From Chloroflexota bacterium (lineage in GTDB: Bacteria > Chloroflexota > UBA11872 > VXOZ01): DNA of 48,134 nt. The notes below the pieces were generated by a model. The model was not told the DNA's origin. It was given only the letters and a program-made list of their open reading frames with translations, and searched no databases. Positions within the stretch are counted from its first letter, which is position 1; each line of letters starts with the position of its first letter. The DNA lies in contig JAJEAH010000077.1 of the NCBI GenBank assembly GCA_022824225.1, forward strand, positions 1 through 48,134. Direction: 5' to 3'. The position numbers and the translations under genes are program-made. Shown here piece after piece: positions 1 to 48,134 of this stretch.

Positions 1-21
1 GCCCGCTTGGCGCGGCTCCTT

Positions 22-82
22 AGATTCCTCACTGCGCTCCGTTCGGAATGACATTGGATTAGTCGCTCCGTTCGGAATGACA
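22..82. repeat. Two copies of a dispersed palindrome arm
   Basis: The core GCTCCGTTCGGAATGACA occurs twice, ending at 53 and at 82. The first copy is preceded by AGATTCCTCACT. The same arm, with GCTCCGCTCGGAATGACA, forms the right half of the inverted repeat at 2073-2174, so these are partial or tandem copies of one dispersed element. Confidence 0.7.
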
Positions 83-326
83 TTCGATACACCCTTCGCG
101 CTACCTCTTCACCCTCCCCGTCTCCCCGCCTTCTACAACATACAAATGACAAGGAATGCGGTCTCACGGCGATCTCAAGTCTATATCTACTAGTTCCCCC
201 TCAAACATAGCTTGACGCTCAAATCAATACTGCGCTGGGGCCGTGAATCCTTGTGACGCTGACGCATTGCGCCGATAGCGGGGGCGAAGAAGACCCTACG
301 GGCACGCATGCGCCCCGAACGCCAAC

Positions 327-363
327 GGGACCCCGCGCTTGGTGGTGGTAAAGCGGGGGTCCC
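327..363. other. Hairpin, about 13-bp stem
   Basis: GGGACCCCGCGCTT at 327-340 pairs with AAGCGGGGGTCCC at 351-363, with one unpaired base. The loop is GGTGGTGGTA. No T-run follows, so it is not a standard terminator. It may be a mobile palindrome or an RNA structure; no gene depends on it visibly. Confidence 0.45.
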
Positions 364-876
364 GGGGAAAGTGGTATGGGATTCTTGCTTCTGTGCGCCT
401 CTATCGCCAAGCATAGGCGTTGTGCTCGGGATAGACGGCACCAAGTCAAAACTGTACGGCAATTGGGGCCACCGGCGGGGCCGGTTTGTCCCTTCGGACC
501 AATGCCACAAGCGGGTTCAAGAGTCTGTATTAGCTCAATCCAAGCAACTTACTGGACTATTATAACACGTCCGTACTAACTACACTAGGGCCAATAGCCG
601 CTTTCGTGGACTATTTCTATTTTCTCCTTTTTCTCCTCTTTATCTTCGGTTCTCTATCTCTTCAACACGTGAACACAGTTGAGCGCTCACGCGCGATACG
701 GTACTCTCGAAGCGTAGACGAATAGGGCGGCATGGATTACTATTGCGGTAAAGTAGGGTAGAGTTACCCGAAGTACCAGGTGACGTTCGCCATGGTGGCG
801 AGCAACGTGCTCTACAAAGCCCGGTCAACAGTTCCACGTCGCAAAGCAACTTAGCTGATCAACGAGGATTGAGCTA

Positions 877-1569
877 TTGTCTACAATAAGCCTTCTCACC
901 GCGCTGGCCAATGCATCCTGCGGCGTGTACGGTGTTTCCGTGGACCAGACCATCGTGTTTTGGAATCGCTCGGCGGAGCGAATGCTTGGCTTCACCTCAG
1001 AGCAAGTACTAGGGCGCCGCTGCTATGAAGTGGTGAACGGCTGCCCCCCGGGCAGTCTCACGCCCCAGTGCGCGAGTGGCTGTCCGTCTATCCGGTATTT
1101 GCGCGCAGGCCTGGTGCCGTCGGCCTCCAAACTCCACTTGCTTTGCGCATCCGGCGAGCGCAAGTGGGCAAGCGTTTCCCCCATGGTGGTGGCGGGCATA
1201 CTAAAGGATGCCCCGTTGCTGGTGCACGTAATCGATGACGGCGTGACGGCGGAATCGCCGGGGGCTGTCACCAAGGAGTTGCGGCAGGCGTTGATTCATG
1301 GGGGCGCGGACATCTTGTCGGACCGCGAACAAGGCCCGCCGCCGCTAGAAGACTCGTCGCCGTTGACACCGCGAGAACTAGATGTGTTGCGGTTCATGGG
1401 GCTGGGGTGGGATACGCCCAGTATTGCCGCCGAACTTGGCATCAGCCGCCACACCGTGCGCAACCACATTCGCAATCTGCGCCAGAAGCTCGGCGCCGGA
1501 ACCAAATTGGAGGCGGTGATTACCGGCCTCCGGCTGGGTCTCCTCTCATTCCGCGCGCCACCGCGCTAG
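877..1569 (+). CDS. PAS-domain LuxR-type transcription regulator
   Basis: A 230-residue single-polypeptide regulator. Residues about 8-118 look like a PAS sensor domain (FWNRSAERMLGF, then GRRCYEVV). Residues about 160-225 are a LuxR/GerE helix-turn-helix (LTPRELDVLRFM, then SRHTVRNHIRNL), which binds DNA. It has no receiver or kinase domain, so the signal is probably sensed directly by the PAS domain. The PAS part holds five cysteines (C15, C49, C56, C65, C69), four of them in one 21-residue stretch, which could bind metal or act as a redox switch. The start is TTG at 877, with GAGG at 864-867 nine bases upstream; no ATG fits better. It stands alone, about 1 kb from the next gene, so its targets are unknown. 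Family call is firm, ligand unknown. Confidence 0.85.
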   Translation: MSTISLLTALANASCGVYGVSVDQTIVFWNRSAERMLGFTSEQVLGRRCYEVVNGCPPGSLTPQCASGCPSIRYLRAGLVPSASKLHLLCASGERKWASVSPMVVAGILKDAPLLVHVIDDGVTAESPGAVTKELRQALIHGGADILSDREQGPPPLEDSSPLTPRELDVLRFMGLGWDTPSIAAELGISRHTVRNHIRNLRQKLGAGTKLEAVITGLRLGLLSFRAPPR

Positions 1570-2526
1570 CGGCCTGCCTCAACTGACTGCTCAGGCCGTG
1601 CCTGCACGTAGCCGTCATCTCATGCTGATTGACGCGACCGCGGGAATGCACGCCCCGATCGGCGAAACGGCCAGGCTCCGGCACGGCGCTGGGCGGTGCT
1701 CCCCGGTGAGACGGCAATTGGGCCGGTCTTGGCCCGGACTCTGAATCCCGCGAGCCCTGTCCGAAACTGCGCTCAGAATGACATAAAGTGTCAAAACTGC
1801 CTGGCGGGTGTATCCTCAACCGGCGGACTTCCTGGCGCCCACAGGAATAGTGGGTGTTGGATTATACGCTAACAGGATTCCCCATCTAGTGTTTAGCGTT
1901 GACAGTCCCTGCCATTTGGGGCGGCGCTCGCGTAGTTCCTGTAGCTATCGACTAATTCGTTGACAGTATCTTGTCTCCACTATGCAGTATTGAAAATTCA
2001 TGTCATTTGTGTGTTTTAGAAGGCGGGGAGACGTTGGGGGGAGTAAAGGGGAAGCGCGAGGAGTGCATCGATTGTCATTCCGAGCGGAGCGAGGAATCTC
2101 GTGCCACGCTTTGCGCAATTCTGAAGCCCCAACACACTAGATTCCTCACCGCGTTGCGCTCCGCTCGGAATGACACGTGCATGAACATACGAAAGTTAGA
2201 CCCACCGCTCTTTCTCCCAACTTTGTCAACGAAGTAACTGGCACTTACGGGAATGACTACAAGTGCGGTTATGGCATAGTCCGCTTGAGTCAGCCTGCCT
2301 GCGAGGCTGGCAGTTCGTTGTCCTATAGGCTTCTGAACTCCGGCGACACGTTCTCAGCGGCCACAGTCGGGTCACTCCGGCACAGGCACATCGCCGGAGC
2401 CCGTGGATCGCGGAGTCTCCCGGCCCGGCTGAATACTGCCAGTTGGCGCGGCCACCGATATCTGGCAGGCTTATGTTACAGACAAGTCAGTTGCGCGAAA
2501 GCAGCGCGCCGTGAGAGTGTGTCGCC
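1570..2526. other. Intergenic with dispersed repeat
   Basis: Almost 1 kb without a credible gene. It contains the inverted-repeat element at 2073-2174 and a short relic, ACTGCGCTCAGAATGACA, at 1766-1783. Short frames read through the repeat are repeat translations and not genes. No clear promoter for the following channel gene was identified. Confidence 0.6.
2073..2174. repeat. 102-bp inverted-repeat element, MITE/REP-like
   Basis: The left arm (2073-2099, TGTCATTCCGAGCGGAGC then GAGGAATCT) is the reverse complement of the right arm (2139-2174), apart from an 8-9 base insertion in the right arm. A 39-bp centre separates them. Similar arms lie at 22-82. This type of non-coding palindrome is common and dispersed in many environmental bacterial genomes. 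Confidence 0.8.
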
Positions 2527-3333
2527 ATGGAGAGACTTACGCAGATTGCCCGACGCGTAACGAATGCCCGCGCGTTCGAACTTGGCATCGTCGTCATTAT
2601 CGTCTTGAATGGCGCGATGCTGGGTCTTGGCACCTCGCAGTCGGTGGCAAGCGGCTACGGCGCCTGGCTGCACCTCGGCTATCAGGTTAGTCTCGCCGTA
2701 TTCATTGCCGAGGCGTTGCTGAAGATGGCGGCAAGCGCCCCACGAGGCACAGGCTACTTTCGCGACGGCTGGAACGTATTCGACTTCCTGGTGATCGTGC
2801 TGGCTCTGATTCCCGCCACCGGCGACTTTGCGCTTGTGGTGCGCCTGGCGCGGCTGCTGCGGGTGATGCGGCTCCTATCGGCGATTAGAGAACTGCGCCT
2901 CATCGTGACGGCCCTCGTTCACTCTATCCCCAGCGTGGGCCACGTAATTATGTTGATGAGCATCATCGTGTATATCTATGCCATTGTCGGCTACGAACTC
3001 TTCAGCGACCACGATCCCGCACACTGGGGCAGCCTCGGCATGGCCCTGCTCACGCTCTTCAATATCATCACCTTGGAAGGCTGGACGGAGGTGATGTTCA
3101 AAGCGATGGAGTTTCACCCGCTGGCATGGCTCTACTTCGTGAGCTTCGTCGTGGTCGGCACGTTCGTGGTGATCAATCTCTTCATAGCCATCATCATCAA
3201 CAATCTGGATGAAGCCAAGCTCGAACGGATCCGGGACTTAGAAACGCCCGTCTCCCGCGAGGAACTGCTGCGGGAACTGCGCGCAACGCAAGACGCCTTG
3301 CGGAAGATCGAGCAGCGCTTGAAGGACTATTAA
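2527..3333 (+). CDS. Prokaryotic voltage-gated cation channel (NaChBac family)
   Basis: A 268-residue one-domain ion channel that would assemble as a tetramer in the inner membrane. Six membrane segments are visible. S3 is near NVFDFLVIVLALIP (84-97). S4 is an arginine ladder with R106, R109, R112, R115, R121 and R124. The pore helix leads to a selectivity filter T182-L-E-G-W186, and S6 ends in NLFIAIIINNL. The C-terminal tail (241-267) is a short amphipathic helix, as in NaChBac tetramerisation tails. Known sodium channels of the family mostly carry TLESW. The Gly after the Glu here is the feature linked to calcium preference in CavMr of Meiothermus, so ion selectivity is open. The start is the ATG at 2527; upstream GAGAG is a weak ribosome site. 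It appears monocistronic. Confidence 0.9.
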   Translation: MERLTQIARRVTNARAFELGIVVIIVLNGAMLGLGTSQSVASGYGAWLHLGYQVSLAVFIAEALLKMAASAPRGTGYFRDGWNVFDFLVIVLALIPATGDFALVVRLARLLRVMRLLSAIRELRLIVTALVHSIPSVGHVIMLMSIIVYIYAIVGYELFSDHDPAHWGSLGMALLTLFNIITLEGWTEVMFKAMEFHPLAWLYFVSFVVVGTFVVINLFIAIIINNLDEAKLERIRDLETPVSREELLRELRATQDALRKIEQRLKDY

Positions 3334-3765
3334 GACTGGAGAGGGACGCGCTGCCGCGTCGAGCATTTCACCGGGCGGCCGGCGCGACGACACGCCGCAG
3401 CCGAATCCAATCCCGGTCTTGATCACGCTGGCAGAGCGCCCCGCAGGCCACGTGCCGCGGCAACTATCGGTTTTGGCAGTGCGGGAGCGCGGGGCCGCCT
3501 GCATGCACGATTTTTGGGTGGAGAGCATTTCAGGGTCGTCGCTTGCCTCCGGCCCTGGTGGCAGCCGAACTCCTGCCGGCCTTGCCGCCTGACCCGTCAA
3601 GCCGCAATCCGCGCGAACACCACCCGTCGCGGTCGGAGGCGAGGGCCCGGTCTGCCTTTACAGCAATTGCATAGGCCCTACTGAGCGTCTTCTTACAACA
3701 ACACGACCTGAGCGGTGTATAATGTGGTGCATTGTAGAGTGGGAAAGGCTTAGGGAGCGCGTGCC
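3334..3765. other. Intergenic, promoter side of the permease
   Basis: This 432-bp gap shows no gene. It is GC-rich, with no strong terminator seen after the channel gene. A TATAAT box lies near its right end. Confidence 0.55.
3718..3723 (+). promoter_or_regulatory. Probable -10 box TATAAT
   Basis: A perfect TATAAT lies 42 bases before the permease ATG at 3766. The best -35 candidate, TTACAA at 3693-3698, has a 19-base spacer, longer than ideal. The -10 assignment is likely; the -35 is not secure. Confidence 0.5.
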
Positions 3766-5502
3766 ATGACTGCGCCGCCTGCTCAACATCCACGGTTTGA
3801 GGCCCACGAGAACCCTCCCCTCTTAGCCAGTTTGGGATACGGGTTTCAGTTCAGTTTGCTTGCCTCGGCAACACTCCTGGTGACGCCCGTCATCGTGGCC
3901 AAGGCTTCGGGACGCGAAGACTCGTACCTCATTTGGATGGTCTTTGCCTCACTCATCGTCGTGGGCATTACGACGCTGCTACAGGTGCGCAGCATCGGTC
4001 CCATTGGCGGCCGCGCCGTGTTGCCCATGTTCACGGCCGCGTTTTCCATTCCCTTCTGCATCACGGCGGTGGTGGATGGCGGACCGGCAACCTTGGGAAT
4101 GCTGGTCGTTGCGTCCGGCATCTGCCAACTCATCGTATCGCGGTGGCTATTCATCCTGCGGCGCATGGTCACTCCCACGGTGGGCGGCACGGTAATGATG
4201 ATCCTCTCCGTCACGTTGGCATCGGTGGTCTTCGCACTCTTGGATGAAGCCTCGACCGCGGAGCCGACGTCCGCCACGGTGACCGCCCTCGTCACGCTCC
4301 TCGTCGTATCCGTGCTCACATTCCGGGGCAATCCGCTGTTGCGCCTCTGGGCGGCGCCCATCAGCATCGTGGTCGGCTGCGCCGTGGCTGCCGCTTACGG
4401 CGCGTACGATTTCGATCGGGTTCTGGCAGCGCCGTGGCTGGGCTTGCCCGCCTCTGTGCCGGACCTAACGCCCGATTTTGGCATCCCGTTCTGGACCATC
4501 CTGCCGTCATTCGTCTTCCTGGGAATCATCATCTCCATCCAGGCCAACGGCGAATCGATTGCCCTCCAGCGGGTCTCGAGCCGAGAAGCAAAGGCCATTG
4601 ACTTTCGGCAGGTGCAGGGCACGTTGGCCGGCGGTGGCGTGGGCAACATCCTGAGCGGCATCGCGGGCGCGGTGCCCATCATCATCCATCCGGGTACGGT
4701 CGCCTTCACGCAGGTTACCAGTGTAGCTTCACGCCGTGTTGGCTATCTCATTGGCAGCTTTTTCATTGTCATGGCGTTCGTGCCCAAAGTCTCCGGCCTG
4801 CTCAGCACCATCCCCGGCCCCGTGATGGCGGGCTACCTTACCCTTGTCACCGGCACGCTCTTCGTGGACGGCGCGCAACTCGTCATTCAAAGCGAACAGA
4901 ACCGCCAAAAGGTCGTGGTAGCCGGGGTTTCCTTCTGGATCGGCGCCGCCTTCCAATTCAAGCTCTTCGCCCTGCCGGTGCTGGGCCCGGTGTGGGATAC
5001 CCTCTTGAAAAGCGGTATCTCCACCGGCGGTTTTGCGGCCATCGCCATGCTGCTCTTCTTGGAGTTCACCTCCCACCGCAGCATGCGCTTCATGTCGCAG
5101 CTTCATATCGACGCGCTGCCGGAGCTCAATGAGTTTGTCACTGAGTTCGCCAAGAGCAGAGGCTGGAGCCGGGCGATGACGGAACGCCTGATGGCAGTCG
5201 GGGAAGAGACCCTTCTTACTCTTGCCCCGCTGGATCTGGAAGCCGACGAGGACGAGCACGACGACCGGCTGCTTGTGGTGCTTGCCACCAGCGACGGTCC
5301 GGTGGCCGATCTGGAGTTCATCGGCGGCGGCGGCGACGAAAACCTGGAAGACCGCATCCGCCAACTCCAACAGCACGACTCCGAAACACCCATCGAACAA
5401 GAACTCTCCCTGCGCCTCCTCCGCAACTTCGCCGATTCCGTCCAGCACAAGCAGTACCAGGATACCGACGTGATCACCGTCCGCGTCACCGCGCCGGAAT
5501 AG
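3766..5502 (+). CDS. NCS2-family permease with C-terminal HATPase-like domain
   Basis: A 578-residue membrane protein. Residues about 20-440 are an NCS2 (xanthine/uracil permease, SLC23-like) transporter with about 12-14 hydrophobic segments; IISIQANGESIALQRVSSRE (about 250-270) resembles the substrate-site helix of the family. NCS2 proteins carry nucleobases with protons or sodium. They are normally 430-480 residues, and this one continues for about 136 more. The tail (443-578) reads like an RsbW-type HATPase_c_2 fold: ERLMAVGEETLL at the N-box helix, then beta strands, then SLRLLRNFADSV before a last strand. The N-box Asn and the glycine boxes are absent, so it probably does not bind ATP normally. 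Could be a regulatory or dimerisation tail. It is preceded by a -10 box and has no operon partner. Substrate unknown. Confidence 0.85.
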   Translation: MTAPPAQHPRFEAHENPPLLASLGYGFQFSLLASATLLVTPVIVAKASGREDSYLIWMVFASLIVVGITTLLQVRSIGPIGGRAVLPMFTAAFSIPFCITAVVDGGPATLGMLVVASGICQLIVSRWLFILRRMVTPTVGGTVMMILSVTLASVVFALLDEASTAEPTSATVTALVTLLVVSVLTFRGNPLLRLWAAPISIVVGCAVAAAYGAYDFDRVLAAPWLGLPASVPDLTPDFGIPFWTILPSFVFLGIIISIQANGESIALQRVSSREAKAIDFRQVQGTLAGGGVGNILSGIAGAVPIIIHPGTVAFTQVTSVASRRVGYLIGSFFIVMAFVPKVSGLLSTIPGPVMAGYLTLVTGTLFVDGAQLVIQSEQNRQKVVVAGVSFWIGAAFQFKLFALPVLGPVWDTLLKSGISTGGFAAIAMLLFLEFTSHRSMRFMSQLHIDALPELNEFVTEFAKSRGWSRAMTERLMAVGEETLLTLAPLDLEADEDEHDDRLLVVLATSDGPVADLEFIGGGGDENLEDRIRQLQQHDSETPIEQELSLRLLRNFADSVQHKQYQDTDVITVRVTAPE

Positions 5503-5555
5503 CTATCCGAAGATAGCCCTCTCGGGCGCTAAACCCTCCCGACCTCAAGCCTGAT

Positions 5556-5583
5556 GTGAAAGGGCTTCACGCCCACTTTTCAC
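5556..5583 (+). terminator. Stem-loop after the permease gene
   Basis: GTGAAAGGGC (5556-5565), loop TTCAC, then GCCCACTTTTCAC can pair with a small bulge, and the second arm includes a TTTT run. It sits 54 bases after the permease stop and before the restriction gene start, a natural place for termination. Confidence 0.4.
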
Positions 5584-5627
5584 TTCTGCCAGAGTTATGT
5601 TTACAATTCCCCGCGAGGGAAAGTGGA

Positions 5628-5894
5628 ATGAGTGGATTCGCTGCTGTTTATAGACAGCTCTGTGCTCGCTACCCTAACGAACAGGACAGGGGCCGGGCAT
5701 TTGAGCATCTTATCCAGAAGGTACTACTAACCGCCCCAATGTATAGGGATCGGTTTTCTGAAGTTCACCGCTGGAATGAATGGCTGGAGCGCGACGGCAC
5801 TGATATCGGCATCGATATCGTTGCCAGGCGTCACGACGGCGGTCTCGTTGCGATTCAATGCAAATGTCAAGACCGCATCGACAAGCAAGGCTAA
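5628..5894 (+). CDS. Mrr-like nuclease part of interrupted type ISP enzyme
   Basis: An 88-residue frame holding the N-terminal endonuclease domain of a type ISP restriction-modification enzyme. Residues 64-84 carry the PD-(D/E)XK core: GTDIGIDIVA supplies the first acidic residue and AIQCKCQ the Q-x-K element, as in the Mrr-like nuclease of LlaGI/LlaBIII. The start is ATG 5628, with GAGGGA at 5615-5620 seven bases upstream. The frame ends at TAA (5892-5894). Nine codons later, in the same frame, the helicase half opens, so both parts were one gene. Read through, the product would be about 1587 residues, close to the 1568-1578 of LlaGI and LlaBIII. As it stands, the nuclease would be cut short or made separately, and the region that completes its fold is lost. 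Confidence 0.75.
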   Translation: MSGFAAVYRQLCARYPNEQDRGRAFEHLIQKVLLTAPMYRDRFSEVHRWNEWLERDGTDIGIDIVARRHDGGLVAIQCKCQDRIDKQG

Positions 5895-5921
5895 AATTCC
5901 TTTCTCGCTGATTCTCAGCGA

Positions 5922-8900
5922 GTGTCAAACGGTGAACCTTTCGTTGAGCGGTACGTGTTTTCAACCGCCACACGCTGGAGTTTCAACGCCAATCGCGCGC
6001 TTACGAGCATCGAGCCTCCTGTGCAGCGCGTTGACCTCTCCGGATTAGACGGTGCTGCAATTGACTGGGATGCGTGCCTTGAAGACGAGAATGCGCCGCT
6101 TAGAGTTGCGCCCCCCAAGGAACTGCGGCCTCACCAGTTGAGTGCCATCAACGACGTCCTCAAAGGCTTTGAAAAAAGTGACCGCGGCAAACTCATCATG
6201 GCCTGCGGTACAGGCAAGACGCTCACCGCGCTCCGTATCGCAGAACACATCGCCGGACTTGGCGGACGCGTTCTTTTGGCTGCCCCTTCTCTATCCCTGC
6301 TCGCCCAATCAATGCGGGAGTGGGGCGCAGACGCCAGGCTGCCAGTTCGGTTCTTTGCGGTCTGTTCAGATACATCGGTTGGCAGGAAAGATGGGGAAAG
6401 CACCCGGCCCTATGACATGCCAATGCCAGCTACTACCAATGCGGAGTTTCTGACCAGTAGGTGTGGGATTAGTACGCCTGAGCGAATGACGGTCGTCTTT
6501 TCTACGTATCAATCCATGAAGGTGATCGCTGACGCCCAGGAGTTGGGGCTTCCCGATTTCGATCTAGTCATCTGCGACGAGGCCCACCGTACGACCGGCG
6601 CGCTCCGTGAAGGTGATGAATCGGCATTCATGCTCGTCCACGACGATGAGGAAGTACACGCGCGCAAGCGGCTCTACATGACGGCCACGCCGCGCATCTA
6701 CGCGGAGAAGGTTAAGAACACAGCCAAAGAGCAAGATGTCTTTCTCGCTTCAATGGATAATGAGGAGCAATACGGGCCGGAGTTCCATCGCCTCAGCTTT
6801 GCCGAGGCGGTAGAACGGCACTTGCTAAGCGACTACAAAGTCACAATTCTCGTCATGAGCGAGCATCAGATTGCGCGGGATTTCCAGAGATTATTGGCAG
6901 GTGAGGCAGCCCTCGCTGACGTGGGAAAAGTGATTGGTTGTCTCAATGGGCTTGCCAAAGTCGACCCGGAACGCAAAGAGTTTACTGATGATCCCAAGCC
7001 AATGCGTCGCGCCGTTGCATTCTCAAATACGATCAAGGATTCGAAGCACTTCGTCGACTTGGTTCGGCGGGAGCAGCAGGAAGAAACTCCCACTGTGCGC
7101 AACATTGCCTTTGAGGGCAGGCACGTGGACGGAAAGAGTGGAGTTCTCGAACGCGATAGACAGCTCTCCTGGCTGCGAGAAGACATGGCTGAGACCCAGC
7201 GCTGCCATATTCTCTCGAATGCCCGCTGCCTTACCGAGGGGATCGACGTGCCGGCTCTGGATGCAATCCTCTTCCTGCAGCCGCGCAAGTCTCAGATTGA
7301 CGTAGTGCAGGCGGTTGGGCGCGTGATGCGCAAGGCAGAGGGAAAGAATAACGGTTACATCATCTTGCCCGTAGTCGTGCCGTCCGGAGAGGACGCGGCA
7401 GCGGCCCTCGACCGCAACGACGCCTACAGCCACGTATGGGAAGTGCTCCAGGCCCTGCGCTCGCACGACGAACGTTTTGACGCTTATGTCAATCAGCTAG
7501 ACCTGAACACGGGCAGTGACGGGCCAATCTCCGTAATCGGCGTCGGGTCAGAGACTGGCGACGAAGAGGCGGAGGATGTGCGTGGGACGTCCGAAGCCCG
7601 GGTAGCACAACGGTTGCTGGACTTCGACATTGGCGGCCTGCGCGATGCCATCATCGCACAGATCGTCAAGCGGTGTGGCGAGCGCCGTTACTGGGAGAAG
7701 TGGGCAGATTCCGTCACCGACATCGCCCGCCGCCACGACGAGAGAATTCGTGCCTTGGTCGAAGACCCAAACGGTCGCGTGGGCGCGCGCTTCGATGAGT
7801 TCGTCGCGGCCCTGCGAGACAATCTCAACGATTCCATTACAAGGGATCGTGCTACGGAAATGCTCTCACAGCACTTGATTACCAAACCGGTCTTCGATGC
7901 CCTATTCGGCGGTCAGCAATTCACGGAGCAGAATCCGGTCTCTCGGGTGATGCAGCGCATGGTTGATGAATTGGCAGGCTATGGACTAGAGGCCGAAACA
8001 GCGGAGCTCGCCGGTTTCTATGAGAGCGTACGCCGCCGGGTCGAAGGCATCGATAATGCCGAAGGCAAGCAGCGCGTCGTGGTTGAACTCTATGATCGGT
8101 TCTTCAAGGTAGCATACCCCAAGCTGGCCGACTCGCTGGGTATTGTCTATACGCCGGTGGAAATCGTAGACTTCATTATTCGTAGTGTTGAAGAGCTCTT
8201 GCGCCGCGAATTTAGCGCGTCGCTGAGCGATGAAGGCGTCCACATCTTGGACCCCTTTGCGGGCACCGGCACATTCATCACCCGGCTACTGCAGAGCGAC
8301 TTCATCGACCCGAACGCTTTGCGCCGCAAGTATGCGTCAGAGTTGCACGCCAGCGAAGTGACGCTGCTGGCCTACTACATTGCGGCCGTCAACATCGAAT
8401 CAGCTTTCACTGAGTTTACAAGAGAGTACAAGGAGCGAGACCGCGCCTATCGGCCATTTGACGGCATGGTGCTGACTGACACCTTCCAGGCTTCCGAGGC
8501 GAGCGACCGCAGAGACACCTCATTCTTCCCCCGCAACAACGCGCGCATCGAACGGCAGCTTGGCCTAGATATCCGCGTCATTTTGAGCAACCCGCCCTGG
8601 TCCAGTGGACAAGCTAGCTATGAGGACGACAACGCAAACCAAGCCTATCCCTCATTGGACGAAAAGATTGCCAGGAGCTATGTAGAGTTCTCAGACTCTA
8701 AGGGATTGAAAAGCTCTCTATACGACTCATACGTGCGTGCCATTCGCTGGGCATCGGACCGGGTACTGGCGGGTGACGGAGGAATCGTCGGCTTTGTTAC
8801 CAACAGCGGCTTCTTGGAGGGCAAGAGCTTCGATGGCTTCCGCAAAACGCTGGCTCAGGAGTTTCACTCGGTCTATGTCTACGATCTCCGCGGAAACGCC

Positions 8901-10394
8901 AGAACATCGGGTGAAACACGTAGGCGGGAAGGAGATGGAGTGTTCGATCAAGGAAGCCGCGCCGGCGTGGCCGTCCTGCTCCTTGTAAAACGACCAGGCC
9001 CTGTCACCAGTACCGCAGCAATCCACTACTTCGACATCGGCGACTACCTCACTCGCGAGCAGAAGCTGAATACTATCGGCGAGGCGCAGTTTTGGGACAT
9101 CAAGTGGACGAAGATTACACCGAATGAACAGAGCGACTGGGTCAATCAACGAAGTGAAGGCTACCTTACGCTGCGTCCAGTTGCCTCAATCCAAAGTGAA
9201 GACTCGAACCCGTCCTTATCGCCAATATTCGCGAATTCCTCTTTTGGGGCAAAGACGAATCGTGACAGTTGGATCTTTAGCTCTTCCCGCAACAAACTGC
9301 GGGAAATGGTGCATGCTCAGGTAGCTTTCTACAACAACCAAGTTATCGCACTAAGGGACGGCGCTGATGAGGTCCATAGCGAACCGACTCTGTTCAAGTG
9401 GGACGGAACGGCTGAACAAAGAGCAAGAAAGGGCATCTTGGCAGATGTAAGTCGTGGTGGAGTCCAGTCAGCTATCTATCGGCCCTACTTTCGCCAGCAC
9501 TACTTCATAGACCGGGTGTTGAATAACTCAGTTTATCAGTTGCCAAGCTTCTTTCCCACGCCTGACACTCGCAATCCGACAATTCTTGTGGAAAGAGGTC
9601 TCCGTGCCCTGGGTCGGTCACCTGCTATTATTGCTGCCAATATTGTTGCAGAAGGAGCAGTAGCGGGGGCGTCTGGCCAACGTGCCCAGGCCCTTCCCCG
9701 TTACACGTATGACTCTTCAGTTTTCCCGAAGCAGGGCCTACTCTTACAGACTGAGAATCGAAAACGTGACAACATCACAAATAGCACCCTAGCCGCTTAC
9801 AGCACACGCTTTGGCGAATGGGTAACAAAGGACCACATCTTCTCTTACGTGTATGGAGTACTGCACTCGCCGGACTACCGAGAACGCTACTCAGCCGATC
9901 TTGCAAAGCTCTTGCCGCGCATTCCTGAAGTTTCAACCACCGACGCGTTTCGCGCATTTTCCGATGCCGGGCAGCGACTCCTTGACCTCCACATTGGCTA
10001 CGAAGAAGCCCAGCCCTATCCTCTGGAAGAGCGGCTCTCGCCGGACGCCCCTGAAGAGCCTGAGCGCTACCGTATCCAGAAGATGCGCTGGGGCGGCACT
10101 GCAAAGGCTCCCGACAAGTCTGCAATCGTCTGCAATGACTGGATAACGCTCGCCGGCATTCCTGAAGAGGCACATGAGTACATCGTCGGCCCTCGCTCCG
10201 CCTTGGAGTGGCTGCTCGATCGTTACAAAATCACCACCGACAAGGCCAGCGGCATCGTCAACGACCCCAACGACTGGGGAGCGGAGCTTGGCTATCCCCG
10301 CTACATCATTGATCTGGTTAAGCGGGTCACCACCGTCAGCGTGGAAACTATGCGCATCATCAAGTCTTTGCCACCACTTGTCGAAGCCGACTAG
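5922..10394 (+). CDS. Type ISP helicase-methyltransferase-specificity portion
   Basis: 1490 residues from GTG 5922. Domain order: linker (1-65), SF2 helicase-like translocase with Walker A ACGTGKT (94-100) and DEAH (219-222), and QAVGRVMRK as motif VI near residue 465. A coupler leads to a gamma-class N6-adenine methyltransferase with DPFAGTGTF (777-785) and catalytic NPPW (890-893). A C-terminal target-recognition region (about 1080-1490) follows. In the type ISP family one polypeptide both methylates one strand of its site and, on unmodified DNA, translocates and cleaves. Here the nuclease lies upstream behind a TAA. This part could still be made by re-initiation at GTG 5922, but no good ribosome site precedes it. 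If translated, it could act as a methyltransferase without cleavage. An insertion element lies 60 bp downstream. Confidence 0.85.
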   Translation: MSNGEPFVERYVFSTATRWSFNANRALTSIEPPVQRVDLSGLDGAAIDWDACLEDENAPLRVAPPKELRPHQLSAINDVLKGFEKSDRGKLIMACGTGKTLTALRIAEHIAGLGGRVLLAAPSLSLLAQSMREWGADARLPVRFFAVCSDTSVGRKDGESTRPYDMPMPATTNAEFLTSRCGISTPERMTVVFSTYQSMKVIADAQELGLPDFDLVICDEAHRTTGALREGDESAFMLVHDDEEVHARKRLYMTATPRIYAEKVKNTAKEQDVFLASMDNEEQYGPEFHRLSFAEAVERHLLSDYKVTILVMSEHQIARDFQRLLAGEAALADVGKVIGCLNGLAKVDPERKEFTDDPKPMRRAVAFSNTIKDSKHFVDLVRREQQEETPTVRNIAFEGRHVDGKSGVLERDRQLSWLREDMAETQRCHILSNARCLTEGIDVPALDAILFLQPRKSQIDVVQAVGRVMRKAEGKNNGYIILPVVVPSGEDAAAALDRNDAYSHVWEVLQALRSHDERFDAYVNQLDLNTGSDGPISVIGVGSETGDEEAEDVRGTSEARVAQRLLDFDIGGLRDAIIAQIVKRCGERRYWEKWADSVTDIARRHDERIRALVEDPNGRVGARFDEFVAALRDNLNDSITRDRATEMLSQHLITKPVFDALFGGQQFTEQNPVSRVMQRMVDELAGYGLEAETAELAGFYESVRRRVEGIDNAEGKQRVVVELYDRFFKVAYPKLADSLGIVYTPVEIVDFIIRSVEELLRREFSASLSDEGVHILDPFAGTGTFITRLLQSDFIDPNALRRKYASELHASEVTLLAYYIAAVNIESAFTEFTREYKERDRAYRPFDGMVLTDTFQASEASDRRDTSFFPRNNARIERQLGLDIRVILSNPPWSSGQASYEDDNANQAYPSLDEKIARSYVEFSDSKGLKSSLYDSYVRAIRWASDRVLAGDGGIVGFVTNSGFLEGKSFDGFRKTLAQEFHSVYVYDLRGNARTSGETRRREGDGVFDQGSRAGVAVLLLVKRPGPVTSTAAIHYFDIGDYLTREQKLNTIGEAQFWDIKWTKITPNEQSDWVNQRSEGYLTLRPVASIQSEDSNPSLSPIFANSSFGAKTNRDSWIFSSSRNKLREMVHAQVAFYNNQVIALRDGADEVHSEPTLFKWDGTAEQRARKGILADVSRGGVQSAIYRPYFRQHYFIDRVLNNSVYQLPSFFPTPDTRNPTILVERGLRALGRSPAIIAANIVAEGAVAGASGQRAQALPRYTYDSSVFPKQGLLLQTENRKRDNITNSTLAAYSTRFGEWVTKDHIFSYVYGVLHSPDYRERYSADLAKLLPRIPEVSTTDAFRAFSDAGQRLLDLHIGYEEAQPYPLEERLSPDAPEEPERYRIQKMRWGGTAKAPDKSAIVCNDWITLAGIPEEAHEYIVGPRSALEWLLDRYKITTDKASGIVNDPNDWGAELGYPRYIIDLVKRVTTVSVETMRIIKSLPPLVEAD

Positions 10395-10453
10395 GACCCA
10401 ATTGTCTTGCTAGAATGGCTCACCGAGATTGAGTTCAGCCTGGTTACCAGTTA

Positions 10454-10473
10454 GAACCTCTAACAAGAAGACT
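10454..10473 (+). repeat. Left terminal inverted repeat
   Basis: GAACCTCTAACAAGAAGACT matches the reverse complement of the right end at 15 of the first 18 positions. The preceding bases are TTA. Confidence 0.65.
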
Positions 10474-10563
10474 TGACGAGTGTTTGGTGAACGGTTGTTT
10501 TCTCACTGGAGCGTAGGCTGCAGCGCAGAGATGCAGCGTTCTTAGCGAGGCCAGGAGGGCGGG

Positions 10564-11028
10564 ATGGCGAAAGAACTGGTGAGCGACGAGCTCTGGGAGA
10601 TAATCCAGCCACTGCTGCCACCGGCAAAGCCCAGGCGGTTCCGGTACCCTGGACGCCAGCGCATAGACGACCGGAAGGTTCTGACGGGCATCCTGTTCGT
10701 ACTGAAGAGCGGCATTCCCTGGGAGATGTTGCCCCAGGAGATGGGCTGCGGGTCGGGGATGACCTGCTGGCGGCGGCTGCGGGATTGGCAGGCAGCCGGG
10801 GCGTGGCAAAAGCTCCATGAGGCCCTGCTGTGCCAATTGCAGGGCGCGGCCGGACTGGACTGGTCCCGGGCCTGTGTGGACAGCGCGTCGGTGCGGGCGG
10901 TTGGAGGTGGGGGAAAAAACCGGCCCCAATCCTACGGATCGCCGCAAGCCTGGGAGCAAGCATCACGTGCTCACCGAAGGCAACGGGATGCCGCTGGCGG
11001 CCATTGTGACCGGAGCCAACCGCCATGA
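10564..11028 (+). CDS. IS transposase, first frame (orfA)
   Basis: 154 residues. Residues 5-100 are the helix-rich N-terminal DUF4096-type part of IS5-family transposases (SDELWEIIQPLLPP, KSGIPWEMLP), and ACVDSASVRA carries the first catalytic Asp (D106). After residue about 114 the protein sequence stops making sense: the proper continuation, KTGPNPTDRRKPGSKHH, lies in the +1 frame. The switch point is a run of five G and six A (10909-10919). AGGAGGG at 10553-10559 precedes ATG 10564 by four bases. Whether the shift is programmed slippage or a decay mutation cannot be told from one copy. Confidence 0.8.
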   Translation: MAKELVSDELWEIIQPLLPPAKPRRFRYPGRQRIDDRKVLTGILFVLKSGIPWEMLPQEMGCGSGMTCWRRLRDWQAAGAWQKLHEALLCQLQGAAGLDWSRACVDSASVRAVGGGGKNRPQSYGSPQAWEQASRAHRRQRDAAGGHCDRSQPP

Positions 11029-11374
11029 CGTGACCCAACTGCTGCCCTTGGTAGATGGGGTGCCGCCGGTCCGGAGCAAACGGGGTCGTCCACGCCGCCG
11101 GCCCCAGCGGTTGTATGCGGACCGGGCCTATGACTCCAGGGAGCATCGGCAGGGACTGCGTTCGCGTCACATTATCCCGCTCATTGCCAAGCAGGGCGCC
11201 GGGCATGGCAGCGGGTTGGGAGTGTACCGCTGGGTTGTCGAACGCACCCTGGCTTGGTTGCACCAGTACCGCCGGCTGCGGGTGCGTTACGAGCGCAGAG
11301 ACGACATCCATGAGGCCTTCCTGTCCATCGGGTGCTCACTCATCTGCTTTCGACGCGTATCCTCTTTTTGCTAG
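10817..11374 (+). CDS. IS transposase, second frame (orfB)
   Basis: The C-terminal catalytic part of the same transposase, in the +1 frame. From about residue 33 it continues the family sequence. YADRAYDS supplies the second Asp (D102 or D106) and YRWVVERTLAWL the Glu (E142), completing a DDE site with D106 of the first frame. No ribosome site precedes the listed ATG, so this frame is probably only expressed by slippage from orfA. Deleting one base in the G5A6 run would fuse both frames into about 270 residues. Confidence 0.75.
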   Translation: MRPCCANCRARPDWTGPGPVWTARRCGRLEVGEKTGPNPTDRRKPGSKHHVLTEGNGMPLAAIVTGANRHDVTQLLPLVDGVPPVRSKRGRPRRRPQRLYADRAYDSREHRQGLRSRHIIPLIAKQGAGHGSGLGVYRWVVERTLAWLHQYRRLRVRYERRDDIHEAFLSIGCSLICFRRVSSFC

Positions 11375-11380
11375 GGGTTC
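11361..11380 (-). repeat. Right terminal inverted repeat
   Basis: Reads GAACCCCTAGCAAAAAGAGG on the minus strand, and the transposase stop codon lies inside it. Bases TAAG follow outside. Confidence 0.65.
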
Positions 11381-11474
11381 TAAGTCAATACCTACTGGTC
11401 GCGGTCAGTGTGCTATGCTGCCAGCGGCTATCGACTGTCTGCATAGAATCGCAAGCCGGTCCAAAGGGAGCCTG

Positions 11475-13724
11475 ATGCCGGAAGCCATACTCAAGGGCCG
11501 CGTCTATGACGCGGTCACCCAACGCGGCCTGCAGGGGATCCTCGTTTCAACAGGAGACTCTATCGTCCTTTCCGATGCCAACGGTGGGTACGCGTTGCCT
11601 GTGGACGTCGGACTCGACCGCTGCGTCTTCATTTCCACCCCAGCAGGTTACCGCCCGCAAGAGCGCTTCTACGCGTGCCTGAGCGAAGAGCCATTGCCGG
11701 AGTCGGTTGACTTTCCCCTGATTCCCGGGCCGGAGCGGGCCCGGGACGAGTTTCGCGTTGCCCACATCTCCGATACCCACGTGGTAGTTGACGACAGCGG
11801 CGCGGTAACCCAAGCAGAGCTGGCACAAGACCTGGCAGACCTCGTCACAAGTGCTAGCCCCGACTTTGTCGTTGTAACCGGCGATCTGACTAACATGGGC
11901 ACGCAGCCCGAATTAGAGAGCTACCAAGCAGCAGTGGCTGCCGCGCCGGTTCCCGTGTTTTCCGTTTTCGGCGGCCATGACGGCAATATCGAACGACGGT
12001 CCAGCGACGCGGACGCGCCCTGCACGCGCAATTTCGAAGCCACGCTGGGGCCGACCTACTATAGCTTCAACTGGGGCGCGTACCACTTCATCGTCTACGC
12101 CACCGAAGAGGCCTACTATTCGACCCGGGAGCGCTCCCGCAAGGAGCGCTGGCTCTGGGCCGACCTGGAACTGCGGCCCGCGGGACGTCCGGCTGTGCTG
12201 ATGATGCACACGGCGCCGGACGCCGCGCTACTTTCCGCATTTCGCCGGCGCAGCGGCGCGCTGCTGCTCCACGGCCACTGGCATTCCAGCAGAGTCTTTG
12301 CCGAGGGCAGCACCGTCGTCGCCTCGGCGCCGTCCGCGTGCTTCGGCGGCATCGATACGCGCCCGCGCGGGTACCGCCTGGTTGAGTTTTCACCGCGCGG
12401 TGCGAGCACGGCATTGCATCCCCTGAGCGCGGCTCCACAACCCGCAAGCTCGACAGCGGCGGCCGGGCATTCCGGCCCACAGGCCCCGCCCACGGCCTTG
12501 CAGAACGGGGCAAGTGCGCTTGGCGGCTCCGGCAAGAGAGGTGACACCTCGCGCCTACTGGGGCCGGACAGCTCGGTGACACGGGTGGTCGTTGGCGATC
12601 AGACGTACGGACTATCGTGGAAACGCAAGCTTGCCGGGCCGCTGCACCGCGCTCCGCCGGTCTCCCATCGAGACACCCTTTTGGTCAGCCTGCACAGCGA
12701 GAGCCACCCCGGTGAAGACGGCATTGCGTGCCTTGATCTGGCAGACGGCCGTGAACGATGGCGTGCCAGTACAGATTCTGCAGTCAAGAATAGCGTTGCA
12801 ATCGTCCCGCGCGAGGGCGGTGCACCTATTGGTGAGGAAGCTGGGTGCGCGGCCCTGACCGTTGCCGGGGAACTCAACCTAATCGATGCGGCGTCAGGCG
12901 AAGGTGTGTGGCGTGCCGCACTGCCGGGACATCCCCACCGTTGGGTGTATTCCGCGCCTGCCGCTGCGGGCGAATTGATCTTTGCGGGGTCGAAGTCCGG
13001 TTACGGCGCATACGACGAGAAGACCGGCCAACAAGCCTGGTACGCAGCGTTGGAAAGCGGCGACGAGTGGCCCTCGTACATTCGGCCTCAGATCTACAAT
13101 GAAGACTTGGCAATCGTACTCGTGCAGCGCCGGGGCATTCTCGCGCTGCGCATGGCGGACGGTAGCATCGCGTGGGAACAGGACGTGCCGGTGGAGTACT
13201 TCTGCGGGTCTCCGGCGCTGGCCGGAGAGTTGCTGGTCGTCTCCTCCGCTGCCCCGCTGCGGGGCGCCAGCCTGACCGGAGGAAAGCAGGGAGACCTGGC
13301 CATTCTCGAGGCGGCAACGGGGCAAATGGTTGCCCACCACCGGCACGCGCTACCGGGATATGCCACAGGAATCGCCGTAAGAGACAACCGCGTCTATGCC
13401 GCCACCGCCGCCGGATCGGTGCACTGCCGCGACCTGCAGACCGGCGCACAGATCTGGCAGTACCAATCGGGCCCTGACCTGCTCGACCTAACCCCGTACC
13501 GCCGTGGCATCATGTCGCTGCTGGCGGCGCCCGCGCCGCTAGGGGAGCACGTCCTGGTCGGCGGCTGCGACGGGTGGCTCCGCGTGCTGGACGGCGCAAC
13601 CGGCGCCTGCACCGACCGCATCTTCTTGGGCGCGCCGATTACGGCGCCGCCAACGAGGACTCCTCGTGGGTTCTGCGTAGCCACCTATGACGGCACGCTC
13701 TACGCCTATGGCGGGAGTAGCTAG
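11475..13724 (+). CDS. Calcineurin-like phosphoesterase fused to PQQ-type propeller
   Basis: 749 residues. Residues 5-85 resemble a small carboxypeptidase-regulatory-like beta domain, often found before secreted phosphoesterases. Residues 93-310 are a metallophosphoesterase: ISDTH (D100, H102), GDLTN (D137), HT (H245) and GHWH (267-270). The usual GNHD is FGGHDG (165-170): the metal-bridging Asn is Gly while the catalytic His (H168) stays. A Ala/Ser/Pro-rich linker (about 325-370) leads to a PQQ-like beta-propeller (about 375-749) with repeats such as GIACLDLADGRERWRA. No signal peptide is visible, which is odd for this architecture. Start ATG 11475 has AAGGGAG upstream; an open frame extends 140 codons further into the insertion element, but it is chance. 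Substrate unknown; a sugar or nucleotide phosphodiester is possible. Confidence 0.8.
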   Translation: MPEAILKGRVYDAVTQRGLQGILVSTGDSIVLSDANGGYALPVDVGLDRCVFISTPAGYRPQERFYACLSEEPLPESVDFPLIPGPERARDEFRVAHISDTHVVVDDSGAVTQAELAQDLADLVTSASPDFVVVTGDLTNMGTQPELESYQAAVAAAPVPVFSVFGGHDGNIERRSSDADAPCTRNFEATLGPTYYSFNWGAYHFIVYATEEAYYSTRERSRKERWLWADLELRPAGRPAVLMMHTAPDAALLSAFRRRSGALLLHGHWHSSRVFAEGSTVVASAPSACFGGIDTRPRGYRLVEFSPRGASTALHPLSAAPQPASSTAAAGHSGPQAPPTALQNGASALGGSGKRGDTSRLLGPDSSVTRVVVGDQTYGLSWKRKLAGPLHRAPPVSHRDTLLVSLHSESHPGEDGIACLDLADGRERWRASTDSAVKNSVAIVPREGGAPIGEEAGCAALTVAGELNLIDAASGEGVWRAALPGHPHRWVYSAPAAAGELIFAGSKSGYGAYDEKTGQQAWYAALESGDEWPSYIRPQIYNEDLAIVLVQRRGILALRMADGSIAWEQDVPVEYFCGSPALAGELLVVSSAAPLRGASLTGGKQGDLAILEAATGQMVAHHRHALPGYATGIAVRDNRVYAATAAGSVHCRDLQTGAQIWQYQSGPDLLDLTPYRRGIMSLLAAPAPLGEHVLVGGCDGWLRVLDGATGACTDRIFLGAPITAPPTRTPRGFCVATYDGTLYAYGGSS

Positions 13725-13726
13725 CT

Positions 13727-14452
13727 CTAGAGTTGGCTGGGGAGCAACCGCATATCGGGCACGTACGCCCGCGCCGGCAACGACGCCACACTCAGCGCAG
13801 CCTGGGCCACGTCCTCCGGTTCCAGCGCCTTAGCCAACACTTCCGGCGGCGTGGGCGTTGGCCGCTTTTCCACCAGGGGTGTGTTGCACAGTCCGGGGTA
13901 GATTACGGTCACGCGGATGCCGTTTTCCTTCTCTTCCTCCATGGTGCCGTAGGCCAGGCCCGCCACGCCGTGCTTGGTCGCCTGGTACGCCACGCCGGAC
14001 ACGTCGGGCCGCTGCACTGCGCCGGATGAGTAGTGAATGATGAGGCCCTGGCCTTGTGCGCGCATTTGCGGGAGCACTGCCCGCGTCAGGTTGAAGGCCG
14101 CCGACAGGTTGACGGCGAGCATCATGTCCCAGTCAGCCGGGTCCAGCACGGTGAGCGCGCGTTGTTTGAGGTTCGTGCCAACGCTATTCACCAGAATGTC
14201 CACCCGCCCGTGCTTGGCTACCGCCGCCGCGACCAGCGCGTCTGCGGCTGCGCCGTCGGTGGCGTCGGTGGCCACCGCCAGCGCTTCGCCACCCGCGCCA
14301 TTGATCTCATGCGCCAATGCCGCCAGCGCATCCGCCGTGCGCGCGCCCATGACAACGCTGGCGCCGTGAGCCGCAAAGAGCCGTGCCGTGGCCGCGCCCA
14401 TGCCGCTGCTCGCCCCCGCTACGATCGCCGTCTTTCCGCTCAACACTCCCAT
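13727..14452 (-). CDS. Short-chain dehydrogenase/reductase (SDR)
   Basis: 241 residues, the classical SDR length. The Rossmann cofactor motif GASSGMG is at 13-19, NSVG stands for the usual NNAG at 89-92, and the catalytic Ser (142 or 143) and Y156-x3-K160 are present. Such enzymes oxidise alcohols or reduce ketones with NAD(P). An Arg after beta-strand 2 (GARTA) hints at NADP preference. AAGGAGA lies six bases before the ATG. The gene converges on the phosphoesterase with only two bases between stop codons, so the two transcripts must overlap at their 3' ends. Substrate cannot be inferred. Confidence 0.85.
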   Translation of the reverse strand: MGVLSGKTAIVAGASSGMGAATARLFAAHGASVVMGARTADALAALAHEINGAGGEALAVATDATDGAAADALVAAAVAKHGRVDILVNSVGTNLKQRALTVLDPADWDMMLAVNLSAAFNLTRAVLPQMRAQGQGLIIHYSSGAVQRPDVSGVAYQATKHGVAGLAYGTMEEEKENGIRVTVIYPGLCNTPLVEKRPTPTPPEVLAKALEPEDVAQAALSVASLPARAYVPDMRLLPSQL

Positions 14453-14789
14453 TGCAATTCTCCTTGCCGCTCTGCTCCATAGGTAGTCTTACACTTCTCA
14501 CTGGGTGACTGACTCATTTGGCACGCGGTGCCTGCCGGGCCGGATTTGAGACGGCGCGCCGACGCCTTCCTACGAGAATATACCGCATCTGCCGCGCACA
14601 TTCCCGGCTGGCGCGTTCAGGTAGAGGGTCAGTGTCTCCATTGGCGCATTGCGATCCAGCCCGAGACGGCAGCGGCTGCCACCACCCTTTGTGGCCTTGC
14701 ATACACATTCCCGCCCCGGAGTGTGGTACTTTGAGACTGCAATGCGCACATGGCAGCAGCGTCGATTCCCTGGAACGAGGTGGATGGGA
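14453..14789. other. Divergent intergenic, SDR and thioredoxin
   Basis: Holds the upstream regions of two divergent genes. The plus frame of the thioredoxin gene stays open back to 14649, with other ATGs at 14742 and 14784, but the N-terminal signal anchor and the ribosome site fit 14790 best. No clear promoter hexamer pair was found. Confidence 0.5.
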
Positions 14790-15335
14790 ATGCAACGAGG
14801 ACCGCTCCGCAGACTCTTGGTGATCCTTGCAATACTGGTTGCTACCATTGCCGTCTCATTCCTCCTGCAATTGCGGGATTCGCTGCTCGACCGCCTGCCG
14901 GGTTTACCGGACCAAGCGCCCACCCAGAACGCGGAAGTCCCGGACTTCACGCTGCAAACGCTCGACGGAGAAACCGTCTCCCTGAGCGACTATCGCGGCC
15001 AGCCGGTGGTGCTCAACTTCTGGGCAACGTGGTGCGGACCGTGCCGCGAAGAAATGCCCTTGCTGCAAGCAACCTACGACGCCCACCGGGACGCCGGACT
15101 GGTGGTGCTCGGCGTAAACGTGCGGGAGAATCCGGACACTGTCCGGGGCTTCCTGGACGACCTGGACATCGATTTCCCCGTGGTGCTCGACACCGACACA
15201 GAGGTAGTCAACACATATCTCGTCACGAGCTTGCCGGTGACGTTCTTCATCGACCGCGAAGGCCGCCTCCGCACCCTCGTGGTGGGCGGCATGACCGAGA
15301 CGGTACTCGAAGAACGGCTGACCAGAATCCTCTAG
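14790..15335 (+). CDS. Membrane-anchored TlpA/ResA-like thiol-disulfide oxidoreductase
   Basis: 181 residues. A single N-terminal membrane anchor (about 9-28) is followed by a periplasmic or extracytoplasmic thioredoxin fold with WCGPC (C82, C85) and the cis-proline LPVTFFI near residue 151. PDFTLQTLDG is typical of the AhpC-TSA/TlpA/ResA group, which reduces disulfides, for instance in cytochrome c maturation. No cytochrome genes are near, so the partner is unknown. GAGGTGG at 14777-14783 lies six bases before ATG 14790; ATG 14742 would add 16 residues before the anchor. A hairpin follows the stop immediately. Confidence 0.85.
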   Translation: MQRGPLRRLLVILAILVATIAVSFLLQLRDSLLDRLPGLPDQAPTQNAEVPDFTLQTLDGETVSLSDYRGQPVVLNFWATWCGPCREEMPLLQATYDAHRDAGLVVLGVNVRENPDTVRGFLDDLDIDFPVVLDTDTEVVNTYLVTSLPVTFFIDREGRLRTLVVGGMTETVLEERLTRIL

Positions 15336-15359
15336 GGCTGCCCTGACCCAGCGGCAGCC
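15336..15359 (+). terminator. Hairpin directly after stop codon
   Basis: GGCTGCC pairs perfectly with GGCAGCC across a 10-base loop, starting at the base after the TAG. No T-run follows, so it is a weak intrinsic terminator candidate or a 3' stabilising stem. Confidence 0.4.
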
Positions 15360-15547
15360 TCGTCGCGCATCGTGCCACTTGGCTCAACTCCTCAAGACTG
15401 ACTCGTGACAGTCCGCGGTACATACGGTGTACCGTCCCCGCTCCGGTCGATGTTTAACCGCACATGTGCCCCGGCTAGCCGTTCGCGCATCCTTTCCGCC
15501 ATAATGGGGGCAATCCGTCTCTACGAGTAGCAATTGGAGTGTGACCC

Positions 15548-16618
15548 ATGAGTGATTCCACCGTGCGTGTTGGCATCATTGGCGCGGGCGGCATTGCCCG
15601 CGGCGCGCACGTCCCCGGCTATCGCAGTTCCGGGCGGGCCGACGTTCGCGCCGTCTGCGACGTGAACGCGGCCGCCGCGCGGGCATTCGCGCAGGCGCAG
15701 GATATTCCCCACCATTACGGCAGCGTGGAAGACATGCTGGCGCAGGAAGAACTGGACGTGGTGAGCATTTGCACGTCGAATGACGCGCACCATCCGGCTG
15801 CCATGGCGGCCATGGCGCGGGGTCTCCACGTCTTTTGCGAAAAGCCCTTGGCTATGAACTTTGCCGAGGCCGTGGAAATGGCGGCAACGGCAGAGTCGCA
15901 AGGACTTCACACCGGCGTAAATTTCACGTACCGCACGTTTCCCGCCGCCCGCTACGTCAAGGAGCTTGCCGACCAGCAGCTATTCGGTGACGTCAAGCAC
16001 TTCAGCATCGAGTACTACCAGAGCTACTCGGTGAACCCGGACCGCGTGTTGGAGTGGCGATTCCAGAAGAAGCTCTCGGGCACCGGCGCCTTGGCCGACC
16101 TCGGTTCACACGCCACGGACCTCGCCATCTGGCTAGCCGGCGGAATTGCCGGCGTGCGCGGCCACATGGCGACGTTCATCCACGAACGACCGCTGCAGGA
16201 CGGCACAGGCACGGGCACGGTGGACGTGGATGACTCCACAAGCTTCTTGGCCGAATTCGAAAACGGCGCTACGGGCGTCGTCGCTGCCACGCGCTTTGCC
16301 ACAGGCCGGTCAAACCATCAGCGCATTTCGATTTACGGCACTCGAGGTTCGCTGGTCTACCAGAATGGCGCCGAGCCGCGCATCGAGGTCGCGGTAGAGC
16401 CATTCAGCCACGACGGAACCGCCATGTGCGTGCCCGTGCCGTCGCGGCACGCCAGCCAACCGCGCTCGCACATTCCGGCCTTCGTCAATACGATCTTGGA
16501 TGGCGCGCCGGTTCAGTTTCCCACGTTTGCGGACGGGCTCCGCACCCAGGAAGTGCTGGAAGCGGCGGAGCGCTCGCACAGTGAAGATCGGTGGATCGCG
16601 CTGCCGCTGCCGCGCTAA
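15548..16618 (+). CDS. Gfo/Idh/MocA-family oxidoreductase
   Basis: 356 residues. N-terminal Rossmann fold with GAGGIA (12-17) and the signature EKP at 98-100 (CEKPLAM), then the alpha/beta C-terminal domain with GALADLGSHATDL, a conserved segment that helps shape the active site. Family members oxidise or reduce sugars, inositols and related alcohols using NAD(P). GGAG at 15535-15538 precedes ATG 15548 by nine bases, and a CATAAT box lies at 15500-15505. It is a single gene with no transporter or sugar kinase beside it. A second, distant paralogue is at 23424. Confidence 0.88.
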   Translation: MSDSTVRVGIIGAGGIARGAHVPGYRSSGRADVRAVCDVNAAAARAFAQAQDIPHHYGSVEDMLAQEELDVVSICTSNDAHHPAAMAAMARGLHVFCEKPLAMNFAEAVEMAATAESQGLHTGVNFTYRTFPAARYVKELADQQLFGDVKHFSIEYYQSYSVNPDRVLEWRFQKKLSGTGALADLGSHATDLAIWLAGGIAGVRGHMATFIHERPLQDGTGTGTVDVDDSTSFLAEFENGATGVVAATRFATGRSNHQRISIYGTRGSLVYQNGAEPRIEVAVEPFSHDGTAMCVPVPSRHASQPRSHIPAFVNTILDGAPVQFPTFADGLRTQEVLEAAERSHSEDRWIALPLPR

Positions 16619-17045
16619 CCGGCGGTACGCAGAGCCAAGCGGGCCACGATGGGCCGCAGCCGGACAGCTTTGCTGCCCAATTAGCGAGGGTGGGTAGCGG
16701 GGCTTCGGGGCCCATCGGCTAGGGGCCGTCTGTCTTGCCTCTAGGTCTAGCGGCCATTTCCTGACAGCCGGTGAGGGCGGATGGGGTTGTGGCTCGGTCG
16801 TCGCCGCGCGAGGTTTTGCGGGCAAGTGCGGAGTTCGCGCGCCGAGAGGTTCGACTGGGCGTTGGCGGCCGTTCGCACTATACTCAGCGCCGATTCCGGC
16901 CTCGTGCCATCGTTTCACCAAGAGGGTCAAGAATCGGCATGTTGGCGCCGCCGCTGCGTTGCAAACCGAAACCGGCGCCGGCGACCAGTGCCCGGAGGGC
17001 AGGAAAACCTGCACAATTCGCGTCTATTGGCCCTGGCCGCTTGGC
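16619..17045. other. Intergenic between convergent genes
   Basis: A 427-bp gap between the 3' ends of two convergent genes. Very GC-rich, with no gene, repeat unit or clear terminator recognised. Confidence 0.5.
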
Positions 17046-18461
17046 CTACTGCCACTGATTGGGCAAAGTCCCGCGCTGGAGGATGAAGTTGAGGATCGCG
17101 TGGAGCTTGGCTAGGGTCTCGGGCACTGGGACAAGGCCTCCATTCATCATCCGGTGATAGTGGTGGGCGATCACGGGGCTATAGAGCGCAAACGATGGCG
17201 CTATGGGGAGCCGGCGCTGGGAATTCGCGTGGTCGCGCACGGACTCCGCGTAGTGGGGCGCCGCGGTGCTCGCGGTCAGCGCATCCGACCGCACTGGCAG
17301 CGCCTGGCCGTCGGCTAGCGCGCGGCCTTGCGCCACAGGTCCCAGTAGCCAGGACAAGAACTCCCACGCGCCGTCTACGTGCTGCGCTCCGGTCACAACG
17401 GCCATGCCGTCGTAATGGGTGAGCACGCGGCTGTCGTTACCGCCAACCGTATAGAGCGCCCTCGCCTGCCACGCGGTTTCCGTCTCTTGCAGCCGAAACA
17501 CGTCGCGCGCGCTGCCGAGGTACATGGCCAGTCTATTGTGGGCGAAATGCTCCACGTACGCGTCGGCGCCAAGCTCCCCGACCTGTGGGGCAATGCGCAG
17601 CGCGTGCCGCCAGTCCTGCAAGACGCTGAGCGCCCCCGCCGCGTCCGGCGCGGCGAGCGTGCTCGTTCTACCCGCCTCGTCCAGCACGTCGCCGCCGCCG
17701 CTCCACAGCCAGGGCACGGCCTGGAACCACGAGTCCGGGAAACCCACGACCCCCCAGTTTGGTCGATTGTCCGCGCCGGATTTCGCAAGCCGGCTTCCCG
17801 CTTCCCGCGCCGTCTCAAGCGTCCACCGCTCTTCGGAGACGAGCGAGGAAAGGCCGCTCTCCCGTAGCATGGTCTCGTTGATGAAGAGCAGCCTCGGATT
17901 GCTGCGCCAGGGCAAACCGTAGAAGTCGCCCAGCCCCGCGCGTCCGGCTTCCGGATAATAGCGAAACGCGCCCAGGCCAGCCGCCGGAATTCCTCCCAGC
18001 GCGGTTTCATCCGACCACGCATTGACGAAAGTTTGCAGGTTGACGTAGAGATTTCGTTCGACCCAATGGGGAAAGAACACGTCTTGAATCGACGCCGCGT
18101 CCGGCGGCATTCCGGCCGCCGCCGAGATGAAGACGACTTCCTCCAACGGACGCCGATAGAATTCCTGGTTGAGCCGGACGTGCGGCAGTTCTTGCTCAAG
18201 CTCTCGCGTGACGCTGGACCACAGGCGGCGCTCCAAGGGATCATCCCATGCAAAGTGCCAGAGATCCAGAGTCTCTCGCGGCGACGGCGCCTCGGCGGCT
18301 CCGCTTTCTCTCAAGGGGACCACCGGGGGGCGCGCGCCGAGTGCGGCCGGCGCCGACGCGGGCGGCTCGACGCGGACCTCGGCGGGTTGACCGCAGGTGA
18401 GCACAAGCGGGGGAACGGCGAGCGCACCGGCCAGGAATTGGCGACGCGTAATACGGGGCAT
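17046..18461 (-). CDS. ABC-transporter substrate-binding lipoprotein, sugar type
   Basis: 471 residues, family 1 extracellular solute-binding fold. The N-terminus from ATG 18461 has twin arginines (R6, R7 in RRQFLAG), a hydrophobic stretch and a Cys (C23 in LVLTC), pointing to Tat export and lipid attachment, although Thr before the Cys is unusual for a lipobox. LDLWHFAWDD opens the mature domain, where MalE-like proteins carry LTLWH. The frame is open 29 codons further upstream, but those residues lack signal-peptide character. No permease or ATPase gene lies beside it, so it is an orphan that must share a transporter encoded elsewhere. The C-terminal half (LSWLLGPVAQGRALADGQALPVR) is typical of sugar binders. 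Confidence 0.82.
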   Translation of the reverse strand: MPRITRRQFLAGALAVPPLVLTCGQPAEVRVEPPASAPAALGARPPVVPLRESGAAEAPSPRETLDLWHFAWDDPLERRLWSSVTRELEQELPHVRLNQEFYRRPLEEVVFISAAAGMPPDAASIQDVFFPHWVERNLYVNLQTFVNAWSDETALGGIPAAGLGAFRYYPEAGRAGLGDFYGLPWRSNPRLLFINETMLRESGLSSLVSEERWTLETAREAGSRLAKSGADNRPNWGVVGFPDSWFQAVPWLWSGGGDVLDEAGRTSTLAAPDAAGALSVLQDWRHALRIAPQVGELGADAYVEHFAHNRLAMYLGSARDVFRLQETETAWQARALYTVGGNDSRVLTHYDGMAVVTGAQHVDGAWEFLSWLLGPVAQGRALADGQALPVRSDALTASTAAPHYAESVRDHANSQRRLPIAPSFALYSPVIAHHYHRMMNGGLVPVPETLAKLHAILNFILQRGTLPNQWQ

Positions 18462-18812
18462 GGTGGATAACAAGAAGCAGTCTGCGTGGAAGGCCCCTGG
18501 GGAAGAGGCAAGAGCGCGGGCTCTTCCTCGCAGCTTATCATGAATCAAATGCCGGCGCTAGGTATGGGGCCAGTGGGGGGAAAAGCAGCGCAGTGCCGCC
18601 CGGGTAGTCGAATTGGCAGACCCACTGCGCCGACCCGCGCCCCGCCCAGACGCCGGTCCGGCTGCTCCCAAATAACGCACACGTGGCGGGTATTCGCCCA
18701 TCGCCGACGCCGGAGCGATAGCCAGGACGGCTCTAGCAAGGACGACCGCGCCAGCCGAAAGCGGGGCGTGCTTCGTCCGTTGGGGCTCTCCTGCCCGCCC
18801 GCTACTGAATAG
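18462..18812. other. Intergenic, no gene seen
   Basis: A 351-bp gap between two minus-strand genes: the 5' side of the binding protein and the 3' side of the hydrolase. No promoter pair or terminator could be supported. Confidence 0.5.
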
Positions 18813-20933
18813 CTACGTGCTCTGCGACCACGCCGCGAGCGCAGCCAGCGTCTCGGACCGCGTAGCCCGCGGCAGTATCTTCAGAGCTTTGTGCGCGTCC
18901 AATTGCTTGTACAGGCGCTTGGACGGAGCAAACGTATCCTTGCAGTCTTCCCGAGTCACAGCCTCGCCCATGGCATCGAGCGGATTGACGACGGCAACGG
19001 CGCGCGGCGCCAGCGCTCCCACCAAGCTCGGCAGGTCATAATGCAGTAGAATGCCGGGCAGGAAGCTGCTCGCGGGCACTGAGTACTCACCCGCACGCGT
19101 TATGTGGCGATACGACGCCAGTGTGTCGAGAACAGCCACGCGCTGAATGCGTTCATCGAGGACAGCGGCATGGAGCGCAACCAGTCCACCCCCGCCCCGG
19201 CCCAACACAGCCATGCCGTGGGACCGGACATCCTCGCGGGCCGCGATCTGGTCGACGCAGCGAATCACGTCGGCTACGCGCTGGGTGAGCGGCCACTCGC
19301 CCAAGAAGTAGCCCAGGTAGGCAAGCCGGGAGTCAGTGCCTAGCAACGACACGTCGCTCCTCGTGTACTTGACCTCGGCATCCCAGCGCGTTTCGCCCCA
19401 GCCGCGCAGGTCGACGGCAAAGACCAAGCTGCCTTGCCGGGCTAACTCAGCGGCGATGCCGTTGGCGTGCGCTTCCCGGTCTTTTCCGCCATCGTCGGCA
19501 AATATCACTGCGGGATGGGGTCCGTCCCCCGGCGGGTGATACACGAGACCGGGCACCGGCAAGTCCACTTCAGTCTCGAAGTACACTTCTTCCACGTGCA
19601 CGCCGCCCACCGTGCGCGTGCCCACCGCCTGCAAACCGCTGGCAGCCGGGCCGGCGTCATAGGCCAGTACCCGCCGCGCTGCCTGCCGAATCTCCTGCCG
19701 GTAGCGTTCGGCGTCCTTGCGTTTTGCCAGTTTCGGTACGGCGGGTGTGAGCGCCTGCACGCGCTTCTCGTTCAAGGAGACCACAGTTTCGTTTTGTTCG
19801 GTCAATATGACTTGGCCGGCAGGCGTGCACCACAACGTTTCCGGCGCTTCAGGGGTGAAGGGCGCTTCCTCAACCGCCCCGGGCCGGTCTCCCAGCCAGC
19901 GATTGAACCAGGCATACATGGACTCGCGCATCGGCTGGTTGTAGTCATGGTGGGCGACGGGCTCCACCATGTTGGCCCGCTCCGGCACACCAAGCGCCGT
20001 GTAGCAATCGAGCACGTCGGCGTATACGTCTCGGGCGCCAATCAAAGGAAAGAAATCATAGACCGTTGACATGATCTGCATGGGCAAGGGCGCGCGGCAC
20101 ATGAGCAGGTCCGCCATGTCCAGGTCATGTGGGTAGCTGCCGGCTGGGTCCTGGCACGGGTCGCCAATTTGTCCCTTGGAGTGCATCCGCTCGTAGGTAG
20201 ATGTGGAGCATACCGGCGCCGCTGCCTTGATACGGTCATCGAAGGCGGTGAGGAACATGGTGTACGTGCCGCCGCCGGACGCGCCGGTGCAGCCGATGCG
20301 GCTGGAGTCCACGTCCGTACGCATTTCCAGGTAGTCGAGCATGCGCACGCCGTCCCAAACCATGTGATTGATTACCGTCTGGCCGATGAGCCAGCAGGGC
20401 AGACACGCTGCCGCGTGCTGCTCCGTGCTGCTGACCATGGGGTTGGAATTCGTTGCCGTGTCCCACACCTGGCTGCGTTCGCCCTGCCCGATGGGATCGT
20501 AGACGAGGGCAACGTATCCGTTTCGGGCCAAGCCAATGCCCCGGGCCTGCACCACCAACTCGCCCTTGCCGTCAGCCCAATGTCCCAGCGGATTCAGCAC
20601 CGCCGGCAGCGGTTCGGAGATTTCCGGCGGGCGGTAGAGGTTCACTGTCACGGGAAAGCCGGGCTGGCTTTCGATGAGGAGCTTTTCGATGACGTAGCCG
20701 TCGCGCTCCAGCAGACCCACAAGCTGCGGGTTGAGGGGCGTCTTTTCGGGGAACTGCCCCAACGACTGGCGAAAGTTCTCCCGCACGGCCTGCTGATGTC
20801 CCTGCCAATCGGCCGCGGAAGTAAAGGCGCGCAGCTTGCGTTTGCGGCGCCAATTGTGCTCCCGCGCTTCCCGTAGGAGATAGCCAAAGTAGGCCTCACC
20901 CACGCCGTTCACGCGGCCACTCAGTACTGCCAT
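18813..20933 (-). CDS. Tandem alpha/beta-hydrolase, acetyl-xylan-esterase-like
   Basis: 706 residues with two alpha/beta-hydrolase units. The first (about 60-345) has a nucleophile elbow G217-A-S219-G-G, and HHD (328-330) near its end is a candidate for the catalytic His region. It resembles AXE1/glucuronoyl-esterase-like proteins, which remove acyl or methyl esters from plant polysaccharides. The second (about 440-700) keeps the fold (LVFAVDLRGWGETRW) but its elbow is G578-R-G580-G-G: the serine is replaced by Gly, so this half is probably not catalytic. GAGGAG lies seven bases before the ATG. No signal peptide is present, so it would act in the cytoplasm on imported esters. Substrate not known. 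Confidence 0.75.
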   Translation of the reverse strand: MAVLSGRVNGVGEAYFGYLLREAREHNWRRKRKLRAFTSAADWQGHQQAVRENFRQSLGQFPEKTPLNPQLVGLLERDGYVIEKLLIESQPGFPVTVNLYRPPEISEPLPAVLNPLGHWADGKGELVVQARGIGLARNGYVALVYDPIGQGERSQVWDTATNSNPMVSSTEQHAAACLPCWLIGQTVINHMVWDGVRMLDYLEMRTDVDSSRIGCTGASGGGTYTMFLTAFDDRIKAAAPVCSTSTYERMHSKGQIGDPCQDPAGSYPHDLDMADLLMCRAPLPMQIMSTVYDFFPLIGARDVYADVLDCYTALGVPERANMVEPVAHHDYNQPMRESMYAWFNRWLGDRPGAVEEAPFTPEAPETLWCTPAGQVILTEQNETVVSLNEKRVQALTPAVPKLAKRKDAERYRQEIRQAARRVLAYDAGPAASGLQAVGTRTVGGVHVEEVYFETEVDLPVPGLVYHPPGDGPHPAVIFADDGGKDREAHANGIAAELARQGSLVFAVDLRGWGETRWDAEVKYTRSDVSLLGTDSRLAYLGYFLGEWPLTQRVADVIRCVDQIAAREDVRSHGMAVLGRGGGGLVALHAAVLDERIQRVAVLDTLASYRHITRAGEYSVPASSFLPGILLHYDLPSLVGALAPRAVAVVNPLDAMGEAVTREDCKDTFAPSKRLYKQLDAHKALKILPRATRSETLAALAAWSQST

Positions 20934-21332
20934 GGGGAAACTCCTCTGCTATCAGCTTCCATGCGCCCAGAAACCCTATGCGTTCCAGCGACATGCCTAG
21001 CCGGCCTGGCACGGGAGCCTGTTCGACATGCCGGTCCCTGCCGGTCAGAAACACTGGACTCAGCTATTGAATAGACCGGCGTCCTTCTTTGATTTCGGCA
21101 GAATGCCGATCCGCCCAGCCGAGCCGATGGCGCCGCCGCGCAGGCGCTGCTCCGGGGGCACGTCTTCGCCCAATGGCCGAAACCCTGACCGTAGAGACTC
21201 GGCTTAAGCGGCGCCTCCGGCCCCGACCCGCCCTCGCCAACTTCCCGTACGTCGCCAAACCGGTTGGGCCGGTGCCATGAGAATACACCAGCTTGGATGC
21301 AGTGAGCAAAGTGTGATACTATCGTTGCCGTC
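20934..21332. other. Divergent intergenic, hydrolase and M20 deacylase
   Basis: A 399-bp promoter region for two divergent genes. The only clear element is the plus-strand promoter at 21293-21320. Confidence 0.55.
21293..21320 (+). promoter_or_regulatory. Promoter TTGGAT-16-GATACT
   Basis: A -35-like TTGGAT (21293-21298) and -10-like GATACT (21315-21320) lie 16 bases apart, ending 12 bases before ATG 21333. Transcription would begin within a few bases of the start codon, and no ribosome site is visible, so the mRNA would be leaderless or nearly so. Confidence 0.5.
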
Positions 21333-22595
21333 ATGACGACAACCCGCTCCCACGACATCCGCGCCTTCTTCGAAGCCGAAGTGCCCGCAGTGGCGGACTG
21401 GCTCTTTGCGCTGTGCGCGCTGGAGAGCAAACTCGGCGATGAGGCCGCGACGCGCGCCGAGGTGACGGCAGCGTTTCAAGGCTTGGGCTTGGCTGTCGAG
21501 GAAGTGCCCTACCCAGTCGATCTCACCGCTAACCCCCACCATGTTCCCGTACCCGATCTCGCTCAGTTTCCCGATCACGTACGCGCCAACGTATTGGCTA
21601 CGCGCGCCGGGGGCGGCGGGGGGCGCAGCCTCATTTTACAGACCCACCTGGACGTCGTGCCTGCGAGCGAAGGGCAGCGGTACGAACGCGTTCAGGACCC
21701 AGAACGGGGTGAATTGCTCTACGCACGGGGCAGCAACGACGCCAAGGGACAAGTGGCGACGCTGCTCTTGGTCATGCGCGCTTTGGCACACTTTGGCATT
21801 GAGCTCGGCGGCGATCTCGCCCTGCAGTTGGTGACGGAAGAAGAAGTGGGCGGCAACGGCGCGCTGGCGTTCATTCATGCCGGCTACCGCGCCGACGGCG
21901 TCGTTGTCATGGAGCCGTCGCTCAGCCAGATCCATCCCGCCAATCGCGGTGCGCTGTGGTTCCAGATTGGCATCGAAGGCGTGAGCATGCACATGGGACG
22001 TATGCACGAAGGCGTGAGCGCCATCGACAAGGGCATCGCCCTCATTGCCAGTTTCAAGGAATATGAGAAGGAACTGGTGGCGATGAGCAAAGGCTACCAC
22101 GGATTCGAGCGCTACGAGCACCCCGTGCAACTCAACGTCGGCATCTTCCAGGGCGGCCACTGGCCCAGCGCCGTGTCAGGCGAGGCCGTGATCGAGGGCG
22201 GTGTGGGCTTCCTGCCCAACAAAGCCATGGCAGACGTGCGCGCAGACCTGGAACGCATCGTGGCGACGCACCCCGATCCGTGGATACGCGAGCACACGTC
22301 AATTGCCTTCAACAAGCTGCGCAATGACTCATTCGAGATTCCCTACGACCATCCACTCCCGACCATGCTGCACGCCGCCGCGAAGGCTGTCGGCGTGGAA
22401 AGTGAGGTGTTTGGCTGGAACGTCTCCTGCGACGCGCGGCTCTATTCTCGCGTCGGCGGATTGCCTGTGGTCGTCTTCGGGCCGGGCGACCTGGCCACCG
22501 CACACGGCCCGCACGAACACTTCGCCGTAGCCGATATGATTGACGCCGCCTGTGCGTTGACGCAATTCGTGCAGGAGTGGTGCGGCGTCACGTAG
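21333..22595 (+). CDS. M20-family metallodeacylase (ArgE/DapE-like)
   Basis: 420 residues, the usual size for M20 enzymes. Metal and catalytic motifs are in order: QTHLDVVP (H105, D107), GSNDAKG (D136, bridging), TEEEVGGNG (general base and ligand, around E169-E171), VMEPS (ligand Glu), and GPHEHFA near the end (last His). These cytoplasmic enzymes use two zinc ions to cleave N-acyl amino acids or small peptides. The ArgE/DapE signature does not fix the substrate. The lid domain (about 205-320) is present and complete. The gene seems to have its own near-leaderless promoter and is followed 50 bases later by a small gene of unknown function. Confidence 0.88.
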   Translation: MTTTRSHDIRAFFEAEVPAVADWLFALCALESKLGDEAATRAEVTAAFQGLGLAVEEVPYPVDLTANPHHVPVPDLAQFPDHVRANVLATRAGGGGGRSLILQTHLDVVPASEGQRYERVQDPERGELLYARGSNDAKGQVATLLLVMRALAHFGIELGGDLALQLVTEEEVGGNGALAFIHAGYRADGVVVMEPSLSQIHPANRGALWFQIGIEGVSMHMGRMHEGVSAIDKGIALIASFKEYEKELVAMSKGYHGFERYEHPVQLNVGIFQGGHWPSAVSGEAVIEGGVGFLPNKAMADVRADLERIVATHPDPWIREHTSIAFNKLRNDSFEIPYDHPLPTMLHAAAKAVGVESEVFGWNVSCDARLYSRVGGLPVVVFGPGDLATAHGPHEHFAVADMIDAACALTQFVQEWCGVT

Positions 22596-22645
22596 GCGGC
22601 GGCCAATCCCGGCACGGAAGTAGCGCTGATTCCCATTGGGGCCAA

Positions 22646-23290
22646 ATGACACCTTCTCTATCCCACAGCGACGACGGCCGCAGAATCTGGGAAGCCCTCG
22701 CCTTCATGCTGCATCGGGTCTACGAACCGCTGGAAGAGGAAGCGGGGGACTGGGCCATCATCGGCAGTGCGGCGTCCGCGTTGCAGGACATAGCGATTAG
22801 TCCCAACGAGCTGCGCATCCTCACGACCCCGGACACGCTCGACATCTGGTCCGGCCACCTTTGGGACTGGCTGGAGAGCGAACCCAACGGCGAAGATCCG
22901 GACCGGGCAAAGCTCACGCTGGCGGTTGAAAACGCCCCCGTTACCGTGTTTGTGCGCGAACCGCGTGAGAATGAACAAGGTATACTGCTAGAAGGTGTTG
23001 GCGGCGCGCTGTGGGACGTTGTGGGGAGGGTGCGATTCCGCAATTGGCTCGTTCCCGTCGTGCCACTGGAAGTGCAGTTTGCGACCGCGGTTGGGCGCAT
23101 GTTGCGCGACCCGGCCCAAGCATCGTGGCGTCAATTGGCCGACTTGATGGCCAAGGAACTTTATGTCAATGGCTTCTACCGCGAGTTGATCGAAGAAGCG
23201 CTCAGTCCCTACGGCGGCCAAGCCGGCGGTGTGGCGTTTGAGCTCATTCGCGCTCACGCGGCGGAGCGTGCTTCACGGCCCGGCCACTGA
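22646..23290 (+). CDS. Unknown protein, nucleotidyltransferase-like features
   Basis: 214 residues from ATG 22646. I do not recognise a named family with certainty. DWAIIGSAASALQDI followed by ELRILTTPDTLD resembles the start of the minimal nucleotidyltransferase fold (a GS motif after a helix, then a strand), and residues about 150-165 (VPLEVQFATAVGRML) fit the same family layout, but the paired acidic residues are not clear. No membrane segment or signal peptide is seen. An overlapping GTG at 22577 inside the M20 gene is an alternative start, adding 23 residues without domain character. It follows the M20 gene on the same strand and is probably cotranscribed. The fold call is tentative. Confidence 0.6.
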   Translation: MTPSLSHSDDGRRIWEALAFMLHRVYEPLEEEAGDWAIIGSAASALQDIAISPNELRILTTPDTLDIWSGHLWDWLESEPNGEDPDRAKLTLAVENAPVTVFVREPRENEQGILLEGVGGALWDVVGRVRFRNWLVPVVPLEVQFATAVGRMLRDPAQASWRQLADLMAKELYVNGFYRELIEEALSPYGGQAGGVAFELIRAHAAERASRPGH

Positions 23291-23423
23291 AGCCGCGTTC
23301 ACGGCGCACTGGCGCCCTCGATAGCGCCCCCTTTTGACGGACCAAATTCAGTCTAGCGCGGAGGGTGAGCGGCGCGCGCTCCTTCCGAACCAGTAACGCA
23401 CAAACTGAGGAGAAAGGTCTTCC

Positions 23424-24506
23424 ATGGCAGACCCCATTCGCATCGGCGTCATTGGCACCGGCGTCTTTGGCATCAGCCACATGCGTGTCTTCAAGCAGGC
23501 CCAGAGCGAGGGTCGCACTGTGCTGGTGGCTGCGTGCTCATCGGGACGCGATCCGGCGCGGGACCAAGAACGCAAGGATGAGTTCGGCGTCCCCATCTAT
23601 ACCGACTGGCGGGAGATGCTCGACAGCGAATCCCTCGACGCCGTGACCATCGTTACGCCCGACCACCTCCATCGCGAAATGACAATCGAAGCGGCCAACC
23701 GCGGCCTGCACGTCCTGGTGGAAAAGCCGCTGGACGTCAGCACTGAAGGCTGCCAGGCCATCGTAGACGCCTGCAAGACGAACAACGTCTTTTTGCAAGT
23801 AGACTTCCACAAGCGCTACGACCCCTATCACCTTGCCTTGGAGCGGCAGTGCAACGACGGCACGCTGGGCGAGGTGCTCTACGGCTACGTGCACATGGAG
23901 GACAAGATCGTCGTACCCCGGGATTGGTTCCCGCACTGGGCCGGGTCGACGAGTCCCGCCTGGTTCCTGGGCGTGCACTTCTATGACCTGGTGCGCTGGT
24001 GCATCAAGAAGGATGCCGTGCGCGTGTACGCGACCGGACAGAAGAACAAGCTGGCCGCGGCCGGCATTGACACCTACGACGCAATCCAGGCCAAGGTGGA
24101 GTTCGAGGGGGGCACGAGCGTCTTCTTCGACACCGGCTGGGTGCTGCCCGACACGTTCGAGGCCATCGTCAACCAGTCTATCCGTCTTGTGGGCACCGAG
24201 GGCTTTGCAGAAGTGGATAGCCAGAATCGCGGCATGGAGGCCGCCAGCTACCGCGACGGCATGCGCACCTACAATGAGGCGTTCATGCGCGAAGAAGAGG
24301 ACAAGCACGGACGGGTCGTGTACCGCGGCTACGGGTACGAGAGCATCCTCGACTTCGTCGACAATCTGGAGTTTCTGCAAGAAGGCGGCACGATCGAGCA
24401 ACTCGAAGGCCGCTATCCCAGCGGCGAGGATGCAGTGGAAGTGACGCGCATTGCCGAAGCCGTGCATCAGAGCATCGACAGCGGCGCCATCGTTACGCTG
24501 AGGTAA
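23424..24506 (+). CDS. Gfo/Idh/MocA-family oxidoreductase
   Basis: 360 residues. GTGVFG (11-16) binds the dinucleotide, EKP is at 100-102, and the C-terminal domain has WFLGVHFYDLVRW, placing a His where family members hold the substrate. A GAGGAGAAAGG ribosome site lies upstream of ATG 23424. The next gene starts 12 bases after its stop, and an aminotransferase follows, so the three look like one operon (23424-26473). A dehydrogenase giving a keto compound followed by a PLP aminotransferase could make an amino sugar or an amino acid, but this is inference. Substrate unknown. Confidence 0.87.
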   Translation: MADPIRIGVIGTGVFGISHMRVFKQAQSEGRTVLVAACSSGRDPARDQERKDEFGVPIYTDWREMLDSESLDAVTIVTPDHLHREMTIEAANRGLHVLVEKPLDVSTEGCQAIVDACKTNNVFLQVDFHKRYDPYHLALERQCNDGTLGEVLYGYVHMEDKIVVPRDWFPHWAGSTSPAWFLGVHFYDLVRWCIKKDAVRVYATGQKNKLAAAGIDTYDAIQAKVEFEGGTSVFFDTGWVLPDTFEAIVNQSIRLVGTEGFAEVDSQNRGMEAASYRDGMRTYNEAFMREEEDKHGRVVYRGYGYESILDFVDNLEFLQEGGTIEQLEGRYPSGEDAVEVTRIAEAVHQSIDSGAIVTLR

Positions 24507-24518
24507 GCAATTCGGGCC

Positions 24519-25088
24519 ATGGAGCAGATCTTTCCCGAATTCTACTGCTGGCAAGCCTCGTTTCGCCCTGGGCGCGAGGCGTATAGCGCGTGGGTGGAAG
24601 GCGAAACGGAGAACGTGCTCATCGATCCGCTCACGCCGGAAGAGGGTCTCAGCCGGTTCAGCCACCCCAGCAAAGCCGTAATCGTGCTGCTGACAAACGC
24701 CAACCACGAGCGCGACGCCTATTCGATAAAGCTGGCGCTCCGCGCTGAGATATGGGCCCCGGAGGCGGCGTTGAGCGATCTCGACCTAACCCCCGACCGC
24801 GTGTACGGCAGCGAAGAAGAGCTGCCTTGCGGCCTACGGGCATACCATCTCGCAGACTCGCACTCTCCGGGCGAGACCGCGCTGCTCGTCCCCCGGGGCC
24901 CGGGCGTGCTCGTAATCGGCGATGGCCTCGTGGCGCAACCCGACACGGAATGGCGGGTGTTTCAGCCCCACGAACGAGCGGCGCTACAGCCACTGCTGGA
25001 AGCTGACTTCGATGCCGTGGTGACGTCTCACGGCGCGCCCGTTCTCTCCGGCGCCAAAGATCGCCTGCGGACCTTTCTCGCCGGGTAG
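24519..25088 (+). CDS. Metallo-beta-lactamase-fold-like protein, eroded metal site
   Basis: 189 residues with the strand pattern of the MBL fold: WVEGETENVLIDP (strand pair and Asp), VIVLLTNANHERDA, HSPGETALLVPR, LVIGDGLV and VVTSHGAPVL. In active members the motif after the third strand is HxHxDH. Here it reads NANHERD, so the first His is Asn and the last is absent; H123-type and final TSHG histidines remain. It may bind fewer metals or be a non-catalytic relative. It sits between a Gfo/Idh/MocA gene and an aminotransferase with short gaps, so it is probably cotranscribed. Start ATG 24519 is the first in frame after the previous stop. Confidence 0.65.
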   Translation: MEQIFPEFYCWQASFRPGREAYSAWVEGETENVLIDPLTPEEGLSRFSHPSKAVIVLLTNANHERDAYSIKLALRAEIWAPEAALSDLDLTPDRVYGSEEELPCGLRAYHLADSHSPGETALLVPRGPGVLVIGDGLVAQPDTEWRVFQPHERAALQPLLEADFDAVVTSHGAPVLSGAKDRLRTFLAG

Positions 25089-25123
25089 TGCCTGTTTCCA
25101 TCGTTTGCTATGGAGGAAAGTGA

Positions 25124-26473
25124 ATGAAAACCAGCGTACGTCCCCGTGGCCCGGAAATCAAGACGGAGTTGCCCGGCCCTCGCTCGCGGGAACTCATAGC
25201 GGTGTCGCAGCAGTATGAACCGCAAGCCGCCAGCGAGCAGGTGCCGATCGTGTGGAAACACGCGGAAGGCGTTTGGGTAACCGACATGGACGACAACACG
25301 TTTCTGGACTATACCAGCGGCGTGCTGGTGGCCAATGCCGGACACAGCCATCCCCGGCTGGTACGCGCCATGCAGGAGCAAGCGGAACACGCGGTCAACA
25401 CCTATGATTTTCTCAACGAGTGGCGTCCGCAGCTTGCGCAACGCCTGGTTGAGATTACGCCGCCCAATCTCTCCCGCGCAATCGTGCTGACCACGGGAGC
25501 GGAGACCATCGAGACCGCCATCAAGATTGCGCGGCTCTACACCGGCAAGCACGAGATCGTCGCATTCCACGGCGCATTCCACGGCAGGACCTTTGGCGCA
25601 ATGTCGGTGAACGGCAAGCGTTCCAGCCCCGGCATCCGCGGCTTTGGGCCGTTTCTGCCCGGTGTCGTGTTTGCGCCCTTTCCCTATCCGTACCGCAGCA
25701 TTCTGTGCCGGGGCCACGAAGACGAATGCAGCGAACGCAGCTTCGAGTACTTCAAGTGGATTGTCGAGACGGAATCGGAAAAGGACATCGCCGCCGTGCT
25801 GGTGGAGACCTACCAAGGAGCCGCAGGTTCCATCATCGCGCCCAAGCCGTGGCTACAGATGATGGCGCAGTGGTGCAAGGAAAACGGCGCGTTGCTTATC
25901 ATCGACGAGGTGCAAGCGTCATTTGGCCGCACCGGCAAGCTCTTTGGCTTCCAACACTACGACATCGAGCCCAATCTGCTCTGCCTTGGCAAGGGCATTT
26001 CGTCCACGGTTCCCGTTTCGGCTGTGCTCGGCGAAGAAGACATCATGAAGACCCTGACACCGGGCTCGGTTTCCAGCACCCACGGCGGCAACTCATTCTC
26101 CAGCCGGGTTGCCCTGGAGAACATCAACGTCATCCTGGACGAAAACCTCTCTGACAACGCGGCCCGAATCGGGGCCGTGCTCGACGAGCGCTTCCGGGCC
26201 ATGCAGCGCAAGTACGATATAATCGGCGACGTGCGCGGCTTGGGACTGGTATTTGGGCTGGAGTTGGTGAAAGACCGCGAAACGCGGGAGCCTGATCCGG
26301 CAGCCACCCACGCCATCATCGATGAGGCGTACCAGCGCGGTCTTGTCATGATCGCGCCCATAGGGTTCTACGGCAACGTTATCCGCATCGCACCGCCGCT
26401 GGTCATCACAGAAGAAGAAGCCTTGCTGGGCGCGGACATCCTAGAGGAAGCCATCGCGGCGGTTGTGGGTTGA
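25124..26473 (+). CDS. Class III PLP aminotransferase
   Basis: 449 residues. Fold-type I class III signature: TTGAETIETAIKIAR, FHGAFHGRT, D261 of IIDEVQ contacts the pyridine nitrogen, and K290 in LGKGISS forms the Schiff base. THGGNSFSS covers the phosphate site. Relatives transfer the omega or alpha amino group of GABA, ornithine, beta-alanine or 2,2-dialkylglycine to a keto acid. The binding-site loop alone does not decide between them. GGAGGAAAG lies directly upstream of ATG 25124. It closes a probable three-gene operon with a dehydrogenase and an MBL-like protein, so its amino acceptor may be the dehydrogenase product. Confidence 0.88.
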   Translation: MKTSVRPRGPEIKTELPGPRSRELIAVSQQYEPQAASEQVPIVWKHAEGVWVTDMDDNTFLDYTSGVLVANAGHSHPRLVRAMQEQAEHAVNTYDFLNEWRPQLAQRLVEITPPNLSRAIVLTTGAETIETAIKIARLYTGKHEIVAFHGAFHGRTFGAMSVNGKRSSPGIRGFGPFLPGVVFAPFPYPYRSILCRGHEDECSERSFEYFKWIVETESEKDIAAVLVETYQGAAGSIIAPKPWLQMMAQWCKENGALLIIDEVQASFGRTGKLFGFQHYDIEPNLLCLGKGISSTVPVSAVLGEEDIMKTLTPGSVSSTHGGNSFSSRVALENINVILDENLSDNAARIGAVLDERFRAMQRKYDIIGDVRGLGLVFGLELVKDRETREPDPAATHAIIDEAYQRGLVMIAPIGFYGNVIRIAPPLVITEEEALLGADILEEAIAAVVG

Positions 26474-26649
26474 CAGTGGCCGCGCCGCGCCCACTGTCGG
26501 CCTTCGCAGCGGAGTGAGGGGGGACTGCTGGCGCCTTGGCTGCGGCCCGATGTGGGATGGTCGTGATTGCAGCGGGTCCGCGCGCCGGAGAGCCTGTTTA
26601 CGTTTATCTATTGCACGACTGACGTTCGCTCCCGTATCCAGTACCGGGC

Positions 26650-26834
26650 AGGCTCTGAGCCTGTCGAAGGGTGAGTAGAACCGCCGCAAGTTGGCGAATA
26701 GCCGTTCATGCTTCGACTAGGGCTTCGCGCAGCCCTCAGCACGAACGGTTTTCATCAGCCTGGTTGAGCCCTTCTAAGATGACCGTGAACGGGCTCTGAG
26801 CCGTTCACCCTTCGACTTGGCTCAGGGCGAACGG
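26650..26834. repeat. Cluster of CTTCGA/CTCAGGGC palindrome repeats
   Basis: Several arms of one repeat family lie here: AGGCTCTGAGCCTGTCGAAG at 26650, CGTTCATGCTTCGACTAGGG at 26703, and CCGTTCACCCTTCGACTTGG running to GAACGG at 26801-26834. The last forms an inverted repeat with CCGTTC/GAACGG ends. Dispersed copies of this type are common in environmental genomes. Confidence 0.65.
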
Positions 26835-26897
26835 CTCAGGCGCTGGCCTCAAATGCGACACCATCGGGCCATACCGCTGCGCTACTCCAGAGGGGGC

Positions 26898-27008
26898 TGT
26901 GCTCCGGTGGGGGATTAGCCCCGTGCTGGTCTGGTGCGACTGTGCTCCGACGGGAGAGTAGCCCCGTGCTGGTCTGATGTGATTGTGCTCCGGCGGGGTA
27001 CTAGCCCC
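26898..27008. repeat. 43-bp tandem repeat, 2.6 copies
   Basis: Units start with TGTGCTCCG at 26898, 26941 and 26984. The first two are full (43 bp) and match closely across TAGCCCCGTGCTGGTCTG; the third stops after TAGCCCC. There are no spacers, so it is not a CRISPR array. Confidence 0.8.
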
Positions 27009-27073
27009 AATAGTGCCGCATTAGAGTCGCATGCCAGGATCAGATTGCCGCTACCCGGACTGGCATCCGCGGT

Positions 27074-27100
27074 GTAGGGGCACGACATGTCGTGCCCTAC
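27074..27100. repeat. 27-nt near-perfect palindrome
   Basis: GTAGGGGCACGACATGTCGT followed by GCCCTAC reads almost the same on both strands, differing by one extra G. It could be a dispersed palindrome or a DNA-binding site. Confidence 0.6.
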
Positions 27101-27180
27101 AGTTGAGACAACGATGACATCGCGTAAGCACGGCAGTCTCGCCGCACCTGACACGGTCTGAGCTAAAGGCGACAGCAATG

Positions 27181-27240
27181 GGGACAAGCCCCCGCGCTAC
27201 ATTCCCTGCGACAGCATGGGGAATGTCGCCCGCCTGTCCC
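27181..27240. repeat. 60-bp imperfect inverted repeat
   Basis: GGGACAAGCCCCCGCGCTAC at the left end pairs imperfectly with the right end, which reads GGGACAGGCGGGCGACATTC on the minus strand, around an 11-base centre. Confidence 0.55.
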
Positions 27241-27338
27241 GAAACGCCGGCTGCTTCTCCCGCAGCTAGGCTCTATCAGGGATTGAGCGGCACGCCGCCG
27301 AACTCAAGTTGTTTAGCCTGGACGCAAGGAGCAAGACA

Positions 27339-27761
27339 ATGACAGACCTGCTCGTTTTCGACCACAACTACTTGGCGATCCTCGCCGCCGGCATCAGCAA
27401 CATGGTGCTTGGCTTTCTGTGGTACGGACCCATCTTCGGCAAAGCCTGGATGGCCCTCATTGGCAAGACCGAAGCCGACTTGAATCCCAATCCGATCATC
27501 TATGTGGTGTCCTTCCTGCTATCGCTGTTGATGGCATTGGTGCTCTCGATCTTCTTGCACCACGTTGACGCGAGCATTCAGGCTATGTCGCTGCTCATCG
27601 GGATTCTCGTGGCACTGTTGGCTTGGGTTGGCTTTGTGGGGCCGGCGACTTTCCAAAACAACATGTACTCCGGACTACCCAAGCGGCTATTTGCCATCGA
27701 CTATGGTTATGTGCTGGTTGCGCTGCTCATTCAGGGCGCGATCATCGGCGTGTGGCAGTGA
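27339..27761 (+). CDS. DUF1761-type small membrane protein
   Basis: 140 residues with four predicted membrane helices (about 8-30, 50-70, 75-100 and 115-138). The motif FLWYGPIFGKAWMAL matches the first helix region of the DUF1761 family, whose function is unknown. AAGGAG at 27326-27331 lies seven bases before ATG 27339; a TTG ten codons upstream is less likely. It is isolated between two intergenic regions and may be horizontally mobile or stand-alone. Confidence 0.8.
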   Translation: MTDLLVFDHNYLAILAAGISNMVLGFLWYGPIFGKAWMALIGKTEADLNPNPIIYVVSFLLSLLMALVLSIFLHHVDASIQAMSLLIGILVALLAWVGFVGPATFQNNMYSGLPKRLFAIDYGYVLVALLIQGAIIGVWQ

Positions 27762-28240
27762 GAATGGTCCGGGCCACGCAAACTCGCCCGCACTGAAAAC
27801 GCGCGTGCTCACGCAGACTGGTACCAAGTCCGTTGGCGTTCTCGGCACAGCCTATAGCAATCCGCTTCACGTTGCAGTTGAGCCTTGCGCAAGCGTGCCC
27901 CTGTGCCCCTCTAGGTTGAGAGGGGATCTTGGAGCGTGTGTGCGACCCCCTTTGGAGGGGGTCCACGAAGCTGATGAAGACCCTTCGCGCTAAGCATGTC
28001 AACAAGTTCAATACAGACTTGCTGAAACCCGTACGGCTAATTGCCAATTTGTCGCGGTTCTATTAGCCTTATGGCAAGTTCAGAGCCTTTCCCATTCGTG
28101 CTACGCGGGCGAAGGCTGTTCGTGCAGACAAGAGGACCGTAGACAGGACCAAGAAACCTAGCGCCAGTCTGTGACTATTCTGCATCGTGCCCTTGCGAGA
28201 TTCAATCTGCGTAAGAGAGGAAACTAAGGGAGTGGGCAAG
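27762..28240. other. Intergenic with two perfect hairpins
   Basis: 479 bp without a gene; the two hairpins at 27906-27963 are listed separately. Nothing else recognisable until the AAGGGAG ribosome site of the next gene at 28226-28232. Confidence 0.55.
27906..27963. repeat. Two adjacent perfect 7-bp hairpins
   Basis: CCCCTCT/AGAGGGG (27906-27925, six-base loop) and GACCCCC/GGGGGTC (27944-27963, loop TTTGGA). They look like one unit of a dispersed repeat family. They may also stop transcription of the DUF1761 gene 145 bases upstream, but no T-run follows. Confidence 0.55.
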
Positions 28241-29920
28241 ATGAGTGGTGGGGAAGCCCTTGTCGCTTCGCTTGTGCGGGAAGGGGTTGAGGTCGTATTC
28301 GGCATTCCGGGCATTCACTTGTCCGGCATAGTCACCGCCCTGCGGGACGAACCGAGAATGCGCATGATCACCACCCGCCACGAAGCGGCCGCGGCCCACA
28401 TGGCCGACGGCTATGCCCGCGCATCCGGTAAGCCGGGCGTAGTCTTGGTAGTTCCCGGCGTGGGGCTTTGCAATGCCGCCACCGGACTTGCCACGGCACA
28501 CGCCCGTTCGTCCCCGGTTCTTGTGATTGCCGCCCAAATCCCTCGCGGCCAGATTGGGATGAATCAGGAAACCTATCATGAAGTCTCAGACCAGGCTTCC
28601 GTAGTGCGCCCCATCACCAAGTGGCAAGGGGAGGCTCTGGCGCCGCGGGACATTCCTGACGCCGTGCGTGAAGCGTTCAGGCAGATGCGCACCGATCGCC
28701 CCGGTCCCGTGCTGCTGGAGATCCCGCCCGAGGCGGGCGTGGAGCGGGAAGACATCGTTCTACGGAAGCCGGCCAAGGTATCGCGCACAGTACCCAGCGA
28801 AACGAGACTGCGACAGGCCGCACATGCCATCGCCCGCTCCGCTCTTCCTCTCATATTCGCCGGTGGCGGCGTGGCGCAGTCGGAGGCAGAGGAAGCCCTC
28901 GCTCGATTGGTCGCTGCAACGAATATCCCTGTGATCACCTCTGCAGGCGGCAAAGGAGCGATTCCGGACCGCCATCCGCTCTGTTACGGCTCGTGTCTCA
29001 GCCCCGCCGGCGAGCGGCCCGAAATGAACCAGCTTTTCGAAGTCATGCAGTCTGCCGATGTAGTGATTGGGATAGGCACACGCTTTTCACTGGGCAATCC
29101 GGCCGGTGAGTCGTGCACGTTGGTGAACATCAACGTAGACGAATCCAGGCTCACGCAAGTTCAGCCCAATACTATCCCTCTGCACGGGGATGCGAGAGCA
29201 ACCATCGAGGCGCTGCTCCCCCTGCTCATCGAGGCCGGCGCGGGAAACCGCCCTTCGCCAGCCGAAGCGGTCAGTGCCGCCCGACGCCTGATCGCCTATC
29301 ACGACATTAGGCTCAAGGAACCGCAATATCCTATCTTGGATGCCATGCGGAACAACATACCGGAAGACACGATCATCGTTTGGGACAGCACAAAGTTTGG
29401 GTATTACGCCCGCACGCACTACCAAGTCAATCATCCCAAGACGTTTCTGGACTCCGGCTACTCATTCAACGTGGGATTCTCTTTCCCGGCGGCATTGGGC
29501 GTCAAGGTTGCACAACCGCAGCGTCCGGTGGTATCCGTAATTGGCGACGGCGGCTTCATGTTCAATGCCACTGAACTATCTACCGCGCTCAGATACAGGA
29601 TAAACACCGCAACGGTAGTCTTTCGAGACGACTCTTACGGCAACGTTGCTCACGACCTGGATGAGTTCTTTGGCGGAACGTTCGAGACGGACCTAGCCAA
29701 CCCGGATCTCGTCACGTTTGCCGAGTCGTTTGGCGCAGTCGGCATGCGGGCAGAGGATCCGATGGAACTGGCTACGCTGCTGCCGGCCGCGCTAGAACGC
29801 GAATCACCGGTAGTGATCGACGTTCCGGTGGGCGATTTGCCGCTGCCGCGCGCCAAGTTGCAGGCGCACTTGCCATCCGTGCCGTGGGTCGTACCGCAGA
29901 AAGGCCGTATCGAGACTTGA
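28241..29920 (+). CDS. ThDP-dependent enzyme, acetolactate-synthase-like
   Basis: 559 residues with the three-domain POX/AHAS layout. The N-terminal PYR domain has catalytic Glu E48 (TTRHEAAAAHMADGYAR). A central domain (about 190-330) follows. The C-terminal PP domain has the ThDP-magnesium motif starting GDG (435-437) and ending near DDSYGN. Cytoplasmic, and dependent on ThDP and magnesium. The set includes acetolactate synthase, benzoylformate, oxalyl-CoA and sulfopyruvate decarboxylases, and 5-guanidino-2-oxopentanoate decarboxylase. No small regulatory subunit gene lies beside it, so a biosynthetic AHAS is unlikely. AAGGGAG lies eight bases before ATG 28241. The substrate cannot be read from the sequence. 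Confidence 0.85.
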   Translation: MSGGEALVASLVREGVEVVFGIPGIHLSGIVTALRDEPRMRMITTRHEAAAAHMADGYARASGKPGVVLVVPGVGLCNAATGLATAHARSSPVLVIAAQIPRGQIGMNQETYHEVSDQASVVRPITKWQGEALAPRDIPDAVREAFRQMRTDRPGPVLLEIPPEAGVEREDIVLRKPAKVSRTVPSETRLRQAAHAIARSALPLIFAGGGVAQSEAEEALARLVAATNIPVITSAGGKGAIPDRHPLCYGSCLSPAGERPEMNQLFEVMQSADVVIGIGTRFSLGNPAGESCTLVNINVDESRLTQVQPNTIPLHGDARATIEALLPLLIEAGAGNRPSPAEAVSAARRLIAYHDIRLKEPQYPILDAMRNNIPEDTIIVWDSTKFGYYARTHYQVNHPKTFLDSGYSFNVGFSFPAALGVKVAQPQRPVVSVIGDGGFMFNATELSTALRYRINTATVVFRDDSYGNVAHDLDEFFGGTFETDLANPDLVTFAESFGAVGMRAEDPMELATLLPAALERESPVVIDVPVGDLPLPRAKLQAHLPSVPWVVPQKGRIET

Positions 29921-30145
29921 GAGTCTCACTTCGGACTGCGCGCCAACGTGGGGCCGCGATGGGGTTCGTTCGGTGGAAATGCCGAATTGCGGAGCGGCAC
30001 AGCGACCAAGTGAGAATCTACAACACGAGAGTCTGTACAGGCAGTTGCCGGCGGGAGTAGTCCCACTTTCGAAGTCTTTACCACGTTGGGTTGTGGCTGA
30101 GGGCTGTTAGCGGCGGGTTGAGAACTGAGCCAAGCGATGAAGCGT

Positions 30146-31690
30146 CTATTCACGGAGGGCGTTCATAGCTAAGGGAATTTCGTCCAGCAGGTCCGAGGCC
30201 AAGAGTCCGCTTGCGCCCAAGCGGGCCCGCACCTGTGCGCCGGCCTCGCCGTGTATGAAGGCCCCCGCCGCCGCGGCCTCCCCCGGCGCAGCGCCCTGAG
30301 CCAGCAGGCCAACCGTGATGCCCGCCAGCACGTCGCCGGTACCGGCCGTGGCGAGCGCTGAATTGCGGTGGGGATTGATGTACGTCGCGCCGTCCGGCGT
30401 CGCCGTGATACTGGGCGCGCCCTTTGCCAACATGGTGACATTCCAGCCGGCAGCGCACCGTGGCGCCAACTGAAGCCTCTCCTCGTCCACGGCCTGCGCC
30501 GATCGGTCAAGGAGGCGGCCCAGTTCTCCCGCGTGCGGCGTAAGAACCGTGTACTGTGGAAAGAGTTGACCCAGATCTATGCCTGCGCACGCGTTGGCGC
30601 CATCCGCATCCAGTACCAAAGGCAAGGCGGCTGCACCGTCGCGGAGATGGCCGATCAGCTCTCTCACAAATGTGATTGTCTCCGGATCATCCCCCAAGCC
30701 GCAACCCACCAGCAACGCGCGGTATGCGGGCAGCGCTTCCAGAATCGGCTCCAGGGCGGCTGGCGTGAGGTGGCCGTCTGCCTCAGGAAGCGGCAAGAAC
30801 GTGCACTCGGATGCCTTTGCCGCCACGGGCGCTTGGATTGAGGCCGGCAGTGCCAGCGTCACCAGACCGGCCCCCGCACGCGCCGCAGCCGTTGCGCTCA
30901 AGTATGCCGCCCCAATGTATCGCGATGAACCCGCTATCAGCAACGCGCGACCGAACGTGCCCTTGTGCGCTCCCTCCGGTCGTTCTGGCAAGAAACCGCG
31001 CGCCTGGGCGGCTGTTGTCCGGGTGAGCGGTAAATCATCCGCCCACTCCGGCGGCAACCCTATGTCAGCTATGGACACCTCACCGGCGCAGTCGGCGCCC
31101 CGGCCGACAAAGCAGCCCGGTTTGGCGAAACCGGTAGCCAGCGTAACGTGCGCGCGAAACGCCTGCGCGTCCGCCTCTCCCGTATCCGCGTCAATGCCGC
31201 TGGGAATGTCCACCGCCGCGCGAAACGTCTCCGGCGGGCACACGCTATGCACGGCCTGGAGCACTTCCCGCACGCTGCCGCGCAGCGGCGGCGTCGCGCC
31301 TATCCCCAGCAACGCGTCCAACACGCAGTCCGTGGTCGCCAACCGGTCTTGGAGCGCCTGAGCGCTGTCGGCTGCGCCGTGCACAGCCACAGGAATGCCT
31401 AGAGACTGCACGCGCTTGAGATTGGCATCCTTTCTGCGGTCCCGGGTGAGATAGACACTGGGCCGCATTCCTGCCCGCCGCAGGTGATAGGCGGCCACTA
31501 GGCCGTCACCGCCGTTGTTGCCAGAGCCGGCGAGGACTAGCACACGTTTACCTGGCGCAAGCGATCCTTCTTGCATGAGGAGATTCGCAATGTTGTAGCC
31601 AGCCAGTTCCATAAGGATTGGCTCAGATGTCCCGCTGGCAACTGCCTCGGCCTCCAGCCTGCGCATTGCTGCCGTGTCTACAAGCTTCAC
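30146..31690 (-). CDS. Bifunctional NAD(P)H-hydrate epimerase/dehydratase
   Basis: 514 residues. The N-terminal half (1-215, YjeF_N/NnrE) has GSGNNGGDG (55-63) and epimerises damaged NAD(P)HX. The C-terminal half (about 230-510, NnrD, ribokinase fold) ends in NSALATAGTGD with D453 and dehydrates NADHX using ATP or ADP. Together they repair hydrated nicotinamide cofactors in the cytosol. Start is GTG 31690 with GAGGAG nine bases upstream. It is the last gene of a minus-strand row, 273 bases after the AcpS fusion. The acpS-nnr neighbourhood is frequent in bacteria. Confidence 0.9.
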   Translation of the reverse strand: MKLVDTAAMRRLEAEAVASGTSEPILMELAGYNIANLLMQEGSLAPGKRVLVLAGSGNNGGDGLVAAYHLRRAGMRPSVYLTRDRRKDANLKRVQSLGIPVAVHGAADSAQALQDRLATTDCVLDALLGIGATPPLRGSVREVLQAVHSVCPPETFRAAVDIPSGIDADTGEADAQAFRAHVTLATGFAKPGCFVGRGADCAGEVSIADIGLPPEWADDLPLTRTTAAQARGFLPERPEGAHKGTFGRALLIAGSSRYIGAAYLSATAAARAGAGLVTLALPASIQAPVAAKASECTFLPLPEADGHLTPAALEPILEALPAYRALLVGCGLGDDPETITFVRELIGHLRDGAAALPLVLDADGANACAGIDLGQLFPQYTVLTPHAGELGRLLDRSAQAVDEERLQLAPRCAAGWNVTMLAKGAPSITATPDGATYINPHRNSALATAGTGDVLAGITVGLLAQGAAPGEAAAAGAFIHGEAGAQVRARLGASGLLASDLLDEIPLAMNALRE

Positions 31691-31963
31691 CCGGTTGGCT
31701 CCTCGCGTCCTGTGTCGGAGTTTACACGTGCAGTGTCCATTGGCGCGGCGCTGTAGGCCATTCTCCCGTGGTCTGCGCTGGAGTTTCGCTCCATGGCCGC
31801 CCGTTCAGCGCACGCACCCGTACGTACGCGGCGACGGCGAACGGATCCACATCGCACGTCTCACCTCAACCTCATTGCAGCAGCGTTACAAGGACTGCAC
31901 CGGGAAGCCGACGGGAACACGGAGATGGAGTCCACTTGCGCATGCACTTGCTGAGCGTGGCAA

Positions 31964-32797
31964 CTAAGTTGCCACAACCACTGCCACGGCAAAATCGCGG
32001 CTGTGACTCAAGCTAATGGCAAAGTACCGCAGACCCAAGGCCCTGGCTCGCGCGGCTGCAGCCCCGTGAAGATAAACCAGCGGCTTACCCCGCACGTCGG
32101 GCAGAATCTCCATTTCGCGCCAGCGAATGCCCCAGATGCCGGTGCCTAACGCCTTGGACACTGCTTCTTTCGCCGCAAAGCGCGCTGCGAGTTCGGGTAT
32201 GCGGCCCCGGTAGAGCGCCTGCTCCGCTTCCGTATAGACGCGCTGCAGAAAGCGCTCCTCGTAGCGTGCGACAACCCGCGCGATGCGGGCGATTTCGATG
32301 ATGTCTACGCCAGTGCTCGGCCCGCCGGTCACCGGCAGCACACTGTCCGGGCTGGCGGCGGGAGCCGGGCGGATGAGCCCCCGTCCCGCGGCGGTATCCG
32401 CAATCATCTGTGCCGCTAGCTGTTCGGTATCCCCTGCCGACGTGTCCACCATCACCGCACGCCGGAAAACGCCACTTGGCCGCGCAGGCTTTCGCAGGAG
32501 GAAGAGATACAAGGGCGCGGCACGATCATCGAATGCGGAGAGCAACGCGGAAACATGCGCCAATTCAGGCACGTCCACCACGCAAGCGCCGCCACCGGCC
32601 GCAATGCTCTGCGCGCTGGCCGCCACGGCAACAGGCAACCATGGAACGTCACCTGCGGAAACTGCAATGTCGGATCGCTGACCGTCTACCGGAGCGAAGT
32701 ACTGCGGCTGCAGCACCGTAGCCTGTTCCAAGCGTCTTGCCACCGCGTTGCCGAGCCGCGCGCGGCGGTCTCTATCTCCCGCCAACACGACAATCAT
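31964..32797 (-). CDS. Holo-ACP synthase with N-terminal kinase-like domain
   Basis: 277 residues, more than twice the usual 120-130 of AcpS. Residues 162-277 are AcpS: TGVDIIEI (D165 binds magnesium), RFAAKEAVSKALGTG (E211) and ISLSHSRDFA near the end. AcpS moves phosphopantetheine from CoA to acyl-carrier protein. Residues 1-145 look like a small P-loop kinase without the P-loop: MIVVLAGDRDRRARLG lacks GKS/T, while VVDVPEL, LYLFLLRKP and VDTSAGDTEQLAAQMI follow the gluconokinase/chloramphenicol-phosphotransferase pattern. The fusion is odd and probably not catalytic at its N-terminus. ATG 32797 overlaps the upstream FecR gene by ATGA, so translation is coupled. Confidence 0.82.
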   Translation of the reverse strand: MIVVLAGDRDRRARLGNAVARRLEQATVLQPQYFAPVDGQRSDIAVSAGDVPWLPVAVAASAQSIAAGGGACVVDVPELAHVSALLSAFDDRAAPLYLFLLRKPARPSGVFRRAVMVDTSAGDTEQLAAQMIADTAAGRGLIRPAPAASPDSVLPVTGGPSTGVDIIEIARIARVVARYEERFLQRVYTEAEQALYRGRIPELAARFAAKEAVSKALGTGIWGIRWREMEILPDVRGKPLVYLHGAAAARARALGLRYFAISLSHSRDFAVAVVVAT

Positions 32798-34008
32798 TCG
32801 CCAACCAAGCTGACGTGCTGGACTGCGCCCTCATACGACCATCCGGTAGCGACGACTTCGATCGCGCGAATGTAGGTTGGCCGCGGCGTCAACTGCATCA
32901 AGTCGACTTCGTAGTCGTGCCATTCGCCCTGCGGCGCCAGCGATCCGCCTCTCGTGGAATACCGATCGTCCGTGGGCCGTGCGTAGTAGAACCCATGATA
33001 CCAAGGCGTTTCGCCGCCGCTAATGTCCTGGAACAAGACCCGCACCATGATTGGGTATTCGGTTCCCGCCGTGCCGCCGCCGGAGAGACTCTGGTAGATC
33101 GCTTTCACACGCACCCGAAGCACCAACTCTTCGAAGTCCCAGACAGGCCGGTTGACCTGCTGCACGAGCAGCGTCTGGCCGTGGCCGTCGCCCCGCCGCT
33201 CCATGTAGAGGCCGTCGGGCTTGGGCGTGACCGTGCCCCGGGGGTCGTCTTCCGATCGGTCTTCCTCGTGCCAGATTTCTTCCCAGTCCGGCGCAAGGGC
33301 GGTGAAGTCGCCCATTAGCACGAGGTCCTGGGCCGCCGGCAACGGCGCCGCCGGGAGCCCACCGTCCTCGGTTGTGGCTCGCTCGCCGACGGTGAGCGCC
33401 TGTTGGCGCTCACCGTCACTCACCACTGCGTCGCCCCGCCGCACCGCGATAGAGCTTCGGGATTCGCCGATGACTTCAACCGCAAAACTGCCTTCCTGCA
33501 ATTGGGCTGTAAGGTGAGGCGCGTCCACGTGGAATGACCGCTTCTGCGGCTCCACAACCGGAGCGACCGCAATGCGGCTATAGCCGCGCACCTGATCGAG
33601 GACGATCTGGACGTTTTCAGGCCGATAGCGCACAACGTTGGACGACCTCAGCCGTACCTCACTGTCTGGATAGAGATGGACCTTGCTGCCGTCCGGCAAG
33701 TCCAGGAAAGCCTGGGCCGTTTCGTGGGTGCTGATGCTGTCGCCGGGATTGAGAGTTGTCGCTTCGGCGCGCACCACCCAGCTTGGCGAGCCAGCTGTCA
33801 GCACGTAAACCTGGCCGCTGATGACGCGCACCGGCACTGCCACGTCTTGGCGGATGCGCCCGATCGCCCAATCCAGGGCAAAGGGCGCCGAATACGCAAT
33901 GAGCACGAAGGCGAGGAAGCTGACGACTAGAGTCGCCCACGCCAGCCGCTGCAAGCCGCGGTACTGTTGCTGGCTCGCACCCACTTGTGAGGCGATGGAC
34001 TGCTGCAT
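32794..34008 (-). CDS. FecR-domain membrane protein
   Basis: 404 residues. A single membrane helix (about 22-45) anchors a large external part. Residues about 60-200 are a FecR-like beta domain (VYVLTAGSPSWVVRAEATTL, then FLDLPDGSKVHLYPDSEVRL), which in FecR relays signals to an extracytoplasmic sigma factor. The remaining part (about 230-404) reads as a beta-rich module ending in an aromatic-rich sequence, possibly a carbohydrate-binding fold. No sigma-factor gene or FecA-like receptor is near, so the role may be structural. Start is ATG 34008, one base after the acylphosphatase stop; TTG at 34026 is rejected. Its stop overlaps the AcpS start by four bases. Confidence 0.75.
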   Translation of the reverse strand: MQQSIASQVGASQQQYRGLQRLAWATLVVSFLAFVLIAYSAPFALDWAIGRIRQDVAVPVRVISGQVYVLTAGSPSWVVRAEATTLNPGDSISTHETAQAFLDLPDGSKVHLYPDSEVRLRSSNVVRYRPENVQIVLDQVRGYSRIAVAPVVEPQKRSFHVDAPHLTAQLQEGSFAVEVIGESRSSIAVRRGDAVVSDGERQQALTVGERATTEDGGLPAAPLPAAQDLVLMGDFTALAPDWEEIWHEEDRSEDDPRGTVTPKPDGLYMERRGDGHGQTLLVQQVNRPVWDFEELVLRVRVKAIYQSLSGGGTAGTEYPIMVRVLFQDISGGETPWYHGFYYARPTDDRYSTRGGSLAPQGEWHDYEVDLMQLTPRPTYIRAIEVVATGWSYEGAVQHVSLVGE

Positions 34009-34009
34009 G

Positions 34010-34300
34010 TTACTGCCTGATCGCAAACTCAGCGAATTCCCCGGAAGGGGTTGCCCAGCAGGAGTCTAGCGAAACGACTCTGCTGAGAGGAGGCCCGTGG
34101 CGCAGCCGCCGCAACAGCATTTCGAGCGCCGCGACGGGTCCTTCGGCGACGACCTCCACGCCGCCGCTCACGTCGTTGCGGACGAACCCAACGAGCCCGG
34201 AACCTGACGCCACGCGTGCCACGAATTGGCGGAAGCCTACGCCTTGCACACGTCCATAGACCCGGGCCTCCAATCGCCGCCGCTGCCCCGGCTCCGCCAT
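34010..34300 (-). CDS. Acylphosphatase
   Basis: 96 residues. The signature GRVQGVGFRQFV holds the phosphate loop and catalytic Arg (R24), and a following asparagine in GFVRNDVSGGVEVVAEG (N42) completes the active site. Acylphosphatases hydrolyse acyl phosphates such as 1,3-bisphosphoglycerate and carbamoyl phosphate. It lies between a MetE-like gene (33 bases after its stop) and the FecR gene (one base before its start), so probably one transcript; no functional link to the neighbours is evident. Confidence 0.88.
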   Translation of the reverse strand: MAEPGQRRRLEARVYGRVQGVGFRQFVARVASGSGLVGFVRNDVSGGVEVVAEGPVAALEMLLRRLRHGPPLSRVVSLDSCWATPSGEFAEFAIRQ

Positions 34301-34333
34301 ACGGCCTCCCCAGCTTTTTCCGGCACGGGCGCT

Positions 34334-35314
34334 CTAGGCGTTCTCCAGACCGAGTTCCTGGCGAACCTCGCCAACCGCTTCGACGAGGACGGAAAGCTTG
34401 GCTTGCGCCTCGTCCACGGTCCGTGTCTTGAGACCGCAATCGGGGTCGATGTAGAGACGATCGGCGGGAACTACGTCCAAGCCTCGATAGATGCCGGCCT
34501 TCACTTGGTCTTTCGTCTCGATGACGTGACTGTGTACGTCCACCACGCCCATGGCGAGTCTCTTGGTGAAGGGCGCTTGCCGCGCAAAGAGGTCCAGCAA
34601 GTCGTAGTCGCTGTTGGCCATTTCCAAGTCGATGACGTCTACGGGAATATCCAGCATCTTGGGGTAGATAGCTTCGAAATCGCCGTAGCAAATGTGTGTG
34701 CCCGTGGTAGCCGAGATGCCGTCTACGACTACCGCCATGGCCCGGATGGCCAAGGGCAAGTCCTCCGGCCGCGTCGAGACGGCCGGTTCATCGATCTGAA
34801 TGAACTTGGCGCCGGCTTCTTCCAACGCCACCACTTCCTCGTGCAGCACCTGAGCCATGGCGAGCACGAACTCTTCCTGCGTGTCGTAGAAGCTATTGTA
34901 CGACCACTCCGCCATTGTGTACGGCCCCGTGATCATGCCCTTTACCGGTTTGTCGGTCAGGCTTTGAGCGTACTGCCACCAGTCCAGGGTAAAGGGCTTG
35001 ACACGCTGCAACGGCCCCACGGCGATGGGCTTGCGGTAGTAGCGATTGCCGTACGAGCGGACGAGGCCGCTGATTTCCATGCCGTCCATCATCTCGGCAA
35101 AGTAGGTGGCCATATCTCCGCGGTACATCTCGGCGTCCACGGCAATGTCGAGGCCCAGGTCATTCTGAAATTCCATCCAGAATCTCGTGTGCTGCCGCTC
35201 CATTGCCTCAAAATCAGCTTGTGGCAATCTGCCTCGCGCAAAGTCCGTCCTGGCCTTCATGAGTTCCGGCGGCTTCGGCAGACTTCCGACTTGCGTTGTC
35301 CATAGACCTTCCAT
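34334..35314 (-). CDS. MetE-like core methionine synthase, zinc site intact
   Basis: 326 residues, corresponding to only the C-terminal barrel of MetE; the N-terminal folate domain is absent. All four zinc ligands are present: H207 and C209 (THICYGDF), E231 (IDLEMANSD) and C293 (DPDCGLKTR), with IDEP at 174-177. Zinc activates homocysteine thiolate. Short core-MetE proteins of Dehalococcoides use methylcobalamin, not methyl-folate, as donor; the same may hold here (inference). It follows its zinc-less paralogue by two bases, so both are one operon and could form a heteromer. Not named metE because the methyl donor is unproven. Confidence 0.85.
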   Translation of the reverse strand: MEGLWTTQVGSLPKPPELMKARTDFARGRLPQADFEAMERQHTRFWMEFQNDLGLDIAVDAEMYRGDMATYFAEMMDGMEISGLVRSYGNRYYRKPIAVGPLQRVKPFTLDWWQYAQSLTDKPVKGMITGPYTMAEWSYNSFYDTQEEFVLAMAQVLHEEVVALEEAGAKFIQIDEPAVSTRPEDLPLAIRAMAVVVDGISATTGTHICYGDFEAIYPKMLDIPVDVIDLEMANSDYDLLDLFARQAPFTKRLAMGVVDVHSHVIETKDQVKAGIYRGLDVVPADRLYIDPDCGLKTRTVDEAQAKLSVLVEAVGEVRQELGLENA

Positions 35315-35316
35315 AG

Positions 35317-36294
35317 CTAAGCCACGGCCTCCTGAGCTTTCTTGACGGCGCGAGCCATATTCTCGATTTTGTCGTAGGCGGTCTCTCTGGGCAGAAACTC
35401 AAGACCCGTGTTCGGGCTGAGCGAAAGTCGGACCGGGGCAACGAATTGCGTTGCCCAGTCTGCCACCTGAAGCAGGCCATCGCCGGTCTCCATGCGCACG
35501 TTGCGCGCATCGACGACGCCCAGCATGAGGTCCCGATCGTCCGGGAATTGCGGCACGAGGGACCGGTTTTCCTCGCCTTGAACCATGTCCAAACCAAAGC
35601 CCTGGAAGGGCAGGGCAAAGAATTCCGGCAAGCCGGTCGCGTCGCCAAAGTCGGTGCGCAGGAGCGTGGCCGCGCCCACGCCGTCCATGAGCACGTCCAT
35701 GGCCTGGCGAAACAGATCCCAGTCACTCTTGTAGCGGTGCCAGACGATGGCGGGTTCATCCACCTGGATGAGCGCCGGGTCGGCAGCCGCCAAGGCTCTC
35801 AATTCGTGATTGAGGGCGCGGGCCGTATCCAGCACGAGGTCCTCGAGACTATCATAGACGCCACGTTGCGAGAGTTTTGCGATGGTATAAGGGCCCGTGA
35901 CCACGGGTTTCACCGGACGCGCGGCGTGGTCGCGCGCAAACTCAAAGTCACGGACGAGGATGGGCTCCTGCCACGCAATCTGGGCCGTGGCTTCCGGCTG
36001 GCGGTAAAAAGTATTGGTATCGAAATAACGAATGAGACCGCCGATTTCAAAGCCGTGCAAGCCGCCGGCGATATAGGTCACCGGATCTTGCCACCGGATT
36101 TGCCCATCGGTAATTATGTCGATTCCGGCTCGTTCCTGTTCCGCGATTACCTCAACGGTCACGTCGTCCGCCGTGGCGGCCAAGTCGTCGGCAGAGATTC
36201 TGCCGCGATCGAATGACGAGATGGCCCGCCGCAGCGTCTGGCCGCCGCGCCGATTGGCAATCTTGGGATAGTTGCTGGGCACCGTACTGATCAT
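35317..36294 (-). CDS. MetE-like protein lacking all zinc ligands
   Basis: 325 residues from ATG 36294, with AGGAG six bases upstream. The open frame extends another 52 codons but has no domain character. The fold matches its neighbour at the start of the barrel (VVTGPYTIAKLS, IQVDEPAI), but the zinc positions are gone: THICYGDF is replaced by TLLRTDFGD, IDLEM by LDMVQ, and DPDCG by SPNTG. It cannot activate homocysteine the usual way. It might be a methyl-transfer partner, a corrinoid-protein-binding subunit or a changed enzyme such as a vinyl- or phosphonate-related MetE relative. First gene of the minus-strand operon, upstream of the zinc-bearing paralogue. Confidence 0.8.
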   Translation of the reverse strand: MISTVPSNYPKIANRRGGQTLRRAISSFDRGRISADDLAATADDVTVEVIAEQERAGIDIITDGQIRWQDPVTYIAGGLHGFEIGGLIRYFDTNTFYRQPEATAQIAWQEPILVRDFEFARDHAARPVKPVVTGPYTIAKLSQRGVYDSLEDLVLDTARALNHELRALAAADPALIQVDEPAIVWHRYKSDWDLFRQAMDVLMDGVGAATLLRTDFGDATGLPEFFALPFQGFGLDMVQGEENRSLVPQFPDDRDLMLGVVDARNVRMETGDGLLQVADWATQFVAPVRLSLSPNTGLEFLPRETAYDKIENMARAVKKAQEAVA

Positions 36295-36427
36295 CAACTG
36301 CTCCTGCAATTCGTCGCTTTCTTCACTAGTTCTATGGTATGGCAGAAGCGACGAAATTTCAAAGTTTGTACCCACATCTGCGATGAGGCAATCCCAATAT
36401 GGTTGCCCAATGCTGAATTGACGGTTT

Positions 36428-36507
36428 CGCTGCGTTGCTTTCGACGGCATTCAGCTCGGCAGCGCTCGTGAGGCTCTGGGCAGCCACCCAACACTAAAGG
36501 GCTGCCC
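36428..36507. promoter_or_regulatory. Two hairpins in the MetE-side leader
   Basis: CGCTGC (36428) pairs with GCAGCG (36459), and GGGCAGCC (36478) pairs with GGCTGCCC (36500) over a 14-base loop. They lie 134-213 bases upstream of the minus-strand MetE pair. They could be an attenuator, transcription terminator or leader structure; no T-run follows on either strand. Confidence 0.4.
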
Positions 36508-36535
36508 AAACCCTTGGCAGGCCCTCACCTGAGCG

Positions 36536-36565
36536 GTGACAGTGGACCGCCGTGTCGGCTATGCT
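36536..36565 (+). promoter_or_regulatory. Promoter GTGACA-18-TATGCT
   Basis: A -35-like GTGACA and a -10-like TATGCT with an 18-base spacer lie about 170 bases before the enolase-superfamily gene. Five of six bases match the TTGACA consensus. Moderate support. Confidence 0.4.
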
Positions 36566-36734
36566 AGTGATGCGTTGCGCAACCCGTCCCATGGGAACGG
36601 CTGCGAGCGCAGGAACGCGATTTAGACATGGCTTGTGTTCGGCGCGTTGACCGGTCAGCCTGGATTGGATTCAGAGTCCCGCGCCCGACACTCCTGTATT
36701 CACGCGCTTGATCTGGCGAAAGGACATTCTTCCC

Positions 36735-37880
36735 GTGCGCATCACCGATGTTGAAACGTATGTGCTGGGCGACAACTGGCGAAACCTGGTCTTTGCTCGC
36801 GTCATGACCGATGAAGGCCTCTACGGCATTGGCGAAGCAACCCTCCAGAATCGCGACGAAGCCGTAGTTGCCTATCTCCAAGCCGCGAAGAGCCGGCACA
36901 TCATCGGCAGCGACCCCTTCAACATAGAGGACCTCTGGCTGCGCATGTACCGCGACGACTTCTGGCGGGGAGGGCCGGTGGCGAACACGGCCCTGAGCGC
37001 CATCGAAATCGCCTGCTGGGACATAGTCGGCAAGGCGCTGGGTGTGCCGGTCTACCGCCTGTTGGGCGGTCAGTGCCACGAGCGTCTCAAGGCATATGCC
37101 AACGGCTGGTACACGGGGGAGCGCACGCCGGAGGACTTTGCCAAACGGGCGCGTGGCGTGGTGGCAAGAGGCTACCGCGCCCTGAAAGTGGACCCCTTTG
37201 GCGCGGGCACGTATGAGATGGAGGCGGAGGAGAAGCGGAAGTCTATCGAATTAGTGGAGGCCATTCGCGACGCCGTCGGGCCGGACGTTGAGATCTTCAT
37301 CGAGATGCACGGGCGGTTTAGTCCCGCCACAGCTATCGAGATTGCGCGTGAGCTGGAGCCGTTCAAGCCCGGCTGGGTGGAAGAGCCCGTACCGCCGGAA
37401 GACTCGGACGCCATGGAACGCGCGGCGCGTGACATCCGCATCCCCGTCGCTACCGGTGAGCGAATCTTCACCCGCTACGAGTACGCTCGTTTCTTCAAGA
37501 ACAATGTGGTTGACATCATCCAGCCGGACATCATTCACGCCGGCGGGATCATGGAACTTAAGAAGATCGCCGCCATGGCCGACGCCAACTACGTCATGGT
37601 GGCGCCCCACTGTTCCAACGGCCCCGCCTGCACGGCGGCCAGCGTCCATTTCGACTTCTGCACGACGAACGTAAAGATCCAAGAGTGTTTCGATGACTTC
37701 GCGCCGGACTTCGTCCGCGAGGCTGTGATTGGGTTCCCGCGAGTCGAAGACGGGTACTTTTCGCCGCCGGAAGCCCCCGGCCTGGGCATCGACTTGAACC
37801 TGGACGTTATCGCGGAACATCCCTATCGTTTCGGTCATTTCAACCTCTTCGCCGACGACTGGCAACGCCGTTCTTACTGA
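36735..37880 (+). CDS. Enolase-superfamily dehydratase, galactonate-dehydratase-like
   Basis: 381 residues. N-terminal capping domain (1-120), then a barrel with K151-x-D153, three metal ligands E190, E216 and E242 at the usual 26-residue spacing, and H292. The first ligand is Glu within E190-M-H192-G-R, while most relatives have Asp; the HGR element is typical of the galactonate/mannonate/acid-sugar dehydratase group. Relatives remove water from acid sugars with a magnesium enolate step. GTG 36735 is chosen over TTG 36708, since VRITDVETYV is the family N-terminus and AAAGGA lies ten bases upstream. A COG3964-type amidohydrolase follows 96 bases downstream on the same strand. Confidence 0.82.
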   Translation: MRITDVETYVLGDNWRNLVFARVMTDEGLYGIGEATLQNRDEAVVAYLQAAKSRHIIGSDPFNIEDLWLRMYRDDFWRGGPVANTALSAIEIACWDIVGKALGVPVYRLLGGQCHERLKAYANGWYTGERTPEDFAKRARGVVARGYRALKVDPFGAGTYEMEAEEKRKSIELVEAIRDAVGPDVEIFIEMHGRFSPATAIEIARELEPFKPGWVEEPVPPEDSDAMERAARDIRIPVATGERIFTRYEYARFFKNNVVDIIQPDIIHAGGIMELKKIAAMADANYVMVAPHCSNGPACTAASVHFDFCTTNVKIQECFDDFAPDFVREAVIGFPRVEDGYFSPPEAPGLGIDLNLDVIAEHPYRFGHFNLFADDWQRRSY

Positions 37881-37976
37881 TGCTGTCAGGCGATGCGGCG
37901 ACCGTCGCGGAGGCGCAACCGGTCAGGGGGCCGCGCCGAGTGAGCGCAGTTAAAGAAAAGCCGGGAGGCAGCACGC

Positions 37977-39149
37977 ATGGCATATGACTTGGTTCTGCGC
38001 AATGGCGACATCATCGATCCGGGCGAAAACCGGCGCTTCACGGGCGACATCGGTATCGCGAACGGCACGATTCAGGCGCTGGAAGCAGGCACACTCTCCG
38101 GCACGGGCGCTCAGGAAATCGACGCGGCCGGCCACATAGTCACGCCCGGCCTGGTAGACCTGCATGGGCACTGCTACTGGGGCGTGGGCGGCACGGGCCT
38201 GGACCCCGATCTCGTGGGCGCGCGCCACGGCGTGACCACCTGGATCGATCCCGGTAGCAGCGGCGCCGCCACGTTCCCCGGCTTCAAGCGCTTCATCATC
38301 GACCAGTCACAGGTACGCGTGGTCCCCTTGCTCAATCTCAGCGCCAAGGGCCTGGTGCACTGCGGCGAAGTCGGCGAATTGAATGACATCGGATATATCG
38401 ATTCCGAGCTCAATGCCGCCACACTGGAACAACACCGCGGCCTCATCGCCGGCATCAAGATTCGCGCCGGCCGCTCCAGCACCGGCAAGACCGGCATGAT
38501 CCCGCTGTGGATCGGGCGCGAGCTCTGCGACCAGTTTTCGATACCACTGATGGTCCACATCTCCATGCCCGCGCCCACGCTGCAGGAGCTATTGCCCATC
38601 CTGCGGGCCGGGGACATTGTGACCCACTGCTTCCATGGCAAGACCGGCGGCATGTTGATGCGGGGCAAAGTCCGCGACGAAGTTTGGGCGGCCCGCGAGC
38701 GCGGCGTGCTGTTCGACGTCGGCCACGGCAACAGCAGTTTTTCGTTTCCGGTCGCCGAAGCGGCCATGGCTGAGGGCTTCCCCCCGGACTCCATCAGCAC
38801 CGACCTCCACCAGCGCAGTATTCGCACCTCGGCCAAGAGCTTTCCCGCCGTGATGTCGAAGTTCCTCGCGCTTGGCATGGACCTGGAAAACGCGGTGCGG
38901 CTGAGCACGCTTGCGCCGGCACGGGCGGTGGGCCAGGAGCACGTCTGCGGGAGCTTGCGCGTCGGCGCGCCGGCCGACGTCGCCGTGTTCCGGGTCGATG
39001 AGGGGGAGTTCACTTTCGAGGACCCGCAGGGCGAGACGCGGAACGGCACACTGCGGTTGGAAAACACGCACACCATTGCGGGCGGCGTGCTGCTCGATCG
39101 CAGCCGCGACCCGCTGGCAGACGATCCGTTCCCCGTATCCACAATCTGA
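37977..39149 (+). CDS. COG3964-type amidohydrolase/deacetylase
   Basis: 390 residues. H63-x-H65 (DLHGH), a lysine K161 in GIKIRAG positioned for carboxylation and binding two metals, H194, H217 or H220, and the catalytic Asp D276 in STDLH. The fold and motif order match the amidohydrolase superfamily, often misannotated as dihydroorotase. A COG3964 member from Agrobacterium was shown to hydrolyse acetyl-(R)-mandelate, so an O- or N-acyl substrate is possible here. It follows an enolase-superfamily dehydratase, so the two may act on the same acid. The stop lies 61 bases before SbcD. Confidence 0.82.
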   Translation: MAYDLVLRNGDIIDPGENRRFTGDIGIANGTIQALEAGTLSGTGAQEIDAAGHIVTPGLVDLHGHCYWGVGGTGLDPDLVGARHGVTTWIDPGSSGAATFPGFKRFIIDQSQVRVVPLLNLSAKGLVHCGEVGELNDIGYIDSELNAATLEQHRGLIAGIKIRAGRSSTGKTGMIPLWIGRELCDQFSIPLMVHISMPAPTLQELLPILRAGDIVTHCFHGKTGGMLMRGKVRDEVWAARERGVLFDVGHGNSSFSFPVAEAAMAEGFPPDSISTDLHQRSIRTSAKSFPAVMSKFLALGMDLENAVRLSTLAPARAVGQEHVCGSLRVGAPADVAVFRVDEGEFTFEDPQGETRNGTLRLENTHTIAGGVLLDRSRDPLADDPFPVSTI

Positions 39150-39210
39150 AGCTGCGCCGGTGCTGCCGGACTCAAGCCGGCGCCCGGCATGGCGGATTGC
39201 GACTGAGGCC

Positions 39211-40764
39211 ATGCCGTTTACGTTTCTCCACGCCGCCGACGTCCATCTTGGCTACCAACAATACGGGCGCATCGAGCGCTACGATGACTTTAGCGAGGCG
39301 TTCGAGTGGATTGTGCACACCGCGCTGGAGGAGCGCGTCGCCTTCCTGCTTCTGGCCGGCGACCTCTTCGAGAAACGGTCGCTCGATCCCCAAACGTTGC
39401 TCATCGCGGTCAGAGAGTTCGAGCGCTTGCGTGAAGCAGGTATTCCCGTTGTTGCCATCGAGGGCAACCATGAGCGCACCTATGGCGACAACCTCTCCTG
39501 GATGGAGTATCTCAATCATAGCGGGTTGCTCTACCTGCTGGATTGCCCACGCCAGGGCGGCGGCTGGCGGCCCCTGCCCTGGCACGCAACGGAACGCACC
39601 GGCGGTTACGTCGATGTCGCCGGCGCGCGAATCTACGGCCTCCGGTACCGAGGCGCGGAGACGGGTACAGTATTGAGCGCCATCGGCGACGCAATCGCCG
39701 CCGACCCGCCGCCGGACGGCCTGTTTTCTATTTTTCTCGCCCACACGTCGGTGGAAAACTACTACGACCGAGGACACTCCTTCGCGCGGCAGCAGGACCT
39801 CAGCGCCCTGCGGCGCAGCCTGGACTATCTGGCGCTCGGTCACGTTCACGTGCCCTACCGCGGCTCGCTGGGCGACGGCGAGTGGCTCTTCAATCCGGGC
39901 AGTCCGGAGACCTGGAGCAGTGAGGAATGGCAATTTGGCAATAAGGGCGCGTTACTCGTCAGCGTGGATAAGACGCAAAAACCGTCCTTCAGCGCCGTCG
40001 CGCGAGACTATCCCAACCGCAGGCCGTTCATACGCATCGTGCAAGAACTCGACGCTTGTCCGTCACCGGCACGCCTCATGGAACTCCTGGAATTGAGGAT
40101 CAGGCGCGAGCCCGCGCCGGCAACTAACCTCGATTCGGGAAGTGACGGTTCGCCGGAGACTAGGTCTCCCGAATGTGAGTCTCGCCCACAGAAAGCGCCC
40201 GTGGTTGAGATCATCCTCACGGGCGTGGCCCGGTTTTCGCGGGCGGATATCGACAAGGAAGCGATTGAGCAACTAGCCCGACGACATCTGGACGCGCTCG
40301 TCGTGCGCATCCGGTCGTCGCTGCAGGAAGCGCTGGCATCTTCAGCTATAGACGGAGACCAGCAACCTCGCGACGTGCTGGAACGCCTGGTCTTCGAGAA
40401 TCTCATTGCATCCGACGATCGCTTTGCCGCCGCGGCCTCAGACAACACCCAGATCGCCATGGCCTTGAAGCAGATGGTGCTGGACGGAGTTCCCAGCGGC
40501 GACATTGCGGCGGAGGTGGGCCGCCGCATTCGGATGCAACGCAATCAGGCGGCCGGCGACGTGCCGACGGCAGAACCGTCAGAATACCGGGTTGATTCCC
40601 ACGGCGGTGAGAATCAAGAAACCGCTGCAAGTCAAGAGGGCAGCCCGGCTGGCAGGGACGATACTCGACCGCCAACCGGCCGTGCGCCGCATGCTGACGC
40701 AGAGCAAGATACGCTTTTCGGCCCCGCTAGCGCAGATTCTGAAACCGCGCCACCACTGGACTAA
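39211..40764 (+). CDS. sbcD: SbcD/Mre11 DNA exonuclease subunit
   Basis: 517 residues. Mre11 phosphodiesterase motifs in order: ADVHLG (D and H), AGDLFEK, EGNHERTY, AHTS and ALGHVHV, all within the first 215 residues. It binds two manganese ions and cuts DNA ends when driven by the SbcC ATPase. The capping and SbcC-binding parts follow (about 230-440). The last 70 residues are Gln/Glu/Asp/Pro-rich and look disordered; they carry QDTLF (499-503), which matches the beta-clamp binding pentapeptide type QxxLF. ATG 39211 fits the family N-terminus and only GAGG precedes it. Six bases before SbcC, so coupled. Confidence 0.92.
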   Translation: MPFTFLHAADVHLGYQQYGRIERYDDFSEAFEWIVHTALEERVAFLLLAGDLFEKRSLDPQTLLIAVREFERLREAGIPVVAIEGNHERTYGDNLSWMEYLNHSGLLYLLDCPRQGGGWRPLPWHATERTGGYVDVAGARIYGLRYRGAETGTVLSAIGDAIAADPPPDGLFSIFLAHTSVENYYDRGHSFARQQDLSALRRSLDYLALGHVHVPYRGSLGDGEWLFNPGSPETWSSEEWQFGNKGALLVSVDKTQKPSFSAVARDYPNRRPFIRIVQELDACPSPARLMELLELRIRREPAPATNLDSGSDGSPETRSPECESRPQKAPVVEIILTGVARFSRADIDKEAIEQLARRHLDALVVRIRSSLQEALASSAIDGDQQPRDVLERLVFENLIASDDRFAAAASDNTQIAMALKQMVLDGVPSGDIAAEVGRRIRMQRNQAAGDVPTAEPSEYRVDSHGGENQETAASQEGSPAGRDDTRPPTGRAPHADAEQDTLFGPASADSETAPPLD

Positions 40765-40770
40765 CCAGCA

Positions 40771-43686
40771 ATGCGCATCACTGCTGTCTCTCTCAAGAAC
40801 ATCAAGAGCTATCGGGACGTAGACGTCGCGTTTCCCCAAGGCACCATTGCCATCACGGGGCCGAACGGCGCGGGCAAGAGTACGCTTCTGGAGGCCATCG
40901 GCTTCGCCTTGTTCGACTCGCTCCCGTACCGCAACCAGCGCGATTTCATGCGGCACAACGCCGCCGAGGCGGACGTGCGGGTCTCCTTCCTCTCCAGCAT
41001 CGACGAGTGCGAATACCAGGCCGTGCGCACGCTGCGTCGCGCCGGTAGCGGCGGGGACACGGTTACGTCAACCTATTTCGTCCACAGCTTCGCTACCGGT
41101 GAAAGGGCCGCTCAGCAGAAGCAAGACGTCCAGGACTTCCTGCGCCGCCACGTCGGATTGGACGACCACGACGACTTGACGCGCGTCTTTAGTAACGTGC
41201 TGGGCGTGCCCCAGGGGCGCTTGACCGCAGATTTCCTGCTGAGGCCCGCCCAGCGCAAGAGCACGTTCGATCCCCTGCTCCAGGTGGACACGTACCGGCT
41301 GGTGTACGACCGGCTGCGGGACGTGCTCGACGTGCTGCAAGGGGATATTTCAGGGCACGAACGCCGGGTGGCCGAACTGGAACCGGAAGCCGCCCGCCTG
41401 CCGGACCAGCTTGAAGCCCTCGCCGCATATGAGCGCCAGCGCGCGGACTCCGCCGCCCAAGCGCAGGCCCTTGCCGCCGACCGCGCCGCGCTGCAAAAGC
41501 AACTGGCGCGCCTGGACGCGCAGCGCCGCACGTTGGAACAGCAGCGGGACGTCGTCCGCCAATTCGCGCAGCAAAAACGACAGTTGGAGACGCGCCGGGA
41601 GCAGGAACAGCAGCAAGTGGATTCCGCCAAGAGCGCCGCCAAGCTGGTCACCGGCAGCGCCGCGGGACATGCCGCCTACCGCCAGGGCCAGTCCGCGCTG
41701 GCGGCGCTGGAAGACGAGCGCCAGGCAGCCGACGCCCTGCGCACGTCCAGGCACAGCCTGGAGAACCATCGCGTGGCCCGCAAGACGCGGCTCGCCGCCC
41801 TGGAGAAAGACGTGGCCGCGGCCAGGAGCGCGGTGGAAGAGAGGCGTACCCTGGCGCCGCAGATCGCGCAGCAAGAACGCCTGGAGGAACAGGCACGGAC
41901 ATTCGCCGCCGACGTAAACCTGGCCCGGCAAGCGGGTGCTCAAGTCTGTAACATGCTGCGACGCATCGCCAACTTTGCCGCCGGGGAGCAGCTCGTGTTG
42001 TCCGATGGCCCGCCGCCCGCGGCGGCCGGAGAGGATGCCGCCTACGTTCGCGAGCAACTTGCCGAGCAGTCTGCGTTCCTGCAAGAGATCGGCCAATGGC
42101 TCCAGCAACGACATAGCTGCCGCCAGCAACGCCGCCTAGCCGAGCGGGACCGCGAACGCGCCGCGGCGGAGGTGGCCCAGTGCCGAAAAGCTCGTGACGC
42201 CGCTTCGCAACTCGCAGGTCTGGAGCGCCAACTGCAGGAGGTCCAACAGCAGATTAGCGATCTGCAGGCCCACCGCCGCTTCAACCAAGATTCGCAGCGC
42301 ATGGCTGAGGACGGCTTGTGTCCCTTCTTCCGGGAACACTGCCCAAGAGTAGATGACGAGGGCAGCCTCGTTCCCGTCATCGCAACGCTCATTCGCGACT
42401 CGGGCGGGGACACGCAACACGCTCTGGCAGAAAAACGCGCGCTGGGCGAGGCGGTGAACCGGGCCAGAGACGCCCAACGGCAAGTTGACCGCCTGGCTGA
42501 CCTGGAGCCCCGTTTGGCAGCGCTAGACGAGGCGTCGCAGGACCTGGGCCGGCAGGAGCGAGACCTGACCCAACGCATAGCGGAACATCTGCGAATCGTC
42601 TGGCCGCCCGCAGCCATTGAGGAAACGATCGCCACACTCGCAGCGCGCGAGCAATCGCTTGGCAGTGAACTCAACGCCCTGGGCGACCCGCGCCGGACCG
42701 CCGAACGCCTGCACGGCCCCGCCGAGGAATTCGAGCAGCGCGCGCAGTCACTCGCTGCTACTACTGAGGAGCTTGGCCGCATCGAGACGGCGCTTGTGGA
42801 CGTCAACAACCGCCTGGCGCCCTTCGCCGACCTTGAACGACGGGTAGCCGCCGCCCGTGAACTGATGGAAAAGCACCACGATGCGCATGACACGTTTCTG
42901 CGCTATCAGGAGACCGCCGCCGACCTCCCGCGCCGGGAGGCGACCATGACCTCGCTGGCGGGCGAGCTAGAGGCAAACTCTCGATCGCTCGCCGAAGCCC
43001 GGCAACTCCTGGCGGACTGCGAGGCGAACTGGGACCCGGAGACGCTCAAATCCGCGCAAGAAAGACTGGACGCAACGCAGAACGCGCTTGGCGCGGCGCA
43101 AGAACGCATGCGCCTGCTGGAGGCGCAGATCGCCCAGGCCCAAGAGGAAATCGTCTCGCTCCGGCAAGCCGCCGCGAATCTCGCTGCCGCCAGGCGCGCC
43201 CACGCCGAGGCTGAGGACATCCGCAACACCACGGGATTCCTGCGCAACGTGATTCGCGATGCGGGGCCCCACATTACCCGCCATCTCATCCAGCAAATCT
43301 CCGCCGAAGCCAATACGCTCTTCAGCGAAATCCTGGGCGATGCGGCCGCGGAACTCTCGCTCACGGAGGACTACGACATCGTGTTGGAGCAACACGGTCA
43401 CCAACGAGGCTTCGCCCAACTGTCCGGCGGCGAGCAGATGAGCGCCGCCCTGGCCGTCCGCCTGGGCCTGCTGCGCCAACTATCGGACATCAACATTGCC
43501 TTCTTCGATGAGCCAACGCAGAACATGGACTCCGCACGCCGCCACAACCTGGCTGAGCAACTGGAACGGGTGACGGGGTTTCAGCAGCTTTTCGTCATCA
43601 GCCATGACGACACCTTCGAGCCGCTGGTGTCAACGGTGCTGCGCGTGCGCAAGGAAAACGGCGAAAGCATGGTGGAGCACATCTAA
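40771..43686 (+). CDS. sbcC: SbcC/Rad50 SMC-like ATPase
   Basis: 971 residues. Walker A G30-x-N-G-A-G-K-S-T38 at the N-terminus, a long coiled coil (about 175-830), ABC signature LSGGEQ (884-889) and Walker B FFDEP (911-915) at the C-terminus. The two ends join to form an ABC ATPase head that drives SbcD. Rad50 dimers join by a CxxC zinc hook at the coil tip. Here the coil midpoint has C517-PFFREH-C524, six residues between the cysteines, so the hook is non-canonical. A coil of about 320 residues per arm is in the normal range. It follows SbcD by six bases, with no promoter between. Confidence 0.92.
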   Translation: MRITAVSLKNIKSYRDVDVAFPQGTIAITGPNGAGKSTLLEAIGFALFDSLPYRNQRDFMRHNAAEADVRVSFLSSIDECEYQAVRTLRRAGSGGDTVTSTYFVHSFATGERAAQQKQDVQDFLRRHVGLDDHDDLTRVFSNVLGVPQGRLTADFLLRPAQRKSTFDPLLQVDTYRLVYDRLRDVLDVLQGDISGHERRVAELEPEAARLPDQLEALAAYERQRADSAAQAQALAADRAALQKQLARLDAQRRTLEQQRDVVRQFAQQKRQLETRREQEQQQVDSAKSAAKLVTGSAAGHAAYRQGQSALAALEDERQAADALRTSRHSLENHRVARKTRLAALEKDVAAARSAVEERRTLAPQIAQQERLEEQARTFAADVNLARQAGAQVCNMLRRIANFAAGEQLVLSDGPPPAAAGEDAAYVREQLAEQSAFLQEIGQWLQQRHSCRQQRRLAERDRERAAAEVAQCRKARDAASQLAGLERQLQEVQQQISDLQAHRRFNQDSQRMAEDGLCPFFREHCPRVDDEGSLVPVIATLIRDSGGDTQHALAEKRALGEAVNRARDAQRQVDRLADLEPRLAALDEASQDLGRQERDLTQRIAEHLRIVWPPAAIEETIATLAAREQSLGSELNALGDPRRTAERLHGPAEEFEQRAQSLAATTEELGRIETALVDVNNRLAPFADLERRVAAARELMEKHHDAHDTFLRYQETAADLPRREATMTSLAGELEANSRSLAEARQLLADCEANWDPETLKSAQERLDATQNALGAAQERMRLLEAQIAQAQEEIVSLRQAAANLAAARRAHAEAEDIRNTTGFLRNVIRDAGPHITRHLIQQISAEANTLFSEILGDAAAELSLTEDYDIVLEQHGHQRGFAQLSGGEQMSAALAVRLGLLRQLSDINIAFFDEPTQNMDSARRHNLAEQLERVTGFQQLFVISHDDTFEPLVSTVLRVRKENGESMVEHI

Positions 43687-44024
43687 TGCGCGGGGTGAGT
43701 TCGGCTGTCGCTGGCTCTTTGAGCACGGTATTCGTTGACCGCAGCATCGAGCGCGCGGTATTGACTGAACGGTGTCTGTGGCAAGCCGGCATCGAGCCGC
43801 AACGCCGCCTGGGTAAGTCAAACGTGACTCCCTTTGTCTGCATTGACGATCAGCCCATTTGACTTTGCACGAGAAATGGCATTGTGGCTTGATGAAGCCC
43901 GTAGCGCAGCAAGTACCGCAACGCATACAGCGGGCTGCAGAAATGCGCCAACCAGGATAGCGGCAAGGTGAACAGAAGGGCGCAGCGGTCCATTGGCGGC
44001 CCGAACAGACGGAGATAGCCCAGC
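43687..44024. other. Intergenic between SbcC and NurA
   Basis: 338 bp. No gene on either strand is supported; the small minus-strand frames have no family content. GGAGA at 44011-44015 belongs to the next gene. No terminator was seen, so readthrough from sbcD-sbcC is possible. Confidence 0.5.
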
Positions 44025-45224
44025 GTGTTCTATCGTGACAAGATCATAGAGGCCTTGAACGCCAAGCGCGCCGCGCTGACCGAGCTGGATGCGGAGCAGT
44101 GGCGGCGCCAGCAAGAGTTGCGCGCCGCTTGCGCAGCCTTGGCCGAAACGACCGCCGCCGAACTCAACGAACGCTTGGCAAACGTTAAGGCCCCCGGCGC
44201 CCTGCCTACCGCAGAATTCGACAGACAGCCAGGGTACCGCATCTACTTTCCGCAAAGCTGGCAGAACGTTGCGGAAATGCGGCATTGGGCGGCAGAGGCG
44301 CTGGCCGGAGTCACCGTGTGCGCGGTAGACGGCAGCCAGTTGCCGGCAACCAAGGACTTTCCCCTGCCGGTGGCGGCAATTCAAGTCGCATGGTACGTCA
44401 ACCCCCACGACGCCCGGGGTATGTACCGCAAGGACGCGGACGTCGACGTATTGACCCCGCAAGACCTTGACGATGGCAAAGGCGACTCCTCCCTCTGGGT
44501 TGGGCTCCTCCGCTACGAGCGGGAAGTGGCGAAAGTCAACGACCTCATGCGCGAGCACGCCGGGCAGGGGGAACGCGTCGTTGTCCTCTTCGACGGCTCG
44601 CTTACGGTCTCGTTCGCGGGGCCGCTGGAGCCGGCGGTCCGCGACCGCTACCGCGCGGCGGCTGTCAGCATGCTGCGGACGTCCGAGCAGTGCCGGGTAC
44701 CGCTCGTTGCTTTCATCGACCGGTCGCGGGCCGATGACTTTGCGCGCATGCTCTGTCACCTACAGGGCATCAACGTCGACCAAGCCTCCCGCATCAGCGA
44801 CGCGGCTCTACTGGAGAGCCAGGAGAACGGCGAGCGCCTCTGGCGCCTGCCGGCATTTGTGTGCCAGCGGAAGGACATGGTGGAAGGCAACAACTATACA
44901 GACGGCGCAACGGGGGAGAACTACGGCAGCAAGATCTGTTTCACCTATGTCAAGACCAACAGCGGCCGCCCAGCGCGCTTGGAGTTTCCGCGCTGGTTGC
45001 TCTGCGCCGGAATGCTGGACCGCGTGATAGACTGGGTGCGGGCCGAGGCGGTTGTGGGTACCGGATACCCCTACGCCATTCAGGCGGCGGACGCGGCAGC
45101 CGTAATCGACTTTCGGGACCGGCAGCGCTACCAGCGCGCCCTGGAGGAATTCGGCCAACGCCACAGCATTCGCACGATGCAGGCGTCGGCCAAGCAAGCC
45201 AGCAAGGAACGTCGGCGGACATAA
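44025..45224 (+). CDS. nurA: NurA-domain 5'-3' nuclease
   Basis: 399 residues from GTG 44025, with GGAGA at 44011-44015. NurA nuclease motifs: VDGS with D102, then FDGS with D190, both acidic residues that bind manganese, and AADAAAVIDFRDR near the end. NurA with the HerA ATPase resects 5' strands at DNA ends to feed homologous repair, working with Mre11-Rad50. The N-terminal region (about 10-60) is helical. The next gene starts 12 bases after the stop and is a HAS-barrel protein, a part of HerA. The residue at 102 is in the family's first catalytic position. Good support for the family; partner partly missing here. Confidence 0.88.
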   Translation: MFYRDKIIEALNAKRAALTELDAEQWRRQQELRAACAALAETTAAELNERLANVKAPGALPTAEFDRQPGYRIYFPQSWQNVAEMRHWAAEALAGVTVCAVDGSQLPATKDFPLPVAAIQVAWYVNPHDARGMYRKDADVDVLTPQDLDDGKGDSSLWVGLLRYEREVAKVNDLMREHAGQGERVVVLFDGSLTVSFAGPLEPAVRDRYRAAAVSMLRTSEQCRVPLVAFIDRSRADDFARMLCHLQGINVDQASRISDAALLESQENGERLWRLPAFVCQRKDMVEGNNYTDGATGENYGSKICFTYVKTNSGRPARLEFPRWLLCAGMLDRVIDWVRAEAVVGTGYPYAIQAADAAAVIDFRDRQRYQRALEEFGQRHSIRTMQASAKQASKERRRT

Positions 45225-45236
45225 GAGGCCGGAACC

Positions 45237-45839
45237 ATGCAGCAGAAAGCCATCGGGCGCATCGTCAAGTCTAATTCCCACACTGATTACGTGTGCCAGG
45301 TCTATGCGCCAAACGAGACGGCCTGCGACCCGCAGCCCAACGACTACGCGTTTGGGCGCTTCGTGCAAGCGCCCATTGACGCCGCGGGCGACCGCCAAGC
45401 CGTCGGCATCGTGTACGACACCATCCTTCTCAATCCCGACTACGGCAACCTGGGACCCCGCCTCAATCCTCCCGGCGATCAAGTCACGCTGGCGCCGGAC
45501 TATCTGGTGGAAAAGGCAACGGCGGTGGGCATAATCATGGTCGGCATGGTGACGGGCGCTGCCGTGGAGCACGGCGTAATCGCCCTGTCCCTGCCCGTGG
45601 ACGCTGAGGTCTCCGCCATGGATGAGGACGACGTGCGGCGCTTCCACCACGTGAACGGCACACTAGCGCTCGGCTACCTCCCGCACCTCATCTCGCACGA
45701 GAGCCACCTCGTCACCGAGCTCAGCCTGAACGTGATGCGCCAACTCCATGAGCTCTTCGCCGCGCCGGGCGACCGGCGTCTCTTGCGCACGTTGGCGTCC
45801 CATTTCGCGTGGCAGGCACGGGTCACGCCGCTGGGTTAG
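45237..45839 (+). CDS. Stand-alone HAS-barrel protein (HerA N-terminal-like)
   Basis: 200 residues. Residues 5-75 match the HAS barrel of HerA helicases: IGRIVKSNSHTDYVCQVY, then FGRFVQAP, then GIVYDTILLNP. In HerA this barrel precedes a RecA-like ATPase and helps dock NurA. The protein ends after about 130 further residues with no Walker motifs, so it lacks the motor. It may be a NurA-docking adaptor, a HerA whose ATPase is encoded elsewhere, or a truncated copy. It follows NurA by 12 bases, with AGAGG upstream of ATG 45237. The stop is 20 bases before a tandem repeat array. Confidence 0.78.
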   Translation: MQQKAIGRIVKSNSHTDYVCQVYAPNETACDPQPNDYAFGRFVQAPIDAAGDRQAVGIVYDTILLNPDYGNLGPRLNPPGDQVTLAPDYLVEKATAVGIIMVGMVTGAAVEHGVIALSLPVDAEVSAMDEDDVRRFHHVNGTLALGYLPHLISHESHLVTELSLNVMRQLHELFAAPGDRRLLRTLASHFAWQARVTPLG

Positions 45840-45858
45840 GTTGTTTCTGAGGCGGCGG

Positions 45859-46011
45859 GCTCGCACAGACAGTGCGCTCGCACAAACGGTGCGCTCGCAC
45901 AAACAGTGCGCTCGCACAGACAGTGCGCTCGCACAAACGGTGCGCACTCACCAGCAGTGGGCTCACTCCGAAACTGCGCCCACACCAACGGTGCGCTCGC
46001 TCCGCAAGCAT
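45859..46011. repeat. 17-bp tandem repeat array, nine units
   Basis: Units begin with GCTCGCAC: 45859, 45876, 45893, 45910, 45927, then diverged units at 45944, 45961, 45978 and 45995. The first five differ by single bases (GACAGTGC or AACGGTGC endings). Each unit border makes GTGCGCTCGCAC, whose arms GTGCG/CGCAC are inverted with CT in the middle, giving a binding-site-like palindrome every 17 bases. There are no spacers, so it is not CRISPR. Confidence 0.85.
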
Positions 46012-46056
46012 CTGCGCCACAGACCCCTCGCGCCAGCATAGCCGCGATCTGGCCGT

Positions 46057-46452
46057 CTATTTCGCAACCGGCCAGCGGCCGGGCACCGGATACGCCTCGT
46101 GTGCGCCGGGCCACGGCGGCATGGTGACGATGATGAAGCGCAGCGGAGTGTCTCCTGTCGCTTTGAACTGAAAGTGGGCGCCCACTGGGATCGCCAAGCT
46201 GGCGCCGGGCCCTACGTCCACCACACGTTCGCTATCCCCCTGCCGCCGCCACACCTGACCCGCTCCCGACAGACAGTACCAGACCTCTTCCACGGTCCTA
46301 TGCGCCACAGGTGCGGACACCTCGCCCGGTTGTAGCGTACAGTGCACCATGCTGCCGCGCGTCGCCTGTGTCAATAACCGAATTTCCGAACCGTCCGGCG
46401 CAAGCGTGTCGTAGTCCTTGGGCAATTGCGTGTAGTCAATGTCCTGATTCAT
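46057..46452 (-). CDS. Small cupin-domain protein
   Basis: 131 residues. A single cupin_2 barrel: the first motif region is HRTVEEVWYCLSGAGQVW (His and Glu metal ligands) and the second is PVGAHFQFKATGD (a His, H96). Small cupins often bind iron, nickel or manganese, and work as isomerases, dioxygenases or sugar-binding proteins; here no partner hints at which. ATG 46452 is the only good start. It converges on the repeat array with the HAS-barrel gene, and is separated by 335 bp from the PLD-ATPase gene, which is divergent. Confidence 0.8.
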   Translation of the reverse strand: MNQDIDYTQLPKDYDTLAPDGSEIRLLTQATRGSMVHCTLQPGEVSAPVAHRTVEEVWYCLSGAGQVWRRQGDSERVVDVGPGASLAIPVGAHFQFKATGDTPLRFIIVTMPPWPGAHEAYPVPGRWPVAK

Positions 46453-46787
46453 AGCGTTTCAGCCTTTGACGAATCTGTCCTGCTAGCTGTCGCCGCCCGC
46501 GGCCAGTGCGGCAACTGCACGGGGCGCGGATGTTCCGTTTGGGCTTTGTCTGGGCGCGGCGCAAGTCCTCATGTCGCGGAGTAACTGCGCAGCGCTTCCG
46601 TCCGAGGTATTCTCGCTCAACGCGAGAGCGGCGGCTGGGTGCTGGGCGCAACTCATTGTCAATCCAGTCAGAACACACTCCCTGAGTGGTGAGACGCTAG
46701 GCAACCTCGCGTGTGCCTGCGCATTGCCCGGCCGCGTTCTGCGCTATAGTATCAGCTCAAGAGGCCGATTTTCTTTGAGGAGGTAGC
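46453..46787. other. Divergent intergenic, cupin and PLD-ATPase
   Basis: 335 bp without a gene, containing the probable promoter at 46724-46750 and the AGGAGG ribosome site at 46778-46783. Confidence 0.55.
46724..46750 (+). promoter_or_regulatory. Probable promoter, -10 TATAGT
   Basis: TATAGT (46745-46750) lies 37 bases before GTG 46788. The best -35 is TTGCCC at 46724-46729, with a short 15-base spacer. The -10 is plausible and the -35 weak. Confidence 0.4.
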
Positions 46788-48134
46788 GTGTCGTTGCGAG
46801 AACCCGAACAAGCGGAGACCCGCGGCTTCGACTTCGACGACGGCAGTGGGCTGCGGGTGGCGCACGTCCGTTTTGAGACTGAGGCCAAGTTCGACTGGTC
46901 GCTGTTCGACGGCTACGACCGCATTCGCATCCTCACGTACTCGGCCGGCGTGAGCGCCATCGTGCGGCTGCTGGCAAAGCACGGGTTCAGCGAATTCGAG
47001 TGCGTGTTCGGCTGCGAGAGCACCTTGCGCACGCTCAAGGACATCTTGGCGTTTCAGCAGGTCGCCATCGGCGACACACGCGCTGCCATCAAGAACCTGT
47101 CCGATGAACGCCATGCCTTCATTCTCAGCCGCGTCCGGGAGGGACAAGCCCGGTTTCGCGTGCTGCGCAAGCAGATTGCCCACGCCAAACTCTACCTGCT
47201 GGAAAACACGGCAACCGGCGGCACCCGCGCCCTCATCGGCTCCGCGAACCTCTCGGAGACGGCCTTTGGCGGACGCCAGTCCGAGACGCTGGTCTGTTTC
47301 GACGATGACGAGGCCGCGTGGAAGCACTACCTCGGCATGTACGACGCCATCCGGGACCGGGCCTCCGACGAGTTGCCGCTGCCGCAGGAGCGCATCGAGA
47401 GCGCTGAAATTGCGCTGCAGGAAGTTCCTGTCCTTGCTCCTGAAGATGTTTCGACTCTGGTGATTGAAAATTCTGAGAGCGAGCACGGCTCAGGCGATGA
47501 GACCCACATCGCCATTCCCACGCAAATAGAGCGCATAGAGAGGATGAAGGCGGCGATTCCGCCGGTGGTGGCTAACCTCATTCCTGCGCCCCGCAACGGC
47601 AAGCAGCAGATCACGCCTGACGTCCGGCGGAAGATCGTCAGAGAGTCCAGCCGCATCCGTGTCGTGCAGTCCGAAGAAGAGACCGATCACCGCGAACTGT
47701 CCATCGACAGAGACTCAAAAGCCGTTAATCTCCTTGGCGAGCCGTATTCCCTGGCACCCGATCTCGCCGCCGCAAAGCAGGATGCGAAGCTGCTCGTGGA
47801 GTTTTTCAGCAACTACGAAGGCACGTTCGAGGGCGGCATGGGCGTGGAGCGGCTCCAGCGCGACTACTTCATCCTCTGGTCGTGGCTCTACTTCGCGCCC
47901 TTCATGTGCGACATGCGCACGCTGGCCGGCCACCAGGGGGACATCTTCCGCTTCCCCTCGTTCGCCATCGTCTACGGCAAGCCCTCCTGCGGCAAGTCCA
48001 GCCTCATCGATACGCTCATGACGTCCATGTTCGGCAGGACATACAGCATCGACAAGCGCGAGTTTACCAAGGCGCGCCTAAGAGACATCCAGCACGCCTA
48101 CAAGCGGTTTCCGGCGGTGTTCGACGACATTGGC
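46788..48134 (+). CDS. PLD-like nuclease fused to P-loop ATPase (partial)
   Basis: 449 residues, open at the right edge; the gene continues beyond the window. GTG 46788 has a perfect AGGAGG at 46778-46783. Residues about 20-200 are a phospholipase-D-like domain with one half motif: H132-A-K134 followed by GSANLS (151-156). Single-HKD proteins pair to make one active site and can cut nucleic acid. Residues about 320-449 are a P-loop ATPase: GKPSCGKSS (397-405), then FPAVFDD (Walker B) 12 residues from the edge. A linker (205-300) is charged. PLD-ATPase architectures occur in phage-defence and DNA-repair systems. No paralogue or partner is seen inside the window apart from the repair row upstream. 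Function unknown. Confidence 0.8.
   Translation, partial: MSLREPEQAETRGFDFDDGSGLRVAHVRFETEAKFDWSLFDGYDRIRILTYSAGVSAIVRLLAKHGFSEFECVFGCESTLRTLKDILAFQQVAIGDTRAAIKNLSDERHAFILSRVREGQARFRVLRKQIAHAKLYLLENTATGGTRALIGSANLSETAFGGRQSETLVCFDDDEAAWKHYLGMYDAIRDRASDELPLPQERIESAEIALQEVPVLAPEDVSTLVIENSESEHGSGDETHIAIPTQIERIERMKAAIPPVVANLIPAPRNGKQQITPDVRRKIVRESSRIRVVQSEEETDHRELSIDRDSKAVNLLGEPYSLAPDLAAAKQDAKLLVEFFSNYEGTFEGGMGVERLQRDYFILWSWLYFAPFMCDMRTLAGHQGDIFRFPSFAIVYGKPSCGKSSLIDTLMTSMFGRTYSIDKREFTKARLRDIQHAYKRFPAVFDDIG

Follow-up and report, generated by a model that had tools for sequence, protein, structure and literature searches.

A conserved small protein accompanies NurA and HerA in Chloroflexota and is a candidate third component of their end-resection system

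NurA and HerA have been studied as a two-protein machine, and the way in which NurA is restrained, and steered to one strand, has been described as unclear (PMC12977600). The HAS domain of HerA is the face to which NurA binds, both in Deinococcus (PMC9960219) and in Thermococcus (PMC12977600). In archaea, the genes for these two proteins are found in a cluster with mre11 and rad50 (Constantinesco 2004; Hopkins and Paull 2008, both as cited in PMC9960219). A bacterial example is the NurA-HerA complex of Deinococcus radiodurans, in which the HerA hexamer carries a NurA dimer at its HAS face (PMC9960219); this complex has two components, with no additional small protein reported, and is without Mre11-Rad50 (PMC12977600).

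We analyzed a stretch of 48,134 nucleotides from a metagenome-assembled Chloroflexota genome (G000:C25:1-48134, here called the window), in which mre11, rad50, nurA and a fourth gene, here called X, are consecutive on the + strand (Table 1). The preliminary description of this stretch, made from the letters alone, had placed such a row at these positions, and the Pfam domains of the first three products agree with it. The best NCBIfam matches of the window's Mre11 are archaeal Mre11 models and that of its Rad50 is the archaeal Rad50 model PRK03918, with scores under the cut-off in both cases. The phosphoesterase catalytic motifs are found in Mre11, the catalytic motifs VDGS and FDGSL in NurA, and the Rad50 hook motif is CPFFREHC, near residue 517. 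As in the archaeal cluster, the same four enzymes are encoded by clustered genes, and HerA is full-length with a DUF87 ATPase core. However, Chloroflexota add the small conserved gene X between nurA and herA, and in the window's genome herA lies on another contig. To our knowledge, the classic clusters of thermophilic archaea contain no gene resembling X. What sets the row apart is this conserved, unnamed extra component; NurA-HerA in the company of Mre11-Rad50 is itself known.

Table 1. Features of the gene row and its 3' flank, in window coordinates
Feature	Position	Strand	Evidence
mre11, 517 aa, metallophosphoesterase	39211..40764	+	Pfam PF00149 Metallophos, E=7e-15
rad50, 971 aa, CX6C hook	40771..43686	+	Pfam AAA_23, SMC_N, SbcC_Walker_B
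nurA, 399 aa, 5'-3' nuclease	44025..45224	+	Pfam NurA PF09376, E=7e-27
X, 200-aa small stand-alone protein	45237..45839	+	Family, co-occurrence, HerA pairing, purifying selection
Probable HAS-barrel-like N-terminal part of X (approximate; boundary inferred)	45249..45620	+	PF09378 on X', profile alignments
17-bp tandem repeat, 8.4 copies	45859..46000	.	TRF; collinearity with sister genomes stops here

The window contains no herA frame 3' of X, and no full-length HerA frame can be recovered after position 45839. The preliminary description had taken this to mean a row without the HerA motor, in which a barrel stands in place of the full ATPase. However, a search of the rest of the genome, which that description had proposed, found a full-length HerA of 628 aa at C3:22309-24153 (E=2e-192). 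This protein matches DUF87 (E=2e-34), is the single full-length HerA found in the genome, and has 9x1l and 4d2i as its closest solved chains. One way to understand the local absence of herA is that the organism dropped the motor and kept the barrel to cap or clamp NurA, in a reduced, motor-less resection complex. We reject this reading, given that a full HerA is present in the same genome, that HerA (called at E <= 1e-40) is present in 214 of the 218 genomes in our survey that carry X or its sister family X' (see below), and that in most relatives X is a separate gene beside a full herA, normally just before it.

The gene order in relatives, a comparison that had also been proposed, indicates that the local absence of herA reflects a rearrangement. 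Most sister genomes have the order mre11-rad50-nurA-X-aldolase-herA (e.g., loci L009, L011 and L043), and most other relatives have either mre11-rad50-nurA-X-herA, which in L012 occurs with no gap, or X-herA. The herA gene adjoins the row in most relatives, but not in the window's genome. There, an aldolase-herA-oxidoreductase block is intact on contig C3 and collinear with L009. The aldolase gene (HpcH/HpaI-type, as identified from its sequence without a Pfam scan; L009:10660-11433 and L001:81-854) lies between X and herA in the sisters and directly before herA in the window's genome. In the window, the tandem repeat at which collinearity ends begins 20 bp past the X stop codon and is followed by a cupin gene on the opposite strand. 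The sister genome G005, a separate assembly of nine contigs, has X on C2 and herA on C9, and carries the window's cupin and PLD genes 3' of X. Because this genome has the same separation and the same cupin and PLD genes, the split between X and herA is a rearrangement, and not an assembly gap. The rearrangement is common only to the window's genome and G005, with G187 as a milder case in which herA is 9 kb from X on the same strand. The most likely history is that X and herA were adjacent, that the aldolase gene was then inserted between them, and that the row later broke between X and the aldolase gene.

Using a profile built from five X sequences, we found family X in 68 of the 400 Chloroflexota genomes that were sampled. 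The protein keeps a length of about 200-250 aa across the phylum, beside a full HerA. Among five sister genomes the dN/dS of X is 0.05-0.11, and nurA and herA are in the same range; X is a real gene under purifying selection. Neither Pfam, NCBIfam nor PADLOC contains a match to the window's X, and PDB sequence searches with X and with X' gave none either. Because X has no Pfam or NCBIfam entry, genome annotation misses it. Within the fetched loci, X is directly 5' of a full-length herA; in several families it is itself preceded by mre11-rad50-nurA, and in others these genes are absent from the locus. Among the 49 genomes in which all three genes were located, X is at most 1.5 kb from herA in 46 and at most 1.5 kb from nurA in 16, and in none is it away from both; the three exceptions with no herA nearby are the window's genome, G005 and G187. 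We also considered whether X might be a fragment or stump of HerA. This was rejected: X and a full herA are distinct genes that normally follow one another, and Pfam finds in X no DUF87, no P-loop and no RecA-like ATPase core.

A weak match in locus L075 led to a second family, X', whose members are genes of 199-212 aa flanked by nurA and by the gene of a HerA that is more divergent. At the profile level, X and X' can be aligned along their whole length (153 columns, probability 96%, E=4e-9), with a score of 72 compared to a maximum of 19.5 among shuffles. Family X' is the more widespread, occurring in 152 of the 400 Chloroflexota genomes. It is at most 1.5 kb from nurA or herA in 57 of 70 genomes and near neither in the other 13; in 28 of the 70 it is beside nurA and away from herA.

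The HAS barrel was reportedly defined by Iyer et al. in 2004. In the literature, the HAS barrel of HerA is described within NurA-HerA complexes; we found no stand-alone companion there, although an earlier mention in Iyer et al. 2004 is possible. The preliminary description called the product of the fourth gene a HAS barrel. The part of this assignment that stands is carried by chains of profiles through X' and HerA, and a direct Pfam match is what X does not provide. The HAS barrel model PF09378 does not match the window's X, and among 36 X members it matches 2, with a best E-value of about 0.01. It does match 5 of 7 X' members (E 4e-4 to 0.08, residues ~7-76), in a consistent manner, although all X and X' scores are below the curated cut-off (25.2 bits for X'). 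A second line of evidence comes from HerA itself. Against the N-termini of the clade-2 HerA proteins (see below), the X and X' profiles reach scores of 26.9 and 29.9, higher than any of 60 column shuffles (null maxima of 19.8 and 23.8), and the alignment falls at the start of the barrel, which is the expected place. Against the N-termini of clade 1, which is X's own clade, X gives no signal, with 31 of 60 shuffles scoring as high. AlphaFold2, run on X with the five-sequence alignment only, gave no confident model (pLDDT 36, pTM 0.27). From these profile comparisons, including that of X with X' along its whole length, we consider it likely but unproven that the N-terminal part of X is HAS-barrel-like. 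In contrast to the barrel described by PF09378, X stands alone, is without an ATPase, and continues beyond the HAS-like region into a distinct, conserved C-terminal part about 75 residues long.

Whatever its fold, the small protein is a near-constant companion of NurA and HerA. Of the 400 genomes, 231 have NurA, 222 have HerA, and 218 have X or X'. The three are found together in 211 genomes, and NurA and HerA occur with neither X nor X' in 4; X or X' is found without HerA in 4 genomes and without NurA in 3 of the 218. The association of X or X' with NurA has a Fisher p-value of ~7e-89, which is uncorrected for kinship, and the co-occurrence of the three spans many families and genera. The pairing extends to the type of HerA. 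Chloroflexota HerA proteins form two clades with ~22% identity between them, and the HerA is of clade 1 at all 43 X loci and of clade 2 at all 41 X' loci. Such strict pairing is expected of a dedicated HerA partner. The gene order, the break in the row and the linkage of X and X' with NurA and HerA are near certain.

One genome, G077, contains both pairs on different contigs, i.e., X with a clade-1 HerA and X' with a clade-2 HerA (L142 and L143).

We therefore favor, with a confidence somewhat better than even, the reading that the Mre11-Rad50-NurA-HerA end-resection system has X as its dedicated third component, and that the full-length HerA of the window's genome is on another contig following the rearrangement. 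Probably, X would act between HerA and NurA as a HAS-barrel adaptor or regulator. A third component at the HAS face is the best explanation because X appears HAS-like, accompanies NurA and HerA, and keeps to one HerA clade. In the mechanism that we propose, the HerA hexamer would thread DNA ends through its ring and the NurA dimer would dock on the HAS-barrel face of HerA. X would bind at this face, contacting HerA, NurA or both, and might hold, position or gate NurA; the binding, the stoichiometry and the role are all conjectural here. Resection of DNA ends in vivo is presumed for the system of the window. Of the preliminary description's alternative suggestion, that the motor is encoded elsewhere and the barrel is an adaptor for NurA, the first half is borne out by the HerA on C3, and the co-occurrence of X with NurA and HerA accords with the second, in which the adaptor role is itself a deduction. 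It must also be considered that the NurA-HerA complexes of archaea and Deinococcus have two components, and that a third part is in principle unneeded.

The observation that X' can sit beside nurA and away from herA suggests another function, in which X, similar to an immunity protein, would inhibit or chaperone NurA and hold the nuclease inactive until HerA takes its place, and would not be a permanent member of the active complex. That X or X' so seldom occurs without NurA is consistent with this, and a HAS-like fold would be expected to compete with the barrels of HerA for the surface of NurA. This is the main rival to the third-component reading. However, X adjoins herA far more often than nurA in the 49 genomes counted above, and the fact that its family tracks the HerA clade (HerA clades alone having been compared) suggests contact with HerA. 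We consider an inhibitor or chaperone unlikely. The five-gene rows of several Chloroflexota families and of haloarchaeal plasmids suggest a further possibility, namely that X is a recruitment factor linking Mre11-Rad50 to NurA-HerA. This is weaker than the inhibitor hypothesis and, in our judgment, quite improbable, in that about half of the fetched loci, considering only the neighborhood of the locus, have X-herA pairs with no mre11-rad50 nearby. X is a direct candidate for the control of NurA, since it is a near-constant companion, tracks the HerA clade, and is present in the rows on archaeal plasmids.

These plasmid rows are from outside Chloroflexota. On CP002989.1, a plasmid of halophilic archaeon DL31, consecutive genes (Halar_0185-0181) encode a metallophosphoesterase, an SMC protein and NurA, followed by a "hypothetical protein" of 233 aa and, last, a DUF87 protein. 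The X profile matches the hypothetical protein (Halar_0182) with E=6e-47. The DUF87 protein belongs to HerA clade 1. The order mre11-rad50-nurA-X-herA is also present on plasmids of Halobaculum and Natrinema, which makes three records in all (CP002989.1, NZ_CP119991.1 and NZ_CP084885.1; L138, L139 and L140), and a Halorussus plasmid, as a fourth haloarchaeal case, has an X-herA pair. X in these rows is about 35% identical. They differ from the row in the window in that they are archaeal and plasmid-borne, that their X is annotated as hypothetical, and that their Rad50 has the classical CPxC hook. In the haloarchaeal plasmid row, the entire module is present in mobile form. A search of plasmid records with X' found no relative.

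Carriage on plasmids might suggest that the module is mainly a device for defense or plasmid maintenance that destroys foreign DNA, with X as a sensor or specificity part. HerA proteins are found in several defense systems, as judged by PADLOC matches, and the HerA-NurA of Thermococcus has been suggested to destroy foreign dsDNA (PMC12977600). However, PADLOC has no model that matches X, NurA or Mre11, and no defense partner (Sir2, DUF4297 or the like) was found beside HerA. In many Chloroflexota genera the trio is almost always present, whereas most defense systems are distributed patchily, and no relative of X was found in phage records, nor any in viral contigs searched with three X queries and one X' query. 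We therefore regard a mainly defensive role as very unlikely. A more ambitious version of the third-component reading is that Chloroflexota and haloarchaeal plasmids share an obligate three-protein NurA-HerA machine, in which a HAS-like subunit is attached to the HerA ring, or caps it, and determines when NurA may cut. Two ancient versions (X with clade 1, and X' with clade 2) would have evolved in parallel, and one of them would have been exchanged between bacteria and archaea as a set of five genes. We offer this only tentatively, as something we would not expect to hold in full.

The Rad50 hook varies among these rows. A C-x6-C zinc hook, and not CXXC, is present in the window's genus and several other Chloroflexota, with CPFFREHC or a similar motif also in L062, L067-L069, L072-L074, L044 and L045. 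The usual CPxC hook is present in L012, L070, L071 and the plasmid copies, and Rad50 in L046 and L047 has neither a CXXC nor a C-x6-C motif.

At the 3' end of the window, a gene that runs off it (46788-48134) encodes a PLD nuclease-like N-terminus and a C-terminal region with a P-loop. We considered whether this PLD/AAA gene might form a larger module together with the helicases located by the haloarchaeal rows, and rejected this, as the similarity is that of generic domains only. The gene has a weak PADLOC match to ZacB (E=2e-6). A PLD/P-loop gene is also present at L010:16939-18996, where it lies 3' of a gene encoding a 1704-aa fusion of DEAD/DEAH and UvrD helicases.
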